Source of the DNA: Anaerotignum sp.
GTDB taxonomy: Bacteria > Bacillota > Clostridia > Lachnospirales > Anaerotignaceae
DNA length: 64,000 nt
Direction of reading: 5' to 3'
NCBI RefSeq assembly: GCF_030625865.1
Contig: NZ_DAOUQB010000002.1
Span: forward strand, 1 to 64,000
Made by a program: the position numbers and the translations under genes. This document shows, one piece after another, positions 1-64,000 of this stretch. Within the stretch, counting starts at the first letter, position 1. Every line of letters starts with the position of its first letter. Below the pieces are notes generated by a model. The model was not told the origin of the DNA and ran no database searches. It worked only from the letters and a program-made list of their open reading frames with translations.

Positions 1-602
1 TTTGTTATAGTATCTCGAATCAATGGGTACAGTAATGCATAGCCCCTATTACTTAGATGAATACCATCAAATTGGAAGAAGTCTTCGAAGCCTTCTTCTT
101 CTTTTTTTGCCCAAAGAGCGGAGAAAAAGTCAACCACAGGGCACTGATATTCTGCGGCAATCTTCTTTACTGATTCAGCATAAAGCTTCACTCGGTCTGT
201 AGTAGTAAAAGGAAAAAAATCTGTATCTACTACAGGGGGAGGTGTAATGAAAATAGGAAGGGCTGTCCCGTTATTAAATTTCTTTTCATGTTGTAAAGAA
301 AGTACAAGTTCGGTAATGGAACGCAAATTTTTTTCATATTCTATTAGTGGAAGGTAATAGCCTTCAACCAAGGAGCAATCGTTGGAACCAAAAAAAATGG
401 TGACAATCTGAGGATTGAAAATCAGAACGTCCTGTTTAATACGCTCTAATGCATCCCTAGTTGTATCGCCATTGACACCTTTATTGATAATGCGCCACTT
501 AGGAAAATCTTTCTTTAAACAGGCCGGAAATGCGACCTGATCCAAAACGCCATATCCGTAAGTAAGGCTGTCACCAAAAGCAACAATTGTAAAAGGATCC
601 AT
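1..602 (-). CDS. SGNH/GDSL-type esterase or lipase, C-terminus cut by the window edge
   Basis: About 200 residues are present and there is no stop before the window edge, so the 3' end is missing. The start is the ATG whose first base is 602, preceded by GGAG. The four SGNH blocks are visible: FGDSLTYG (block I, nucleophile Ser) near residue 9, the block II Gly in NKGVNGDT, GSND (block III, oxyanion Asn) and DGIHLS (block V, catalytic Asp and His). No signal peptide is seen, so it is probably cytoplasmic. The family hydrolyses esters or removes acyl groups from lipids and glycans; the substrate cannot be told. It begins 16 bp after the LytTR regulator gene and is likely co-transcribed with it. 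Confidence 0.88.
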   Translation of the reverse strand, partial: MDPFTIVAFGDSLTYGYGVLDQVAFPACLKKDFPKWRIINKGVNGDTTRDALERIKQDVLIFNPQIVTIFFGSNDCSLVEGYYLPLIEYEKNLRSITELVLSLQHEKKFNNGTALPIFITPPPVVDTDFFPFTTTDRVKLYAESVKKIAAEYQCPVVDFFSALWAKKEEEGFEDFFQFDGIHLSNRGYALLYPLIRDTIT

Positions 603-618
603 AAGTTATATCTCCATT

Positions 619-1374
619 TCATTCAAGGTTGTTTGAAGTTATATCATCATCGGTTCCCGGGAAAAAGGGCAGAAGTGTTTTTTTATGGCTTCTGCTAGCA
701 AAGGCTTCTTTGTCTGAATTGAAAAAGAAGATACCCCAAGGTTCCTTAGATTTATCCACAAAGGAAACATTCTCCAAATTGACGATAAAAGAACGGTGTG
801 TTTGGACAAAGTTTTTGTCAGCAATCATGCTTCGCACCTGGTAAAGTGGGCATGGAACGTAAATAGCATCATTTTTAAGATGAATGATCGATTTTTTCAT
901 TGTGCTCTCAATATAAAGAATTTCACTGTATGGGAGATTATATAATCCCTTTGATGTATTAATCTGACAAAACTTGCGATCATCACAGTGTATTTTTTTG
1001 TACAGGCTCACATAGTAATGTAACAAGCTAGTTAATGCATCTTTCCTTTTATTGTCCAAGGGTAAGAGAAAACACTCACACGACCGCCAATGAACAAATG
1101 CCGTAATAAGGTATTCAATTTTGGTTGAAAAAAGCAATATAGGCGTGTGCTGGTGTTCATCACGATTTCGCAAGGTGAAAATTACGCTGCGAACAAGCAT
1201 GATATCTTTTTCGAAGGAAAAAAAGAAACAGTCATATTTATGTTGTTCAAAAAGAGTGAACCATTCTTCTTTTGTACTGGCACAAGAAACATTTATTTGA
1301 CCGCACTGATCACAAAAATCTTTCATTAATTCCTGTGTAGGTGCATCAAAAAAGCCTAGTAGAATCGAAAACAT
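619..1374 (-). CDS. LytTR-family DNA-binding response regulator with degenerate receiver-like domain
   Basis: 251 residues. The C-terminal ~105 residues (from about 135) form a LytTR domain, with the typical string YSEILYIES and FVQTHRSFIVNL. The N-terminal ~115 residues look like a receiver fold, but the acidic pocket and phospho-acceptor Asp are not recognisable: the expected region reads DCFFFSFEKD. This suggests phosphorylation-independent activity or another signal. The ATG is preceded by GAGAGGTG. A possible -10 (TATACT on the minus strand, 1405-1410) lies in the divergent spacer to spoIIIAA. No histidine kinase is adjacent. Target genes are unknown; the SGNH hydrolase downstream is the obvious operon partner. 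Confidence 0.85.
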   Translation of the reverse strand: MFSILLGFFDAPTQELMKDFCDQCGQINVSCASTKEEWFTLFEQHKYDCFFFSFEKDIMLVRSVIFTLRNRDEHQHTPILLFSTKIEYLITAFVHWRSCECFLLPLDNKRKDALTSLLHYYVSLYKKIHCDDRKFCQINTSKGLYNLPYSEILYIESTMKKSIIHLKNDAIYVPCPLYQVRSMIADKNFVQTHRSFIVNLENVSFVDKSKEPWGIFFFNSDKEAFASRSHKKTLLPFFPGTDDDITSNNLE

Positions 1375-1483
1375 TTTGGCACCTCTCTAAATAATTTTTT
1401 AATGAGTATATCACAAAACATGAATAAAAAAAAGACATTTTGTTAATTTTTCGAAAAAATTGCAAGAGAAAGTCGGTGAAACA

Positions 1484-2419
1484 ATGGAAATATTTGAAGA
1501 AGTTTGGAGATTATTGCCTTTTGATGTAAAAAACAGGCTAAAGGAGGAGACGACATTACGGAATGAGCAAATACAAGAAATACGACTCCGTGCTTTGAGA
1601 CCGTTGTTTGTAAAAACAAATAAAAACAAATATTTTTTAAAGGATGGGGAGAAAGAATGGATCGTTTCAAGCCGGCATATTAAGGAAGCGGTGGAAAAAT
1701 TGGGAGGGTACTCCTTATATGCCTTTGAAGAGGAATTGAAGCAGGGTTATCTGACGGTTTCCGGTGGACATCGTGTTGGTTTTTGCGGCAAAGCGGTTCT
1801 CGAGGGCGGAAAGGTAAAAACCCTTCGACAAATCAGCAGCTTAAACATTCGAATTGCTGGGGAGGTTAAGGGATGCGGTGAAGAGTGGATTCCCTATTTG
1901 TTTGAAAACAATGGGCTCTGTCATACGCTCATTGTATCTCCGCCCGGTTGCGGCAAAACAACGTTGTTGCGGGATATTATTCGTTGTTTAAGCTATGGTA
2001 TCAATTGCAGAGAAAGCTATAACGTTGGTGTGGTAGATGAACGTGGTGAAATTGCAGCCATGAAAGACGGAGTGCCCCAAATGGATATAGGACCTTGTAC
2101 GGATGTACAGGAAAACTGCCCCAAAGCTGAAGGAATGCTTTTTTTGCTTAGAAGTATGACCCCTGACATCATTGCCGTGGATGAGCTGGGAAAGGAGGCG
2201 GATTTTATGGGAGTTGAGGAATTACTTCATGGGGGTGTAACGCTGATTTCAACAGTTCATGGCAACGATATGGACGGGCTTTTAAAAAATACGAAGATGC
2301 AAACAATGCTTAAGAAAATGGAAAATGGCAGAGTTTTATTTCTTTCTAAAAGATGTGGGGTTGGAACGGTAGAGGAAATTTGGGATACGCAAGGTAAAAA
2401 ACGGTTTGAAAGGAGGTAA
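1484..2419 (+). CDS. spoIIIAA: Stage III sporulation protein AA, ATPase of the SpoIIIA-SpoIIQ channel
   Basis: 311 residues from the ATG at 1484 (SD-like GGTGA); an in-frame TTG at 1460 is an alternative. It is a type II/IV secretion-like ATPase with Walker A PPGCGKTTLLRD and Walker B IIAVDELGKE, and an N-terminal IQEIRLRALRP segment typical of SpoIIIAA. In the family it acts in the mother cell and is thought to power the SpoIIIA-SpoIIQ feeding-tube apparatus that keeps the forespore active after engulfment. It is the first gene of a complete eight-gene spoIIIA operon. I could not identify a convincing sigma-E promoter in the spacer 1375-1483. Confidence 0.96.
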   Translation: MEIFEEVWRLLPFDVKNRLKEETTLRNEQIQEIRLRALRPLFVKTNKNKYFLKDGEKEWIVSSRHIKEAVEKLGGYSLYAFEEELKQGYLTVSGGHRVGFCGKAVLEGGKVKTLRQISSLNIRIAGEVKGCGEEWIPYLFENNGLCHTLIVSPPGCGKTTLLRDIIRCLSYGINCRESYNVGVVDERGEIAAMKDGVPQMDIGPCTDVQENCPKAEGMLFLLRSMTPDIIAVDELGKEADFMGVEELLHGGVTLISTVHGNDMDGLLKNTKMQTMLKKMENGRVLFLSKRCGVGTVEEIWDTQGKKRFERR

Positions 2420-2423
2420 AATC

Positions 2424-2945
2424 ATGATTATTCAAGGCATCGGCGCATTTTTAATTGTATCAGCAACAACCTTGGTGGGGTTTGCTTTTGCCGCAAAGGA
2501 AAAATATCGGCGAAATGAGTTGGGCGAAATTGAACGGGGAATTTTGTTGATGAAAAATCAAATCTCATACTTGGGGACGCCGTTAGGGGAATTATTAGGG
2601 CAAATCAGCTGGAAAACTGAGGGTGTGGCTGGTCTGGCCTTTCAAGAAATCGCAAACCGAATGGAAGAAAGACAAGGAAATTCGGCAGAGGAAATTTGGG
2701 AAAGTACATGGGTAGAGGTGGGAAAAAAATCCTATTTGACTGCCGTAGATTTAGAAGAACTGACTGCCTTTGGCCGAACCCTTGGTTTTTTGGAAAAAGA
2801 ACAGCAGGAAGGCAGTATGGATATGCTTTTGCATTATTTACGGGAAGTGCAGGAAAAAATCAGCAAACGCCTGGATAAAAATGGACGCTTATATTATAGC
2901 ATGGGTGTGCTCAGTGGACTTTTGCTTGTAATTACACTGTTGTAA
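2424..2945 (+). CDS. spoIIIAB: Stage III sporulation protein AB
   Basis: 173 residues, close to the usual ~171. The start is the ATG at 2424, preceded by AGGAGG at the expected distance. There is a hydrophobic N-terminus (IGAFLIVSATTLVGFAFA) and a C-terminal hydrophobic segment (GVLSGLLLVITLL) around a helical, GspF-like core with the LGFLEKEQQEGSMDML region. It is a membrane-associated component of the SpoIIIA complex, encoded directly after spoIIIAA. Confidence 0.94.
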   Translation: MIIQGIGAFLIVSATTLVGFAFAAKEKYRRNELGEIERGILLMKNQISYLGTPLGELLGQISWKTEGVAGLAFQEIANRMEERQGNSAEEIWESTWVEVGKKSYLTAVDLEELTAFGRTLGFLEKEQQEGSMDMLLHYLREVQEKISKRLDKNGRLYYSMGVLSGLLLVITLL

Positions 2946-2967
2946 GCGTAAGGGGGAGGAGTAGGTT

Positions 2968-3162
2968 ATGGAAATTAATATTGTATTTCGTATTGCAGCG
3001 GTGGGGATTTTGGTTGCAGTTTTGAATCAGGTTTTGATTCGAGCCGGCAGAGAAGAGCAAGCGATGATGACAACGTTAGCGGGCCTTGTGGTAGTTTTGT
3101 TTTGGGTAATTCAGTATATCAGTACCCTTTTTGAAACGGTACAGACGCTATTTCAATTGTAA
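2968..3162 (+). CDS. spoIIIAC: Stage III sporulation protein AC
   Basis: 64 residues with two membrane segments (about 5-22 and 34-56) and almost no soluble part, the usual size for SpoIIIAC. The start ATG follows AGGGGGAGGAG. It forms part of the membrane channel core of the SpoIIIA complex. It sits in the invariant order AB-AC-AD-AE. Confidence 0.93.
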   Translation: MEINIVFRIAAVGILVAVLNQVLIRAGREEQAMMTTLAGLVVVLFWVIQYISTLFETVQTLFQL

Positions 3163-3174
3163 GGGGGTTAGACC

Positions 3175-3558
3175 ATGGAAATGGGGCGAATCATTGCGCT
3201 GGGGCTGGTGGCTACCATATTTGCGGTGATGCTGAAAAAGGAAAATCCGCAAATGAGCCTTTTGGTTTCTGCAGCGGCGGGAGTCCTGATCTTTTTTACG
3301 ATTTGTACGCCCCTAAGCGGATTAATTGCACTGTTAAGGGATGCTGCGGAAAAAGCAGGTGTAGGCAGTGGTTATTTTGGAATTGTACTTAAGATTATTG
3401 GTATTGCCTACTTGGCGCAATTTGGGTCTCAGCTTTGCGCAGATGCTGGAGAAAGTGCCATTGCAGCTAAGGTTGAATTGGCGGGTAAAATTTTGATTAT
3501 GGCAGCCTCTGCACCAGTTTTAACAGCACTTTTGGAATTAGTAATGAATTTAGTTTAG
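3175..3558 (+). CDS. spoIIIAD: Stage III sporulation protein AD
   Basis: 127 residues, with membrane helices near residues 4-19, 28-52, 67-85 and 103-125. The motif AYLAQFGSQLCADAGESAIA is characteristic of SpoIIIAD, which is related to SpoIIIAC. It starts 12 bp after the end of spoIIIAC, with GGGGG as SD. It is a mother-cell membrane component of the SpoIIIA apparatus. Confidence 0.94.
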   Translation: MEMGRIIALGLVATIFAVMLKKENPQMSLLVSAAAGVLIFFTICTPLSGLIALLRDAAEKAGVGSGYFGIVLKIIGIAYLAQFGSQLCADAGESAIAAKVELAGKILIMAASAPVLTALLELVMNLV

Positions 3559-3571
3559 AGGGGGAGGGAGA

Positions 3572-4669
3572 ATGAAAAAAATTATAATTATATTGTTCTT
3601 ATTTTTAGGATTCCTACCCTCTCCTGTGTATGCAGAGGATTTATTGGAAAATCAATTGGATTCCTTAGATTTGGAAAATGTGGATGCTCGCCTAGATGAC
3701 GGGACAAGCTTTTCATCTATGGTACGTAATATCATTTCAGGAGAATACTCTTTTTCCTTCAAAGATCTACCTGATACCATTGGCGAATTGGCTTTTGGGG
3801 AATTTAAGGCCCAGGGCCGTTTACTTACGCAATTACTTTTAGTTGTTATACTTAGTGCGGTGTTAAAGCAACTCAGCGGCTCCTTTCATGGGAAGTCAGT
3901 GGGGGAAATGGGATTTTATGTGTGCTATATGGTGTTAATTGTGGTGATTATCACTTCGTTTTATAGCCTTTCTTCTATAGTTGTGGAGAGGGTAGACCAT
4001 ATATGTAAAGTTTTTTTGGGTATGCTTCCGGCGTTTTTGGTGCTTTCTGTTTCCGGTGGGAATTTCACCCAAACAGCGCTCATGGGTCCCACCATTATGG
4101 GTGGTTCCACGGTGTTGACCTTTGGCATCAGAGATTTTATTATACCAGCCATTCTTCTGGCAGTGGCTTTGGAAATGGCAGATCATATTTCGGAGAAACC
4201 CATATTGTCTCGTTTTGCACAGTTATTTCGCCAAGGCATTTCTTGGGTATTAAAAGGAGCGGCCATTCTTTTTATGCTTTTACTGTCCCTTCAAAAGGTG
4301 GGTGGGGGTGCTTTGAATGGCCTTGCAGCAAAAACGGCAAGAATCGCCGTAGGTTCCGTACCTGTTGTGGGTGACGTCATGGGCGGTGCCGTGGAAACAG
4401 CGGCGGCGGTGGCGGGAACGCTAAAAAGCGGAACTTTGGCGGCGGCGGCAATTTTTCTGTTATTGTTGTGTATCCCATTGTTGGTAAAGCTTGCTGTAAT
4501 CCTCTTGGTTTTTAAGGTGACAGCGGCAGCGGCAGAATTTATTTGTGAAGAACGATTGGTAGACTGTATTAGTGCAGCGGGGGATTATACAGCATTATTA
4601 TTGGGGGTTGTTTTTCTTGCCGAAGGGATGTTTCTTTTTTCCGCCTTATTACTTTTAGGCGGTTTCTAG
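3572..4669 (+). CDS. spoIIIAE: Stage III sporulation protein AE
   Basis: 365 residues, beginning with a clear signal peptide (MKKIIIILFLFLGFLPSPVYA) and a polar region, then about seven to eight membrane helices. The motif GDVMGGAVETAAAVAGTLK matches the conserved SpoIIIAE core. It is a polytopic membrane protein of the SpoIIIA channel. SD GGGGGAGGG lies before the ATG at 3572. Length and order are as expected for the operon. Confidence 0.95.
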   Translation: MKKIIIILFLFLGFLPSPVYAEDLLENQLDSLDLENVDARLDDGTSFSSMVRNIISGEYSFSFKDLPDTIGELAFGEFKAQGRLLTQLLLVVILSAVLKQLSGSFHGKSVGEMGFYVCYMVLIVVIITSFYSLSSIVVERVDHICKVFLGMLPAFLVLSVSGGNFTQTALMGPTIMGGSTVLTFGIRDFIIPAILLAVALEMADHISEKPILSRFAQLFRQGISWVLKGAAILFMLLLSLQKVGGGALNGLAAKTARIAVGSVPVVGDVMGGAVETAAAVAGTLKSGTLAAAAIFLLLLCIPLLVKLAVILLVFKVTAAAAEFICEERLVDCISAAGDYTALLLGVVFLAEGMFLFSALLLLGGF

Positions 4670-4683
4670 AAAGGAGAATTGGA

Positions 4684-5187
4684 ATGATGGCGGCTTTAAG
4701 CGCATATATAAAAACTATAACGGCTTTGACCATTTTCTCTGCTTTGGCCTGTATGCTAATGCCTGATGGCTCCTTTCGAAAATATGTTGAGTTGGTTCTT
4801 GGTGTATTGGTATTAACTGCTGTTTTAAATCCGTTTTTACGAATCTTCGGTACCGATAAAGGATATATGGAGCTTGGCTTGCTTCAGAATCAGGCTCGTA
4901 TGGAAAAATATTTTCTATCATCTGAGGAGTATGAGGAAATAGAACAGCAAAGGGTAACTGCGGCTTATGGTCAGGTGCTGGAGGATAGAGTCAAGGAAGA
5001 CTTGGCACAAAAGTATCTCGATATTGAGTGGGTAAATATTACTTTTTGTCAAGATATTGATGATGAGGACTACGGCATGATAGACAGCATTGTAATTGGT
5101 TGTGCTGATGAAGATGCGGGAAAAATACAGACCTATGCCGCCAAAAGGTATGGATTGCCGGAAGAAGCGGTTTCTGTGGAAAAATGA
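4684..5187 (+). CDS. spoIIIAF: Stage III sporulation protein AF
   Basis: 167 residues, shorter than the ~206 of Bacillus but usual for clostridia. Two N-terminal membrane helices (about 6-24 and 34-52) are followed by a soluble domain. Conserved pieces are the start AYIKTITALTIFSALACMLM and the VLNPFL turn. SD AAAGGAGAA lies before the ATG at 4684; a second ATG follows at once. It is a membrane component of the SpoIIIA machine. Confidence 0.9.
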   Translation: MMAALSAYIKTITALTIFSALACMLMPDGSFRKYVELVLGVLVLTAVLNPFLRIFGTDKGYMELGLLQNQARMEKYFLSSEEYEEIEQQRVTAAYGQVLEDRVKEDLAQKYLDIEWVNITFCQDIDDEDYGMIDSIVIGCADEDAGKIQTYAAKRYGLPEEAVSVEK

Positions 5188-5207
5188 CGAAAGAAGGGTG
5201 ACATAAG

Positions 5208-5765
5208 ATGCAAAAAGACTTTTGGCGGGATTTGTTTCGCCCGGAAAATAAAAAGACAGGCAATAACATATTATTAGCACTATTGATTGGTGTGCTTCTT
5301 TTGGTTCTAGGAAAAACCCTTTTTCCTACGGAGAAAAAAGTGGCCGAAGCCAGCATTAAGGAACAAACAACGGAAGTACATAATTACAGTGAACAAGATA
5401 TGGAAGGGCGTATGGCTGAAATCCTTTCCAAAATTCAAGGGGCGGGGCAGGTTGACGTAATGCTGACATTTTGTGCAAGTACAGAAAGTGTGGTGGCACA
5501 TGAAGAAAAGACGGAGGAATCCCATTCTCAGGAAAGTGGAAAAACCAGTGAAGATTTGCGTAAGGAGTCAACTGTGGTAATGACAGAGGATGGAAATGGA
5601 AATACATCTCCTTTGGTCTTGATGGAGCATTCTCCCCAAGTGGAAGGTGTGGTGATTGTGGCAGAAGGCGGAGACAATGCCGTGGTTTGCGAAGCTTTAA
5701 GCAACGCGGCTCAGGCACTGCTGGATGTGCCGGCTCATAAAATCGCAATATTAAAAATGAAATAA
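5208..5765 (+). CDS. spoIIIAG: Stage III sporulation protein AG, ring-forming channel subunit
   Basis: 185 residues with one N-terminal membrane segment (NNILLALLIGVLLLVLG, about residues 22-38) and a C-terminal domain resembling the YscJ/FliF ring-building fold: AEILSKIQGAGQVDVMLTF, then GVVIVAEGGDNAVVCEALSNA. In the family it makes a large ring in the intermembrane space between mother cell and forespore. The central Glu/Ser-rich stretch corresponds to the variable insertion in SpoIIIAG. It is the seventh gene of the operon. Confidence 0.94.
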   Translation: MQKDFWRDLFRPENKKTGNNILLALLIGVLLLVLGKTLFPTEKKVAEASIKEQTTEVHNYSEQDMEGRMAEILSKIQGAGQVDVMLTFCASTESVVAHEEKTEESHSQESGKTSEDLRKESTVVMTEDGNGNTSPLVLMEHSPQVEGVVIVAEGGDNAVVCEALSNAAQALLDVPAHKIAILKMK

Positions 5766-5777
5766 GGGGGAAAAAAG

Positions 5778-6413
5778 ATGTTTGTTATTAAAAGAAATCA
5801 GGTAGTGGTTACAGCACTGGCAGTTATGATTGCTGCGGCAGGGTATTTGAATTTTCAAGACAGCAAGGCCTCCCAGGAAACGAAAACGGCTTTGCAGCTT
5901 ACAGAAGAAGGGGATGCGGCTGCTGTGATTACGGATTATGATACGTTACCGGATGACGTTTCTGCCAGTGAAATTGGATTGGATCCCATTACCGCAGAAG
6001 TTTCCGATACAACGGGAGATGGTGCGGCTGTATTTGTAAGTGCGGATGCTGCCCAGGATGGTTCTCAGTTTTTTGCCGAGGCAAAATTGGATAGAGAACA
6101 GGCAAGAGCTAAGGAAAAAGATATTTTAACGGAAATGATGAATAATGAAAATGTTAGTCAGGGGCAGAAGGACAAATGCAGTGACAGCATGTTGCAACTA
6201 CAGCAAAGGATCGAAAAAGAGACGGCTGCGGAAGCAATGATTGAGTCAAAAGGCTTTGAGGAAGCGTATGTGCGTATCGACGACGAAACAGTTGACGTTG
6301 TGGTAGATAAGGAAACACTGACGGATGCAGAGGTTGCGCAGATTGAGGATATTGTAAAACGGAAAACAGGCTTTAAAGCGGATCAAATCAGAATAAATCC
6401 GTTAGTAAAGTAA
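5778..6413 (+). CDS. spoIIIAH: Stage III sporulation protein AH
   Basis: 211 residues, starting MFVIKRNQVVVTALAVMIAAAG, with one N-terminal membrane helix and an exported domain. The C-terminal ~100 residues (DREQARAKEKDILTEMM through RKTGFKADQIRI) are the YscJ/FliF-like region that pairs with SpoIIQ from the forespore side in Bacillus. The low-complexity acidic linker at residues 35-100 is normal. It is the last gene of the spoIIIA operon; no strong terminator follows within 100 bp. Confidence 0.94.
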   Translation: MFVIKRNQVVVTALAVMIAAAGYLNFQDSKASQETKTALQLTEEGDAAAVITDYDTLPDDVSASEIGLDPITAEVSDTTGDGAAVFVSADAAQDGSQFFAEAKLDREQARAKEKDILTEMMNNENVSQGQKDKCSDSMLQLQQRIEKETAAEAMIESKGFEEAYVRIDDETVDVVVDKETLTDAEVAQIEDIVKRKTGFKADQIRINPLVK

Positions 6414-6750
6414 AAGATATACTTATTCTTGTAAAGGCTTACTTAGATTTTCCTATTCCCGAGTTGCAATATTTTTGTATCAGACATGATTTTCAATACT
6501 AAAATAAAGGAAACAGACAATACTGTTTTTTTACAGAAGTTTGTTAAAGGCAAACAATATAATCTTGTTGTTAGGCGGTCAAAATAGAGACATTGATAAA
6601 CCAAAAAACGGTTTTGCGGCTATAAAACGCAGGTATTCCATTACGTTTTTTTCATTGGGGACTTGACAAAAAAATGGCTGTGAAGCCGCTGTTGGGCATT
6701 TATGTTTTCTTATGATGACCGCTTAATTTTGTTTAATTATGTGTGATTAA

Positions 6751-6773
6751 AGGATGCATATTTATTTGCATCC
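6751..6773. repeat. Perfect 8-bp palindrome overlapping a -35 box
   Basis: AGGATGCA and TGCATCCT are separated by 7 bp. The right arm covers the -35 hexamer of the promoter of the following gene. It could be an operator, or a leftover terminator stem for the spoIIIA transcript without a good U-tract. Confidence 0.5.
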
Positions 6774-6794
6774 TATTACTTTTTCTGGTATAAT
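6766..6794 (+). promoter_or_regulatory. Sigma-A type promoter of the Asp23-family gene
   Basis: TTGCAT and TATAAT are separated by 17 bp, with TG one base upstream of the -10 (extended -10). It lies about 80 bp before the start codon at 6874. Confidence 0.75.
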
Positions 6795-6873
6795 GAAACC
6801 CAATAATGCTTATTATGTATGAGCTTTCTATAAATGCATAGAATCATGTATAAAAAGACAGGAGGTATTGATA

Positions 6874-7239
6874 ATGTCTGAAAATAAAACCACGGCAGGT
6901 CAAATTGAGATTGCTGATGAAGTGATCGGTGTCATAGCGGTTACTGCCGCACTGGAGGTTGAGGGTGTTTCTGGAAACACAACCAAAGCTTTAACAGAAT
7001 TTTTTGGGAAAAAAGGGCAAACAAGATGCGTAAAGGTTGCAAAGGATGAGAACGAAGTGGTTCTTGATATGGATATCATCGTAAACTTTGGCACCAAAGT
7101 TCAAAATATTGCCGAAGAGGTGCAAAAAAAGATTAAAAATGCCGTTGAAACCATGACAGGGCTTGTTGTTCCTGTGGTAAATGTTTGTGTGACTGGCATT
7201 GTAAAAGAAAAAGCTACTAAGGTGCAAGAAGAGGAATAA
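6874..7239 (+). CDS. Asp23/Gls24 family envelope stress response protein (YqhY-like)
   Basis: 121 residues from the ATG at 6874, preceded by AGGAGGT; an upstream in-frame TTG is less likely. Typical Asp23 features are GQIEIADEVIGVIAVTAA at the start, VDMDI/VNFGTKV in the middle and MTGLVVPVVNVCVTGI at the end. Members form small scaffolds near the membrane or modulate fatty-acid metabolism; the precise role here is unknown. Position just before nusB matches yqhY in many Bacillota. Confidence 0.9.
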   Translation: MSENKTTAGQIEIADEVIGVIAVTAALEVEGVSGNTTKALTEFFGKKGQTRCVKVAKDENEVVLDMDIIVNFGTKVQNIAEEVQKKIKNAVETMTGLVVPVVNVCVTGIVKEKATKVQEEE

Positions 7240-7255
7240 ACAGTGAGTTGTTGGG

Positions 7256-7295
7256 ATACCACTCCAAATTACGGGGTGGTATTTGTCCTTTTTAA
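7256..7295 (+). terminator. Probable intrinsic terminator between the Asp23 gene and nusB
   Basis: The arms ATACCACTCC and GGGGTGGTAT (one wobble pair) have a 7-nt loop and are followed after a few bases by CTTTTTAATTTT. The U-rich tract is not directly adjacent, so termination may be partial and allow read-through into nusB. Confidence 0.55.
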
Positions 7296-7315
7296 TTTTG
7301 TGGAGGATTGAATTT

Positions 7316-7720
7316 ATGAGCCGAAGAAGTGCCAGAAAAAATGCGTTTTTCCTGCTGTTCCAGATGGATTTTAATAAGGCGGAGGAATATGAACAGGTAA
7401 AAGAAATTTTCTTTGCGGAAAAAGAAGAACCTGTTGAGGTGGAAGATAAACAATTTATTTTAAGCGAGGTTGAAGGTACAAGAGGTCATTTAGAAGAAAT
7501 TGATCTTATGATTGGGGAATGTGCAAAGGGCTGGAATATAGACAGAATGTCTAAGGTGGATTTGGCCATTCTTCGTTTAGCGGTATATGAGCTGTGCTTT
7601 AGCCAGGATACTCCTGTGGGTGTAGCCATAAATGAGGCTGTGGAATTGGCGAAAAAGTTTAGTTCGGATGAAGCCCCCGGTTTTATTAACGGCATCTTGG
7701 GTAAGGTGGCAGCAAGATAA
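7316..7720 (+). CDS. nusB: Transcription antitermination factor NusB
   Basis: 134 residues from the ATG at 7316, with GGAGGA nine bases upstream. Landmarks: SRRSARKNAFFLLFQMD at the start, VDLAILRLAVYELCF in the second half, and PVGVAINEAVELAKKFSSDE with GFINGILGK at the end. It binds boxA RNA with NusE (S10) in rRNA antitermination. Its usual neighbours, Asp23/YqhY upstream and xseA downstream, are both present. Confidence 0.96.
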   Translation: MSRRSARKNAFFLLFQMDFNKAEEYEQVKEIFFAEKEEPVEVEDKQFILSEVEGTRGHLEEIDLMIGECAKGWNIDRMSKVDLAILRLAVYELCFSQDTPVGVAINEAVELAKKFSSDEAPGFINGILGKVAAR

Positions 7721-7901
7721 AGGGTTGTTTAAAAAATCCGGAACTGAAAAGACTTATCTTTTTTGGTAGGTTTATTGTTAATTGTTCTTAGTTTGAATAA
7801 AACTATAAAACCATGGGTGAAAATAGAATGAATTAAAAGGAATTGTTTGTGTTTGCTGTTGTGCAAGCAGAGAGCCGTTTTTGTTTTAAAGGAGCGTGCT
7901 T

Positions 7902-9137
7902 ATGATTGAGCCAAAGGTTTTTTCGGTAGGACAAATAAACAGATATATCAAAAACCTGATGGAGAACGATTTCATCTTGAGCAGCCTTTTGGTAAAAGGT
8001 GAAATCTCTAATTTTAAAGCACATTCAGGTGGACATTTTTATTTCAGCTTAAAGGATGCTACAGGCGCAATTTCCTGCGTAATGTTTAAGCAAGATGCAT
8101 TTCGCTTGCCTTTTTTGCCTGAAAACGGTATGAGTGTCATTTTGTACGGCCATGTTTCTTTATATGAAAAAACGGGGCAATATCAGCTGTATGCCGAAAT
8201 GATGGAGCCGGCGGGCATTGGTTCCTTGCAAATTGCATTTGAACAGCTGAAGCGGAAGCTTGAGGAAGAAGGCCTGTTTGATCAGGATTTTAAAAGAGAA
8301 ATTCCGTCTCATATAGAAACCGTAGGCGTAATCACATCACCTACGGGAGCAGCGGTGAGAGATATTATTCAAATTATAAAACGTAGGGATCCAAGGGTGA
8401 AAATCGCTATTTTTCCAGCATTGGTACAAGGGGAAAGAGCCGCTGACGATATAGTGCAAGCCTTGAAACTTGCGAATGCGTGGGGAAAGGCAGAGGTAAT
8501 TATTCTTGGTCGCGGCGGTGGTTCTATCGAGGATTTGTGGGCATTTAATGAAGAAAAGGTTGCCAGAGCTATTTTTGCCTCGGAAACACCAGTTATTTCC
8601 GCTGTGGGACATGAAACGGATTTTACCATTGCGGATTTTGTTTCCGACTTACGGGCACCTACTCCCTCTGCTGCTGCAGAATTGGCTACACAGCCTTTAT
8701 TGCAAAAAGTAGAAGAGGTAATGCAGCTTGAAAACCACCTGCAAAGAAATGTTATCGCGATTTTGGAGGATGCCAAACGCAGGCTGTTATATATAAAAGA
8801 GCGCCCTGTTTTAAAACGTCCTTTGGAGCGAATTCATAACACCCAGCTTCTTTTGGATAGAATTGTGTTTGACATGATAAAAGGGACTGACCAAAAGCTG
8901 ATGCGCTGTGGAGAAAAGATTGGAGCCCTTGATGCAAGGTTGCATGCCTCCTCTCCTTTTGCTGTTATGAAGCGTGGATATTTGATAGCTATGAAAGAAA
9001 ATGAAAAAACAATTGTTTCTGTGAACCAAGTTGGTGTTGGGGAAGAATTTCGTTTGAGACTTCAGGATGGATATATCAAAGCAAAGGTACTGGAAAAGGC
9101 GGTGATGGCTCGTGGCGAAGAAGAAACGGACATTTGA
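7902..9137 (+). CDS. xseA: Exodeoxyribonuclease VII large subunit
   Basis: 411 residues. The ATG at 7902 has AAAGGAGCG as SD. An N-terminal OB-fold (FSVGQINRYIKNLMENDF; GEISNFKAHSGGHFYFSLKD) precedes the catalytic region (GVITSPTGAAVRDII, ILGRGGGSIEDLWAFN, AVGHETDFTIADFVSDLRAPTPSAAAE) and a coiled-coil C-terminus. With XseB it degrades single-stranded DNA. Its 3' end overlaps xseB by 26 bp, which indicates translational coupling. Confidence 0.96.
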   Translation: MIEPKVFSVGQINRYIKNLMENDFILSSLLVKGEISNFKAHSGGHFYFSLKDATGAISCVMFKQDAFRLPFLPENGMSVILYGHVSLYEKTGQYQLYAEMMEPAGIGSLQIAFEQLKRKLEEEGLFDQDFKREIPSHIETVGVITSPTGAAVRDIIQIIKRRDPRVKIAIFPALVQGERAADDIVQALKLANAWGKAEVIILGRGGGSIEDLWAFNEEKVARAIFASETPVISAVGHETDFTIADFVSDLRAPTPSAAAELATQPLLQKVEEVMQLENHLQRNVIAILEDAKRRLLYIKERPVLKRPLERIHNTQLLLDRIVFDMIKGTDQKLMRCGEKIGALDARLHASSPFAVMKRGYLIAMKENEKTIVSVNQVGVGEEFRLRLQDGYIKAKVLEKAVMARGEEETDI

Positions 9138-9351
9138 AGAATCCATACAAAGGCTGGAGGAAATTGTGGAACGGCTGGAAACGGAAGAGGTTTCCTTGGA
9201 TGAGGCTGTGGCTTTTTATAAAGAAGGAATGGTTCTTTCTGCATTTTGCAAGGAAAAGCTAACGAGTGCGGAAGGCGAGATTTTGCTTTTGCGCAAGGAA
9301 GCGGGCTTGTGGCAGGAGGAACCTTTTCAAACGAAGGAGCAGGAGTTATGA
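9112..9351 (+). CDS. xseB: Exodeoxyribonuclease VII small subunit
   Basis: 79 residues from a GTG start at 9112 inside the xseA 3' end. The family signature FEESIQRLEEIVERLE and EVSLDEAVAFYKEGM is complete. Small helical subunits coat the XseA coiled coil. The stop codon overlaps the ispA start (ATGA). Confidence 0.93.
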   Translation: MAKKKRTFEESIQRLEEIVERLETEEVSLDEAVAFYKEGMVLSAFCKEKLTSAEGEILLLRKEAGLWQEEPFQTKEQEL

Positions 9352-10235
9352 CTGAACTAAAAGAACAAATGAACCAATGGATTGCATATATCGAAGCAAA
9401 ATTGGAAGATTTTATTCCCAAGCAGGAGCAGTTTCCCCCTATTATTTTTGAGGCCATGAGATATAGTCTTTTTGCCGGAGGAAAACGCCTACGCCCCATG
9501 ATGGTTTTGGCGGCCTGTGAAGCCGTTGGCGGTGATCGAGAGGAAGGAGTGCCTTTTGCTTGCGCTATGGAAATGATTCATACCTATTCCTTAATCCACG
9601 ATGACCTACCTGCTATGGATAACGATGATTACCGCCGAGGAAGGTTGACGAATCATAAGGTTTTTGGTGAGGATATGGCAATTCTTGCAGGAGATGGCTT
9701 GTTGCACAATGCTATGGAAATCATGGCAGATGCTTGTTGCTTGAATCCTTGCCAAAAAACAACAGGAGCCATGCAGGCCATTGCCCACGGCGCAGGAATT
9801 CACGGAATGCTGGTAGGTCAAGTGGTGGATGTATTTTATGAAGGCAAGACGTTAGATGGAAAGACCTTGGATTTTATCCATATTAATAAAACAGCAGCCA
9901 TGATTTGTGCAGCTTTAAAAGCAGGAGCTATTTTGGGCGGCGCAACAGAAACAGTTATCGGGAAATTTGCCCTTGCCGGGGAGAAAATCGGCGTGGCATT
10001 TCAGATATTAGATGATATTTTAGATGTGACAAGCACCATGGAAGAGTTAGGTAAGCCCATTCATAGTGACGAAAAAAATGAGAAAAAAACTTATGTAGAT
10101 TTATATGGTATTGAGAAATCCAGAGAAATTGCTTGCAAGCTTTCAGATGAGGCAATGGCCATTTGGTTGGAACTGGGGGAAAGCTGTGATTTTTTAAGAG
10201 ATTTAACCGAATACTTGACAAAAAGAACCTATTAA
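9348..10235 (+). CDS. ispA: Farnesyl/geranyl diphosphate synthase (polyprenyl synthetase)
   Basis: 295 residues. The ATG at 9348 overlaps the xseB stop, and the SD AAGGAGCAGGAG lies inside xseB. It contains the first Asp-rich motif in HDDLPAMDND and the second in ILDDILDV, plus FAGGKRLRPMM for diphosphate binding. It condenses IPP with DMAPP/GPP to make C15 prenyl diphosphate for undecaprenyl and quinone-type lipids. It sits two genes from dxs, so the operon supplies both ends of the isoprenoid pathway. Confidence 0.94.
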   Translation: MTELKEQMNQWIAYIEAKLEDFIPKQEQFPPIIFEAMRYSLFAGGKRLRPMMVLAACEAVGGDREEGVPFACAMEMIHTYSLIHDDLPAMDNDDYRRGRLTNHKVFGEDMAILAGDGLLHNAMEIMADACCLNPCQKTTGAMQAIAHGAGIHGMLVGQVVDVFYEGKTLDGKTLDFIHINKTAAMICAALKAGAILGGATETVIGKFALAGEKIGVAFQILDDILDVTSTMEELGKPIHSDEKNEKKTYVDLYGIEKSREIACKLSDEAMAIWLELGESCDFLRDLTEYLTKRTY

Positions 10236-10269
10236 TTATTTGGGACGACGTAAGAAAGAAGATGGGAGT

Positions 10270-10698
10270 ATGGGGTTTTCTAAAATCGCATATAACATGC
10301 CTTTATGGGCGGCGATCATATCATGGGCAATTGCCCAAGGATCAAAAATAATTTTGACTTTTATTACAGAAAAACGCTTTGATGCTACCAGAATTGTGGG
10401 AACAGGCGGTATGCCAAGCTCCCATACGTCCTTGGTTATGGCGCTGGCTATTAGCATCGGAAAGTATAATGGTTTTGACTCTCCTTTATTTGCAGTTGCT
10501 TTGATTTTTTCTTTTGTTGTGATGTATGATGCGGCAGGAATTAGAAGAGCGGCAGGAAAACAGGCTGAAATTATTAATATGCTGATTATAAAGCACCAGG
10601 TTCCTGATATGGAAAAGCTGAAAGAACTTTTAGGGCATACACCATTAGAAGTTTTTGTGGGAGGCATTTTGGGAATTGCGGTAGGTCTTTTGGTATAA
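10270..10698 (+). CDS. Divergent PAP2 family membrane protein (DUF212/YuiD-like)
   Basis: 142 residues from the ATG at 10270; an in-frame TTG at 10240 has no SD. Signature pieces are RIVGTGGMPSSHTSLVMALA, with the PAP2-like SSH, and MYDAAGIRRAAGKQAEIIN with LGHTPLEVFVGGILGI. Three to four membrane helices. The family is related to acid phosphatases; in plants and bacteria the function is unproven, and a lipid or prenyl-phosphate phosphatase role is often suggested. Placement between ispA and dxs fits a link to prenyl phosphates, but that is inference. Confidence 0.85.
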   Translation: MGFSKIAYNMPLWAAIISWAIAQGSKIILTFITEKRFDATRIVGTGGMPSSHTSLVMALAISIGKYNGFDSPLFAVALIFSFVVMYDAAGIRRAAGKQAEIINMLIIKHQVPDMEKLKELLGHTPLEVFVGGILGIAVGLLV

Positions 10699-10733
10699 GA
10701 TTGATGAGAGCAGGTGAATTTGTGGGAGGACTA

Positions 10734-12608
10734 TTGGATAGAATCCAGACCACCGGAGATATAAAAAAATTTAAAAAAGAAGAGTTGGACCCCCTTTGCA
10801 GAGAGTTGCGACGGTTTTTACTGCAAAATGTCTGCAAGACGGGGGGGCATTTGGCGTCAAACCTAGGGGTAGTAGAGTTGACGGTGGCGTTAGAATACAT
10901 CTTCAATCTTCCGGAGGATAAAATCGTATGGGATGTTGGGCATCAAGCCTATATTCATAAGATATTGACAGGGAGAAAAACTGGTTTTTCTTCTTTAAGA
11001 CAATTAGATGGTCTAAGCGGTTTTCCTAAACCAAATGAAAGTGAAGCGGATGCGTTTGCGGCCGGGCATAGCTCTACTTCTATTTCGGCGGCGCTGGGGA
11101 TTGCCAAGGCAAGAGATTTACAAGGCAAGAAGAATAATGTAATAGCCCTAATTGGCGACGGCTCTATGACAGGCGGCCTTGCCTATGAGGCGTTGAATAA
11201 TGCAGGACGGGAAAAAACAAATTTTATTGTTATTCTCAATGATAACCAGATGTCCATTGACAATAATGTAGGGGCAATCAGTAAACACTTAAACACCCTG
11301 CGTACAAGCAACCGTTATCGTATGCTCAAGGACAACTTTAAGCAATTTCGCGATCAAGTTCCCCTTTTAGGAAAAGCAACTTACTTGGTTTTGGAAAAAG
11401 TTCGGGACAGTGCAAAGGTTTTATTTTTAGAAGGTGCTGTGTTTGAGGAATTCGGATTTAAATATATTGGTCCTGTAGATGGTCATAATTTAGAAGAAAT
11501 GCTGGAAATTTTTCAAAATGTAAAGGATACGAAAGAACCTATATTAATTCATATTAAAACAACCAAAGGGAAAGGATATTTGCCGGCGGAGAAAAGCCCG
11601 GGACATTTTCATGGTGTTGGGCCTTTTGATATAAAAACGGGAAACGGGGTTGGAAAAAGCGGTGGCTTAAGCTGGTCTGCAGTTTTTGGCAAAAAAATGG
11701 TGGAATTGGGGAAGCATAATCCCAATGTGGTAGGAATTACGGCTGCCATGTGTAGTGGCACGGGCCTTGAGGCTTTTCAAGCTACATTCCCCAAGCGTTT
11801 TTTCGACGTCGCCATTGCTGAACAGCATGGGACTACATTTGCCGCAGGATTGGCGAGCCAAGGTATGGTGCCGGTGTTTGCGGTGTATTCTTCTTTTTTG
11901 CAACGGGCATATGATCAAGTAATTCATGATGTCTGTATGGAAAACCTGCATGTTGTATTTGCCATCGATCGTGCCGGAGTTGTTGGTGCCGATGGAGAAA
12001 CGCATCAGGGGGTTTTTGACCTTTCCTTTTTGACGCACATTCCCAATATGACGGTATTATCCCCCAAAAATGCTTGGGAATTAGAAGAAATGTTGGAGTT
12101 TGCAGTGAATGTTTGTAAGGGTCCCGTTGCTGTGCGCTATCCCAGGGGAACGGCAGATATGGATTTTGTCGAACATAAACAGCCTATTCAATTTGGGAAA
12201 GCAGAAGTAATACAAAAAGGAAAAGGCATTGCCATATTAGCCGAAGGTCATATGCTTCAAGCAGCAAAGGGAGCGGCAGAGCGATTGGTGGAAGATGGCT
12301 TGGACGCACCTATGCTTGTAAATATGCGTTTTATTTCTCCTTTGGATGAGGAATTATTAAAGGGAATTACATTGGATTGTGATCAAATTTTTACTGTAGA
12401 AGATAATCTTCGAAAAGGTGGGTTTGGCTCAAAGGTTTTGGAATTTTACAGTGATGGCGGTTATCAGGTTTCCATCACCAACTTGGCTTTTCCGGATAAG
12501 TTTATTGAGCAAGGAACCCAGGGCCAATTGTTTGCCCGTTATGGGTTGGATGGCGAAGGTATTTACAGGAAAATGAAAGAAAAAATAGGAGAAGGCTATG
12601 GCAGATAA
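10734..12608 (+). CDS. dxs: 1-deoxy-D-xylulose-5-phosphate synthase
   Basis: 624 residues from a TTG at 10734 preceded closely by GGGAGGA. An ATG at 10704 (634 residues) is possible but has no SD. Landmarks: GGHLASNLGVVELTVAL (catalytic His), the TPP motif from GDGSMTGGLAYEALNNAG, AEQHGTTFAAGLA and DRAGVVGADGETHQGVFDL. It is a thiamine-dependent enzyme making DXP from pyruvate and glyceraldehyde-3-phosphate, the first step of the MEP isoprenoid pathway. Its 3' end overlaps the next start by 11 bp. Confidence 0.95.
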   Translation: MDRIQTTGDIKKFKKEELDPLCRELRRFLLQNVCKTGGHLASNLGVVELTVALEYIFNLPEDKIVWDVGHQAYIHKILTGRKTGFSSLRQLDGLSGFPKPNESEADAFAAGHSSTSISAALGIAKARDLQGKKNNVIALIGDGSMTGGLAYEALNNAGREKTNFIVILNDNQMSIDNNVGAISKHLNTLRTSNRYRMLKDNFKQFRDQVPLLGKATYLVLEKVRDSAKVLFLEGAVFEEFGFKYIGPVDGHNLEEMLEIFQNVKDTKEPILIHIKTTKGKGYLPAEKSPGHFHGVGPFDIKTGNGVGKSGGLSWSAVFGKKMVELGKHNPNVVGITAAMCSGTGLEAFQATFPKRFFDVAIAEQHGTTFAAGLASQGMVPVFAVYSSFLQRAYDQVIHDVCMENLHVVFAIDRAGVVGADGETHQGVFDLSFLTHIPNMTVLSPKNAWELEEMLEFAVNVCKGPVAVRYPRGTADMDFVEHKQPIQFGKAEVIQKGKGIAILAEGHMLQAAKGAAERLVEDGLDAPMLVNMRFISPLDEELLKGITLDCDQIFTVEDNLRKGGFGSKVLEFYSDGGYQVSITNLAFPDKFIEQGTQGQLFARYGLDGEGIYRKMKEKIGEGYGR

Positions 12609-13407
12609 AGAAAGACTTGATGTCTTGTTGGTAGAGAAAAATTTGGCAACATCCAGAGAACTGGCAAAAGCATATATTATGGCAGGAAACGTATACGTTG
12701 AAGGAATGAAAGAAGATAAAGCGGGTACAAAAATTCCTGTTACAGCCAACATTGAGCTTAGGGCTCCCAAGATGAAATATGTTAGCCGTGGGGGCTACAA
12801 GCTGGAAAAGGCCATTGATGAATTTGGAATTTCTCTGGATGGAAAAATTTGTTTGGATATCGGAGCTTCAACGGGAGGCTTTACCGATTGTATGCTGCAA
12901 AATGGTGCTGCAAAGGTTTATGCCGTGGACGTTGGTTATGGTCAATTTGCATGGAAGCTGCGGAATGATGAGCGAGTGGTTTGTTTGGAAAAAACCAATG
13001 TTCGCTATATTACCCACGAACAAGTGCCTGATGAAGGAGATTTTGCATCCATTGATGTTTCTTTTATATCCCTAACCAAGGTATTGCCGGCGGTTTTAGG
13101 AGTAATGCAGGAAGAAGGCCGACTTGTATGTCTGATTAAACCGCAATTCGAGGCGGGAAGAGAAAAAGTTGGAAAAAAAGGAGTGGTAAAGGATATTGGG
13201 GTGCATAAGGAGGTAATCGAAACCATTGCAAATTATGCATTAGAGCAGGGGCTTGGGATTTTAGGTCTTAGCTTCTCACCCATAAAAGGTCCCGAAGGGA
13301 ATATTGAATATTTAATTTATTTAGATAAAAAACATCAAGGGGTGTCAAGGGAGGAGGTACATTTCCTTATAGAAGATGTTGTGGGGAAATCCCATGAAGT
13401 GCTTTGA
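12598..13407 (+). CDS. tlyA: TlyA family RNA methyltransferase (S4 and FtsJ domains)
   Basis: 269 residues; the ATG at 12598 follows AGGAGAAGG inside dxs. An S4 RNA-binding domain (residues ~4-62: RLDVLLVEKNLATSRELAKA) is followed by an FtsJ-like methyltransferase with SAM motif LDIGASTGGFTDCMLQ and the catalytic string LIKPQFEAG. The family 2'-O-methylates rRNA; older hemolysin annotations are misleading. The conserved clostridial order dxs-tlyA-nadK-argR-recN is kept. Confidence 0.93.
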   Translation: MADKERLDVLLVEKNLATSRELAKAYIMAGNVYVEGMKEDKAGTKIPVTANIELRAPKMKYVSRGGYKLEKAIDEFGISLDGKICLDIGASTGGFTDCMLQNGAAKVYAVDVGYGQFAWKLRNDERVVCLEKTNVRYITHEQVPDEGDFASIDVSFISLTKVLPAVLGVMQEEGRLVCLIKPQFEAGREKVGKKGVVKDIGVHKEVIETIANYALEQGLGILGLSFSPIKGPEGNIEYLIYLDKKHQGVSREEVHFLIEDVVGKSHEVL

Positions 13408-13425
13408 TGGGAAATGAGGTGGTCA

Positions 13426-14277
13426 ATGAAAAAAATCGGAATAGTTCCCAATATTGATAAGGATAAAGATCTGGCTGTAACAAAGCGTTTGGTAAGACAC
13501 ATATTAGAAAAGGGCTGTATTCCCCAACTATCGGAAAAAATTGCAGAGCTGGCAGGATTGGAAATGTACGCCAGAAAGGAGTATGAAATTTACGAACATT
13601 CGGACTTTATCATCTCTCTTGGGGGAGATGGAACCATATTGGGCGTGGGAAGAAAAGTCTGTCAATATAATATACCCATATTGGGGATAAACCTAGGTAC
13701 ACTGGGTTTTTTAACGGCAGAGGAAAAAAATAGAGCCGAATACGCCATTGATAGAGTCCTAATGGGGGATTATAAAAAAGAAAAAAGAATGATGCTTCAA
13801 ACCTCAATTGCAACGGATAATGGCCGTATTGACGGCATTAATGCCCTGAATGATATTTGCATTACCCGGGGTTTATTATATAAAATTTTGGAGTTTAATG
13901 TATTTGTCAATGATGAATATGTCAATACTTTACGGGCAGATGGTGTTATTATTTGTACGCCAACGGGATCTACGGCATATAATCTTTCCGCAGGAGGACC
14001 GGTTCTTAAGGCGGATGCGCAAATTATCGCAATTACCCCCATTGCACCTCATACCTTGACCAGCCGATCTATCGTAGTTTCGGCGGATGATGTGGTTACA
14101 GTGGAGATTAATCCTCGTGAAGATACCGCTTTTACCATTAGTGCCGATGGTCAGGATAGCTGGAGTTTAACGGGGAAAAAAGTTGTGCAAATACGCAGGG
14201 CGCCGGTTTACACCACAATCATAAAAACAAATTCGCAGAACTTTTACGATGTTTTGCGCCATAAATTATCAAAATAA
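13426..14277 (+). CDS. nadK: NAD kinase (ATP/polyphosphate-NAD kinase)
   Basis: 283 residues. The ATG at 13426 with GAGGTG as SD is preferred over an upstream ATG at 13414. The catalytic/phosphate motif ISLGGDGTILG is near residues 63-73, LGTLGFLT follows, and the conserved TPTGSTAYNLSAGGPV region is present. It phosphorylates NAD to NADP. It lies 18 bp after tlyA in the same operon. Confidence 0.95.
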   Translation: MKKIGIVPNIDKDKDLAVTKRLVRHILEKGCIPQLSEKIAELAGLEMYARKEYEIYEHSDFIISLGGDGTILGVGRKVCQYNIPILGINLGTLGFLTAEEKNRAEYAIDRVLMGDYKKEKRMMLQTSIATDNGRIDGINALNDICITRGLLYKILEFNVFVNDEYVNTLRADGVIICTPTGSTAYNLSAGGPVLKADAQIIAITPIAPHTLTSRSIVVSADDVVTVEINPREDTAFTISADGQDSWSLTGKKVVQIRRAPVYTTIIKTNSQNFYDVLRHKLSK

Positions 14278-14304
14278 AGACATAAGAAAAAGGAGGCGTG
14301 GGCC

Positions 14305-14760
14305 ATGAAGATTGCTAGACATGCAAAAATTCTTGAATTAATTGAAAATTATGATATTGAAACGCAGGATGAATTGGCGCAAAGGTTGTGTGATGAAGGT
14401 TTTATGGTTACACAGGCTACAGTATCCAGAGATATACGCGAGATGAAGCTGACAAAAATTGCAACGGAAAAGGGACGTCAAAAATATGCGGTAATTTCAG
14501 GCAATGATACGGAAATTACCGAAAGGTTAACACGCGTGTTTAAGGAAGCCGTAATTAAGATGGACTATGCCCAAAATATGATTGTTATTAAAACCTTGGA
14601 AGGGATGGGCATGGCAGTTGCTGTAGCCTTGGACAATATGCAAAATACAGAAATTTTAGGTACCATTGCGGGGGATGATACTGTTTTTTGCGTGGTTCGA
14701 ACCCACAATCAGGCTGCCATTATTATTGAAAAGCTGTATCGTATCATTCATAGTGCATAA
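14305..14760 (+). CDS. argR: Arginine repressor ArgR/AhrC
   Basis: 151 residues with an N-terminal winged helix (DEGFMVTQATVSRDIREMKL) and a C-terminal oligomerisation/arginine-binding domain (GTIAGDDTVFCVVR). It binds ARG boxes when arginine is bound. AGGAGGCG precedes the ATG at 14305. In clostridia it is commonly placed before recN and the location says little about its targets; no arginine genes are in the window. Confidence 0.95.
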   Translation: MKIARHAKILELIENYDIETQDELAQRLCDEGFMVTQATVSRDIREMKLTKIATEKGRQKYAVISGNDTEITERLTRVFKEAVIKMDYAQNMIVIKTLEGMGMAVAVALDNMQNTEILGTIAGDDTVFCVVRTHNQAAIIIEKLYRIIHSA

Positions 14761-14784
14761 GGACCGATAAAGGGGGAATGGCCT

Positions 14785-16470
14785 ATGCTGGAAAATTTAC
14801 ATATTAAAAATGTAGCGTTAATTGAGGAGTGTCAAGTCTCTTTTGGCAAAGGGTTAAATATTCTAACCGGAGAAACCGGTGCGGGTAAATCCATGCTAAT
14901 TGACTCTCTTCAATTTGCGTTGGGCGGAAGAATGGGGAAGGATTTTTTGCGAAAAGAGCAAAAAATGGCCTTAGTTGAAGCACTTTTTTCAGTAAAGGAT
15001 AGAAATTTTTCTTGCAGACTTGAGGAAAGTGGAATAGAGCCTGAAGAGGACGGAACTTTATTAATTAGCCGAACTTTGAACGATGCGGGCAAGTCAGTTT
15101 GCCGGATTAACGGCAGCATTGTAACCATAAGTATGCTACGGGAACTGGCTGCCGATTTAATCGATATTTATGGACAGCATGAGCACCAATCCCTTTTAAA
15201 CCCATCAAAGCACATTCGTCTATTAGATCGGTTTTGCACCGGTGAGTTTGATGAGGTGATGTCGGTTTACAAGAAAAGTTTTGAAAAGCGAAAAGAAATT
15301 GATAAACAGTTGGAAGAACTTATGGGAGACGAGGCCCAAAGGGAACAGCGTTTGGATATTTTAAATTTTCAAAAGGAAGAAATTGAAAACGCGGCTTTAT
15401 CTGTTGAAGAAGAAGAAGAATTAACTGAGAAAAAAAAGCGATTGACGCATATGGAGCGTTTAATGCGCTTAACGAGTGAAAGTGCCAGCCTTTTGTATGA
15501 TGGAACGGATGACCTGCCTTCTGCCTGTGATAATCTAAGTGTTGCTGTTGCCAAGCTTCGGGAGTGCATAACTTTGGATTCAACTTTAGAGGGCTATTAT
15601 AGTGGTCTTGAAGATGTCTATGCAAAGCTGGAGGACATTTCAAGAGAAGTGAAGAGATATGCCCAAAATTTAGAGGATGACCCAGCTGAATTAGAAATGG
15701 TGGAGGAGAGACTCCAAATTATATATAAAATGAAGCGTAAATATGGTGGAAGCATAGAGGCTGCCTTAGATTTTTATGCGAAAATCACAAAGGAAATTGC
15801 GTTTTTCTCGAACAGTCAAGAAAGGGTTATCCAATTAACTGCTGAGAGAGAGAAGGAACAGCACATTTTGGAATTAAGTGGTAAGCAGCTAACAGCTTTG
15901 CGTCAGGAAGCGGCAGAGAGGGTTGCCAAACAAATTGAGGATTCTTTGAAGGATATGGAAATGAAGAATGCCAGATTTTATATACAGGTGGTGTCCCGGG
16001 ATGATTGGAATGCAACGGGTAAGGATAAGGTTGAATTTTTGATCTCTGCCAATAAGGGGGAAGATTTAAAGCCTCTTGCCAAGATTGCCTCCGGTGGAGA
16101 AATGAGTCGTGTTATGCTGGCCTTAAAATCTGTTTTGGTGGATGCGGATGAAATTGAAACATTTATCTTTGATGAGATTGATACAGGTGTCAGTGGTAGA
16201 ACCGCTGCAAAAGTCGGAAAAAAGATGAGTGTTATTGGCGAAAAACGGCAGATTCTTTGTATCACTCATTTACCCCAAATTGCTGCTATGGCAGACAAAC
16301 ATTTTCTTATTGAGAAACAAACAAAGAAAGAACAAACTATAACTAGGGTGAAAAATCTGGATGAGATGGCTTCTGTTGAGGAAGTCGCACGTCTTATGGG
16401 CAGCACAAATATAACTGCAGCTACGTTAACTGCTGCGAAAGAATTGCGTGAAGGGAAAAAAGGTTCGTGA
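14785..16470 (+). CDS. recN: DNA repair protein RecN
   Basis: 561 residues, full length. Walker A GETGAGKS at residues 29-36, DIYGQHEHQSLLNP nearby, long coiled coils from about 160 to 370, the ABC signature KIASGGEMSRVMLALK, and Walker B FIFDEIDTGVSGR. It is an SMC-like ATPase acting early in double-strand break repair. It is the last gene of this transcription unit, followed by a strong terminator. Confidence 0.97.
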   Translation: MLENLHIKNVALIEECQVSFGKGLNILTGETGAGKSMLIDSLQFALGGRMGKDFLRKEQKMALVEALFSVKDRNFSCRLEESGIEPEEDGTLLISRTLNDAGKSVCRINGSIVTISMLRELAADLIDIYGQHEHQSLLNPSKHIRLLDRFCTGEFDEVMSVYKKSFEKRKEIDKQLEELMGDEAQREQRLDILNFQKEEIENAALSVEEEEELTEKKKRLTHMERLMRLTSESASLLYDGTDDLPSACDNLSVAVAKLRECITLDSTLEGYYSGLEDVYAKLEDISREVKRYAQNLEDDPAELEMVEERLQIIYKMKRKYGGSIEAALDFYAKITKEIAFFSNSQERVIQLTAEREKEQHILELSGKQLTALRQEAAERVAKQIEDSLKDMEMKNARFYIQVVSRDDWNATGKDKVEFLISANKGEDLKPLAKIASGGEMSRVMLALKSVLVDADEIETFIFDEIDTGVSGRTAAKVGKKMSVIGEKRQILCITHLPQIAAMADKHFLIEKQTKKEQTITRVKNLDEMASVEEVARLMGSTNITAATLTAAKELREGKKGS

Positions 16471-16483
16471 TATGAAATAAAAA

Positions 16484-16526
16484 TAAACGGTATTTTTCTT
16501 TGAGGAAAATACCGTTTATTTTTTTT
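16484..16526. terminator. Bidirectional intrinsic terminator between recN and the XRE gene
   Basis: The arms AAACGGTATTTT and AAAATACCGTTT flank a short loop, with a T-run on the plus side and an A-run on the other. It serves the convergent genes recN and the minus-strand XRE regulator. Confidence 0.88.
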
Positions 16527-16530
16527 ATAA

Positions 16531-16950
16531 CTATAGTTTAAAATCTTTGGGTTTTTGTGCCACCTGCAAGGAAGAGTTTTGAAATCCATAAACATCCACA
16601 TAAGGGTCTTCATAAGAATTTTCTTGCCGATTTAAAAGCCATTGAATATAAAGAAGCAACTCTTTTCTTCCTCTTTCCTCCAATATTTCAAAATATTTAA
16701 TGAATGTTTCGTAATCGTCTGCCTTTTTATCAGATTCATATGGACGACGAATTTCATTTACCCCTAAAAGATAATCCATGGAAACGTTAAAAATAGAAGC
16801 GATTTTTTTTAAGTCGGTAATGGAAGGCTGGTTATGACCGGATTCATAATTTGAAATAGCGGTTGCACCGTAAGCTAATTCTTTTGCCAAAGCCGCTTGT
16901 GTCATTTTTTTTTCTTTTCTCAGTTGTTTGAGCCTTTCGTGAAATTCCAT
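16531..16950 (-). CDS. XRE-family helix-turn-helix transcriptional regulator
   Basis: 139 residues. An N-terminal Cro/CI-type HTH (residues ~5-60: LKQLRKEKKMTQAALAKELA, AISNYESGHNQPS, IASIFNVSMDYLLGV) is followed by a ~75-residue acidic helical tail with no recognised domain. The ATG has an AGGTG SD. It is divergent from nifS with a 284-bp spacer. The target is unknown; autoregulation or control of the Fe-S pair is possible but not shown. Confidence 0.85.
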   Translation of the reverse strand: MEFHERLKQLRKEKKMTQAALAKELAYGATAISNYESGHNQPSITDLKKIASIFNVSMDYLLGVNEIRRPYESDKKADDYETFIKYFEILEERGRKELLLYIQWLLNRQENSYEDPYVDVYGFQNSSLQVAQKPKDFKL

Positions 16951-17147
16951 AGAAACACCTCATTTAGCAAAGGGAATATAATAGTATAAAGCAAAATGTC
17001 ATAAAATGATTATAAAGTGAAAATCGACAGTGCGAAAGATAAATCCATAAAAAAGGAACAATAAATGAAAAAAACCATGGTTTATGGATGTAATCCCATA
17101 ATAAATGATATTATTTGTGACTTATGTCAGATTATTCATAAAATCTA

Positions 17148-17176
17148 TTGACAAACTATAAAAAAAATGATATTTT
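17148..17176 (+). promoter_or_regulatory. Sigma-A promoter of nifS-nifU
   Basis: A perfect TTGACA and TATTTT separated by 17 bp, about 60 bp before the nifS start codon. Confidence 0.8.
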
Positions 17177-17234
17177 TAACACATAAAACATATAGGAATA
17201 CTATGATATAAAAATTGGCGAGAGGAGCATTTTT

Positions 17235-18416
17235 ATGGCAACTAAAATATATATGGACAATGCAGCAACAACACCTGTAAGGGAAGAAGTATTTCAGACA
17301 ATACTTCCCTATTTTAAAGACTATTATGGCAATGCATCCAGTGTGTACAGTATTGCAAAAGAAAGCAAAAAAGCATTGGAAAAGGCAAGAGAACAGGTAG
17401 CAAAGGGAATTGGAGCAAAAACCGAGGAAATTTATTTTACTGCCGGCGGTTCCGAGAGTGACAATATGGCTCTTCGTGGGGTTGCAGAAGCATTGAGAGG
17501 GAAAGGTAACCACATCATTACAACAAAAATTGAGCATCATGCGATCTTGCATACTTGTGAATATTTGGAAAAAAATGGCTATGAGGTGACCTATTTACCT
17601 GTAGATGAGTTTGGCAAGATTCGTTTGGAAGAACTTGAAAAAAGTATTCGCCCGGAAACAATTTTAATATCTGTAATGTTTGCGAATAATGAAATCGGAA
17701 CCATTCAACCTATCGCAGAAATTGGAAGAATTGCCGAAAAGCATGGTGTTGTATTTCATACGGATGCGGTGCAAGCAGTTGGCCACGTCCCCATTAACGT
17801 GGATGAGATGAAAATTGATTTGCTCTCTATGAGTGGTCATAAGTTAGGGGCTCCAAAAGGTATCGGTGCCATTTATATTCGCAAAGGGATCTCTATAGAG
17901 CCTTTGATTTTTGGAGGTGCACAGGAAAAGAAAAAACGTGCTGGGACAGAAAACATTCCGGGTATTGTTGGATTAGGAAAAGCGGTAGAATTGGCAACTG
18001 CAGAAATGGATGTTGAAACAAAACGTTTGCTTCAGTTGAGAGATAAATTGATTACCGGCATTTTGGAAAATGTTCCTTATAGCCGTTTAAATGGACACCC
18101 AACTGACAGACTACCAGGCAACTGTAATATTTCTTTTTCTTATATCGAGGGAGAGTCTATGCTGCTATTATTGGATGCTTTTGGAATTGCAGCTTCCAGT
18201 GGGTCTGCCTGTACCTCGGGTTCTTTAGATCCTTCCCATGTTTTGATGGCAATTGGTTTACCTCATGAAATTGCCCATGGTTCTTTAAGATTAACATTAG
18301 ATCGCATGAATACAGAGGAAGAAATTGATTTTGTATTGAAAAAAGTTCCTGAAATTGTTCAAAAATTAAGGGATATGTCACCATTATACGAGGAAGTTAC
18401 CAACAAAAAAGCATAA
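17235..18416 (+). CDS. nifS: Cysteine desulfurase (NifS/IscS type)
   Basis: 393 residues. PLP lysine in SMSGHKLGAPKGIGA, His in IKIEHHAIL-like TTKIEHHAIL, and the catalytic Cys in ASSGSACTSGSLDPSH on a long mobile loop (group I, IscS-like). It removes sulfur from cysteine and passes it as persulfide to the IscU scaffold. GAGAGGAG precedes the ATG. It pairs with the next gene; no iscR or mnmA is next to it. Confidence 0.95.
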   Translation: MATKIYMDNAATTPVREEVFQTILPYFKDYYGNASSVYSIAKESKKALEKAREQVAKGIGAKTEEIYFTAGGSESDNMALRGVAEALRGKGNHIITTKIEHHAILHTCEYLEKNGYEVTYLPVDEFGKIRLEELEKSIRPETILISVMFANNEIGTIQPIAEIGRIAEKHGVVFHTDAVQAVGHVPINVDEMKIDLLSMSGHKLGAPKGIGAIYIRKGISIEPLIFGGAQEKKKRAGTENIPGIVGLGKAVELATAEMDVETKRLLQLRDKLITGILENVPYSRLNGHPTDRLPGNCNISFSYIEGESMLLLLDAFGIAASSGSACTSGSLDPSHVLMAIGLPHEIAHGSLRLTLDRMNTEEEIDFVLKKVPEIVQKLRDMSPLYEEVTNKKA

Positions 18417-18443
18417 GATTAAACAACTAAGGAGGAAACTCAT

Positions 18444-18884
18444 ATGGAATACAGCGAAAAAGTAATGGACCATTTTATGAACCCTAGAAATGTTGGCGTT
18501 ATTGAGGATGCAAGCGGGGTAGGACAGGTAGGCAATGCCAAATGCGGCGACATTATGAAAGTATATTTGAAAATAGAAGGTGGACGGATTTTGGACGCAA
18601 AATTTAAAACCTTTGGTTGCGGTGCTGCTGTAGCAACAAGTTCAATGGCAACTGAATTGGTGAAAGGAAAAACAATTCAGGAGGCCTTAGAAGTAACTAA
18701 CAAGGCTGTTATGGAGGCATTAGACGGATTACCTCCTGTGAAAGTGCACTGTTCCTGTCTTGCAGAAGAAGCACTGCATGCAGCTTTGTGGGATTATGCT
18801 GAAAAAAATGAAATTGAAATTCAAGGTTTGAAGCCTCCGGTGGAGGATATTGATGAATTACACCATCATGAATTGAAAGAATAA
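18444..18884 (+). CDS. nifU: Fe-S cluster assembly scaffold (NifU N-terminal/IscU-like)
   Basis: 146 residues. It has the three scaffold cysteines: NAKCGD, TFGCGAA and KVHCSCLAE. It also shows VMDHFMNPRNVGVIEDA at the start and ends with a His-rich tail. It holds nascent [2Fe-2S]/[4Fe-4S] clusters supplied with sulfur by the upstream desulfurase. Strong SD AAGGAGGAAA. It is clostridial short NifU, without the C-terminal NFU domain. Confidence 0.94.
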   Translation: MEYSEKVMDHFMNPRNVGVIEDASGVGQVGNAKCGDIMKVYLKIEGGRILDAKFKTFGCGAAVATSSMATELVKGKTIQEALEVTNKAVMEALDGLPPVKVHCSCLAEEALHAALWDYAEKNEIEIQGLKPPVEDIDELHHHELKE

Positions 18885-18892
18885 AAGACTTT

Positions 18893-18932
18893 AAAAGGGG
18901 GTGGCTATATTTTTATAGCTGCCCTTTTTTGA
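18893..18932 (+). terminator. Intrinsic terminator after nifU
   Basis: Stem AAGGGGGTGGCTATA with TATAGCTGCCCTTTT (minor bulge), followed by a T-run. Confidence 0.82.
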
Positions 18933-19274
18933 GATGAAGATGAATGATGCTTCTGTAATTTGGATAATAAGAAAACGGTCATGGTATGAAAAAATGAAGA
19001 TTAATTATTATTTTATATGCTTAAAAAAGAATGCGCCGATATTTATGAGAAATTACCAAATATATACAACTTAATTTTGAAAAACTTACAATAAATAAGC
19101 CTTGTTTCAGTGTAAAGTGACGAATGTTTTTTTTGGTATTTAATTATAAAGGAAAATCAATACAAGTGAAGAAAGATAATAAATGTATATATTGTGAAAT
19201 AAATATAACTTGTGTAAGCGTATATACAAAAAAGGCATTTTCGCCATTAAAAATTGAATCAGGAGGTTGGTATT
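18933..19274. other. AT-rich intergenic leader before the EF-G-like gene
   Basis: About 340 bp, very AT-rich, with no coding frame or RNA motif that I can support. A promoter must lie here or upstream, but no good -35/-10 pair stands out. Confidence 0.5.
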
Positions 19275-21353
19275 ATGAAAAATTACACTGCAGACAAAGT
19301 AAGAAACGTAGTTCTATTGGGTCACAGCGGTTCCGGTAAGACAACATATGCCGAAGCAGCTCTTTTCTTCTCCGGTGCGACAAAGCGCTTTGGGAAAGTG
19401 GATGAGGGCAATACCGTTAGTGACTATGAAGCAGAAGAAATTCGTCGTAAGGTATCAATCAATACATCTGTATTACCCGTTGAGTGGCAGGATACAAAAA
19501 TCAACTTCCTAGATACACCAGGTTATTTTGATTTTGTTGCGGAAGGAAAATTGGCAATGAGTGTTGCCGATACAGCACTTATTATGGTTTCAGCAAAATC
19601 AGGCGTTGAGGTTGGAACAGAAAAAGCATGGGAGTATACGGAAGAAACGAATCTCCCAAGGATTTTTTTTGTAAACCAAATGGATGACGAAAATGCAGAC
19701 TTTGAAAAAACGTTGGCAGATTTAAGAAGCAATTTTGGTAAGGCAGTTGCACCATTGCAAATTCCTTTTAATGATGAAAATGGTCAATTTATTGGGTTTA
19801 TTAATCTGATTAAAAAAGATGCAAGAAAGAAAGTTAACGGCAAATTGCAGCCTTGTGAGGTTCCTGCCGATAAAGTTGATGAAGTAGAGGTTCTCCGTTC
19901 TATGTTGGTAGAAGTAGCTGCCGAGAGCAGTGAAGAATTGATGGAGAAGTTCTTTAATGATATAGAACTGACTGAAGAAGAAATTTATGACGGTTTGCTT
20001 GTAGGTATTGAGAATCGGAGTATTTCACCGGTTATGTGTGGCTCGGCAACATTGGGCTATGGCGTAAAATTATTGATGAATACAATCGTAAGATTTACAC
20101 CTCCTGCAATGGAGGCAAAGAAAAATTTCCATGCATTTATTGATGGGACGGATACTGTCCTATGCAGTTCAGAAGATGAAACTTTTTCCGCATTTGTGTT
20201 TAAAACGATTTCTGACCCTTATATCGGTCGTTTGAATTTATTTAGAGTAATGACAGGAAAATTGGATACTTCTACCAGTATTTATAACGTTGAAAAAGAT
20301 ACCCTTGAAAAGGTTAGCCATATTTATATTGTAAGAGGCAAGGAACAAATTGAAGTAAAAGAGCTGCATACAGGTGATATTGGTGCGTTAGCGAAACTTA
20401 CAAACACATCCACACAGGATACACTGGCTGCAAAAGAAAATCCTATTTTGATCCCAAAACTGCCTTTGCCAAGCTCTGTTCTTTCCATGGCAATTCAACC
20501 TAAGGGAAAAGGGGATGAGGATAAGCTTTCTGCCGCATTGACAAAAATCAGAGAAGAAGATCCTACGCTTAAGATGGAAGTAAACAAAGAAACAAAGCAG
20601 ACACTTCTATATGGGATTGGAGAACAGCAGTTTGATGTAATGGTAAATAAATTGAAAACAAAATATAAAATTGAGGTTGACTTGTTAGATCCAATTATTC
20701 CTTTTAGAGAAACGATTAAGGCAAAGACTTCTGTAAGAGGGCGTTATAAGAAACAATCCGGTGGACACGGTCAGTTTGGCGATATTGTTATGGAATTTGA
20801 GCCCAGTGGTGATATGTCTGTGCCTTATGTATTTGAGGAGAAAGTTTTCGGGGGTTCTGTACCCAAGCAGTATTTCCCTGCAGTTGAAAAAGGCTTGCAG
20901 GAATGTGTTTTAAGTGGAGTTTTGGCAGGTTATCCCGTTGTTGGTTTAAAGGCAACCTTGACTGATGGTTCCTATCATCCTGTAGATTCCTCCGAAATGG
21001 CATTTAAGATGGCAACTGCCGTTGCTTTCAAAGAGGGTATTCCTCAGGCAAAACCCACTTTGCTGGAGCCCATTGAGCATGTTGAGGTGCTGGTTCCCGA
21101 AAGATACATGGGCGATATTATGGGTGATATTAATAAGCGACGTGGACGTATTTTGAGTATGGATGCAGCCGGGAGTAAAAAATGTATTATTGCAGAAGTT
21201 CCTGCTTCAGAAATGCATAAATATGCTACTGATTTACGCTCTTTGACACAAAGCCGTGGTGAATATAAACATTATTTTGAACGTTATGAAGAAGCTCCAA
21301 TGGAAATTCAGAAAAAAATAATTGAAGTCAGAGCAGCAGAAAAAGAAAAGTAA
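19275..21353 (+). CDS. EF-G-like translational GTPase, non-canonical paralog family
   Basis: 692 residues from the ATG at 19275 (SD AGGAGGT). The domain order is that of EF-G. G1 reads GHSGSGKTT. G3 reads DTPGYFDF instead of the canonical DTPGHVDF, so the catalytic His is Tyr. G4 reads NQMD instead of NKMD. Domain IV contains GGHGQFGDIVMEFEP and domain V ends with RSLTQSRGEYKHYFERYEEAP. These changes place it with the FusA2/EF-G-like group of Bacillota rather than housekeeping EF-G; it also stands alone, not in the rpsL-rpsG-fusA-tuf operon. The role is unproven; translation stress or factor displacement are possibilities. Confidence 0.88.
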   Translation: MKNYTADKVRNVVLLGHSGSGKTTYAEAALFFSGATKRFGKVDEGNTVSDYEAEEIRRKVSINTSVLPVEWQDTKINFLDTPGYFDFVAEGKLAMSVADTALIMVSAKSGVEVGTEKAWEYTEETNLPRIFFVNQMDDENADFEKTLADLRSNFGKAVAPLQIPFNDENGQFIGFINLIKKDARKKVNGKLQPCEVPADKVDEVEVLRSMLVEVAAESSEELMEKFFNDIELTEEEIYDGLLVGIENRSISPVMCGSATLGYGVKLLMNTIVRFTPPAMEAKKNFHAFIDGTDTVLCSSEDETFSAFVFKTISDPYIGRLNLFRVMTGKLDTSTSIYNVEKDTLEKVSHIYIVRGKEQIEVKELHTGDIGALAKLTNTSTQDTLAAKENPILIPKLPLPSSVLSMAIQPKGKGDEDKLSAALTKIREEDPTLKMEVNKETKQTLLYGIGEQQFDVMVNKLKTKYKIEVDLLDPIIPFRETIKAKTSVRGRYKKQSGGHGQFGDIVMEFEPSGDMSVPYVFEEKVFGGSVPKQYFPAVEKGLQECVLSGVLAGYPVVGLKATLTDGSYHPVDSSEMAFKMATAVAFKEGIPQAKPTLLEPIEHVEVLVPERYMGDIMGDINKRRGRILSMDAAGSKKCIIAEVPASEMHKYATDLRSLTQSRGEYKHYFERYEEAPMEIQKKIIEVRAAEKEK

Positions 21354-21386
21354 TTTATAATTATTGAATGTTTTACAGACACAAGC

Positions 21387-21422
21387 CATGGAAAAACAAA
21401 GAAATCTTCGTTTTTTCATGGT
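21387..21422 (+). terminator. Likely terminator after the EF-G-like gene
   Basis: The arms CCATGGAAAAACAAAG and CTTCGTTTTTTCATGG pair over about 16 bp with wobble and one mismatch. A weak T-rich tract follows about 10 bp later. Confidence 0.5.
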
Positions 21423-21511
21423 AAGTGTCTATTTTTGTTTATGGTTGATATAACATTTGCTATTATAAATGTTTTGTCGTAAATATAAAGGATGATTACG
21501 TGCAAAAGGCA

Positions 21512-21540
21512 CTGACAAATTCGTGATTTTATGTTAGAAT
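21512..21540 (+). promoter_or_regulatory. Promoter for the flavoprotein gene, with long leader
   Basis: CTGACA and TAGAAT are 17 bp apart, with TG one base before the -10. It lies about 220 bp before the start codon. The transcribed leader 21548-21761 contains small AT-rich palindromes (for example ATGATATGAATATCAT) but no known riboswitch motif. Confidence 0.6.
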
Positions 21541-21761
21541 AATTGAAACCTTAGGAAAATATTGGGATAGAATATTTTTTTGAAGGGAACAATAAATGAT
21601 ATGAATATCATGATTTAAGATTCATCATCTTTGTTACGTAATTAGCTTATTGTTAGGTATTCATTTATTTGAGCCTTAATTTTTCCTTTGATTTGGAATG
21701 ACTTGTTGAGAAATGAGAAATATAGCTTTTGATTGGTTTAAAAAAGTTAGGAGGTTTTAAT

Positions 21762-22622
21762 ATGCTAGATGTTGCAATTATTGGCGGTGGACCCGCAGCC
21801 CTATCTGCTGCACTAAACTGTCGTCAGCGGAATAAAACGGTTTGTATTTTCGGAAGAAGCTTGGACAGTTCCTTATTATATGCCGCAGAAAAAGTGGATA
21901 ACTATTTGGGATTGCCGGATGTTAATGGAGAAGAGATGTTAAATCGTTTCTATTCCCATGCTGTAAAAAATGGGGTAGAGTTTCAGGAATGCCGTGTTAC
22001 CCAAGTTTTAAATGTTGGTGAGCATTATATGATTAATGCAGAGAATAATTTCATTGAAGCAAAAGCCATTATTTTGGCTACCGGACTTAGCAAAAGCAAG
22101 GGGATTTCCGGCGAGATGGATTATCTGGGTAAGGGCGTTAGTTACTGCGCAACTTGCGATGGGATGCTGTATCGTGACAAAAAGGTTGTGGTTGTGAGTG
22201 AAAACGAGGAAGGCGAAGCAGAAGCAAACTTTTTGGCAGATATATGTAAAGAAGTGATTTATATTCCGTTATATAAAAATATTCTATATCTGAAGGAAAA
22301 TGTGACGGTTTTGGAAGCAAAGCCCAAGGCAGTCATTGGCGGTGGAGATAAGCTAACAGCTTTGGAAACAGATAAAGATACAATAACTTGTGATGGTATT
22401 TTCTTTGCAAAGAATACCATGCCTCCGGATAGTTTGATTTTCGGATTAAAAACAGATGGTAAAAATATTGAGGTTGATCGGCATATGGCTACAAATTTAC
22501 CTCGTGTTTATGCGGCGGGAGATTGTACCGGTGCACCATACCAGATTGCCAAGGCGGTTGGGGAAGGTTTGGTTGCTGCGTTGTCCGCTGTTTCAGATAT
22601 CGACCAAATGAAGAAAGAATAA
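21762..22622 (+). CDS. Thioredoxin-reductase-like flavoprotein without recognisable NADPH site
   Basis: 286 residues from the ATG at 21762 (AGGAGG). FAD-binding VAIIGGGPAALSAAL at the N-terminus, redox pair in SYCATCDGMLY, and the second FAD motif VYAAGDCTGAPYQIAKAVGEG. The position of the usual NADPH motif GGGNSA reads VVVVSENEEGEAEANF, and the basic motif after it is also absent. It resembles pyridine-nucleotide-independent thioredoxin reductases such as the ferredoxin-dependent clostridial flavin type. That electron donor is inference. No thioredoxin gene is adjacent. Confidence 0.85.
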   Translation: MLDVAIIGGGPAALSAALNCRQRNKTVCIFGRSLDSSLLYAAEKVDNYLGLPDVNGEEMLNRFYSHAVKNGVEFQECRVTQVLNVGEHYMINAENNFIEAKAIILATGLSKSKGISGEMDYLGKGVSYCATCDGMLYRDKKVVVVSENEEGEAEANFLADICKEVIYIPLYKNILYLKENVTVLEAKPKAVIGGGDKLTALETDKDTITCDGIFFAKNTMPPDSLIFGLKTDGKNIEVDRHMATNLPRVYAAGDCTGAPYQIAKAVGEGLVAALSAVSDIDQMKKE

Positions 22623-22650
22623 TAGACTCCCTCTAGGCATTACAAAGGAA

Positions 22651-22677
22651 TGGGGCAATATAAATGATATTGCCCCT
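22651..22677 (+). repeat. Left copy of duplicated terminator hairpin flanking mobile element A
   Basis: 27 bp containing GGGGCAATA, a 7-base AT loop and TATTGCCCC. Identical to 22894-22920. This copy is followed directly by the element and has lost its U-tract. Confidence 0.9.
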
Positions 22678-22893
22678 CAGGGTGTCGATAAAGTCGACAC
22701 CCTTTGAAAAAAGTTCAGTTCCTTCAAGCTTTTTTCAAGTTAGCAGAGGACAAATAGATGTGTTCCTGCGACCAAAAGGTCTTGAAACGCCCTATTTTCC
22801 TCGGATGGGCAAAGCTCATCCTGCGGATTCTACTTGGGGAACTTTTCGTTTCTATGCCCTTTCGTTTTATAAAATAGGTTTGTCTACAGTCTG
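22678..22893 (+). mobile_element. 216-bp hairpin-rich MITE-like element, copy A
   Basis: It begins CAGGGTGTCGA and ends with the reverse of CAGACTGTAGA, an imperfect terminal inverted repeat (CAGnnTGTnGA). A second copy lies inverted at 32033-32249 and is about 90% identical by eye. Internal stems include GGGTGTCGA/TCGACACCC, GACCAAAAGGTC and GGATGGGC/GCTCATCC. The open frame crossing it is not conserved between copies and has no SD, so it is non-coding. The exact borders are set by the 27-bp duplication on both sides. Confidence 0.85.
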
Positions 22894-22925
22894 TGGGGCA
22901 ATATAAATGATATTGCCCCTGTTTT
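22894..22925 (+). terminator. Terminator of the flavoprotein gene, right copy of the duplication
   Basis: The same 27-bp hairpin as 22651-22677, here followed by GTTTTTTG, so it retains the U-tract of what was presumably the ancestral terminator. Confidence 0.82.
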
Positions 22926-23171
22926 TTGGGAACCCTATTTTAATTTGTTTCCCAAAATGGGAATGCTTAGAGGGATTTTTATGTGCAATGAAATGAAGAA
23001 GAGTGAAAATCCAAAGGGGATGAAAATCCTGATTTTCCTAATTATTTTTAGTCAAAGATGGAATTTTAAGAAAAATGAAGTAAATATGAGTAAAAATTGA
23101 TAAATGCATTGATTTCTAGAAAATTTATAGTAATTAAACCAATTTTGGCATAAAATAACTGAATATAAAAT
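22926..23171. other. Intergenic region upstream of groESL
   Basis: It holds one more hairpin (TTTTGGGAA with TTTCCCAAAA, around 22924-22957) and AT-rich sequence. I see no coding frame. Confidence 0.5.
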
Positions 23172-23202
23172 TTGAATATTCTTGAAAAAATGCTAATATA
23201 AT
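23172..23202 (+). promoter_or_regulatory. groESL promoter
   Basis: TATAAT at 23197-23202 is clear. The best -35, TTGAAT at 23172-23177, leaves a long 19-bp spacer. The CIRCE operator follows 8 bp downstream. Confidence 0.6.
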
Positions 23203-23210
23203 ATCAGAAA

Positions 23211-23237
23211 TCAGCACTCGATAACGATGAGTGCTAA
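23211..23237 (+). promoter_or_regulatory. CIRCE operator (HrcA binding site)
   Basis: TCAGCACTC, a 9-bp spacer, then GAGTGCTAA: one mismatch from the consensus inverted repeat. It sits between the -10 box and the groES SD, so HrcA-mediated heat-shock repression is expected. hrcA is not in the window. Confidence 0.96.
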
Positions 23238-23262
23238 CAGATACAAATAAGGAGGTAATGAT

Positions 23263-23550
23263 ATGAAACTTTCACCATTAGGAGATAAGGTTGTATTAAA
23301 GCAGTTGGAGGCAGAAGAAACAACAAAATCAGGGTTGATTTTAACATCTCAGTCCAAGGAAAAGCCCCAAGAGGCAATTGTTGTTGCGGTAGGCCCTGGA
23401 GGTATGGTTGGGGATACAAAGGTTGAGATGGTGCTGAAAGAAGGGGATCATGTTATTTTCTCCAGATACGGCGCAATGGAAATCAAATTTGATGGCGAAG
23501 AATATCTGGTTATGAGACAAAACGATATTTTGGCAGTAGTAAAAGACTGA
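23263..23550 (+). CDS. groES: Co-chaperonin GroES
   Basis: 95 residues. Family signatures are KLSPLGDKVVLKQLEAEE at the start, the mobile loop ETTKSGLILTSQSKEKPQEA, and GDHVIFSRYGAMEIKFDGEEY. It caps GroEL during folding cycles. SD AAGGAGG precedes the ATG; a CIRCE element lies upstream. Confidence 0.97.
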   Translation: MKLSPLGDKVVLKQLEAEETTKSGLILTSQSKEKPQEAIVVAVGPGGMVGDTKVEMVLKEGDHVIFSRYGAMEIKFDGEEYLVMRQNDILAVVKD

Positions 23551-23555
23551 TTTAA

Positions 23556-25199
<1,644 letters not shown>

Positions 25200-25242
25200 T
25201 TCTTCGTAACCCCCATTGATTAATTTTTTATACAAAATGAAA

Positions 25243-25273
25243 AAGCCTCTGTCCTTATGGATGGAGGTTTTTT
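25243..25273 (+). terminator. Intrinsic terminator after groEL
   Basis: AAGCCTCTGTCC and GGATGGAGGTTT form a 12-bp stem with two wobble pairs, followed by TTTTTT. Confidence 0.85.
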
Positions 25274-25398
25274 GTATTTGAGAGAACGGAAAAAATTCTA
25301 AGGATTTTATGTTTATAATTTTTAATTTATAGTAAAAATATTTAGAGTAATTTTTAATTTTTTGAGTGAAAGTAAAAATTTTTTGAAAAATAAGGTTT

Positions 25399-25462
25399 AA
25401 AATTGAAAAAAATGAAAATAATTTTATTTTAAAGGAAAAAAAATTGAAAAAAATGAAAATAA
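25399..25462 (+). repeat. Two identical 23-bp A-rich direct repeats
   Basis: Copies at 25399-25421 and 25440-25462 have the pattern AAAATTG, A7, TGAAAATAA and a 41-bp period. They lie in an extremely AT-rich ~300-bp stretch (25274-25582) with no gene. A role as bent upstream DNA for the sda promoter is possible. Confidence 0.65.
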
Positions 25463-25582
25463 CATAATGTAGATTATTTGTATTTTTTAGCGAATTTTTT
25501 ACTAAATGTTTTTCAACGAAAGACAGATGTAAAGCAAAATAAAAAAATGTCCGCCTGTAAAAAACTTTTTTTGTCTTTTCTA

Positions 25583-25612
25583 TTGACTTTGACGAAAAAG
25601 TTCATATATAAT
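25583..25612 (+). promoter_or_regulatory. Promoter of the serine dehydratase unit
   Basis: TTGACT and TATAAT with an 18-bp spacer, 80 bp before the sdaAB start. Confidence 0.72.
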
Positions 25613-25692
25613 TGCTTTGCAAGGACAAAAAGTTAGTTCATTCAACATACTTTTGTCTAATATTGAGGGTTATAATGAGGGGAGGAATATGC

Positions 25693-26355
25693 TTGTTACA
25701 GGTGTTCGATATTATCGGTCCGATAATGATTGGCCCATCCAGTTCCCACACTGCCGGAGCAGTTCGTATTGGGAAATATGCCCGTTCTATTTTGGGTACT
25801 GTCCCTGTTTCTGCGTTGATACGCTTTAGTGGTTCCTTTGCAAAGACTTATAAGGGACATGGAACGGATAAAGCAATTGTTGCTGGAATTTTAGGAATGG
25901 AAACAGATGATGAGCGCATTCGTATCAGCTTAGACGTTGCCAAAGAAGAAGGACTTGCTTTTACTTTTGAGGAAACTGAAATTGACGGAGCACATCCAAA
26001 TACAGCAGAAATAATATTAAAGGATGCAGATGGTAAAGAAATTTTGATCCAAGGAGCCTCCATTGGCGGAGGTAATATTATTATTAATAAAATAAACAAC
26101 ACTACTGTTGCAATTTCAGGAAAATCTGATACATTGATTATTCCCCACGAGGATGTTCCGGGAATGATTGCTGTTGTGACAAAAATTTTAGCTGAGCACA
26201 GTGTAAATATTCATGGGTTCTCTCTTTGTAGAGATCACAAAGGGGGCACAGCCGTAATGACTATAGAAATAGATGGCGATATTGATGAGGGTATAAATAA
26301 TGTTATTACGCAGCAACCCCATATTTTGGCTTCCACCTTATTAAAAGCTATTTGA
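25693..26355 (+). CDS. sdaAB: L-serine dehydratase, iron-sulfur-dependent, beta subunit
   Basis: 220 residues from a TTG at 25693, chosen because AGGGGAGGA lies 8 bases upstream and MLQVFDIIGPIMIGPSSSHTAGA aligns with the family start. The N-terminal domain carries the GPSSSHT substrate loop; the C-terminus is an ACT domain (MIAVVTKILAEHSVNIHGF). With SdaAA it converts L-serine to pyruvate and ammonia. It is followed by sdaAA and a serine transporter, so the unit imports and ferments serine. Confidence 0.94.
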   Translation: MLQVFDIIGPIMIGPSSSHTAGAVRIGKYARSILGTVPVSALIRFSGSFAKTYKGHGTDKAIVAGILGMETDDERIRISLDVAKEEGLAFTFEETEIDGAHPNTAEIILKDADGKEILIQGASIGGGNIIINKINNTTVAISGKSDTLIIPHEDVPGMIAVVTKILAEHSVNIHGFSLCRDHKGGTAVMTIEIDGDIDEGINNVITQQPHILASTLLKAI

Positions 26356-26498
26356 TATAAAAATAAAAAAATGGAAACTATAGAGTAACGGTATTTTCGT
26401 TATGAAGAAGTCAGATATTTTTTTCATTAATCTGACAAGTACTATTGTTTATAAAGTTTATTATCTAAATTATGAAAAATTAGAAATGAGGTGATAAA

Positions 26499-27377
26499 AT
26501 GAAATATGATTCCTTATCAGATTTAGTTTTGCAAGCGGAAAAAGAAAATATTGCCTTATGCAAACTTATTTTGAAAGATCAAGCCGAGACAGCAGAAACT
26601 GATGAAAGTGTATTGTTTGAAAATATGAAGCGTTCTCTTTCGGTTATGAAAGAATCTGTTGGAACTGGTTTGGATCCCAAAAAAAGATCGGCCAGTGGAC
26701 TTACAGGTGGTGATGCTTATAAAATGAACGAGGCTGTAAAGGCAAACAGGAACATTTGTGGAAAAATCTTCGGGGAAGCAATGGTGAAAGCCCTTGCGGT
26801 TTCACAGACAAATGCCTGTATGGGTAGAATTGTAGCAGCACCAACAGCAGGTAGCTGCGGAATTTTACCTGCAGCTTTATTAACAATTTCAGAAGATAGA
26901 AAAATTCCTGATGATGACGTGGTAATGTCTCTTTTTACTGCATCCGCAGTAGGTATCATTATTGCCAATAAGGCAAGTATTGCCGGTGCAGAAGGTGGAT
27001 GTCAGGCAGAATGCGGTGCAGCCAGTGCTATGGCAGCCGCTGCCTTGGTAGAGCTTTGCGGAGGAACACCAAAACAAAGCGAACATGCTTGTGCCATTGC
27101 CTTAAAAAATATTTTAGGGTTAGTGTGTGATCCTGTGGCAGGATTGGTAGAAATTCCTTGTATTAAGAGAAATGCCATGGGTGTTGCAAATGCTTTCGTA
27201 GCAGCTGAATTGGCCTTGGCGGGCGTGGAGAGTGCCATCCCGGCTGATGAAGTTATATTTGCTATGAAAAAAATAGGGGAAGCAATGTCCCCTGCTTTAA
27301 AAGAAACAGCAGAGGGCGGTTTAGCAGCAACCCCTACTGGTAAAAAACTTTGTGAAAAAGTATTTGGTCATTGCTAA
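26499..27377 (+). CDS. sdaAA: L-serine dehydratase, iron-sulfur-dependent, alpha subunit
   Basis: 292 residues. Cysteines for the oxygen-sensitive [4Fe-4S] cluster are in AGSCGILPAALL, GAEGGCQAECGAA and the region around residues 200-216 (SEHACAIALKN, GLVCDPVAG). It is the catalytic subunit of the two-chain enzyme. GAGGTGATAAA precedes the ATG. It lies 143 bp after sdaAB. Confidence 0.95.
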   Translation: MKYDSLSDLVLQAEKENIALCKLILKDQAETAETDESVLFENMKRSLSVMKESVGTGLDPKKRSASGLTGGDAYKMNEAVKANRNICGKIFGEAMVKALAVSQTNACMGRIVAAPTAGSCGILPAALLTISEDRKIPDDDVVMSLFTASAVGIIIANKASIAGAEGGCQAECGAASAMAAAALVELCGGTPKQSEHACAIALKNILGLVCDPVAGLVEIPCIKRNAMGVANAFVAAELALAGVESAIPADEVIFAMKKIGEAMSPALKETAEGGLAATPTGKKLCEKVFGHC

Positions 27378-27447
27378 AACTTATTTTGCTTTCGTACAAC
27401 CAAAGTAACCGCAATAATATTTTAAATTAAATAGGAGAATTGATAAA

Positions 27448-28671
27448 ATGACTAGTTTATTTCAAAAATGGAATTCTATCAGCTTGGTTAAGCGTATCAT
27501 CGCGGGTTTGATTATCGGTGCTATTCTTGGTAAAGTATTACCAAGCTTAACTGTAATCAGTATCTTGGGTGATCTGTTTGTTGGTGCATTAAAGGGCGTT
27601 GCACCAATTCTGGTATTTTTCTTGGTAATGAGTTCTTTAGCTCAGCACAAGAAAGGTGCAAAGACAAACATGGGCACTGTAGTAATTTTGTACTTAATCG
27701 GTACTTTTGCTTCTGCTTTAGTAGCAGTTGTAGGTAGCTTCTTGTTCCCTGTATCTTTAAATTTGGCAGATGCAGTCGGAAGTGGTACACCTCCTGATGG
27801 CGTAGGCACTGTAATTAAAACTTTGCTTATGAACATCGTTCAGAACCCCTTAGCATCTATTACAACTGCAAACTACATCGGTATTTTGGCTTGGGCTGTT
27901 GTTTTTGGTTTGGCGTTGAAACATGCATCAGATACAACAAAAACAATGCTTGGCAACTTTGCAGATGCAGTTTCTCAGGCAGTTAGATGGGTAATTAGCT
28001 TTGCACCTTTTGGTATTTTAGGTCTTGTATTCTCCACCGTTTCTACAAGTGGCTTGGGAATTTTCACAGATTATGGCAAGCTTTTGTTATTGTTAGTAGG
28101 ATGTATGGCTGTGATTGCCCTTGTTGTAAACCCTATCATTGTATTCTTAAATATTAAGCAGAATCCATATCCATTGGTATTTAAGTGTTTGAAGGACAGC
28201 TTTATTACAGCATTCTTTACTCGTAGTTCTGCCGCAAATATTCCTGTTAACATGACACTTTGTGAATCCTTAGGCTTGGACGAAGATAACTATTCCGTTT
28301 CCATTCCTTTAGGCGCAACAATTAATATGGGTGGTGCTGCGATTACCATTACTGTTATGACTTTGGCAGCAGTACACACATTGGGTTATTCCGTTGATAT
28401 CGGTACAGCTTTGGTTTTAAGTATTGTAGCTGCGGTTTCCGCTTGTGGTGCTTCCGGTGTTGCTGGTGGTTCCTTATTGCTGATTCCTTTGGCATGTTCC
28501 CTGTTTGGTATCTCTAACGATATCGCGATGCAGGTTGTAGGTGTAGGTTTTATTATCGGTGTTGTTCAGGATTCCTGCGAAACTGGTTTGAACTCCTCTA
28601 CTGATGCATTGTTTACTGCTGCTGCGGAATTTAAACAGTGGAGAAAAGAAGGCAAACCCATTAAATGGTAA
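27448..28671 (+). CDS. sstT: Serine/threonine:Na+ symporter SstT
   Basis: 407 residues, a dicarboxylate/amino acid:cation symporter family member with about eight to nine membrane helices plus hairpin loops. Diagnostic motifs are [14 protein letters not shown] and [18 protein letters not shown]. The start [21 protein letters not shown] matches SstT. Placement after the serine dehydratase genes supports serine as the main substrate. A strong terminator follows. Confidence 0.93.
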
Positions 28672-28764
28672 TATTCATCTTGTGATAAATTTGTAAATTG
28701 GTTGTACGAAAAGCAACTTTTTTCTGAAATAAAGCAGTTTGTTTCAGACAAAAAGAAGGGATAT

Positions 28765-28797
28765 AAAAAAGCGGTGATTTTAATCACCGCTTTTTTT
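28765..28797. terminator. Bidirectional terminator after sstT
   Basis: AAAAGCGGTGA and TCACCGCTTTT form an 11-bp stem with T-run. It lies between sstT and the convergent minus-strand gene. Confidence 0.9.
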
Positions 28798-30046
28798 ATA
28801 CACGAATGTCCTTTCCTCCAGGATTTTTTGAATTTGTTATGGTAGCTGTGGTATCGTTATTTAGACCTTTTGCATACTTTATTTTTGTAGGACTATCTAA
28901 TACCACTTTTTGGGTGTTTGTGGAATTTTCGGGTTTTAAGCTATCCTCCTGCTTTTCAGAAAGTTCTTGTAGGGTTAGCTGTATTGTCTCCCCGGAAGAT
29001 GGGGAGTCCTCGGAACCTTCCTTTGAAGCTCCCTCTGAAACATTCTCTTCGCAAACACCATTGCATATTCCACTCTCAACCAACGCATTTAGTTTTAAAT
29101 AAAGTAGATATTCCAATTGTGAAATATTGCAAATTGTATTGTTTACTTCTTTATTTACGCCAATAATAACATCAATATCTGTGCTTTCTTCGATAATTTT
29201 TTGCAACTTTTCCCCTTCACAGTTTAAGATATGGGCAATTTCAGTTTCAACTAAAGCAATTGATTGTAAAATTGAAGTACAGGGATCACCGCAATTTTCT
29301 TGTTCGCAACAGTTTTCACTACAGATATTAAAATTGCATTCATCAGGCTCGAAGGGTAATTCATTTAAAAAAAGTTGGTATCTGTAAATATAAGGGTAGC
29401 AGCCTTTTTTCAGCACAAATAATTCTAAATAATAATTATCATCATTAACGCAAGGATTAAAAAGAATATTTCTTATTTGCAGTTCATTGCTGATGGGCTC
29501 CGTATACGCCACGGTACTATCAGAATTTAGGATAAACATGTACTGTTCGTTGTTGTATATACCCGAAATTACCAAGCCGGGACATAAGCTTAAAACACTG
29601 GTGATTTGGAACCCATTTGGGGTATAAAGCAAGTTAGAAAAGCCCGTTTCTTTGTTGGTTTCCAGGATGCAGTTTGAATAAGACAGTACCAGCTGATTGT
29701 TGCAACAATTATAAGAAATACCTGTGATATCCCCTGTAAAATCGGTATAGCCGTTCATTGTAATACAATCAATTTCGCACATGTTACAGTTTAACTTAAA
29801 AACTGCATTGTTATATTTTTTTGTTGTTGCCCAAAAACAATGATCTGTTTGGTCATAACAAATGCAGTCATATTCTTTCCAAGTATTGTAACATTCAACG
29901 ATGTAAAAATGACAATCGGTCTTTATAATTTGGCAACAACATTTAACCGTAAAGTAATAGAAACAACCATCGAAAGCGCAGTTATTGTATTTTTTTGCGC
30001 AAGCAACGGAAAGAGCAAAGGAATCGATCAATTCAAATGTTTTCAT
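28796..30046 (-). CDS. Cys-rich protein of unknown function, probable spore-surface protein
   Basis: 416 residues with about 30 Cys. Residues ~1-235 show short repeating beta-strand-like units (FYIVECYNTWKEYDCICYD; TGISYNCCNNQLVLSY) suggesting a beta-propeller-like fold. Then comes a Cys cluster (NICSENCCEQENCGDPC) and a helical motif SIALVETEIAHILNCEGEK shared with the upstream small gene. The last ~90 residues are Ser/Glu/Pro-rich and disordered. No signal peptide. SD is an unusual run of seven G. A SigK-like promoter lies 30 bp upstream. The shared motif occurs in spore-surface-type proteins of Bacillota as far as I recall; the role is inferred, not known. Confidence 0.72.
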   Translation of the reverse strand: MKTFELIDSFALSVACAKKYNNCAFDGCFYYFTVKCCCQIIKTDCHFYIVECYNTWKEYDCICYDQTDHCFWATTKKYNNAVFKLNCNMCEIDCITMNGYTDFTGDITGISYNCCNNQLVLSYSNCILETNKETGFSNLLYTPNGFQITSVLSLCPGLVISGIYNNEQYMFILNSDSTVAYTEPISNELQIRNILFNPCVNDDNYYLELFVLKKGCYPYIYRYQLFLNELPFEPDECNFNICSENCCEQENCGDPCTSILQSIALVETEIAHILNCEGEKLQKIIEESTDIDVIIGVNKEVNNTICNISQLEYLLYLKLNALVESGICNGVCEENVSEGASKEGSEDSPSSGETIQLTLQELSEKQEDSLKPENSTNTQKVVLDSPTKIKYAKGLNNDTTATITNSKNPGGKDIRV

Positions 30047-30083
30047 GGAACCCCCCCAAAAAAATGAATATAGTCAAAATCAT

Positions 30084-30111
30084 TACTATATGATATGAGT
30101 TTGTTGTTTGT
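30084..30111 (-). promoter_or_regulatory. SigK-like promoter of the Cys-rich gene
   Basis: On the minus strand: AC, 17 bp, then CATATAGTA, which matches the -10 pattern CATAnnnTA exactly. The expected start site is about 30 bp before the ATG. Confidence 0.5.
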
Positions 30112-30203
30112 ATTGATAATTTTATTTTAAGAATCTGTTTAAATTACATGAAAAAAATATCGTCAGATAAGTTTAGTTGACGATAAACGGAGGAGTGTTG
30201 AGA

Positions 30204-30491
30204 TTATTCATCCTCTTCATATAAACAATCTTCAAACAATTCCAGTTTTATCTGTAATAATATTTCCAGACGAGTAATGGTGTTTACCATTTTTTTTACG
30301 GTTTTATTTGCAGATAAAATAACTGCTACATCATCAGGTACCGTGGAAAGGCTGATGATTTTTTGTAATTTTTGGCCTTCTGCATTTAAAATATGAGAAA
30401 GTGCAGATTGTTCTAAAGCAATGGATTCTATTACATCCGTTACCGCTTTCTCTCTTGAAACTTCACTATTTTTCAATTCTGGCATACTCAT
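30204..30491 (-). CDS. Small helical protein sharing a motif with the neighbouring Cys-rich protein
   Basis: 95 residues, no Cys until near the C-terminus. The core ESIALEQSALSHILNAEG, then QKLQKIISLS and a second helix ending LEILLQIKLELFED, aligns with residues ~265-325 of the gene at 28796-30046. The SD AAGGGGAA precedes the ATG at 30491. It has its own SigK-like promoter. I do not recognise a named family; a spore coat or exosporium component is the best guess. Confidence 0.72.
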   Translation of the reverse strand: MSMPELKNSEVSREKAVTDVIESIALEQSALSHILNAEGQKLQKIISLSTVPDDVAVILSANKTVKKMVNTITRLEILLQIKLELFEDCLYEEDE

Positions 30492-30611
30492 TAAAAAGTT
30501 CCCCTTTCTAAATAACCATTTTTAAATGGTTACTGTATTTCGTAAAAGCATCAGAAAAATTTTTTCGTCAAAAACAGAAGAGGAAATCGCCAAACGCTTT
30601 TTATAATAGTA

Positions 30612-30639
30612 CATAATATGATGAAAATCCTGCTTTAGT
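30612..30639 (-). promoter_or_regulatory. SigK-like promoter of the small helical protein gene
   Basis: On the minus strand: AC, 17 bp, then CATATTATG, one mismatch from CATAnnnTA. It is about 110 bp from the start codon. Confidence 0.4.
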
Positions 30640-30701
30640 GAAGGAGATTATAGTTCTGGTACTGCTATTCATCCCAAATTTAACACGAAAATAACAATAA
30701 A

Positions 30702-30743
30702 AAAACATACGAAGTTAGTAGTTGCGTACTTTTCGTATGTTTT
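30702..30743 (-). terminator. Terminator of luxS
   Basis: The arms AAAACATACGAA and TTCGTATGTTTT are perfect, 18 bp apart, with A/T tracts on both sides. It lies directly after the minus-strand luxS stop. Confidence 0.78.
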
Positions 30744-30777
30744 GTGTATATTAATTTTAAATTTTAAAATAAAAACA

Positions 30778-31263
30778 TTAACTGCTTTGCCGAGGATAAA
30801 CCATGTTTTCTTCTCTTAGACAGGCCAAAACCTCTTCTGTAAATTTTTTGCATTCCAGTTTTGTGATCGCCAAGTTATGGTCTAGGTAGTTTCCGCACAT
30901 TTCGGCCTTTGCTGCAGGAATTTCTCCTTTAAAGTCGCTCATATATTCATAGCAGTCTTTCATAATGCTTGCAATATTGGAGGGTTCCAAATCTCCTTTG
31001 AAAATAGCATACATGCCGGTACGGCATCCCATAGGGCCGATATAGACTGTTTTTTCTGCCCAAAGGGGATGGCTGCGAAAGAAGGTGGCCATTAAATGTT
31101 CTATGGTGTGCATAACAGAGGTATCTAAAACCATTTCGCGGTTGGGTTCTTTCATTCGAATATCAAAGGTAGTCAAAATTCCGTTTCCTACGGTATCCTT
31201 TCTGGATACATAAATCCCTCTTAAAAGTGTATTGTGATCAATACCGAAGCTGGTTACATCCAT
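30778..31263 (-). CDS. luxS: S-ribosylhomocysteine lyase LuxS
   Basis: 161 residues. Zinc ligands are in HTIEHLMATFF (HxxEH) and GPMGCRTGMY (Cys). It cleaves S-ribosylhomocysteine to homocysteine and DPD, the precursor of AI-2, in the activated methyl cycle. It is transcribed alone; no pfs/mtnN gene is adjacent. The ATG has a GGAAGAGAAA-type SD. Confidence 0.95.
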   Translation of the reverse strand: MDVTSFGIDHNTLLRGIYVSRKDTVGNGILTTFDIRMKEPNREMVLDTSVMHTIEHLMATFFRSHPLWAEKTVYIGPMGCRTGMYAIFKGDLEPSNIASIMKDCYEYMSDFKGEIPAAKAEMCGNYLDHNLAITKLECKKFTEEVLACLREENMVYPRQSS

Positions 31264-31416
31264 ATTTCTCTTCCTTTCCCTTTTTATTTATCAAACAAGG
31301 TCATTCTACCCGTTTTTATTTGGAATTTCAAGTATAACTTTTTGCATCAAGGGTTGATACCTTTCAAATTTTGCTGTAAAATATGTAAAAATATACTATG
31401 GAAGAGGAGAATGCAC

Positions 31417-31977
31417 ATGGCACACCAAATAACAAGAGATGAAGCTTGGGAGTTACTGACACAATTTAATAAAGATCCATTTCATTTGCGACATGGTGAA
31501 ACGGTTGAAAGCGTAATGCGCTATTTTGCAAGAGAACTTGGATATGGTGATGAAGAAGAATTTTGGGGAAATGTAGGATTACTACATGATTTGGATTTTG
31601 AAATTTACCCTAATGAGCATTGTATTAAATGTCAGGAGATTATGAAGGAGCACGATCTGGAGGAGTCCTTAATTCATGCGGTAGCAAGCCATGGATACGG
31701 AATTTGCTGTGACGTTGAGCCTACCCATGAAATGGAGAAGGTTCTTTTTGCCGTAGATGAATTAACCGGATTAATTGGCGCAGCGGCTTTAATGCGTCCT
31801 TCTAAAAGTGTACAGGATATGGAATTAAAATCCGTAAAGAAAAAATTTAAGGATAAAGCCTTTGCCGCTGGATGTAACAGAGATGTGATTAGAAGGGGCG
31901 CAGAACAGCTGGGATGGGAATTGGATGAGTTATTGACAAAAACCCTGGAAGCTATGAAGGCAGATCCCAAGAACTAA
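31417..31977 (+). CDS. HD-domain hydrolase
   Basis: 186 residues from the ATG at 31417 (AGAGGAG as SD; an ATG at 31411 is too close to it). Metal-binding HD pattern: RHGETVESVMRYF, GLLHDLDFE with the HD pair, and ASHGYG. It belongs to a clostridial family often annotated HDIG-domain or HD superfamily hydrolase, probably a small phosphohydrolase. It is divergent from luxS. The substrate is not known. Confidence 0.82.
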   Translation: MAHQITRDEAWELLTQFNKDPFHLRHGETVESVMRYFARELGYGDEEEFWGNVGLLHDLDFEIYPNEHCIKCQEIMKEHDLEESLIHAVASHGYGICCDVEPTHEMEKVLFAVDELTGLIGAAALMRPSKSVQDMELKSVKKKFKDKAFAAGCNRDVIRRGAEQLGWELDELLTKTLEAMKADPKN

Positions 31978-32003
31978 AAAATCTAAAAAATTTTAAATAA
32001 AAC

Positions 32004-32032
32004 CAATGGTATTCATTTTTTGAATGCCATTT
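32004..32032 (+). repeat. Left copy of duplicated terminator hairpin flanking mobile element B
   Basis: 29 bp containing GGTATTCA, a T6 loop and TGAATGCC. It repeats at 32250-32279 with one extra T in the loop. The left copy runs straight into the element and lacks the long T-run. Confidence 0.88.
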
Positions 32033-32249
32033 CAGACTGTGGAAAAACCTATTTTATAAAATGGAAGGGCTTGGGAAACAAAGAGTTTCCCAAGTGGAAT
32101 CCGCAGGATGAGCTTTGCCCATCCGAGGAAAATAGGGTGTTTCAAGACCTTTTGGTCGCAGGAACACATCTATTTATTCTCTACTAACTTGAAAAAAGCT
32201 TGAAGGAACTGAGCTTTTTTTAAAGGGTGTTGATTTTATCGACACACTG
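32033..32249 (-). mobile_element. 217-bp hairpin-rich MITE-like element, copy B
   Basis: This is the reverse-oriented counterpart of 22678-22893, with ends CAGTGTGTCGA and CAGACTGTGGA. The differences from copy A are mostly transitions, plus a divergent patch where B has a perfect CTTGGGAAAC/GTTTCCCAAG hairpin. The core with CTGCGACCAAAAGGTCTTGA is unchanged. It is bordered by duplicates of the terminator hairpin of the upstream HD gene. Confidence 0.85.
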
Positions 32250-32285
32250 CAATGGTATTCATTTTTTTGAATGCCATTTTTTTTT
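32250..32285 (+). terminator. Terminator of the HD gene, right copy of the duplication
   Basis: AATGGTATTCA with TGAATGCCATT and then a run of nine T. It retains the original U-tract downstream of the element insertion. Confidence 0.82.
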
Positions 32286-32368
32286 ATAAAGAGCTTAAGA
32301 ATTACAGTAATATTTATTTTTATTTCGGACAAAATAATATCGAAATCAAAATGAAGGAGGGAATTAAC

Positions 32369-32530
32369 ATGGAGAAATGTAATGAATGTATCAGATGTAC
32401 TGTAGAAAATTGCAGACACCATCATAATGCGAAAAACTACTGTACTTTGGAGGCCATTCAAGTTGGCACACATGAAGGAAATCCTACAATGGATCAGTGT
32501 ACAGATTGTAAATCCTTCACTTTAAAATAA
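32369..32530 (+). CDS. DUF1540 small Cys-rich protein
   Basis: 53 residues from the ATG at 32369 (SD AAGGAGG). The Cys/His pattern CIRCTVENCRHH, YCTLEAIQVGTH, CTDCKSF fits DUF1540, which probably binds a metal. The function is unknown. It lies after the element-carrying intergenic region and before a terminator hairpin, so it is a single-gene unit. Confidence 0.83.
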   Translation: MEKCNECIRCTVENCRHHHNAKNYCTLEAIQVGTHEGNPTMDQCTDCKSFTLK

Positions 32531-32552
32531 GATAACCGGTTATTTTTTGATA

Positions 32553-32592
32553 GCGGGCGTTTTTTTATGAATTGTCATAAAAGAATGCCCGC
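32553..32592 (+). terminator. Hairpin terminator after the DUF1540 gene
   Basis: GCGGGC and GCCCGC pair and continue through an A/T stem (TTTTTTTATGA with TCATAAAAGAA) around a 4-nt loop. There is no strong T-run on the plus side beyond ATTTCTT. Confidence 0.6.
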
Positions 32593-32673
32593 ATTTCTTA
32601 TGAATTTAATAGAAATATCCTTGCTAGGATAAGCCACTTTGGCGTAAAATAATAAAAGTGAGGTGATGTTTTT

Positions 32674-33267
32674 ATGAAGATTTATCTTGTTCGCCATGGT
32701 GAAACAGACTGGAATTTACGTGGAATGTTTTACGGATGGACAGATTGTGATATCAATGAAAAAGGAATGATACAAGCAAAAAGACTAAAAAACTTTTTTG
32801 ATACCACTGATTATGATAAAATTTATGCAAGTGATTTACTTAGAGCAGCACATACGGCTGAGATTATTGCATCTGATAAAAATATTAAGGTGAAAAAGAA
32901 TAGTTGTTTTCGTGAATTGTTCTATGGTGATTGGGAGGACAAAGAGGGCAGTTACATACGAGAAAATTATAAGGAAGAATTAAATCAGTGGGTAAAGGAA
33001 TGGAAAACAAGTTCTTTACCGGGCGGGGAAGCTTTTCCGGATTTTTACCAGAGGGTAACGGATGGATTAGAGCAGGTGATACAAGAAAATAAGGGCAAAA
33101 AAATCATTATCGTATCTCATAATGGACCGATGAGTGCCATGCTTTGTTATTTAACGGGAGCCGGACCCGATGGGTTTTGGCATTTTTTCTGCGAACAAGG
33201 TTGTTATAGCTCAGCATGGGTTTCAGAAAAAAAGATAACCATTGAAAAAATAAACTGTCCTGTTTAA
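32674..33267 (+). CDS. Histidine phosphatase family protein (phosphoglycerate mutase-like)
   Basis: 197 residues. The phospho-histidine motif LVRHGETDWN is at residues ~5-14, the second His in IIVSHNGPM, and the acidic base in the FRELFYGDWED region. Members include alpha-ribazole phosphatase and sugar-phosphate phosphatases; no cobalamin genes are nearby, so the substrate is open. GAGGTGATG is the SD. Confidence 0.86.
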   Translation: MKIYLVRHGETDWNLRGMFYGWTDCDINEKGMIQAKRLKNFFDTTDYDKIYASDLLRAAHTAEIIASDKNIKVKKNSCFRELFYGDWEDKEGSYIRENYKEELNQWVKEWKTSSLPGGEAFPDFYQRVTDGLEQVIQENKGKKIIIVSHNGPMSAMLCYLTGAGPDGFWHFFCEQGCYSSAWVSEKKITIEKINCPV

Positions 33268-33284
33268 ATATAAAATTTTTTGAG

Positions 33285-33365
33285 CTGTAAAGGAAAAATA
33301 CTTGACAGCTTGCTTTTTTTTTAGTATGATAGTTCAGGTGGTTGTAAAGTAATTTTCCTTTACAG
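33285..33365. repeat. Perfect 13-bp inverted repeat enclosing the ylxM-ffh promoter
   Basis: CTGTAAAGGAAAA at 33285-33297 and TTTTCCTTTACAG at 33353-33365, with the -35/-10 between them. The right arm can instead pair with TGTAAAG at 33343-33349 to form a small leader hairpin just before the SD. Confidence 0.7.
33302..33330 (+). promoter_or_regulatory. Promoter of the ylxM-ffh cluster
   Basis: Perfect TTGACA, 17 bp, TATGAT, about 48 bp before the ylxM start. Confidence 0.82.
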
Positions 33366-33377
33366 GGGGAATGAAAG

Positions 33378-33728
33378 ATGGTTGAAATTTTAAAGCTGAC
33401 TTTGCTTTATGATTTTTACGGCGAACTTTTGACGGAAAAACAAAAGCAAGTGTTTGAGATGCACTATCAGAACGATCTTTCTCTTTCTGAAATCGGAGAA
33501 GAATTATCAATTAGTCGGCAGGCTGTGCGAGATCAGCTAAAGCGTACTGAAAAAATTCTGATTGAATATGAAGAAAAGTTAAAATTGGTAGAACGCTTTC
33601 AAGAGCAGCAAAGTGCTGTTCGGAAAATGAAAAGCATTCTTGATAAAATAGGAATGGGAGAAATCAGCGAGGAAACAACGGAAGCTATTTCTGCCATGAA
33701 ACAAATTGCAGATGGGATATTATCCTAG
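33378..33728 (+). CDS. ylxM: YlxM/p13-like SRP-associated DNA-binding protein
   Basis: 116 residues. The sigma-70 region 4-like HTH LTEKQKQVFEMHYQNDLSLS and EIGEELSISRQAVRDQLKR match YlxM. In streptococci and Bacillus it associates with SRP RNA and Ffh; its place directly before ffh is conserved. GGGGGAATGA is the SD. Confidence 0.9.
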   Translation: MVEILKLTLLYDFYGELLTEKQKQVFEMHYQNDLSLSEIGEELSISRQAVRDQLKRTEKILIEYEEKLKLVERFQEQQSAVRKMKSILDKIGMGEISEETTEAISAMKQIADGILS

Positions 33729-33743
33729 AGAGGAGGGCGATCT

Positions 33744-35084
33744 ATGGCATTTGAAAATCTTTCCGCCAAGCTTCAGGAAGTATTCAAACAACTCCGAGGA
33801 AAAGGCGTTTTAACGGAGGATGATGTAAAAGCTGCGATGCGAGAAGTGAAGATCGCACTTCTGGAAGCAGACGTAAACTTTAAGATTGTCAAAGATTTTA
33901 TAAAAACTGTTACAGCCCGTGCTGTTGGCGTTGAGGTTTTGCAGGGGTTAAACCCCGGTCAACAGGTCATTAAAATCGTAAATGAAGAATTAATTTCTCT
34001 CATGGGCAGTACACAAAGCAGGTTAACCTATTCAAACCGTCCGCCTACAGTTTATATGATGGTAGGTCTGCAGGGTGCAGGTAAAACCACCAGCAGTGGA
34101 AAGTTAGCAGGTCAGCTTAGAAAGCAGGGCAGGAATCCTCTTTTGGTTGCTTGTGATATTTACCGTCCTGCCGCAATCAAACAGTTGCAGGTGGTAGGAA
34201 AAAATTATGGTATTCCTGTTTTTGAAATGGGTACCGAGGTTAATCCCGTAGAAATTTCAAAAAAAGCTTTGGAATATGCTGCGGAACAGCACCATGATGT
34301 GATTCTGATTGATACTGCGGGTCGTTTGCATATTAACGAAGAGTTGATGCAAGAACTGCAAGATATTAAAGCTACGGTGAAGCCACAGGAAGTTTTGCTG
34401 GTGGTAGATGCTATGACCGGACAGGATGCTGTGACAGTAGCAGGCAGTTTTGACAGCCAATTGGGTGTAGATGGTATTATTATGACGAAGCTGGACGGCG
34501 ATGCCAGAGGCGGTGCTGCCCTTTCAGTCAGAAGTGTTACCAACAAACCAATCAAATATATTGGTATGGGTGAAAAAATGGAAGATCTGGAACCTTTCTT
34601 CCCTGACCGTATGGCTTCCAGAATTTTAGGGATGGGCGATGTTCTTTCCCTAATTGACAAAGTACAGCAAAACATTGATGAGCAGGAAGCAGTTGAGATG
34701 CAAAAGAAAATGCTCTCCAACGAATTTACACTGGAAGACTTCCTTTCTCAAATGCAGCAAATCAAAAAAATGGGTCCGTTGAAGGATTTAATGGGAATGA
34801 TTCCCGGGTTAAATGGGATGAACCTTGATAAGGCAATGCAAGGAGTTGACCCTGCAAAGGAAATGGTGAAAGTAGAGGCCATTATCCAGTCGATGACCAA
34901 AGAAGAACGATCAAATCCTTCTGTGCTCAATGGTCCCAGAAAAAAGCGCATCGCCAATGGTTCCGGAAGGAGCATTGCGGATGTCAATCGTCTGTTGAAA
35001 CAGTTTGAAGAAATGAAAAAAATGATGAAGCAGATGAACAATATGCAAAAGGGTAAGAAAGGAAAACTTCCTTTTTTCCGATAA
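33744..35084 (+). CDS. ffh: Signal recognition particle protein Ffh
   Basis: 446 residues. N domain, then G domain with GLQGAGKTTSSGKLAG, DTAGR and TKLDGDARGGAAL, and a Met-rich M domain ending KKMMKQMNNMQKGKK. It binds signal peptides and 4.5S/6S-like SRP RNA. It starts 15 bp after ylxM, and rpsP follows closely. ftsY is not here. Confidence 0.97.
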   Translation: MAFENLSAKLQEVFKQLRGKGVLTEDDVKAAMREVKIALLEADVNFKIVKDFIKTVTARAVGVEVLQGLNPGQQVIKIVNEELISLMGSTQSRLTYSNRPPTVYMMVGLQGAGKTTSSGKLAGQLRKQGRNPLLVACDIYRPAAIKQLQVVGKNYGIPVFEMGTEVNPVEISKKALEYAAEQHHDVILIDTAGRLHINEELMQELQDIKATVKPQEVLLVVDAMTGQDAVTVAGSFDSQLGVDGIIMTKLDGDARGGAALSVRSVTNKPIKYIGMGEKMEDLEPFFPDRMASRILGMGDVLSLIDKVQQNIDEQEAVEMQKKMLSNEFTLEDFLSQMQQIKKMGPLKDLMGMIPGLNGMNLDKAMQGVDPAKEMVKVEAIIQSMTKEERSNPSVLNGPRKKRIANGSGRSIADVNRLLKQFEEMKKMMKQMNNMQKGKKGKLPFFR

Positions 35085-35116
35085 ATGAAGTTTAATTTTT
35101 TAGGAGGTGAAATGAT

Positions 35117-35365
35117 ATGGCAGTAAGAATCAGATTGAAAAGATTGGGTGCAAAAAAGGCTCCTTTCTATAGAATCGTTGTTGCGGATTCCAGAACATCC
35201 AGAAACGGTAGATCTATTGAAGAGATTGGTTACTATGATCCTACAAAGGAACCCGTTGTTTTGAAAGTTGATGCAGAAGCAGCTACCAAATGGATTGCGA
35301 ATGGTGCACAACCTTCCGAAACTGCAAAGGCTCTTTTGAAAAAAGCTGGCGTAATCGGCGAATAA
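35117..35365 (+). CDS. rpsP: 30S ribosomal protein S16
   Basis: 82 residues, [24 protein letters not shown] split motifs, then [12 protein letters not shown]. Typical length. TTAGGAGGTGA SD before the ATG at 35117. It is in the usual ffh-rpsP-khpA-rimM-trmD order. Confidence 0.97.
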
Positions 35366-35387
35366 TCCGAAGGCGGGAGGCTTGGCT

Positions 35388-35618
35388 ATGAAAGAATTAT
35401 TAGAAGTCATTGCAAAAAATCTTGTGGACTGTCCTGATGAAGTGCAAGTAACCGAAACGGAAACCGAACGCACCTTAGTGCTGGAGTTAAAGGTTGCCCC
35501 CGAGGATATGGGAAAGGTTATCGGCAAACAAGGAAGGATTGCAAAAGCAATTCGTACATTGGTAAAGGCATCCGGCGTTCATGAAGACAAAAAAATTATC
35601 GTTGAAATCATTCAATGA
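35388..35618 (+). CDS. khpA: KH-domain RNA-binding protein KhpA (YlqC)
   Basis: 76 residues from the ATG at 35388 (GGGAGG SD). The KH GxxG loop is in GKVIGKQGRIAKAIRT. KhpA forms a dimer or pairs with KhpB/Jag and affects cell elongation and RNA in Firmicutes. It is followed by three hairpins rather than a short spacer to rimM. Confidence 0.92.
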   Translation: MKELLEVIAKNLVDCPDEVQVTETETERTLVLELKVAPEDMGKVIGKQGRIAKAIRTLVKASGVHEDKKIIVEIIQ

Positions 35619-35645
35619 AAAATTGCCTTAATATTGGGGCATTAT

Positions 35646-35672
35646 AAGAGCGTAGACAAAGTCTACGCTCTT
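35646..35672. repeat. Perfect 12-bp hairpin after khpA
   Basis: AAGAGCGTAGAC, AAA, GTCTACGCTCTT. No T-run follows, so it is more likely an RNA-stability or processing stem than a terminator. Confidence 0.7.
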
Positions 35673-35703
35673 CGTAAAATCTGGATGTAGTTGAGTATGT
35701 TGT

Positions 35704-35728
35704 GATATTTCGGGTAAGCCGAAATATC
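35704..35728. repeat. Perfect 10-bp hairpin in the khpA-rimM spacer
   Basis: GATATTTCGG, 5-nt loop, CCGAAATATC. No U-tract follows. Confidence 0.65.
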
Positions 35729-35744
35729 TATTATGTAATTTAAT

Positions 35745-35775
35745 GGCATGATGCGTGCATCCTGCCTGTTTTTAT
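35745..35775 (+). terminator. Terminator or attenuator before rimM
   Basis: GGCATGATGC, GT, GCATCCTGCC with one internal mismatch, then TGTTTTTATT. It lies about 35 bp before the rimM start and could end the khpA transcript or attenuate rimM-trmD. Confidence 0.65.
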
Positions 35776-35809
35776 TATGAAGAATTTATTATTTTATCAT
35801 GAGGTGTGT

Positions 35810-36319
35810 ATGGAACAGTATTTTGAAATTGGAAAGATTACAGGTACTCATGGAATCAAGGGGACGATGCGTGTGTTTCCTACAACACAGGATCCTACTA
35901 GGTTTGAGCGCTTAAAAGAAATTATTGTAGAAATCAGAGGAAAGAGAGAAACCTTTCATATACAAAAGGTAGCATATCATAAACAGTTTGTTTTGCTTAC
36001 CGTAAAAGAAATAACAGATATTAATGTAGCAGAGCTTTACAAAAACGGAACGATTTTGATTCCTGATTCGTTAGCCATTCCTTTAGAAGAGGATGAATAT
36101 TATGCCAGAGATTTGTATGGATTAAAGGTTATTACTGACGATGGGGAAGAATTAGGTGTGTTGACTAAAATTTACGTTACGGGTGCAAACGACGTTTATG
36201 CAGTGCAAAAAAGCCCTAATGAGAAAGAACTTTTAATTCCTGCCATCAAAGATTGTATCAAAAAGGTGGATTTGGAAGCTGGTGTTATGACAGTATCACT
36301 TCTGGAAGGGTTGAGATAA
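35810..36319 (+). CDS. rimM: Ribosome maturation factor RimM
   Basis: 169 residues from the ATG at 35810 with GAGGTG as [22 protein letters not shown] opens the N-terminal domain; the PRC-barrel carries [13 protein letters not shown] and [16 protein letters not shown]. It assists 30S head assembly and S19. Its stop overlaps the trmD start by one base. Confidence 0.96.
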
Positions 36320-37053
36320 TGAAGCATTATTTTGTGTTAACATTATTTCCCGAAATGATTCAGGAAACGCTCTCCCATAGTATTTTGGGAAGAGCCCAAA
36401 GAGATGGATTCATTTCCATAGAAGCCATTAATATTCGGGATTTTTCCATGAATAAGCATTTACAGGTGGATGATTACCCCTATGGCGGCGGAGCCGGTAT
36501 GGTTATGCAGCCACAGCCTATATTTGATGCCTATCAAAGCATATTACCAAAGGCGGGCAAGGCAAGGGTTTTATACATGACGCCCCAGGGAAAGCCTTTT
36601 ACCCAGCGTATGGCAGAGGAATTGGCGCAGGAGGAGAGCCTGGTTTTTTTATGCGGTCATTATGAAGGTGTGGATGAACGGGTGATCGAAGAAATTGTTA
36701 CTGATGAAATTTCATTGGGGGATTTTGTACTAACCGGTGGCGAATTGGCTGCAATTACTATGATCGACGCTGTGTCTCGTTTAACACCAGGTGTTCTTGG
36801 TAAAGAAGCTTCCTTTGAGGACGAGAGCTTTTCCCAAGGCCTTCTGGAATATCCCCAGTATACTCGACCTCCTGTTTTTAAGGATAGGGAGGTACCAAAA
36901 GTATTACTTAGCGGTCATCATGGAAATGTAGAAAAATGGCGCAGGGAGCAGGCATTGATTCGTACGGCACAAAAGCGCCCTGATTTATTAGAAAAGGCGG
37001 AACTAAGCCAAGAGGATATTAAATTTTTGAAAAAAAATAATATTAAATTTTAA
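36319..37053 (+). CDS. trmD: tRNA (guanine-N1)-methyltransferase TrmD
   Basis: 244 residues from the ATG at 36319. SPOUT-family features: [56 protein letters not shown] and [10 protein letters not shown]. It methylates G37 of tRNAs next to the anticodon. rplS, the usual next gene in many Bacillota, is absent here. Confidence 0.97.
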
Positions 37054-37166
37054 GTTGTATGATAAATTGTTCCTTAATAGCCCGAATTTTTATAGTTTGG
37101 TAAAGTTCGGGCAAAAAGCGGTAAAAAAAGTGAATATTAAAGTGAAAATTTAGGAGGAAATTATTT

Positions 37167-37736
37167 ATGAGTAGCCCAAAAAGCAATATTGCAAACCCGG
37201 CACCTTTAGGTCTGTTAGGCTTTGGCATGACTACAATTTTGTTGAACTTACATAATGCAGGTATTATTTCATTATCAGCAGTAATTATTAGTATGGGGCT
37301 TTTCTTGGGCGGGCTTGCTCAGGTGGTTGCAGGCATTATGGAGTTTAAATCAGGCAATACCTTTGGTGCAACTGCTTTTACTGCATATGGAACATTCTGG
37401 TGGTCTTTGGTGGGAATCTGGTTGCTGCCCTTTGTGATTCCGCAAGGTGTTGTACAGGCTTCAGATGAAATTTCTATGGGATTTTATCTATTGCTGTGGG
37501 GTATTTTTACAATGGGTATGTTTATTGGTACTTTTAAGCACAACATGGCTTCGAGAGTGGTTTTTGGTTCTTTGACATTATTGTTCTTCCTGTTGTCACT
37601 GGGCGATTTTACAGGCAGCCATTTTATTAAAACAATAGCTGGCTATGAAGGTATTTTCTGTGGTGGTAGTGCAATTTACGCTGCCCTTGGTCAGATTATT
37701 AATAATGAATTTCAGAGAGAAATTGTGAAGCTGTAA
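37167..37736 (+). CDS. Acetate/succinate transporter of the GPR1/FUN34/YaaH (SatP) family
   Basis: 189 residues with six membrane helices. The family signature is NPAPLGLLGFGMTTILLN at residues ~10-27, and the AQVVAGIMEFKSGNTFG region follows. It probably moves acetate or other short carboxylates with protons. It forms a single-gene unit with an AGGAGG SD and its own terminator. Confidence 0.92.
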   Translation: MSSPKSNIANPAPLGLLGFGMTTILLNLHNAGIISLSAVIISMGLFLGGLAQVVAGIMEFKSGNTFGATAFTAYGTFWWSLVGIWLLPFVIPQGVVQASDEISMGFYLLLWGIFTMGMFIGTFKHNMASRVVFGSLTLLFFLLSLGDFTGSHFIKTIAGYEGIFCGGSAIYAALGQIINNEFQREIVKL

Positions 37737-37753
37737 GGATTTTAAATAAAAAT

Positions 37754-37798
37754 AAGCAGTCTTTTTACCGTTTACTTGGTAGAAAGGGCTGCTTTTTT
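37754..37798 (+). terminator. Intrinsic terminator after the acetate transporter gene
   Basis: AAGCAGTCTTTTTACC pairs with GGTAGAAAGGGCTGCTT (one or two mismatches) and a T-run follows. Confidence 0.8.
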
Positions 37799-37810
37799 GT
37801 AGAAAAGAAA

Positions 37811-38149
37811 CCCACACGTTTGATGAAGTTGTAAAATCAAAGTAGACAAGAAATATAACCGCTGATGTGACCCCAATAAGTTACGAGTAGGAACTCCGAC
37901 GGATAATTCCATCAATCCTATCATTGAATCTATTAATGGATTAAAGCTGAAATACGTTGCGATTATAGCAAAGAGGAGAAAACAGATTTTCCTGAATTTT
38001 TAAATAAATATGTTGAGTATTTTATAATCAGCGTCCCGCCTACGCCTTAAAATATTTAAGCCCTGTTCAATATAGAACTGAACAAGGCTTTCCTTAAGGT
38101 GGTTTTTAAATTGTCTGCATTAACTTGACAACTTCATTAAACGCGTGGT
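37811..38149 (+). mobile_element. Internally deleted IS3-family (IS150-like) element with both ends
   Basis: Inverted ends remain: left CACGTTTGATGAAGTTGT continuing to AGTAGACAAG, and right the reverse of CGCGTTTAATGAAGTTGT continuing to GCAGACAA, about 35-39 bp with a few mismatches. Only about 300 bp lie between them, holding the C-terminal part of OrfB. The left half and orfA are gone, so the copy cannot move by itself. Confidence 0.72.
37884..38097 (+). pseudogene. Remnant of IS150-type transposase OrfB C-terminus
   Basis: Pieces in successive frames: RVGTPTDNSINPIIESING with the catalytic Glu, then IKAEIRCDYSKEEKTDFPEF, LNKYVEYF, and finally YNQRPAYALKYLSPVQYR followed by TEQGFP and a stop. 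At least two frameshifts separate them. SPVQYR and the NQRP turn are typical of IS3-family integrase cores. Confidence 0.8.
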
Positions 38150-38161
38150 TTTAATTATAAC

Positions 38162-38473
38162 TTATTTATTTACTGAAATGGTTGGTAAATGAGACAAGTT
38201 ATTGTCCTCTGTGCCGTCGGGGATTGATTTTAAATATTCTGTATTTCCACGATGGGCGATTCCTACACCTTCTATACCACCCTGGCGGGCTAGTTCAATG
38301 GCGTCATCCTTATCAATGAGTGTATTATCTGAAAGTTGATAGCCTTTTATTTTTCCGCTTTGTTTTAATAGCCCGGTGATTTTTTTTGCATTGGGATTTG
38401 GAGAAGGAATATTATCTAGTGTATTTTTTGCTAAAGTTTGTGTTAGTTCGTTTTTATCAAGAGTAAATGCCAT
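38162..38473 (-). CDS. DUF3892 family protein
   Basis: 103 residues. The C-terminal ~70 residues fit DUF3892: KITGLLKQSGKIKGYQL, DKDDAIELARQGGIEGVGIA, YLKSIPDGTEDNNLSHLP. No catalytic motif is evident and the role is unknown. GGAGGTGTAGCT precedes the ATG. It sits next to the dead IS element; proteins of this family often sit in accessory DNA. Confidence 0.8.
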   Translation of the reverse strand: MAFTLDKNELTQTLAKNTLDNIPSPNPNAKKITGLLKQSGKIKGYQLSDNTLIDKDDAIELARQGGIEGVGIAHRGNTEYLKSIPDGTEDNNLSHLPTISVNK

Positions 38474-38611
38474 AGCTACACCTCCTTTTTTATTATTTTA
38501 ACCGTTAACTAAAAAAATATTGAATAAAGAAGGGAATTCTGATTTTTGATAATTAGAATAATATATTCTTTTATGTTTTAAAAAAACAACATTGTCGAAG
38601 AATGTTTTAAG

Positions 38612-38640
38612 TTGACAAACTTCACGCATTGTGATATTTT
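38612..38640 (+). promoter_or_regulatory. Strong promoter upstream of the aromatic cluster leader
   Basis: TTGACA, 17 bp, TATTTT with an extended -10 TG. A hairpin with T-run follows within 80 bp (38682-38716), so the expected transcript is very short unless read-through occurs. Confidence 0.6.
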
Positions 38641-38681
38641 GTAAATAAGGAAGAAATGGGGAAAATCTTTCGCTTTATTAA

Positions 38682-38716
38682 AATTACTTTGGTTTTTAAT
38701 CAAAGTGATTTTTTTT
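38682..38716 (+). terminator. AT-rich hairpin with T8 tract in the aro leader region
   Basis: AATTACTTTG and CAAAGTGATT around a 9-nt loop, followed by TTTTTTT. The stem has few G/C pairs. It lies downstream of the promoter at 38612. Confidence 0.55.
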
Positions 38717-38789
38717 GGGAGACTGAACCATTGTTATTTAGGAGATTAGAGTTTGCTATACTATTTTTTTCAAATTTTAAAAATAGGGG

Positions 38790-38818
38790 TTTACAGACAT
38801 TTGCCTTTGTGGTAGTAT
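38790..38818 (+). promoter_or_regulatory. Promoter directly upstream of the Phe/Tyr leader peptide
   Basis: TTTACA, 17 bp, TAGTAT. It places a start site about 40 nt before the leader peptide ATG. Confidence 0.55.
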
Positions 38819-38867
38819 GTTTAAAAATAACCAAATACCAAAAATAATTGTGAAAGAGGTTGCGAAT

Positions 38868-38936
38868 ATGAATCAGATCAATTTTGCTGCAACTACATAC
38901 TTTTACTTTTACCGTGTTTTCAGAGATTCAAAGTGA
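38868..38936 (+). CDS. Phe/Tyr-rich leader peptide of the aromatic amino acid operon
   Basis: 22 residues, MNQINFAATTYFYFYRVFRDSK, read as MNQINFAATT then YFYFYRVF then RDSK. It has an AGAGG SD eight bases upstream. The Tyr/Phe run followed 60 nt later by a strong terminator is the layout of a ribosome-mediated attenuator sensing charged tRNA-Phe/tRNA-Tyr. The next genes make exactly these amino acids. I recognise no specific family member; the call rests on composition, SD and position. Confidence 0.75.
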   Translation: MNQINFAATTYFYFYRVFRDSK

Positions 38937-38994
38937 ATTTTACTGTGAGAAAAGACGGTTAGTTGTGATGGTTTTTTCTAAAAAGAAGGCTAAT

Positions 38995-39034
38995 AAGACT
39001 TCGCAGTGAGATTCGCTGCGGAGTCTTTCTTTTT
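38995..39034 (+). terminator. Attenuator terminator before aroF
   Basis: AGACTTCGCAG and CTGCGGAGTCT form an 11-bp stem (one wobble) followed by TTTCTTTTT. It lies 96 bp before aroF and about 60 bp after the leader peptide stop. Confidence 0.85.
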
Positions 39035-39129
39035 ATATTGAAAAAGCCAAATGTTGTATGTATGGATTCTATATATTTACAAAAATCTTTCAAATTAAAA
39101 ACATTGGACAGAATGAAGGAGGATATAAC

Positions 39130-40143
39130 ATGATCGTAGTATTGAAAAACGGAACAAAGCCGGAACAAATTGATAATTTAAAAGCGTGGTTGAAAAGTAT
39201 GGGCATTGGCACCCATATGTCTGTTGGCGTGAACCATACCATTGTAGGTCTGGTAGGAGATACTTCCAGTGTAGATGTGGATTTAGTTCGCTCTTTGGAT
39301 ATTGTGGAAAAAGTGCAAAGAATTCAGGAACCCTTTAAAAATGCCAATAAAAAATTCCATAATGAAAGACTGGTTGTGGATGTAAATGGTGTGAAAATTG
39401 GCGGAGGAGAATTTCAGATTATTGCTGGACCCTGCTCTGTTGAATCAAGAGAACAGGTTTGCTATGTTGCTGAATGCGTAAAGAAATCTGGTGCAGGAAT
39501 GCTCCGTGGCGGTGCCTTCAAGCCTCGTACTTCCCCTTACGCGTTCCAAGGCTTGCATGGAGAAGGAATCAACCTTTTGCTTGAAGCAAAGAAATTGACG
39601 GGTTTGCCCATCGTTTCTGAAATTATGAACATCACACACTTGCCTTTGTTTGACCCTGTGGATGTAATTCAGGTTGGCGCAAGAAATATGCAGAATTTCG
39701 AACTTTTAAAAGAGCTGGGGAAAACGAATAAGGTAATACTTTTAAAAAGAGGTTTAGCAAATACCATTGATGAATTGTTAATGAGTGCAGAATACATTAT
39801 GGCGGGTGGTAATGAAAACGTGATTCTTTGTGAAAGAGGGATTCGTACATTTGAGACAAGAACCAGAAATACGTTAGACCTTTCTATTATTCCTGTGCTG
39901 AAAAAGTTAACGCACCTACCTGTGGTCATTGATCCTAGCCATGCATTAGGTTACTCATACATGGTAAAACCCATGGCAATGGCGGCAACTGCGGCAGGGG
40001 CAGACGGCTTAATGATTGAGGTACACAATGATCCTCCACATGCTTTGTGTGATGGAGCACAATCTTTGACTCCGGAGGCATTTGACGATGTAGCAAAGGC
40101 GGTATTCCAATTAAGACCTTTTGCTTGCACATTCGAAGACTAA
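39130..40143 (+). CDS. aroF: 3-deoxy-7-phosphoheptulonate (DAHP) synthase, AroF/type I-beta with N-terminal ACT-like domain
   Basis: 337 residues from the ATG at 39130 (AAGGAGGA SD). N-terminal ferredoxin-like domain (residues 1-70: MIVVLKNGTKPEQIDNLKAW), then the TIM barrel with IIAGPCSVESREQ, RGGAFKPRTSPYAFQG, GARNMQNFELL and VVIDPSHALGY. It condenses PEP and erythrose-4-phosphate, committing carbon to the shikimate pathway. The N-terminal domain confers feedback control in related enzymes. First structural gene after the attenuator. Confidence 0.96.
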   Translation: MIVVLKNGTKPEQIDNLKAWLKSMGIGTHMSVGVNHTIVGLVGDTSSVDVDLVRSLDIVEKVQRIQEPFKNANKKFHNERLVVDVNGVKIGGGEFQIIAGPCSVESREQVCYVAECVKKSGAGMLRGGAFKPRTSPYAFQGLHGEGINLLLEAKKLTGLPIVSEIMNITHLPLFDPVDVIQVGARNMQNFELLKELGKTNKVILLKRGLANTIDELLMSAEYIMAGGNENVILCERGIRTFETRTRNTLDLSIIPVLKKLTHLPVVIDPSHALGYSYMVKPMAMAATAAGADGLMIEVHNDPPHALCDGAQSLTPEAFDDVAKAVFQLRPFACTFED

Positions 40144-40243
40144 GTGCTATTGCATATATGAAAATTAGAAGATGGGGGTTGTTTATTGACCAAAACCAAG
40201 AACAGCCTCCCAATAGAATTAGAAAACAGGTTGAGGTGAGCAT

Positions 40244-41092
40244 ATGAAAATTGGAGTGATTGGCTTGGGGCTGATTGGTGGCTCCATGGCAAAGGCAATA
40301 AAACAGAAAACGGAGCATATCGTTTATGGTTGGGATGAATCGGAGATGGTGCGATACAGTGGGAAGCTGGCTGAAGCAGTGCATGATATTTTGGAAGGAG
40401 GAGACCCTTCTGATTGTGATTTGGTTTTAATTGCCCTATATCCCGGAGCAACAGTGGATTATGTGAAAAAGTTTGCTTCTAAATTTAAAAAAGGAGCAAT
40501 GGTGGTTGACTGCGCCGGAATCAAACGTGTGGTTTGTGAACCTTTACAGGCCGTTGCAGCGGAAAACGGATTTATTTTTTGCGGTGCCCATCCCATGGCG
40601 GGTATTGAGCGTAGTGGTTTTACTTATTCAACGTCTGCACTATTTGAAGGGGCAACCATGATTTTAACACCTTACACCGGGACGGACATTGCACCCATGA
40701 ATGAATTAAGCTTATTTTTTAAAAGCCTTGGGTTTGCCAGAATGCAGGTGGCTACGGATGCAGAGCATGACCAAATGATTGCGTATACCTCTCAGTTGGC
40801 GCATGTTGTATCCAGTGCATACATTAAAAGTGAATTATCTCCCAAATTTAAGGGTTTTTCTGCCGGGAGTTTTCATGATATGACTCGAGTTGCAAAACTA
40901 AATGAAACCATGTGGACGGAACTGTTTTTGGATAACAACGATTTCCTTGCAGATGAAATTGATGGTTTGATTACTCGATTGCAAGATTATAGCAAAGCAA
41001 TACGGGAAAAAGATAGCGTAAAACTTAGAGATATGTTAAAGGAAGGCAAGGAAAAACGCCTTGCCATTGATGAAGTAAAAGAATTTGAATGA
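40244..41092 (+). CDS. tyrA: Prephenate dehydrogenase
   Basis: 282 residues. NAD(P)-binding IGVIGLGLIGGSMAKAI, the HPMAGIERSGF catalytic-site string with His, and the helical dimerisation domain with MIAYTSQLAHVVSSAY. It converts prephenate to 4-hydroxyphenylpyruvate for tyrosine. No C-terminal ACT domain is present, so feedback control must act elsewhere. GAGGTGAGC SD; its stop overlaps an alternative start of aroB. Confidence 0.95.
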   Translation: MKIGVIGLGLIGGSMAKAIKQKTEHIVYGWDESEMVRYSGKLAEAVHDILEGGDPSDCDLVLIALYPGATVDYVKKFASKFKKGAMVVDCAGIKRVVCEPLQAVAAENGFIFCGAHPMAGIERSGFTYSTSALFEGATMILTPYTGTDIAPMNELSLFFKSLGFARMQVATDAEHDQMIAYTSQLAHVVSSAYIKSELSPKFKGFSAGSFHDMTRVAKLNETMWTELFLDNNDFLADEIDGLITRLQDYSKAIREKDSVKLRDMLKEGKEKRLAIDEVKEFE

Positions 41093-41100
41093 GGTTGCCT

Positions 41101-42162
41101 ATGAGAAAAGTGAAGGTAAGTACATCGTCAGATTATGATATTTTAATTGGGAAAGGATTGCTGACACAAGTTGGGAAAGAAGTTTCCAAGCGGGTGAATC
41201 TTTGTAAAGCGGCAATTATTACAGATAGCAAGGTGGATTCTTTATTTTCGGCGACAGTATCCCATTCTTTGGAAAATGCAGGGTTTTCCATATGTAAATT
41301 TGCTTTTCCCCGGGGAGAAGGCTCCAAGCATATCGGAACCCTTAGTGATATTTTGGAATTTCTTGCTGAGAACGAAATGACCAGGCAGGATATTATTATT
41401 GCATTAGGCGGGGGAGTTGTTGGCGATATGGCGGGGTTTGCCGCAGCTGTATACCAAAGAGGCATTGGTTTTGTTCAAATCCCCACTACTTTTTTGGCAG
41501 CGGTGGATTCCTCTGTTGGCGGGAAAACAGCGATAGATTTAAAGGCGGGGAAAAATATGGCGGGTGCATTTTATCAGCCCAAACTGGTTCTTTGCGATAC
41601 CAATGCATTGCTGACCCTGCCAAAGGAAATTTTTGCCGATGGCGTTGCCGAAACGTTGAAATACGGTGTAATTGGAAATGAACAATTATTTGAGAAGGTA
41701 GAGTCTTTGGATTTTCTGCAAGATTTGGAGGAAACCATAGAAATTTGTGTTTCCATGAAGCGTGACATTGTAATGCGGGACGAATTTGATAACGGGGAAC
41801 GTCAGTTATTAAACCTTGGGCATACCTTGGGGCATTCTATAGAAAAATTAAGTGGGTTTAAAATTTCCCATGGCCATGCTGTTGCTATAGGGTTGTATCT
41901 TATTGCCAAGGCTGCTGAGGAAAGAGGCATTGGAGAGCGTGGGCTTGCCCAACGGATTGACAGAGCACTTGTGAAAAACGGCTTGCCTACGAAAACGGAG
42001 TTCTCAGTTGAACAAATTGCCCAGGGGACGTTGATGGACAAAAAACGCAGAGGAGAAGCAATTAGTTTTGTTTTTCCTGAAAAAATAGGAAGATGCCATC
42101 TGGTAAAAGTTCCTGTGAAAGAGGTAGAGCAATTAGTGGCAGAGGCTATGAAAAGTAGGTGA
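41101..42162 (+). CDS. aroB: 3-dehydroquinate synthase
   Basis: 353 residues from the ATG at 41101, which has GAGG in range; an ATG at 41089 has none. Motifs: IIALGGGVVGDMAGFAAAVY, IPTTFLAAVDSSVGGKTAI, NLGHTLGHSIEKL with zinc His and the later SHGHAVAIG. It cyclises DAHP to 3-dehydroquinate using NAD and a divalent metal. Confidence 0.96.
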   Translation: MRKVKVSTSSDYDILIGKGLLTQVGKEVSKRVNLCKAAIITDSKVDSLFSATVSHSLENAGFSICKFAFPRGEGSKHIGTLSDILEFLAENEMTRQDIIIALGGGVVGDMAGFAAAVYQRGIGFVQIPTTFLAAVDSSVGGKTAIDLKAGKNMAGAFYQPKLVLCDTNALLTLPKEIFADGVAETLKYGVIGNEQLFEKVESLDFLQDLEETIEICVSMKRDIVMRDEFDNGERQLLNLGHTLGHSIEKLSGFKISHGHAVAIGLYLIAKAAEERGIGERGLAQRIDRALVKNGLPTKTEFSVEQIAQGTLMDKKRRGEAISFVFPEKIGRCHLVKVPVKEVEQLVAEAMKSR

Positions 42163-42167
42163 AACGA

Positions 42168-43433
42168 GTGAATATTAGAATCGGAAAAAGTACCCTGAGA
42201 GGGAACATAAAGGTCATTTCTTCCAAATCCGATGCCCACCGTTTGCTGATTGCGGCGGCATTAGCCGATCAGCCGACGAGGATTATGGTTGAAGGTTGGT
42301 CTAATGATATTGAGGCAACGAAAAATTGTCTGGAAGCTTTAGGCTGTAGGATAAAACGTGATAACGGTATGGTTGAAGTTACGCCTCTTTGGGCAGCGCA
42401 AACAAAGGATGCTGTGTTGGATTGCGGGGAAAGTGGTTCTACGCTGCGATTTTTACTTCCCATTGTAGCGGCTTTAGGAAAACACGCTATCATGGAGGGG
42501 CAAGGCAGATTGCCGGAAAGACCCGTTGGGGTTTTGCTGGAGGAGCTTAGGAGCCACGGATGTTTGGTAAAGGAAAATTCCTTACCCCTTGAAATGTCAG
42601 GTGGGATTACCGGTGGTGTTTATACTTTGCCGGGAAATATCAGTTCTCAATTTATCACAGGACTTTTGTTTGCGTTACCCCTTTTGTCGGAAAAAAGTGA
42701 GATTCGTCTTACCACACAAACAGAGTCCAAGGGCTATGTGGACATGACACTGGAAACACTAAGAGCATTCGGGATAGAAATTGAACAGCAGGATTGGGGT
42801 TTTTCTGTGAGAGGTGGTCAAACCTATCATTCTCCCCTTGAAATATCAGCAGAAGGCGATTGGTCGGGCGCTGCATTTTGGGTTGTTGCAGGGGGTGCTG
42901 GCGGCGATATTACTTGTACCGGTTTGCGTAAGGACTCCTGCCAAGGAGACAAAGAGATTGTTAACTTAATGGAACGTTTTGGTGCAAAGGTTGCGTGGCA
43001 AGAAAATGAGGTTCAGGTTTCTGCTGGAAATTTAAGTGGAATTACCATTGATGCATCTCAAATACCGGATTTAGTTCCTGTTCTTTGCTCGGCGGCAACG
43101 GTAGCCCAAGGAAAAACCGTGATTTATAATGCAGGAAGACTGCGTATGAAAGAAAGTGACCGCCTTAAGGCAATGGCAGAGGGTTTGCAAAGGCTTGGTG
43201 TAAAGGTAACGGAACAGGAAGAATCTATTATCATTGAAGGAGGGAGTGATATGCCTTCGAATGAGGTTATTTTGGATTCTTACGATGACCATAGAATTGT
43301 TATGGCCCTTGCCATTGCGGCAGCAGCTTTGGGTGTAGAAGCAGTTATTGAAAGGGCAGAAGCGGTTTCCAAGTCTTATCCTACGTTTTTTGCAGAATTT
43401 ATAAGATTGGGGGGTGCTGCGGATGTCTTCTAA
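42168..43433 (+). CDS. aroA: 3-phosphoshikimate 1-carboxyvinyltransferase (EPSP synthase)
   Basis: 421 residues from a GTG at 42168 with AGGTGA as SD; GTG at 42159 is an alternative. Motifs: SSKSDAHRLLIAAALAD, LDCGESGSTLRFLLP, GGITGGVYTLPGNISSQFI split core, and RMKESDRLKAMAEGL. It transfers the enolpyruvyl group from PEP to shikimate-3-phosphate. The N-terminal SDAHR instead of SISHR is common in clostridial enzymes. Confidence 0.95.
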   Translation: MNIRIGKSTLRGNIKVISSKSDAHRLLIAAALADQPTRIMVEGWSNDIEATKNCLEALGCRIKRDNGMVEVTPLWAAQTKDAVLDCGESGSTLRFLLPIVAALGKHAIMEGQGRLPERPVGVLLEELRSHGCLVKENSLPLEMSGGITGGVYTLPGNISSQFITGLLFALPLLSEKSEIRLTTQTESKGYVDMTLETLRAFGIEIEQQDWGFSVRGGQTYHSPLEISAEGDWSGAAFWVVAGGAGGDITCTGLRKDSCQGDKEIVNLMERFGAKVAWQENEVQVSAGNLSGITIDASQIPDLVPVLCSAATVAQGKTVIYNAGRLRMKESDRLKAMAEGLQRLGVKVTEQEESIIIEGGSDMPSNEVILDSYDDHRIVMALAIAAAALGVEAVIERAEAVSKSYPTFFAEFIRLGGAADVF

Positions 43434-44517
43434 TTTTGGAGAAAAAGTGAAAATAAGTATTTTTGGACAATCTCACTCAGAAGCAATCGGTGTTGTGATT
43501 GATGGTTTGCCTGCTGGGGAGGAAATTGATCTTGAGGCAGTACAACATTTCCTTGATAGAAGGGCTCCCGGTAAAAATGACTATTCTACTCCCAGAAAAG
43601 AGGGGGATCAGGTTCGTGTGGTTTCGGGTCTGTTTAACGGTAGAACCTGTGGTGCGCCAATCTGCGGAATGATAGAAAATACCAATACCCGTTCCAAGGA
43701 TTATACCCAGCTTAAGGATATGCCAAGACCGGGACATGCAGACTTTACTGCTGAAATAAAATACGGCGGGTTTCAGGATTACCGAGGCGGCGGTCATTTT
43801 TCTGGAAGATTAACAGCACCTCTTTGCTTTGCAGGGGCGGTTTGCTTGCAGATTTTGGAACGCAGAGGGATTTCCATAGGTGCTCACATACTTTCTATTC
43901 ACCAAGGGAGAGACAAGGACTTTGATACCATAGGTATCACAAAGGAAGAATTGGTTAAGGTTACATCAAAAGAATTCCCGACCATTGAAGCCAGTGCGGC
44001 GGAAGAAATGAAGGGCATCATTCAGAAAGCCAGAGAACAAGGGGATTCCGTCGGCGGAATCATTGAAAGTGTTGCCATTGGATTACCTGTGGGCATTGGT
44101 GAACCCATGTTTGATGGGCTGGAAAGCAAGCTATCCTCCATATTATTTGCCATTCCTGCTGTAAAAGGCGTAGAATTTGGACAGGGGGTTGGTGTTGCAG
44201 AACTTTTTGGATCGGAAAATAATGATAGCTTTTATATAGAAGAAACAGGGCAAATAAAAACAAGAACGAATCATCATGGAGGCAGTTTGGGCGGTATCTC
44301 CAGCGGTATGCCTTTGCTGATTCGAACGGCGTTTAAACCGACACCTTCTATTAGCAAAAACCAAGATACAGTAAGCCTTCAAAGAGGAAAAAATACTACC
44401 TTAAGCGTTACCGGGCGTCATGACCCTTGCATTGTTCCAAGAGCAGTGCCTTGCGTGGAGGCGGCCATGGCAATTGCTATTTTGGATTTATATGAGATTG
44501 GGTTAAGAAATTTGTAA
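43423..44517 (+). CDS. aroC: Chorismate synthase
   Basis: 364 residues from the ATG at 43423, preceded by GGGGGGTG; it overlaps aroA by 11 bp. FGQSHSEAIGVVIDGLPAGE opens the protein; RPGHADFTAEIKYGG, DYRGGGHFSGRLTAPLC and SGMPLLIRTAFKPTPS follow. It forms chorismate from EPSP with reduced FMN, the branch point to TyrA and PheA products. Confidence 0.96.
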   Translation: MSSNFGEKVKISIFGQSHSEAIGVVIDGLPAGEEIDLEAVQHFLDRRAPGKNDYSTPRKEGDQVRVVSGLFNGRTCGAPICGMIENTNTRSKDYTQLKDMPRPGHADFTAEIKYGGFQDYRGGGHFSGRLTAPLCFAGAVCLQILERRGISIGAHILSIHQGRDKDFDTIGITKEELVKVTSKEFPTIEASAAEEMKGIIQKAREQGDSVGGIIESVAIGLPVGIGEPMFDGLESKLSSILFAIPAVKGVEFGQGVGVAELFGSENNDSFYIEETGQIKTRTNHHGGSLGGISSGMPLLIRTAFKPTPSISKNQDTVSLQRGKNTTLSVTGRHDPCIVPRAVPCVEAAMAIAILDLYEIGLRNL

Positions 44518-44589
44518 TAGTTTAACTTATAAAGTGATGATAAAAGCAGTTTTGACGAGCATTGTGCTTAATAAAAGGAGGAATAAAAG

Positions 44590-45729
44590 ATGGATTTAGA
44601 AGCATTAAGAAACAGTATAAATGAAATTGACGATCAAATTGTGAAGCTGTTCGTGGAGCGTATGAAGACTTCTGCAAAGATTGGTGAGTCAAAAGCGGAA
44701 AATAATCTTCCTGTTTTGGATAAAAAAAGAGAAAATGAAGTGTTGCAGCGTGCCATGGAAACAGCGGGAGAAGAGTTTGAGTTATACGTGCATACCCTTT
44801 ATCAAACCTTATTTGAGGTAAGCAGAAGCTATCAGGCTGGAATATTATCGAAAGAAACATCTCTTACTCAAGAAATCCTCTCCAATATCAAAGAGCCTAA
44901 AATGGAATTTCCCAGAAAAGCTGTGGTCGCTTGTGCGGGAGTGGAAGGGTCTTATGCAGAACGTGCTTGCGGAAAGCTCTTCTCCATGCCCAATACTATG
45001 TTTTTCAACAGCTTCGAAAGTGTATTCAATGCAGTGGAAATGGGTCTTTGTCAATATGGTATTTTGCCAATCGAAAACAGTTCAGCCGGTTCCGTAACCG
45101 AAGTATATGATTTAATGGTTCGCCACAAATTTTATATTGTTAAAGGATTGAAGCTTCATATTAACCATGCCCTTGTTACAAAAAAAGGTACAAAGCTGTC
45201 TGATATTAAAGAAATTATTTCTAAGGATCAGGCATTACAGCAATGCAGTGAATTTTTAAAATCTTTGCCCAATGTGAAAATTACTGTTTTTGAAAATACT
45301 GCAACAGCGGCAAAGTATGTTGCGGAATGTGACCGTACGGATATAGCGGCTCTTTCTTCCGCAGAGTGTGCAAAACTTTATGGCTTGGATATCCTGCAAG
45401 AGGATGTGCAGAACAATCAAAATAATTATACCAGATTTATCTGTATTGCGAAAAATATGGAGATCTATGCTGGTGCAAATAAAATTAGTTTGTTGCTTTC
45501 TGTGGAGCATAGACCCGGCTCTTTGCATGAAATGATTGGTAAGGTTGCTTGTCATGGCCTGAATCTATGTAAGTTAGAAAGTCGTCCTATTCCGGGCAAA
45601 GATTTTGAATTCCGTTTCTATTTTGATATAGATGGTTCTGTATTCTCCTCCCATGTATTGACTTTATTGAAGGACATGGAATTATCAGTAGATAAGCTCT
45701 CCTTCCTTGGATGCTACTCTGAAATATAA
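44590..45729 (+). CDS. pheA: Bifunctional chorismate mutase/prephenate dehydratase (P-protein)
   Basis: 379 residues. AroQ-type chorismate mutase at residues ~1-85 (LEALRNSINEIDDQIVKLF). Prephenate dehydratase at ~110-285 (GVEGSYAERACGKLF, LPIENSSAGSV, NYTRFICIA with the catalytic TRF). C-terminal ACT domain at ~298-375 with the ESRP regulatory motif in LESRPIPG, implying feedback by phenylalanine. AAGGAGGA SD. Confidence 0.96.
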   Translation: MDLEALRNSINEIDDQIVKLFVERMKTSAKIGESKAENNLPVLDKKRENEVLQRAMETAGEEFELYVHTLYQTLFEVSRSYQAGILSKETSLTQEILSNIKEPKMEFPRKAVVACAGVEGSYAERACGKLFSMPNTMFFNSFESVFNAVEMGLCQYGILPIENSSAGSVTEVYDLMVRHKFYIVKGLKLHINHALVTKKGTKLSDIKEIISKDQALQQCSEFLKSLPNVKITVFENTATAAKYVAECDRTDIAALSSAECAKLYGLDILQEDVQNNQNNYTRFICIAKNMEIYAGANKISLLLSVEHRPGSLHEMIGKVACHGLNLCKLESRPIPGKDFEFRFYFDIDGSVFSSHVLTLLKDMELSVDKLSFLGCYSEI

Positions 45730-45742
45730 GGGGCGGTGGAGT

Positions 45743-46186
45743 ATGAAGATACTGGTATTAAACGGCCCTAACCTAAATATGCTTGGTATTCGTGAAAAAA
45801 ACATCTATGGTAGTGGAACCTATGATGACTTGGTACGTTTAATTGAAGAAACTGCCAAAGAAAATGAGATGATGGTGAAGGTCTATCAGTCCAACCACGA
45901 GGGTGCCTTGGTGGATCGTATTCAACAGGCTTATGATGATGGCACAGAGGGAATAGTAATAAACCCAGCAGCGTACACCCATACCAGTGTTGCTATTTTG
46001 GATGCACTGAAGGCGGTGAATTTGCCAACAGTGGAGGTACATCTTTCTGATGTAAGCCAAAGAGAGGATTTTCGTCAGATTTCCTATGCAGGCAAAGCTT
46101 GCGTTAAAACAATTATGGGGAAGGGCTTTTTGGGATACAAGGAAGCTATGTTGTATTTAAAAAACGGAAATGAGAAGGAGGAATAA
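45743..46186 (+). CDS. aroQ: 3-dehydroquinate dehydratase, type II
   Basis: 147 residues from the ATG at 45743 with GGCGGTGGAG. Motifs: LVLNGPNLNMLGIREKNIYG, QSNHEGALVDRIQ, INPAAYTHTSVAILDAL and VEVHLSD. It forms dodecamers that dehydrate 3-dehydroquinate. It fills the third step of the pathway; aroE and aroK are not in this cluster. Confidence 0.96.
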   Translation: MKILVLNGPNLNMLGIREKNIYGSGTYDDLVRLIEETAKENEMMVKVYQSNHEGALVDRIQQAYDDGTEGIVINPAAYTHTSVAILDALKAVNLPTVEVHLSDVSQREDFRQISYAGKACVKTIMGKGFLGYKEAMLYLKNGNEKEE

Positions 46187-46189
46187 GCC

Positions 46190-47377
46190 ATGATTTCAAA
46201 AAATATGAAGATTTTGGTGGATAAGAGTGCTGCCATCAGCGCATTATTTACTGAGGGAAAGCGGATGCGTCAAATTTTAGGAGACGAAAATGTTTTTGAT
46301 TTTGGCATTGGCAACCCCAACGTGAAGGCACCTCTTTCTGTAAATAAAACAGCCATTGAACTGTTGGAAAATATGGATTCTTTGGCATTGCACAGCTATA
46401 CGGATGGTGCGGGTATCCCTACTGTACGTCAAACCATTGCGGAAAGCCTAAATCATCGCTTTCAAGAGGAATACACAGGCGAAAATATCGTTATGACCAC
46501 AGGTGCGGCTGGCGGCTTAAACGTGATTTTGAAGGTTTTACTAGACCAAGGAGATGAAGTTTTGACCTTTGCTCCCTATTTTTCAGAATACGACGTATAT
46601 GTTGCCAACGCAGGGGGACGATTGATTGCTATTGAGCCCAATATTCCTTCTTTTTTGCCCGATGCAAAAAAGCTGGCGGAGTCTATTACCCCTAAAACAA
46701 AGGCGATTATTATCAATAATCCCAATAATCCTACGGGAGTGGTTTATGACGAAGAAACTCTGAAAAAAATTGCGGAAGTTTTAGAAGCAAAACAAAAGGA
46801 ATTTGGAAATGCTATCTATTTAATTTCTGATGAGCCATATAGGGAATTGGTATTTGACGGGGCAACGGTGCCATATATACCGAAAATTTACAAAAACACC
46901 ATTGTTGCTTATTCTTTTTCAAAATCTCTCTCTCTTCCCGGGGATCGAATTGGCTATTTAACCATTCCTTCGTCTGTGGAGGATTTTCAGGATGTGGTTT
47001 ATGGAGCAGGCGTTGCTAACCGTGTATTGGGGTTTGTAAATGCCCCTGCGTTGCAGCAATTGGTGGTTGCAAAATGCTGTGATGAGAAGTCAGATATTGC
47101 ATTTTACGATAATAATAGAGGAATTTTGTATAATGCTTTAATTCAATATGGTTTTGAATGTGCGAAGCCTCAAGGAGCATTTTATTTGTTTGTAAAGGCA
47201 TTGGAGGAAGACGATGTTGCATTTGTAAACAAAGCCAAGGAGTTTGGAATTTTAATGACACCGGGCGATGGGTTTGGCTGTAAAGGTTACGTTAGAATTG
47301 CCTATTGTGTAGCAAGAGATACCATTGAGCGGGCTTTACCATCTTTTAAAAAGCTGGCAGAAGCATATAAGCATTAA
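46190..47377 (+). CDS. Class I/II PLP-dependent aminotransferase
   Basis: 395 residues. NNPNNPTGVVYDEETL, the YLISDEPYRELVFDG segment and the PLP lysine in SFSKSLSLPGDRIGYL identify an aspartate/aromatic aminotransferase-like enzyme. Position at the end of the aromatic operon suggests the final amination of phenylpyruvate and 4-hydroxyphenylpyruvate; aspartate as substrate cannot be excluded. It starts 3 bp after aroQ (SD AAGGAGGA) and is followed by a strong terminator. Confidence 0.9.
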   Translation: MISKNMKILVDKSAAISALFTEGKRMRQILGDENVFDFGIGNPNVKAPLSVNKTAIELLENMDSLALHSYTDGAGIPTVRQTIAESLNHRFQEEYTGENIVMTTGAAGGLNVILKVLLDQGDEVLTFAPYFSEYDVYVANAGGRLIAIEPNIPSFLPDAKKLAESITPKTKAIIINNPNNPTGVVYDEETLKKIAEVLEAKQKEFGNAIYLISDEPYRELVFDGATVPYIPKIYKNTIVAYSFSKSLSLPGDRIGYLTIPSSVEDFQDVVYGAGVANRVLGFVNAPALQQLVVAKCCDEKSDIAFYDNNRGILYNALIQYGFECAKPQGAFYLFVKALEEDDVAFVNKAKEFGILMTPGDGFGCKGYVRIAYCVARDTIERALPSFKKLAEAYKH

Positions 47378-47478
47378 TTTTTTTTATCCATGTGGGAAAA
47401 GGATAAAAATGTTGTATGCGTTAAAAAATAAAGGGGTATGCTCATTTTGCAATTATGAATTTGAGTTTGTTGAAATAT

Positions 47479-47518
47479 AAAAAGAACAGGTATTGCTTTT
47501 GCGATACCTGTTCTTTTT
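47479..47518. terminator. Intrinsic terminator of the aromatic operon
   Basis: AAAAAGAACAGGTAT and ATACCTGTTCTTTTT form a perfect 15-bp stem with a 10-nt loop; it works in both directions. Confidence 0.92.
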
Positions 47519-47765
47519 ATATTTGTGGAGGAAAATGGAGGATTATCTTTAGATATAAATTTGAATGAAAAATCAATTTTATTCACCTGTTGTGGAGAAT
47601 GCCCCCATGTTTTTGCGGTTATTTTTCTGGTAATTCATTTATGGTGGAGAATGGATGAGGATTGCCTTTGTCGAATGTTAATATGTTTTGAAACTTATAG
47701 AGAAAAATCCTTGAATTATCAAGGTTTCTTTATAAAAAAATCGCAACATTTTTGGGGCTGGGGGC
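47519..47765. other. Intergenic stretch upstream of the mraZ promoter
   Basis: About 250 bp with no SD-supported coding frame or stable RNA that I recognise. Several scattered GTGGAGAATG-like words occur that resemble MraZ half-sites but lack 10-bp phasing. Confidence 0.5.
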
Positions 47766-47794
47766 TTGCCATATCCCGTTAAATATATTACAAT
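47766..47794 (+). promoter_or_regulatory. Promoter of the dcw cluster
   Basis: TTGCCA, 17 bp, TACAAT. The MraZ box array begins immediately downstream. Confidence 0.75.
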
Positions 47795-47795
47795 G

Positions 47796-47830
47796 TGGTT
47801 ATTAGTGGAGAGAAGTGGTTGAAAATGGTT
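47796..47830 (+). promoter_or_regulatory. MraZ operator: four TGG boxes at exact 10-bp spacing
   Basis: TGGTT at 47796, TGGAG at 47806, TGGTT at 47816 and TGGTT at 47826, each separated by 5 bp. This matches the known TGGNN-N5 direct-repeat target of the MraZ octamer and covers the predicted start site, implying autorepression. Confidence 0.85.
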
Positions 47831-47878
47831 AATTAACCTCAATTTGTTCTTCTTTTGGTGAAAGGTGGTGACTGCAAA

Positions 47879-48310
47879 TTGTTTCTTGGTGAATTTCAAC
47901 ATTCTATTGATTCCAAAGGGCGCTTAATTGTTCCTGCGAAATTCAGAGAAGGTCTAGGCGAACATTTTGTAGTGACCAAAGGTTTGGATAACTGTCTGTT
48001 TGCTTATCCAAAAAGCGAGTGGGCAATTTTTGAAGAAAAACTGAAACAACTCCCCCTAACAAACAGCGGTGCAAGAAAATTTGTACGTTTTTTCTTTGCC
48101 GGAGCCATTGAATGTGACTTAGATAATCAGGGTAGAATAAACTTGCCGGCAAACCTTCGAGAATATGCAGGGTTGAAGAAAGATGTGGTTTCCATTGGTG
48201 TTAACAACAGGGTGGAAATTTGGAATAAGGATAGCTGGAACGAGTATAACAATGAAGAAAATTTTATCAGCAATGATTTGGCCTTTGAGATGGAGAATTT
48301 GGGAATATAA
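47879..48310 (+). CDS. mraZ: Transcriptional regulator MraZ
   Basis: 143 residues from a TTG at 47879 preceded by AGGTGGTGA. This start gives the conserved [20 protein letters not shown]; upstream GTG/TTG codons would add eight or so residues. Two SpoVT-AbrB-like halves: the first as above, the second at [20 protein letters not shown]. It binds direct repeats in its own promoter, which are present. Confidence 0.95.
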
Positions 48311-48443
48311 TTTCTACTTTACCATAGAACTGCAAAAGGATTCATCTTTTATTGGTTTTTGAGAGTTAAGCGGCGTTGGACGAAGGCCGTAGATTATAAA
48401 AAATATCAGAAAGGGTGCAGCCAAGCTGCCTTGGGTAACTATT

Positions 48444-49382
48444 TTGGAATTTCATCATGTTTCTGTACTTCTTTGGGAGTGTATTGGAAATTTAAATATT
48501 AAGCCTGACGGGGTATACGTGGATGGTACTATGGGCGGCGGCGGTCATTCTCTGGAAATCGTAAAAAAATTGACTACGGGAAGGCTGATTTGCATTGACC
48601 AAGATCAAAATGCCCATAAAGCGGCGAGGGAAAAATTAAAAGAGTATTTAGACAAAATTACTTTTGTTCATGACAACTTCGGGAATATTGAGAATATTTT
48701 GAATCAGTTGGAAATTGAAAAAATAGATGGCATGCTTTTAGATATTGGTGTTTCATCTCATCAGTTGGATGAAGCAGAGCGTGGGTTTTCCTATCAGCAT
48801 GATGCACCATTGGACATGCGAATGGATATGACAAAACCGTTTTCAGCTTATGAAATAGTGAATGAGTATAATGAGGATGAGCTGAACCGTATTATTTTCA
48901 GTTATGGTGAGGAGCGTTGGGCAAGGAGGATTGCTCAGTTTATCGTAAAAGAACGGCAGGACAAGCCAATAGAAACAACAGGAGAACTGGTTGATGTCAT
49001 TAAAAAGGCAGTGCCGAAAGGGGCCAGAAAGGATGGTCCACATCCTGCAAAACGAACCTTTCAAGCAATCCGCATTGAAGTAAACGGCGAGTTGGAGGTT
49101 TTACAGCGTGCCATCGATGATGTTTCTCATAGATTAAATCCGGGAGGAAGGCTCTGTATTATAACTTTCCATTCCTTGGAGGACAGGATTGTAAAAGAGG
49201 CTTTTCGTAAACAAGAAAACCCCTGTATTTGCCCACCGCAGTTTCCGGTCTGTGTTTGTGGTAGGAAGCAGACAGGTAGGGTGATTACGAGAAAACCTAT
49301 TATCGCAAGCGAAGAAGAATTGGCAGCAAATCCCCGTGCCAGAAGCGCAAAATTGCGTGTTTTAGAGGGGGTAGAAAAATAA
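48444..49382 (+). CDS. rsmH: 16S rRNA (cytosine1402-N4)-methyltransferase RsmH
   Basis: 312 residues from a TTG at 48444, with only a weak [24 protein letters not shown] is the conserved start. [14 protein letters not shown] binds [32 protein letters not shown] and [14 protein letters not shown] follow. It modifies C1402 in the decoding centre. It is the second dcw gene, 133 bp after mraZ. Confidence 0.95.
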
Positions 49383-49402
49383 ACGGAAAGGGGTATTAAG
49401 TT

Positions 49403-49942
49403 ATGGCTGCAAAGCGGTTGGACAAAAATCAAAATGCATATAGAGGTTCCTCCTACTATTCCTTTGGGAACGTTGCTTATGATGTGCAGCCGGAGTATAC
49501 CCCCTATTATTCTGATGAAAATGAACAAAAAGAGCGACTGGCAGAGGAAAAATTACGAAAAGCTGAAATTAGGGAAAGTAGAATTGCCGCTTTCAAACTT
49601 ATTGCAGTGATTATGGTTCTTTTTGCCGGCAGCATTGCTTTTATGGGGATGCATGTGAAGGTGACCCAGGAGAACTTCGAACTGAGAAAAGAAAAAGGGC
49701 AGTTGTCGGATTTGCAAGCCAGCAACGCTATTTTGGAAGCAGAATTAACAGAACAGATTGATTTGGATTATATTAAAGCGCAAGCCACAACCCGTTTGGG
49801 AATGGCGGAACCCCAGCCTTATCAGATTGTCTACATAGATGTACCTAAGCAAAGCTATACAATTCAATACGCAGCGGACACAACAGACGAAAAAAAAGAT
49901 TCCGGATTTTTAAATATTACAAATCGGTTGAAAAAGGATTGA
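49403..49942 (+). CDS. ftsL: FtsL-like cell division protein
   Basis: 179 residues. A long charged cytoplasmic N-terminus (~60 residues), one membrane helix at ~66-84 (LIAVIMVLFAGSIAFMGM), then a coiled coil (NFELRKEKGQLSDLQASNAI) and a tail with IDLDYIKAQATTRLGMAEP, typical of FtsL/DivIC. It bridges FtsB/DivIC and FtsQ/DivIB to the septal PBP. Identification rests on topology and its place between rsmH and pbpB. Confidence 0.85.
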   Translation: MAAKRLDKNQNAYRGSSYYSFGNVAYDVQPEYTPYYSDENEQKERLAEEKLRKAEIRESRIAAFKLIAVIMVLFAGSIAFMGMHVKVTQENFELRKEKGQLSDLQASNAILEAELTEQIDLDYIKAQATTRLGMAEPQPYQIVYIDVPKQSYTIQYAADTTDEKKDSGFLNITNRLKKD

Positions 49943-49948
49943 TGCATA

Positions 49949-52177
49949 ATGAAAAAAACCACAATGGGAATAAAAGCAAAAAATAAATTTGTTTTTATTC
50001 TTTTTGTATTTATCGTAACTTTTGTTATTATTTTGAGCAGAGTTGTTTATTTGAAGGTTGTTCATGGAGAGGAATATGAGGCGGCTGCAAAAAATCAGCA
50101 AATTAACCGCTATGATGCGGTGATTGCACCAAACAGAGGTAGTATTTTGGATCGTAACGAGCAGGTATTGGCTGTTTCCACTGCAGTTTATAATGTGGTT
50201 CTGGATTCTTTGGTTTTGGCCGAAAACAAAACGGAAGAACAGGAAAAAACGTTAACAACCTTATGCCAGTATTTTCCCGAATTAGATTATACAACCCTAA
50301 AGGATTATATAACAGAGAACCCTACAACGGGAGAAATCAATTTACCTAACAACTGGAAATACTTGGTGAAGGGCATTGACCGCTCTTTGAAAGAGGAATT
50401 GGAGGCCTTGAATCTAAAGGGTGTTTATTATGAACAAACCAGCAAGCGTTCTTATCCTCTGAAGAATTTAGCCTGCCACCTGTTAGGCTTTACTCGAGGG
50501 GGGTCCCAATGGGGGGTAGAAGGGCAGTATAATGATTATATGGTGGGTACACCTGGGCGCTCTTTTATACTCTATGATGGTGCCAACGACATTACTTATC
50601 AAGATTATCCGGCGCAAGACGGTGATACAGTGGTAACCACCATTGATTATACCATTCAACAGTATGCGGAAGATGTTGTAGATGAAACGATGAATGAATG
50701 GCCTGCTGAAAATATTGCTGCACTGGTAATGGATCCAAACACAGGGGAGATTTTAGCTTTGGCGGAATCAAATAGCTTTGATTTAAATGATCCGGGTATT
50801 CCTCCCCAAGTGGAAACCGATCCTGCATTTAAGACAGAATGGGAAGCAAAAAGCAGCAAAGAACAAATGGAATATCTGAATAATATGTGGAAATGTTTCA
50901 GCATTAGCAGCACCTATGAACCGGGATCAATTTATAAGCCTTTGGTTGCTGCTGCGGCGTTGGAAGAAGGGGTTATTACACCGGAAACAACTTTTTATTG
51001 TGGTGGCTCTATAGATGTAAGTGGCACTACCATTCATTGTCATTTGCATAGCGGACATGGAACGGTCAATGTGGAAGACATTTTAGCCCAGTCTTGTAAT
51101 GTGGGAATTATTCAGATTGCGCAAAAACTTGGGGCAGAAAAACTCTTTCGTTATCAAATGGAATTTGGCTTTGGTCAAAAAACCGGTATTGATTTGCCTG
51201 GTGAAGCGGATTCGGCACATCTATTGCACTCTTTATCTGGTATTGGGCCTGTAGAATTGGCTACCATTTCTTTTGGACAAACTTTTAACTGCACTACAAT
51301 TCAGGTTTTAACTGCTTTTTCTGCGCTGATTAACGGCGGGAATATGATGAAGCCTTATGTTGTTTCTCAGGTGATTGATCCAAAAGGAGATATTGTATAT
51401 GAGAATAAGCCGGAAGTGGTTCGTCAGGTTATTTCGAAAAAAACTTCTGATTATTTACGGATTGCTTTAAAGGCAACAGTAGAGAGAGGAACAGGTAAAA
51501 AAGTTCAAATTCCTGGGTACTCCATTGGGTGCAAAACGGGCACAGCCGAGCAGGGTGACAGAGAAAGGGATGACCTTTGGGCATTGACACATATGGCATA
51601 CTTCCCTGCGGAAAATCCTCAATATATCATATTAACAGTTATCTATTTGCCGGAAGATTATGCCGATGGGGTACAAAGCACTGCACCTATGACAAAGTCT
51701 TTGATGGAGAAAATTATTAAATATAAGAATTTGGAGCCAACGGAGGGGGCAGAGGCAGCTTCGGCTTTGACAACGAAAGAAACTGTTGTACTTCCTGATT
51801 ATGTTGGCAGTTCAACCTATGATGTAGTAACAGATTTAGATGCAAAGGAATTGACTTATAAAGTTGTAGGTACAGGAAACACCATTTCCAATCAGGTTCC
51901 CAAAAGTGGTGCCACGGTTGAAAAGGGCAGTGAGATAATTTTGTATGTTGAAAAAGCATCCGGGGACGAAGGAACGGTTTCAGTGCCAAACGTGATGGGC
52001 AAAACTTACAATGATGCAACTTCTATATTGACGAATGCAGGGTTTGAGGTGGTATTTGAAGGAGATACCGATGGTATTGTATCTTCTCAAAATCCCCAAT
52101 ATGGGGTATCTGTTGAAAAAGGTGAAGAAGTTAAAATAAAGCTGGAAGCCAAAACAGATGCAACACAGAACGGCTAA
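49949..52177 (+). CDS. pbpB: Septal class B penicillin-binding protein with two PASTA domains
   Basis: 742 residues. A membrane anchor at ~13-32, a PBP dimerisation domain (APNRGSILDRNEQVLA), then a transpeptidase: active-site SxxK in TYEPGSIYKPLVAAA, SCN in AQSCNVGIIQIA in place of SxN, and KTGT in IGCKTGTAEQ. Two PASTA domains follow (from LPDYVGSSTYDV and VSVPNVMGKTYND). It crosslinks septal peptidoglycan with FtsW. It begins 6 bp after ftsL. Confidence 0.92.
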   Translation: MKKTTMGIKAKNKFVFILFVFIVTFVIILSRVVYLKVVHGEEYEAAAKNQQINRYDAVIAPNRGSILDRNEQVLAVSTAVYNVVLDSLVLAENKTEEQEKTLTTLCQYFPELDYTTLKDYITENPTTGEINLPNNWKYLVKGIDRSLKEELEALNLKGVYYEQTSKRSYPLKNLACHLLGFTRGGSQWGVEGQYNDYMVGTPGRSFILYDGANDITYQDYPAQDGDTVVTTIDYTIQQYAEDVVDETMNEWPAENIAALVMDPNTGEILALAESNSFDLNDPGIPPQVETDPAFKTEWEAKSSKEQMEYLNNMWKCFSISSTYEPGSIYKPLVAAAALEEGVITPETTFYCGGSIDVSGTTIHCHLHSGHGTVNVEDILAQSCNVGIIQIAQKLGAEKLFRYQMEFGFGQKTGIDLPGEADSAHLLHSLSGIGPVELATISFGQTFNCTTIQVLTAFSALINGGNMMKPYVVSQVIDPKGDIVYENKPEVVRQVISKKTSDYLRIALKATVERGTGKKVQIPGYSIGCKTGTAEQGDRERDDLWALTHMAYFPAENPQYIILTVIYLPEDYADGVQSTAPMTKSLMEKIIKYKNLEPTEGAEAASALTTKETVVLPDYVGSSTYDVVTDLDAKELTYKVVGTGNTISNQVPKSGATVEKGSEIILYVEKASGDEGTVSVPNVMGKTYNDATSILTNAGFEVVFEGDTDGIVSSQNPQYGVSVEKGEEVKIKLEAKTDATQNG

Positions 52178-52399
52178 AATATCTATATAATATATTTGAA
52201 GCATTAAGTCTTAAGAATTAAAGAGGCTTTCTTCAAAAATGCAATGGAGCGAATGATAAGGTGATAGATTATCAAATGAATCTAAAGCTTTCATAAGGAG
52301 GGGACTTGTATTTTCACGATGCATGCTTCCCACTTATACGCATACACGCCCTGTTTTTTCCATATATTCTTTATAAATGGAAAAGGCAGGGGTGTTTTT
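52178..52399. other. Spacer between pbpB and spoVD
   Basis: 220 bp. It contains AAGGAGGGG at 52295-52303, an ideal SD with no well-placed gene start: TTG at 52306 is too near and ATG at 52319 is 15 bp away and in frame with spoVD. The terminator/SD hairpin listed next follows. Confidence 0.5.
52345..52399 (+). terminator. Terminator-like hairpin that contains the spoVD SD site
   Basis: CCCTGTTTTTTCCAT pairs with ATGGAAAAGGCAGGG over 15 bp (two wobbles), extended by CAC/GTG. T5 follows directly and the ATG of spoVD is the next codon. The SD (AGGGGTG) is inside the 3' arm, so the stem both resembles a terminator and hides the ribosome site. Confidence 0.7.
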
Positions 52400-54343
52400 A
52401 TGCAACGACCGCCCATAGGGGTTAAGAAGAAGCTATTAGTTTTTCTGCTGGGGGCCATGTTTGGCTTTACCTTATTGCTTGGCAGAATTATTTATATTGA
52501 ACTTTTTCGCTCGCAGCAATGGCAGGAACTGGCATATGAGCAGCAGACAAGAGATAGGCTGATTATGCCGAAAAGAGGCAGTATTTTGGATAGAAATGGT
52601 GTAGGAATTGCGTTGACGGAAACAGTAAATGCTGTTAGTGTTATTCCTATACAAGCCAAGGACAAAGAAAAAACTGCATCTTATTTGGCAGAAAAACTGG
52701 ATCTGGATTATGAAACGGTTTTAAAAAAGGTTCAGGAAAACGTTGCCTTGGTGAGAATCAAGACAAAGGTGGACAGTGAGTTGGCGGCGGAAATCCGAAA
52801 GGCAGAAGTTCCCGGTGTAATGGTGGATGAGGATGTTAAGCGGGTGTATCCTTTTTCTGAAATGGCAGCTCAGGTCATTGGATTTGTGGGAAAGGACAAC
52901 CAAGGTATTTTGGGTCTGGAAGCAAAATATGATGATACGTTAGAGGGAAAGCAAGGAAAAATTTTGACGCTTACTGATTCCAGAGGGAATGAGGTAGACA
53001 GCAAACAGGATAGAATTCCTCCGGAAGACGGAAAAAATTTGGTAACCACGATTGATGTTGTAATGCAGCAATATGCGGAACAAACCATTGCAAAGGCGGT
53101 AGAAACCAAGGGCGCTGATCATGGGCTTATTATTGTGCTTAATCCGCAAAATGGTGAAATTTATGCTATGGCAAACTATCCGTTTTTTGATTTGAACGAT
53201 CCTTTCACCATTAATGATGATGACTTGGCAGCAGTTTGGAATACCTTTTCGGAAAAAGAAAGAAACGATTATTTGAATGCTATGTGGCGTAATACGGCCA
53301 TAAATGATACCTACGAGCCCGGGAGCACCTTTAAAATTGTAACATCTGCGGCAGGGCTTGAGGAAGGTGTGGTTACACCGGAAAGCACATTTTACTGCAG
53401 AGGATATTACATAGCCGGCGATAGGCGTATTAAATGCTGGCGTTATCCCCGATCTCACGGTGCAGAAACATTTGTGGAGGGTGTGCAAAACTCATGTAAC
53501 CCTGTTTTCATGGAGGTCGCTGAGCGTTTAGGGGCTGAAAGGTTTCTTAATTATATGAAAAAGTTTGGTTTTGACCAAAAAACAGGAATTGATCTTGCTG
53601 GGGAAGCAGTGGGGATTATCCATAAACTTGAGAATATTGGGCCTGTGGAATTAGCAACTATGAGTTTTGGTCAGTCTTTTCAAATTACACCGTTACAGCT
53701 TTTAAGAGCTGCTTCCTGCATTGTAAATGGAGGGTACTTAGTTACACCCCATTTTGCAAAAGGGATTGCCGATGAAGAAGGTAATTTAATTGAAGAGTAT
53801 CAGTATGATAAAGGGGAACAGGTTATTTCAAAGGAAACCTCTGAAACCATGAAAATGATTCTGGAGAGTGTTGTTGCAGAGGGTACGGGTAGCAAAGCTT
53901 ATATCCCCGGGTACCGTATTGGCGGTAAAACGGCCACCTCAGAAAAATTACCTCGAAAGAGCGGCAAATATATTGCTTCCTTTATGTCCTTTGCACCTGC
54001 GGAAAATCCTCAGGTCATGGCTCTTGTTTTGATTGATGAGCCCCAGGGGGTTTATTATGGTGGTACGGTTGCAGGGCCTGTTATGCAGGAGCTATTGAAA
54101 AATATTTTGCCTTATTTGGGAGTTGAGCCTGAATACAACGAAAAAGAGGCTGAAGAAGCTGCAAAAGAACAGGCTGTCATGCCTGATGTAATTGGTATGA
54201 CGTTACAGGAGGCAAAAAACACGATTCAAAAAGAAGGTCTTACTATGAGTGTTCGTGGAGAAGGGGAAACCGTTCAAAGGCAGTTGCCACCCAGTGGAGA
54301 GACAATAAACAAAGGGACGGAGGTCATTGTTTATTTGGAATAG
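52400..54343 (+). CDS. spoVD: Class B penicillin-binding protein SpoVD with one PASTA domain
   Basis: 647 residues from the ATG at 52400; an in-frame ATG at 52319 would add 27 atypical residues. Membrane anchor ~12-30, MPKRGSILDRNGVGIAL, active-site TYEPGSTFKIVTSAA, SCN in GVQNSCNPVFMEVA, and the third motif KTAT in IGGKTATSEKLPR, where KTG is usual. C-terminal PASTA domain from MPDVIGMTLQEAKN. It is the sporulation-specific cortex transpeptidase in Bacillus, paired with SpoVE. Order pbpB-spoVD-murE matches Bacillus. Confidence 0.9.
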   Translation: MQRPPIGVKKKLLVFLLGAMFGFTLLLGRIIYIELFRSQQWQELAYEQQTRDRLIMPKRGSILDRNGVGIALTETVNAVSVIPIQAKDKEKTASYLAEKLDLDYETVLKKVQENVALVRIKTKVDSELAAEIRKAEVPGVMVDEDVKRVYPFSEMAAQVIGFVGKDNQGILGLEAKYDDTLEGKQGKILTLTDSRGNEVDSKQDRIPPEDGKNLVTTIDVVMQQYAEQTIAKAVETKGADHGLIIVLNPQNGEIYAMANYPFFDLNDPFTINDDDLAAVWNTFSEKERNDYLNAMWRNTAINDTYEPGSTFKIVTSAAGLEEGVVTPESTFYCRGYYIAGDRRIKCWRYPRSHGAETFVEGVQNSCNPVFMEVAERLGAERFLNYMKKFGFDQKTGIDLAGEAVGIIHKLENIGPVELATMSFGQSFQITPLQLLRAASCIVNGGYLVTPHFAKGIADEEGNLIEEYQYDKGEQVISKETSETMKMILESVVAEGTGSKAYIPGYRIGGKTATSEKLPRKSGKYIASFMSFAPAENPQVMALVLIDEPQGVYYGGTVAGPVMQELLKNILPYLGVEPEYNEKEAEEAAKEQAVMPDVIGMTLQEAKNTIQKEGLTMSVRGEGETVQRQLPPSGETINKGTEVIVYLE

Positions 54344-54395
54344 ATTAACAAAAAAAGAAGTGTTTGTTATATTGACGATTTACAGATAAAAAAAT

Positions 54396-54424
54396 TTGGT
54401 AGTAAAGCGTAAATGTGGTATACT
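54396..54424 (+). promoter_or_regulatory. Promoter of the murE unit
   Basis: TTGGTA, 17 bp, TATACT with an extended -10 TG. It gives a leader of about 270 nt before murE. Confidence 0.6.
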
Positions 54425-54459
54425 TTTTCCAGAATATTTTTGGTAACTTCTATAGCATT

Positions 54460-54521
54460 CTTCCTTGCGGATTTATTGCATTTTATGTATTCGATAAAAT
54501 ACATGTTTTCCCGCAAGGAAG
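54460..54521 (+). repeat. Large hairpin in the murE leader
   Basis: Perfect 11-bp arms CTTCCTTGCGG and CCGCAAGGAAG enclose a smaller AT stem. It lacks a U-tract. The rest of the 54344-54701 spacer shows nothing else I can name. Confidence 0.65.
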
Positions 54522-54701
54522 GCTGCTTGTCAGAGGTTATTTACATCTAATACCAAAGAGAGGTATGCATGAATACAAAAAGGGTTGTAATCACTGTTTA
54601 TTATGAGTAAAATGATTGAGTGATTTTTACCGTTTGTTGGATGTTTTCAGAAATAAAAGCTGAAAACTTCGATTTGTAGTTAACAAAAGGAGGAAACAGC
54701 C

Positions 54702-56156
54702 ATGGAATTGAAAAAGCTGTTAAAAGGGGTCACCTACGAGATGTTGCAAGGAAATCCCGCCATGGAAGTGAAAAAGATTGAGTATGACTCCCGAAAGATA
54801 ATAGAGGGAGATGTTTTTGTGTGTATTACAGGATTTCAAAGGGACGGGCACAAATTTGCGGCGCAGGCGGTAGAAAGTGGTGCTATTGCTTTGATTTGTG
54901 AGTATATGCCCGAGGAAATCAATGAGAATGTTACGGTTATACAAGTGGAAAATACCCGTGAGGTTTTGCCTCTTTTGGCGGTGAATTTTTTTGATGCGCC
55001 GTCTTCAAAAATGCATGTTGTAGGTGTTACCGGAACAAATGGAAAAACGACAACCACATATTTGATTAAATCCGTATTAGATCATTTTGGGAAAAAAGTT
55101 GGCGTAGTAGGAACCATAGAAAACCGCATTGGTGATAAAGTGATTCATACGGAGCGAACCACTCCGGAATCCAAAGAATTGCAGGAACTGTTGCATACCA
55201 TGGTAAATGAGGAGGTTACTCATGTGGTAATGGAGGTCTCTTCCCATTCTTTGGATTTACACAGGGTCGATGGGATTCAGTATGAGATTGGGATTTTTAC
55301 AAATCTTACCCAAGATCACTTGGATTATCATAAGACAATGGAAAAATACAAGGAAGCGAAGTCCAAACTATTTGAACGGACAAAAAAAAGCGTAATCAAT
55401 TTAGATGATCCAGCCGGTGCTTTTATGAAGGAGAAGGCAAGGGGGCAAGTGTTAACTTTTGCTGTTGAAGCACAAGCTGATTTGAGGGCGAAGGATATTG
55501 TAATTTCGGCTCAAGGTACAGATTTTTCTTTGACTTGGAATAGGAAGGAATATGATGTGCATTTAAGTACACCTGGAAGGTTTAGTGTTTACAACGCCTT
55601 GGGGGCTATTGGTGCCTGTTTGTTATTAGAAATTCCTATGGAAGATATTGTGAGCGGCTTGGAAGAAAACCGCGGCGTGGCAGGACGCTTTCAGACTGTT
55701 CGCAGCAAAAAAGGGTATCAAGCCGTTGTGGATTATGCCCATACACCCGATGGCTTAGACAATATTTTAAAAACTGCAGGGGAATTTGCCAAGGGACGCA
55801 TTATTACAATTTTTGGCTGTGGCGGCGACAGAGATAAAACGAAACGACCTATTATGGGAGAAATTGCAGGCAATGGTTCAGACTATTGTATCATTACTTC
55901 CGATAACCCCAGAACGGAAGAACCTTTGACCATTTTAAATGAAGTAGAGATAGGAATGAAAAAAACCCAATGTCCATATGTAAAAATTGCTGACAGAAGA
56001 GAAGCAATTATAGAAGGGGCGAAGATGGCAAAGGCAGGCGATGTGATTATCATTGCAGGAAAGGGACATGAAAATTATCAGATTTTTAAAGATGGTACCA
56101 TTCACTTTGACGATATGGAAGAAATACGAAAGGCTTTTGGTGAGGATTGCATATGA
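54702..56156 (+). CDS. murE: UDP-MurNAc-L-Ala-D-Glu: meso-diaminopimelate ligase
   Basis: 484 residues. ATP loop VTGTNGKTTTTYLIKS, VMEVSSHSLDLHRVDG, and DNPRTEEP, the motif associated with meso-DAP specificity. It adds the third residue of the peptidoglycan stem peptide. The start follows AAGGAGGAAACAGCC. Its stop overlaps murF (ATGA). Confidence 0.96.
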   Translation: MELKKLLKGVTYEMLQGNPAMEVKKIEYDSRKIIEGDVFVCITGFQRDGHKFAAQAVESGAIALICEYMPEEINENVTVIQVENTREVLPLLAVNFFDAPSSKMHVVGVTGTNGKTTTTYLIKSVLDHFGKKVGVVGTIENRIGDKVIHTERTTPESKELQELLHTMVNEEVTHVVMEVSSHSLDLHRVDGIQYEIGIFTNLTQDHLDYHKTMEKYKEAKSKLFERTKKSVINLDDPAGAFMKEKARGQVLTFAVEAQADLRAKDIVISAQGTDFSLTWNRKEYDVHLSTPGRFSVYNALGAIGACLLLEIPMEDIVSGLEENRGVAGRFQTVRSKKGYQAVVDYAHTPDGLDNILKTAGEFAKGRIITIFGCGGDRDKTKRPIMGEIAGNGSDYCIITSDNPRTEEPLTILNEVEIGMKKTQCPYVKIADRREAIIEGAKMAKAGDVIIIAGKGHENYQIFKDGTIHFDDMEEIRKAFGEDCI

Positions 56157-57538
56157 AAAAAATGACCATTCGAGAAATAATTCAAGCTACAGATGCAAAA
56201 GTAATTGCTGTTGATGAGCTGGATGAGATTTTGGAAAAGAATATTTCTCATATTACTCAGGATTCCAGAGAGGTTAACAAGGACAGTTTGTTTTTTGCAA
56301 TACAGGGAGAGCGTTTAGATGGACATCAGTTTGTGGCGGAGTGCTTTGAAAAGGGTGTTGCTGCTTGTTTATCCTCAAAGGTGATTGCACCGAAAAAGGG
56401 TAGTGTCTTGCTTTTGGTTCCTGATGTGAAAAAGGCTTTGTTAAAATTGGCGGCACATTATAGGAATAAATTCAAGATACCTTTTATTGGAATAACCGGC
56501 AGCGTTGGTAAAACAACAACAAAGGATATGGTTGCATCGGTTTTAGCCCAAAAGTATGATGTTCTTTGGACCCAAGGCAATTATAACAATGACATTGGTG
56601 TTCCGTTAACACTATTTCGATTGGAAGACCATCATCAAATTGCAGTAATTGAAATGGGAATGAATCATTTTGGAGAAATTCACGCTTTGGCAGAGGTGGT
56701 TCGCCCCCAATTGGGGTTGATTTCCAATGTAGGGGTTGCTCATATTGAATATTTAGGCAGCAGAGAAGGAATTTTGAAGGCAAAATGCGAAATGTTTGAT
56801 TTTATGCCCCAAGATGGTGTGGCAATTTTAAATGCTGATAATGACATGCTCGTTACTTTAGACGAGAAACTTCATCAAAAGCTGCGCTGGTTTGGTGTGG
56901 AAAATAAAAAAGATGTTTATGCTGAAAATCTTGAATTATTGGGTATGGAAAAAACAAAATGCTGTGTGCATACACCTGCAGGCTCCTTTGATGTTCTCGT
57001 GCCTATGCCAGGGGAGCATATGGTTTTGAATGCGCTTTCTGCTGTGGCAGTGGGGCTTGAAATGGGGCTTACCCTTGAAGAAATGAAGGCGGGAATTGAA
57101 AACTTTGTACCAACGAAAAATAGAATGAACATTATGAAGCTTGACAACGGAACAACAGTTTTAAACGATGTTTATAACGCAAATCCTGTATCTATGAAAG
57201 CGTCATTGGATATTCTTGCAAATGCTGATGGGCGTAAGGTGGCCATTTTAGGGTTTATGGGTGAGCTTGGGGAATATGCCACCGAAATGCATGAAGAGGT
57301 TGGCGTATATGCCGCTGAAAAAGGGGTTGAACTTCTTTTTTGCATCGGCAAATTTAGTGAGTACATGGAGCAGGGGGCAAAAAACAAGGGAATAAAAGAA
57401 ATTCATCGTTATGACAGTCAGGAAGATTTCTGGAATCATGGACTGGAATTGCTGAATAAGGGAGATAGCATTTTGGTGAAGGCATCCAGAAGTATGGCGT
57501 TGGAAAAAACCGTAGAGAAAATACAGGGAGTGAACTAA
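56153..57538 (+). CDS. murF: UDP-MurNAc-tripeptide: D-Ala-D-Ala ligase
   Basis: 461 residues from the ATG at 56153 (GAGG SD within murE). ATP loop GITGSVGKTTTKDMVASVL, YNNDIGVPLTLF, and VLNDVYNANPVSMKASLD are MurF signatures. It completes the pentapeptide precursor in the cytoplasm. Confidence 0.96.
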   Translation: MKKMTIREIIQATDAKVIAVDELDEILEKNISHITQDSREVNKDSLFFAIQGERLDGHQFVAECFEKGVAACLSSKVIAPKKGSVLLLVPDVKKALLKLAAHYRNKFKIPFIGITGSVGKTTTKDMVASVLAQKYDVLWTQGNYNNDIGVPLTLFRLEDHHQIAVIEMGMNHFGEIHALAEVVRPQLGLISNVGVAHIEYLGSREGILKAKCEMFDFMPQDGVAILNADNDMLVTLDEKLHQKLRWFGVENKKDVYAENLELLGMEKTKCCVHTPAGSFDVLVPMPGEHMVLNALSAVAVGLEMGLTLEEMKAGIENFVPTKNRMNIMKLDNGTTVLNDVYNANPVSMKASLDILANADGRKVAILGFMGELGEYATEMHEEVGVYAAEKGVELLFCIGKFSEYMEQGAKNKGIKEIHRYDSQEDFWNHGLELLNKGDSILVKASRSMALEKTVEKIQGVN

Positions 57539-57539
57539 A

Positions 57540-58526
57540 GTGGGATCTTTGGAACAGGCAGTATATGCGATCATTATTTCTTTTGTGGTGGGGGTTATCC
57601 TTTGTCCCGTTATGATTCCAATGCTGCATAGATTAAAATTTGGACAAAACGTAAGGGATGATGGCCCTCAAAGCCATTTACAAAAACAAGGCACACCCAC
57701 CATGGGAGGGATTGCATTTTTAATCGCTTTTGCAGTGGCTGCCGCCTTTTTCATGAAAGGAAATAAAGATGGCACGGTAATTCTTTTGGTAACGGTTTGC
57801 TACGGAATTATCGGATTTTTGGATGATTATATCAAGGTTGTGAAAAAGCGTTCCTTGGGGCTTCGGGCAATGCAGAAGATCCTGCTTCAGCTGATTGTGA
57901 CAGGTGCTTTTTGCTGGTATATCTTTCAAAGTGGCATTGGTACAGCAGTTTATATTCCTTTTGGGAACGGTGTAACCATAGACTTGGGAATCCTTTTTAT
58001 TCCATTTTTATTTATTGCTGTTTTGGGAACGGTAAACGGAGTCAATTTGACCGATGGTTTGGATGGCTTGGCAGGTGGCGTAACACTGATTGTAGCAGCT
58101 TTTTTTGCTGTGGTTGCTTGGGCATCCGGCAGTACCGTTGCACCTGTTTGCGGCGCGATTGTTGGTGGCTTACTTGCCTTTTTGATTTTTAATTCATATC
58201 CGGCAAAAGTTTTTATGGGTGATACCGGTTCTCTTGCTTTGGGTGGATTTATTGCATCTACGGCTTTCATTTTAAAAATGCCCATTTTTATTCTGATTGT
58301 AGGGTTTATTTATCTTTTAGAATCAATCAGTACAATGTTGCAGGTGGGCTTTTTTAAACTGACAAAGCGCAAATATGGTGCAGGTAAGAGACTATTTAAA
58401 ATGGCACCGTTTCATCATCATCTGGAGCAGAGTGGATGGAGAGAAACGAAGGTTGTTACATTGTTTTATGTTGCAACAGCCATGCTATGTTTGATAGGAT
58501 TTTTAGGCTGCAAGAATATTTTTTAA
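57540..58526 (+). CDS. mraY: Phospho-N-acetylmuramoyl-pentapeptide transferase MraY
   Basis: 328 residues from a GTG at 57540 with GGGAGTGA as SD, one base after the murF stop. About ten membrane helices; FLDDYIKVVKKRSLGL, NLTDGLDGLAGG, and the HHH motif in FKMAPFHHHLEQSGW. It loads the pentapeptide onto undecaprenyl phosphate to give lipid I. Confidence 0.97.
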   Translation: MGSLEQAVYAIIISFVVGVILCPVMIPMLHRLKFGQNVRDDGPQSHLQKQGTPTMGGIAFLIAFAVAAAFFMKGNKDGTVILLVTVCYGIIGFLDDYIKVVKKRSLGLRAMQKILLQLIVTGAFCWYIFQSGIGTAVYIPFGNGVTIDLGILFIPFLFIAVLGTVNGVNLTDGLDGLAGGVTLIVAAFFAVVAWASGSTVAPVCGAIVGGLLAFLIFNSYPAKVFMGDTGSLALGGFIASTAFILKMPIFILIVGFIYLLESISTMLQVGFFKLTKRKYGAGKRLFKMAPFHHHLEQSGWRETKVVTLFYVATAMLCLIGFLGCKNIF

Positions 58527-58626
58527 GTTTTTTTGTTAGCGAAACAACCGTTATTGCATAATTTAATTATTTGTTATGGTTTTTCAGCTGTTTTTAGGCT
58601 GCAAAACTCACGGAAAGAAGGAATAT

Positions 58627-59985
58627 ATGTTGAGTTATAAGGACAAAAGGGTTTTGGTTTGCGGTATGGCCAAAAGTGGTGTTTCTGCTGCCAAACTTTT
58701 GAATACAATGGGCGCAAGGGTAACATTACAGGATATGAAAAAGCGTGAGGAAGTAAAAGACCCTCAGCTTTTAGAGGACGAAGGAATTTCATTGTTTTTA
58801 GGATCAAACCCTTGTGATATTGTTTTGGAGCAGGACTTGGTTGTGCTAAGTCCAGGGATTCCCTGTGATCTTCCATTTATTCTAAAGGCAGAGGAGAGGG
58901 GGATACCTGTAGTTAGCGAAGTTGAATTGGCGTACTGTTTCACCCCTTGCCCTGTGACTGCAATTACGGGAACAAATGGTAAAACCACTACAACCACCCT
59001 TGTGGGAGAGATTATGAAGGCAGTAAAACCGAATACAGCAGTGGTAGGTAATATTGGCGTTTCTTATAGTGGGGAAGTTGACCGGCTATCGGAAGATGAT
59101 TGGGTAGTGGCTGAAATCAGCAGCTTTCAGATGGAGAAGGCGAAAACCTTTCGTCCACATATCAGTGCAGTTTTGAATATTTCCCCGGATCACTTAAATC
59201 GTCATAAAACCATGGAAAATTACATTGCTATGAAAGAGCGTGTTTTTATAAATCAGGAGGAAGGCGATTTTTGTATTCTGAATTACAGCGATGAGGTTTG
59301 TTGTAAGATGGCAGAAAAAACAAAGGCGAAGGTATTCTTTTTTAGCAGCAAAGAACCTTTAGATGAAGGGATTTATCTGGAAGGAGATATGATTCATTTT
59401 CGCTGGGACGGAATGGACGAAGATTTAATTTCTATTCATGACCTCCAAGTTTTAGGGGTGCATAACTATGAAAATGTTATGGCGGCATCGGCTATGGCAA
59501 TTGCTGCAAAGGTGCCTATAGATATAATCTGCAGTGTTTTGAAAAATTTTTCCGGTGTTGCCCATAGAATTGAGTATGTTACCACGGTTGACGGCGTAGA
59601 TTATTATAATGACTCAAAAGGAACAAATACGGATGCCTCTATTCGGGCGGTGCTTGCCATGAAAAAACCCATTATACTAATTGGCGGGGGCTATGACAAA
59701 GGGGTATCCTTTGACGAATGGACGAAGCTTTTTAAGGGCAGAGTAAAGCATCTTGTTTTGATAGGGGTTACTGCCCAGCAGATTAAGGAATCTGCTGAAA
59801 AATTTGGATTTCAGAACATATCTATTTGCCAAACGTTTGAAGAGGCCGTATGCCTTTGCAAGGAAAAGGCAGAAACGGGAGATTGTGTTTTGCTCTCACC
59901 CGCTTGTGCAAGCTGGGGAATGTTTGATAACTATGAACAGCGTGGCGATATGTTTAAAGAACAGGTGAGGGGATTTATAAAATAG
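58627..59985 (+). CDS. murD: UDP-MurNAc-L-alanine: D-glutamate ligase
   Basis: 452 residues from the ATG at 58627 (AAGGA SD); an upstream in-frame start is unsupported. VLVCGMAKSGVSAAKLL, ATP loop AITGTNGKTTTTTLVG, ISSFQMEKAKTFRPHISAVL split motif and DSKGTNTDASIRAV. It adds D-Glu to UDP-MurNAc-L-Ala. 100 bp separate it from mraY. Confidence 0.96.
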   Translation: MLSYKDKRVLVCGMAKSGVSAAKLLNTMGARVTLQDMKKREEVKDPQLLEDEGISLFLGSNPCDIVLEQDLVVLSPGIPCDLPFILKAEERGIPVVSEVELAYCFTPCPVTAITGTNGKTTTTTLVGEIMKAVKPNTAVVGNIGVSYSGEVDRLSEDDWVVAEISSFQMEKAKTFRPHISAVLNISPDHLNRHKTMENYIAMKERVFINQEEGDFCILNYSDEVCCKMAEKTKAKVFFFSSKEPLDEGIYLEGDMIHFRWDGMDEDLISIHDLQVLGVHNYENVMAASAMAIAAKVPIDIICSVLKNFSGVAHRIEYVTTVDGVDYYNDSKGTNTDASIRAVLAMKKPIILIGGGYDKGVSFDEWTKLFKGRVKHLVLIGVTAQQIKESAEKFGFQNISICQTFEEAVCLCKEKAETGDCVLLSPACASWGMFDNYEQRGDMFKEQVRGFIK

Positions 59986-60019
59986 AATGGGCCAATGTTT
60001 TGAAAGGCAAGATTACCAA

Positions 60020-60178
60020 TAAGGATAGGTTTTCCGAAGGAGAACAGGGGGGATTCCCCTGGAAAACAGAAATTTTTCAAAAGTGGGTCAAGGGATGAAA
60101 TCCCTTGTGGAGTTGAGGCAGAGCTTCAAGGTCTTTAGATCTTAAAAATTTTGAGCATAGTTTTCAAGCCCTTATTTA
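60020..60178. repeat. Hairpin-dense intergenic sequence between murD and spoVE
   Basis: Four stems in a row: GTTTTCC/GGAAAAC enclosing AGGGGGGATTCCCCT; AAGGGATGAAATCCCTT; AAGGTCTTTAGATCTT; CTTAAAA../..TTTTCAAG. It has the look of a dispersed repeat (REP/BOX type) but no second copy is in the window. Confidence 0.5.
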
Positions 60179-60203
60179 AAATCCAAATGAACGGAGTGAG
60201 GAA

Positions 60204-61343
60204 ATGGGAAGAGTGAATAGCCACAGAAAGGCACCAAAAGCAAGAGGAAAACGAATTAAGCCCGATTCCTTTGACTTTACGGTTCTGTTCGTGGTGTTGA
60301 CGCTGATGTTGTTTGGCGTTGTAATGATTTTCAGTGCCAGCTACTATACAACGATGACCAGCGCAAAATATAAATATGATATGTTCTATTTTCTGAAACG
60401 TCAAAGTGTTTGGGTGGTATTAGGTACTGTGGCAATGGTTTTTGTTATGAATATACCCTATAATTTTTGGCGTCGATTTTCTTTAATAGCATACTGGCTT
60501 TCCAATTTCTTCTTACTGCTTTTGCCCTTTATCGGTATCGAGGCGGGTGGACAGAAACGTTGGCTTGGGGTAGGAATGCTTCAGTTCCAGCCTTCAGAGT
60601 TTACAAAGCTTGCATTGGTGCTTTTTTTATCCCATTATATTGTAAATCACAGGCAGGATTTGGGGAATATTAAAGGGTTCTTTAGAGCCTTGGTGGTTTT
60701 GGCAATCCCTGTAGGGTTGATTGCTATTTCTAACTTTTCGTCGGCATTATTGATTCTATTGATGGGGCTCACTATGTTATTTATTGGTAGCCCTAAAATT
60801 TGGTACTTTGTTGCGGGGGCAGCAGCCCTTATTCCTGCCGGTGCACTTGCCGTTATATTATTTCCTTATCGACTAAACCGAATCAAAATTTGGCTGAATC
60901 CTTGGTCAGATCCGATTAATAAAGGTTTTCAAACCATTCAAGGGCTTTATGCGGTAGCTTCCGGAGGAATTTTTGGATTAGGGCTTGGGCAAAGTCGTCA
61001 GAAAACCTTTGTTCCCGAATCCCATAATGATATTATCTTTGCAATTATTTGTGAAGAATTAGGGATTATCGGAGCAGCACTCATCATTATACTGTTTGCA
61101 GTTTTGATTTGGAGAGGGATTAAAATTGCTATGGCTGCAAAAGATACATATGGTACACTAATGGCTACGGGAATTACCTCGGTTATTGCATTTCAGGCAA
61201 TTATTAATATTGGGGTAGTTACAAATACTATTCCCAATACTGGCCAGCCTTTACCTTTTGTTAGCTATGGTGGCACCTCACTTTTGTTTTTAACAATTAT
61301 GATTGGGCTTCTTTTGAACATTTCAAGGTATCAAAAGGAATAA
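60204..61343 (+). CDS. spoVE: SEDS-family peptidoglycan polymerase (SpoVE/FtsW)
   Basis: 379 residues with about ten membrane helices after a basic N-terminus. Signature: GLGLGQSRQKTFVPESHNDI and IGVVTNTIPNTGQPLPFVSY followed by GGTSLL. It polymerises lipid II at septum or spore cortex together with a class B PBP. The position after murD matches spoVE of Bacillus; whether it serves vegetative division (FtsW), cortex synthesis or both is not decidable here. murG, murB and divIB do not follow. Confidence 0.92.
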   Translation: MGRVNSHRKAPKARGKRIKPDSFDFTVLFVVLTLMLFGVVMIFSASYYTTMTSAKYKYDMFYFLKRQSVWVVLGTVAMVFVMNIPYNFWRRFSLIAYWLSNFFLLLLPFIGIEAGGQKRWLGVGMLQFQPSEFTKLALVLFLSHYIVNHRQDLGNIKGFFRALVVLAIPVGLIAISNFSSALLILLMGLTMLFIGSPKIWYFVAGAAALIPAGALAVILFPYRLNRIKIWLNPWSDPINKGFQTIQGLYAVASGGIFGLGLGQSRQKTFVPESHNDIIFAIICEELGIIGAALIIILFAVLIWRGIKIAMAAKDTYGTLMATGITSVIAFQAIINIGVVTNTIPNTGQPLPFVSYGGTSLLFLTIMIGLLLNISRYQKE

Positions 61344-61350
61344 AATAAAG

Positions 61351-61392
61351 AACAGCACAGTATTTCCATGGAATGGACTGTGCTGTTTTTGT
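61351..61392. terminator. Intrinsic terminator of the dcw cluster segment
   Basis: AACAGCACAGT and ACTGTGCTGTT, 15-nt loop, T-run. It marks the end of the cluster before the minus-strand CheW gene. Confidence 0.9.
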
Positions 61393-61469
61393 TTTTAAAT
61401 ATGTATCATAACGTTTTTTCAAAAGAAGAAACTAATCTATTTGATAAAGCACGACGATGTCTTTATGAA

Positions 61470-62294
61470 TTAAAGGCTGTAAATCCCATCCATATTTAAG
61501 ACAAGAAATGTTGCGGCAGAGCCTTGCTTTTCGCCGATCTGAGTGAGTATTTGGGGACCGGAAGTATTCATGCAGCTAGTGGGCAAATCTTTTACTGCCA
61601 GGGGTTCTACTGCTAAAACCTCATCAACAAGTAAACCCAGCATTGCGTTGTTTTTATCTTTTACGATGATGCACATGATTCTGGCATTTTCACGGAATAT
61701 GGTTTTTGCTTCGTCCAATAAGGTAACAACAATATTCATATAGGTATGTGCATCTTCTTTGAGTTGATCTTGCAAGCATTTGTCACGTTCACAGTTATTG
61801 TATTCGCTAGGGCATTCAAAAGCCAAATGAGCGGTATTGTGGAGTTTTTTGTGAGGGTCATCAATCTTTCGAAGATGAAAAGCAATAGATTGATTTTCGG
61901 TATGATAAGAGTCATACCATTTTCCGAAAGCACATTTGTGAGGGTCAGTAGCTAAGTGGAATTTATCCTCTTCGCGAAGACAGCGTTCCATCTCTTGAAC
62001 CCAATGAATGTGCTCATTTTTTCTTTGTTCCAACATTGCTTCAAAGTCATCTTGCTCCTGTTCAAAGGTTTTTAAACCCAGGGCAGCTCTTAAATTAATA
62101 ATTGGAACCACGTTGCCTCTTGAATGAATGATACCGGGTTTCATTACATTGCTTTCTGCTAACGTACTGATAGGCTCTTCCAATAGGAAAATCGATTCCA
62201 CATAGGAACTATCAATGGCATATAGCTGTGTTTCCAGTTTTATGGTAAGCCACAAGTCAGTGTTGTTACTTGCAGCATCTAATTTGTACATCAT
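61470..62294 (-). CDS. CheW-like protein with an inserted CZB zinc-binding domain
   Basis: 274 residues; the start ATG at 62294 follows AAAGGAGCG. N-terminal half of a CheW fold (LWLTIKLETQLYAIDSSYVE; KPGIIHSRGNVVPIINLRAA). Residues ~100-215 are a CZB domain: NEHIHWVQEM, HKCAFGKWYDSYH and DPHKKLHNTAHLA give the 3 His/1 Cys zinc set. The second CheW half follows (CIIVKDKNNAMLGLLVDEVL). It could couple zinc or oxidant sensing to a chemotaxis-type array. No other chemotaxis gene is near; it is transcribed alone. Confidence 0.85.
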   Translation of the reverse strand: MMYKLDAASNNTDLWLTIKLETQLYAIDSSYVESIFLLEEPISTLAESNVMKPGIIHSRGNVVPIINLRAALGLKTFEQEQDDFEAMLEQRKNEHIHWVQEMERCLREEDKFHLATDPHKCAFGKWYDSYHTENQSIAFHLRKIDDPHKKLHNTAHLAFECPSEYNNCERDKCLQDQLKEDAHTYMNIVVTLLDEAKTIFRENARIMCIIVKDKNNAMLGLLVDEVLAVEPLAVKDLPTSCMNTSGPQILTQIGEKQGSAATFLVLNMDGIYSL

Positions 62295-62503
62295 AGAGTA
62301 TCGCTCCTTTCTGAAAGTTTTATTGAGGGGTATATTTAATTCATAGTACAACAAAATCTTCCGATTTTCAACTGCAACATAATTGTTTATAATTTAAGTT
62401 ATTTTTTCTGTATACTGTTTTCGATAAAATAGACTGAAGATGAGTTTTTTTTATTTATTGAAGAAATATTTCTGAATTTTCGGTGTTTTGAAAAAAAGAT
62501 ACT

Positions 62504-62531
62504 TGACAAATTTGGTGGAATTGACTAAAAT
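62504..62531 (+). promoter_or_regulatory. Promoter of the valS T-box transcript
   Basis: TTGACA, 16 bp, TAAAAT, just upstream of the T-box stem I region. Confidence 0.75.
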
Positions 62532-62544
62532 CTTGTGATATAGA

Positions 62545-62791
62545 AAGAGCAAAAGACAGTGAAAAAGAGGAGTATGTATCGGATAATTGGCAGAGAGAAA
62601 GGGTCGTTGGCTGTAAACCCTTTTCAAGATATGATACGGAAGGTAGCTTTTGAGTTGTTTTGCCGAAGGTTTTTACTGTGTAGGCAAAAACGGTTGACCC
62701 CGTTAACGGTTGATGAGTGTCTGCCTTATGGGTAGAAATAAAGGTGGTACCGCGAGTTTTCGTCCTTTTTGGGATGAAAGCTCTTTTTTTG
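62545..62791 (+). promoter_or_regulatory. T-box riboswitch controlling valS
   Basis: The hallmark AGGTGGTACCGCG is at 62742-62754, followed by a terminator: GAGTTTTCGTCC with GGATGAAAGCTC and T7. Upstream lies a long stem I region with an AGTATG-type element. A GTA triplet at 62643-62645 is a possible Val specifier; I cannot fold it with certainty. Uncharged tRNA-Val should promote read-through into valS. Confidence 0.93.
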
Positions 62792-63083
62792 TTGAAAGAT
62801 GCTTTTTGGAGTATGTTAAAAAGTGAAAAACGAAATTGTGCTACGAATAAGCTAAAAATTTGGGTATAACGTGGAACAAAGGGAAATCTTTATTAGTAAG
62901 TGAAATTCTTGTCCCATGCTTCAGCATAAAAAAACAAAAATGTTTATTGGCAGACGTAACGTAAGATTGATTTTTAATAAAGGAAGATCTTATGTGCGAA
63001 GATACTTACCAAAAGTAACAATTTTAAATCAAGATAGTTTAGATACTAAGGAAAATGGGTTAGAAATAGAGAGGAGAAAGCTT
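62792..63083. other. Unusually long spacer between T-box terminator and valS
   Basis: 290 bp with no RNA or gene I recognise. From an ATG at 62940 the valS frame is open for 48 extra codons, but the ATG at 63084 has the good SD and the family-typical N-terminus. Confidence 0.5.
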
Positions 63084-64000
63084 ATGAAGGAATTGGCTAA
63101 AAATTATGATCCATCAATTGTAGAAGAAAAGCACTATGAAAAGTGGATGGAAAAAAAATATTTTCACACAGAGGTTGATAAGAGTAAAAAACCTTTTTGC
63201 ATCGTGATGCCCCCTCCAAATATTACAGGCCAGCTGCATATGGGTCATGCATTGGATAACACCATGCAGGACATTTTGATTCGCTGGAAAAGAATGGCTG
63301 GGTTCAATGCATTATGGGTTCCCGGTATTGATCATGCAAGTATTTCTACCGAATTAAAGGTAGTTCAAAAGATGGCATCCGAAGGCCTAACAAAGGATGA
63401 TGTTGGCCGTGAGGGATTTTTGGATCGTGCATGGGAATGGAAAGAAGAATACGGTGGTATTATTTTGAACCAGCTTCGCAAATTAGGATGTTCCTGTGAC
63501 TGGGACAGAGTTCGTTTCACTATGGATGAGGGTTGTTCTGATGCTGTTTTGGAAGTATTCTGTCGTCTATACGAAAAAGGTTATATTTATCGTGGGGAAA
63601 AAATTATTAACTGGTGCCCTGAATGTCAAACTACAATTTCTGATGCAGAAGTAAACCATGTGGATACGGCAGGCCATTTTTACCACATTGATTATCCTAT
63701 TGTAGGCTCTGATGAAAAGTTGCGTTTGGCTACAACAAGACCTGAAACAATGATTGGGGATACTGCTGTTGCTGTTCATCCTCAGGATGAAAGATACCAG
63801 CACTTAATAGGGAAAAATTGTATGTTACCTTTGGTAAACAAAGAAATCCCAATTATTGCGGATGAATATGTTGACCGTGAATTTGGTACAGGTGTTGTTA
63901 AAATTACACCTGCCCATGACCCTAACGATTTTGAAGTTGGTTTGCGCCATGATTTGCCTCGTATCTGCGTTATGAATGATGACGGTACCATGAATGAATT
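63084..64000 (+). CDS. valS: Valyl-tRNA synthetase, 3' part beyond the window
   Basis: The first ~305 residues are present. [20 protein letters not shown] is the family start after GAGGAGAAAGCTT. The HIGH-equivalent is in [16 protein letters not shown], and editing-domain strings [20 protein letters not shown] and [19 protein letters not shown] are visible. It charges tRNA-Val and is controlled by the T-box upstream. Confidence 0.96.

Follow-up and report, generated by a model that had tools for sequence, protein, structure and literature searches.

A 216-bp miniature element in Anaerotignum lies between complete copies of its target stem-loop, probably through a borrowed IS1182-type transposase

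How does a short non-coding element come to lie between two complete copies of the same hairpin, and which enzyme would have placed it there? The question is raised by a locus in the window, the whole 64,000-nt stretch of Anaerotignum sp. DNA analyzed here. At 22678-22893 (plus strand), a 216-bp non-coding element sits between two 27-bp stem-loops of sequence TGGGGCAATATAAATGATATTGCCCCT (22651-22677 and 22894-22920, plus strand), which are identical at 27/27 positions and spaced by exactly 216 bp. This arrangement, described in a first-pass annotation made from the letters alone, proved exact, as did the observation that only the right stem-loop has a T-run beside it (22922-22927, plus strand). 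The same annotation took the element for a mobile miniature element (MITE), the hairpins for its target-site duplication and terminators for its targets, and drew a link to insertion sequences (ISs) of the IS1202 and IS1549/IS1634 types.

The insertion locus

The element begins with CAGGGTGTCGATAAA and finishes with TTTGTCTACAGTCTG. Its left terminal inverted repeat, CAGGGTGTCGATAAA (22678-22692, plus strand), and its right one, CAGACTGTAGACAAA in minus-strand reading (22879-22893), were compared with IS1182 ends; both follow CAGnnTGTnGAnAAA, matching the ends of IS1182-family insertion sequences. The left end also forms a palindrome with its own inverted copy (AGGGTGTCGA/TCGACACCCT; 22679-22703, plus strand). 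Matches to this palindrome alone (AGGGTGTCGAC-AAGTCGACACCCT-like) were recorded at C8:3661, C82:16371, and C15:16427 in the own genome, each read individually, and at 23 congener places counted by match extent; the one at C82:16371 itself resembles a terminator hairpin and adjoins a third type of MITE (L029). In each of the two flanking stem-loops, a perfect stem of 10 bp closes a loop of 5 nt, with arms at 22652-22661/22667-22676 on the left and 22895-22904/22910-22919 on the right.

The ORF listing contained no transposase ORF within the 216 bp. An 80-aa ORF (22664-22906) does run through the element, starting in the left hairpin and ending in the right one, and hence is not coding capacity of the MITE alone; it was rejected as an element gene since both its ends fall in the flanking hairpins. 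Group IIC introns also sit at terminators, and 216 bp is too small for a reverse transcriptase.

The insertion occupies the spacer between a thioredoxin-reductase-like ORF (21729-22622) and the groES and groEL ORFs (23263-23550 and 23571-25199), names that were read off the ORF translations; upstream of groES, 23214-23234 holds what we take to be a CIRCE-like inverted repeat. The 27-bp duplicated hairpin is nested in a larger structure common to congeners, whose outer stem (5' arm 22628-22641, 3' arm 22962-22975, plus strand) encloses the insertion site and is followed by T's, possibly as a terminator or structured RNA of the locus. Because it lies inside this larger shared structure, the duplicated hairpin is not necessarily what terminates the upstream gene, and the terminator at this locus is likely the outer structure. 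The T-run at 22922-22927 overlaps the next hairpin (22924-22939/22942-22957).

Across 22628-22975, seven congeneric genomes could be given a common fold of outer stem, two inner hairpins, and T-run; 7/26 predicted pairs showed two-sided changes, and the covariation term was +0.86, i.e., not favorable. The predicted structure may represent a small RNA or a branched terminator, interrupted by the MITE. In congener G002, the corresponding spacer measures only ~114 bases and is without the structure. When the groEL loci of the seven congeners were searched against Rfam (E up to 1), the two matches obtained scored far under the gathering threshold and neither lay at the spacer; a Rfam scan of the window at the gathering threshold returned a T-box leader (62550-62770; RF00230, 140.9 bits) and nothing else.

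Copies, empty sites, and an IS1182-type partner

In its own genome (2.75 Mb, 84 contigs), the MITE gave 20 match rows, of which 13 exceeded 140 bases, and related DNA was present in 6/8 genomes of the genus and 24/58 of the family, bearing out its past mobility. Fourteen own-genome loci were inspected at their ends. Both ends were recognizable in 11 (L001-L011), while L012-L014 had one end missing. A duplicated stem-loop stood on both sides of 9/11 copies with both ends (L001-L008 and L010); the paired copies were 80-100% alike and the sequence differed between sites, as exemplified by AAATACCTGCCGTAAGGCAGGTATTT, CGGCGATTGAAAAACAATCGCCG, and AAGCGATAGCCTAAGGGGCTATCGCTT. Of the other two, L009 had unlike hairpins at its two ends, and L011 had no clear duplication. 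One of the nine, copy B (L008), is a second MITE within the window (217 bp; 32033-32249, minus strand), placed between a 29-bp hairpin on its low-coordinate side (32004-32032) and a 30-bp hairpin, longer by one T, on its high-coordinate side (32250-32279). Around the nine duplication-bearing copies, the gene on the left faced the element in 8/8 called cases and the one on the right in 6/7, as judged from coarse stop-to-stop ORFs, which fits insertion at gene ends.

The pattern recurred outside this genome. Among 25 further genus loci, mostly partial matches, the duplicated hairpin was found in L044, L045, L050, and L054 and in degenerate form in L049. From five other genera of the family, 20 MITE loci were chosen, of which 11 (L227, L229, L231, L232, L235, and L238-L243) had 23-33 bp repeats with at most 4 mismatches, two (L228 and L230) had a duplication with an indel, as seen by eye, and the remaining seven had no duplication or were truncated. 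L028, a further type of MITE (174 bp) that shares these ends but has another interior, also lay in a duplicated hairpin. The first-pass annotation had suggested looking for genomic copies without flanking duplications; most intact copies carry duplicated hairpins, and its reading was not refuted.

Hairpins that directly abut the element at most intact copies could also belong to the element itself, as variable ends, or could have stood in tandem before insertion, so that there would be no target duplication at all. Against this, the hairpin sequence changes from site to site, and empty sites hold a single hairpin at most. In Streptococcus canis, phage Javan87 has 1538 bp of an IS1182-type element, plus 26 bp, that phage Javan90 lacks, and the compared flanks of the two are identical at 700/700 and 875/875 bases (1575 in total). 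The hairpin AACCGCTCTCTTAATCGAGGGCGGTT is present once in the empty phage Javan90 and twice in the filled Javan87, which, given the identical flanks, identifies a true target duplication. At the locus of the window, six congeners (L200-L205) had neither the element nor a second hairpin copy, as judged by eye: G007 has a single AGGGGTATAAACATGAATGATGCCCCT, G001 no clear hairpin, and the others weaker GGG..CCC pairs. Tandem hairpins at empty sites, the other observation that would have spoken against the first-pass reading, were thus seen neither in Javan90 nor in these congeners. The base-exact empty and filled pair concerns an autonomous relative, the phage IS, and the MITE empty sites are species-level orthologues. 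For phage phiJH1301-3, no other matching record was found in the phage collection at megablast sensitivity. We consider element-borne or tandem pre-existing hairpins extremely improbable and rejected them on the Javan87/Javan90 pair and the six congener sites. The hairpins are target-site duplications, as first proposed.

The ends of the MITE pointed to an enzyme source. Congener G002 contains 11 copies of a 1484-bp IS1182-family IS with ends CAGACTGTCAAAAAA, whose transposase scored 374.8 bits against the IS1182 model NF033551 (cut-off 270) and exceeded the Pfam cut-offs of PF13751, PF05598, and PF01609. The partner IS is accordingly classed as encoding an IS1182-type DDE transposase. Ten G002 copies were inspected and 10/10 lay in duplicated hairpins, that of L084 having an indel of one base; the remaining copy, L077, has exactly the sequence of L075, flanks included. 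In L075, the last IS base is 1959 and the transposase stop, at 1969-1971, falls in the flanking hairpin, so that the last residues of the transposase are written by the target. Open frames of the G002 copies range from 474 to 518 codons. A MITE-bearing congener, G006, has an IS1182 remnant with its left end CAGACTGTCGAAAAAG directly after the hairpin AAGCCGCGATATTTTATCGCGGCTT. As a control in G002, four copies of another transposase element (580-aa frame), two of which have one flank in common, were without a duplicated hairpin by eye. No IS1182-type transposase was found in the 84 contigs of the window's own genome, including by Pfam DDE searches, and no relative was detected in the viral contigs scanned for the transposase. 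Solved structures, searched by sequence up to E 0.1, gave no match.

Long duplications are known for the IS1202 and IS1549/IS1634 families, on which the first-pass annotation had based its link, and a transposase of that type might be imagined to move the MITE. This reading is highly improbable, and the link found no support: the MITE ends compare as IS1182-type, IS1182-type elements duplicate hairpins likewise, and the G002 transposase reached 19.5 bits against the IS1634 model (cut-off 100), its best model being IS1182, on which ground an IS1634-type partner was rejected.

The element is short, non-coding, and multi-copy. Its terminal inverted repeats are shared with an autonomous element, which resides in congeners, and its target duplication is matched by empty sites, for the MITE at species distance only. 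In these respects it resembles bacterial MITEs moved in trans by IS transposases, with their IS-matching terminal inverted repeats and target duplications; unlike in those, the target duplication here is a complete stem-loop of variable length. Judged by its ends, the MITE is a non-autonomous relative of IS1182, not itself a member of that family.

Duplication length and symmetry among IS1182-type loci

We surveyed 104 IS1182-type loci: 80 from a scan of named genomes (the best 80 of 371 confirmed), 14 from phages or plasmids, and the 10 Chakrabartyella copies inspected in G002. Three loci lay outside the set, namely L210, for which no ends were identified, L221, truncated where its record stops, and L077, the duplicate of L075. 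Flanking direct repeats of at least 12 bp were present at 51/104 loci. A further 33 had candidate ends, some doubtful, and no repeat of at least 12 bp, 19/104 were without a recognizable end, and 1/104 had an indel. Repeat counts depend on the rule applied, being 33/80 for the named loci, 28 under a stricter end rule, and 51/104 in the widened set. Six of the 51 repeats were doubles, arising from copies retrieved a second time or from a single duplicated segment, which leaves 45 distinct duplications.

These 45 are 15-35 bp long, with both sides identical in 37/45, and their dyad lies exactly at the center in 41/45 and within 1 bp of it in the other four. Watson-Crick pairs made up 327/355 at the true dyad vs. 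21-35% at dyads shifted by 0.5-2 bp, and the outer seven positions held a mean of 6.4 pairs compared with 1.95 in shuffles (maximum 2.53 of 1000). Since the script takes the pair of candidate ends with the best repeat, it favors repeats, not palindromes. A fixed stagger is unlikely because the length of the duplication varies yet the duplication stays dyad-centered. Pairing persists beyond the duplication, from 0.69 at the first outside pair unevenly down to 0.26 at the eighth, in a profile whose input contains one spurious 1-bp record; the joints are hence not strictly at the outermost foot.

Among plasmid and phage relatives, with transposase identities of 36-59%, the pattern was found at 12/16 loci, including those of Rhizobium, Providencia, Sphingobium, Cetobacterium, and an Enterococcus element annotated as ISEfa7-family. 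The remaining four were L214 and L215, each with two different hairpins, L210 without ends, and L221, cut by the record end. At loci without a called repeat, a stem abutted the left end in 35/36 and the right end in 19/25, compared with 641/7900 random positions; counts became 34/35 and 15/21 after removal of five loci (L178, L182, L183, L186, and L189) that were repeat-less under the stricter rule and had a repeat otherwise. A different hairpin at each end was seen at 12 IS1182-type loci (L130, L132, L133, L136, L142, L146, L156, L161, L192, L195, L214, and L215), two of them on complete circular plasmids. Recombination between copies, chimeric assembly, or a second mode of insertion could explain these.

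The same element and partner might instead respond to a cue in the linear duplex of terminators, such as T/A-tracts, RNA polymerase pausing, or bent DNA, and cut it with a long and loose stagger, in which case the dyad would reflect no more than the symmetry of bidirectional terminators. A T- or A-run does adjoin 42/45 distinct duplications (a count alone, with no background rate alongside), the duplications begin with A in 34/45 and finish with T in 35/45, and the genes neighboring the own-genome copies mostly face the element. A loose stagger would not, however, center the dyad exactly in 41/45 while the length ranges from 15 to 35 bp, and we regard this reading as unlikely. The first-pass claim of terminator recognition stood in part, in that the targets are stem-loops and mostly terminator-like. 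Recognition of one hairpin sequence did not stand and is unlikely because hairpins differ between sites.

Structure-guided integration and its precedents

We consider it quite probable that an IS1182-type DDE transposase mobilized the 216-bp MITE in trans and joined it to a stem-loop or cruciform at the 5' feet. The transposase, supplied by an IS1182-type element, would act on the CAGnnTGTnGAnAAA ends of the MITE. Its target would be a stem-loop sequence, usually terminator-like, and the cue would be two-fold symmetry or an extruded cruciform, not sequence. Both element ends would join at the 5' feet of the stem-loop, one per strand, at points that are 15-35 bp apart along the duplex but next to each other at a cruciform base. 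Subsequent gap repair would copy the entire stem-loop and leave a complete hairpin on each side of the element, so that the hairpin itself would fix the duplication length. Joints would lie within the A/T-rich hairpin base, where a migrating junction would allow joining off the foot. The MITE is, in short, probably flanked by full hairpin copies because a borrowed enzyme cuts at the two feet of the hairpin.

REP-targeting IS elements are tied to particular repeat families; unlike theirs, the hairpin targets here differ from site to site. Parts of the hairpin-duplication pattern may be recorded already in IS reviews or in ISfinder, where some IS1182 members reportedly have 0-60 bp duplications and palindromic targets. 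In the present analysis, a palindromic duplication of 23 bp flanks an E. faecium element that bears an ISEfa7-family annotation. The available part of one study describes REP-targeting IS elements as associated with extragenic palindromes (PMC1525189). The listings available for ISPse1 (PMC3281130) and ISCaa15 (PMC3196728) give each a 4-bp duplication, from which the IS1182 family is heterogeneous.

The closest precedent is IS1272/TnSha1, an IS1182-family element of staphylococci that, according to the available sections of PMC4923244 and PMC5678879, targets hairpins, several of them terminators, with little sequence specificity, and removes or replaces the target hairpin without a target duplication. 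Its transposase gene is reported, in the available part of PMC4923244, to have no stop codon inside the IS. The elements described here resemble IS1272, as far as those sections describe it, in their family and hairpin targets, and the congener IS copy L075 likewise is without an internal transposase stop. By the same published description they differ in outcome, the whole hairpin being duplicated here, not lost, which departs from IS1272-type replacement. The available text of PMC5678879 includes duplication in a model figure, where it forms branch b and is drawn next to the replacement proposed for IS1272, with no example given there; the geometry of joining at the 5' feet followed by repair, as proposed above, corresponds to that branch as presented. 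Within the accessible portions of the open-licence literature, no report was found of whole-hairpin duplication as a rule. What is new here is the MITE together with the evidence for widespread, structure-measured duplication of whole hairpins; hairpin targeting itself has its precedent in IS1272.

The duplication made by a DDE transposase is generally held to have a length that enzyme geometry fixes. The 15-35 bp duplications, dyad-centered in 41/45, point to structure-guided integration. We lean, with less assurance than for the MITE itself, towards extending this to much of the IS1182 family, from Clostridia to Proteobacteria: DNA structure, not a constant of the transposase, would set the duplication length, joining would take place at the four-way junction of an extruded hairpin, and ISs and MITEs alike would use terminators as a safe harbor at gene ends. 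The loci collected here provide numerous natural examples of duplication, a branch left hypothetical by the IS1272 model in the sections available, and the mechanism may explain how elements spread at gene ends while a hairpin remains there.
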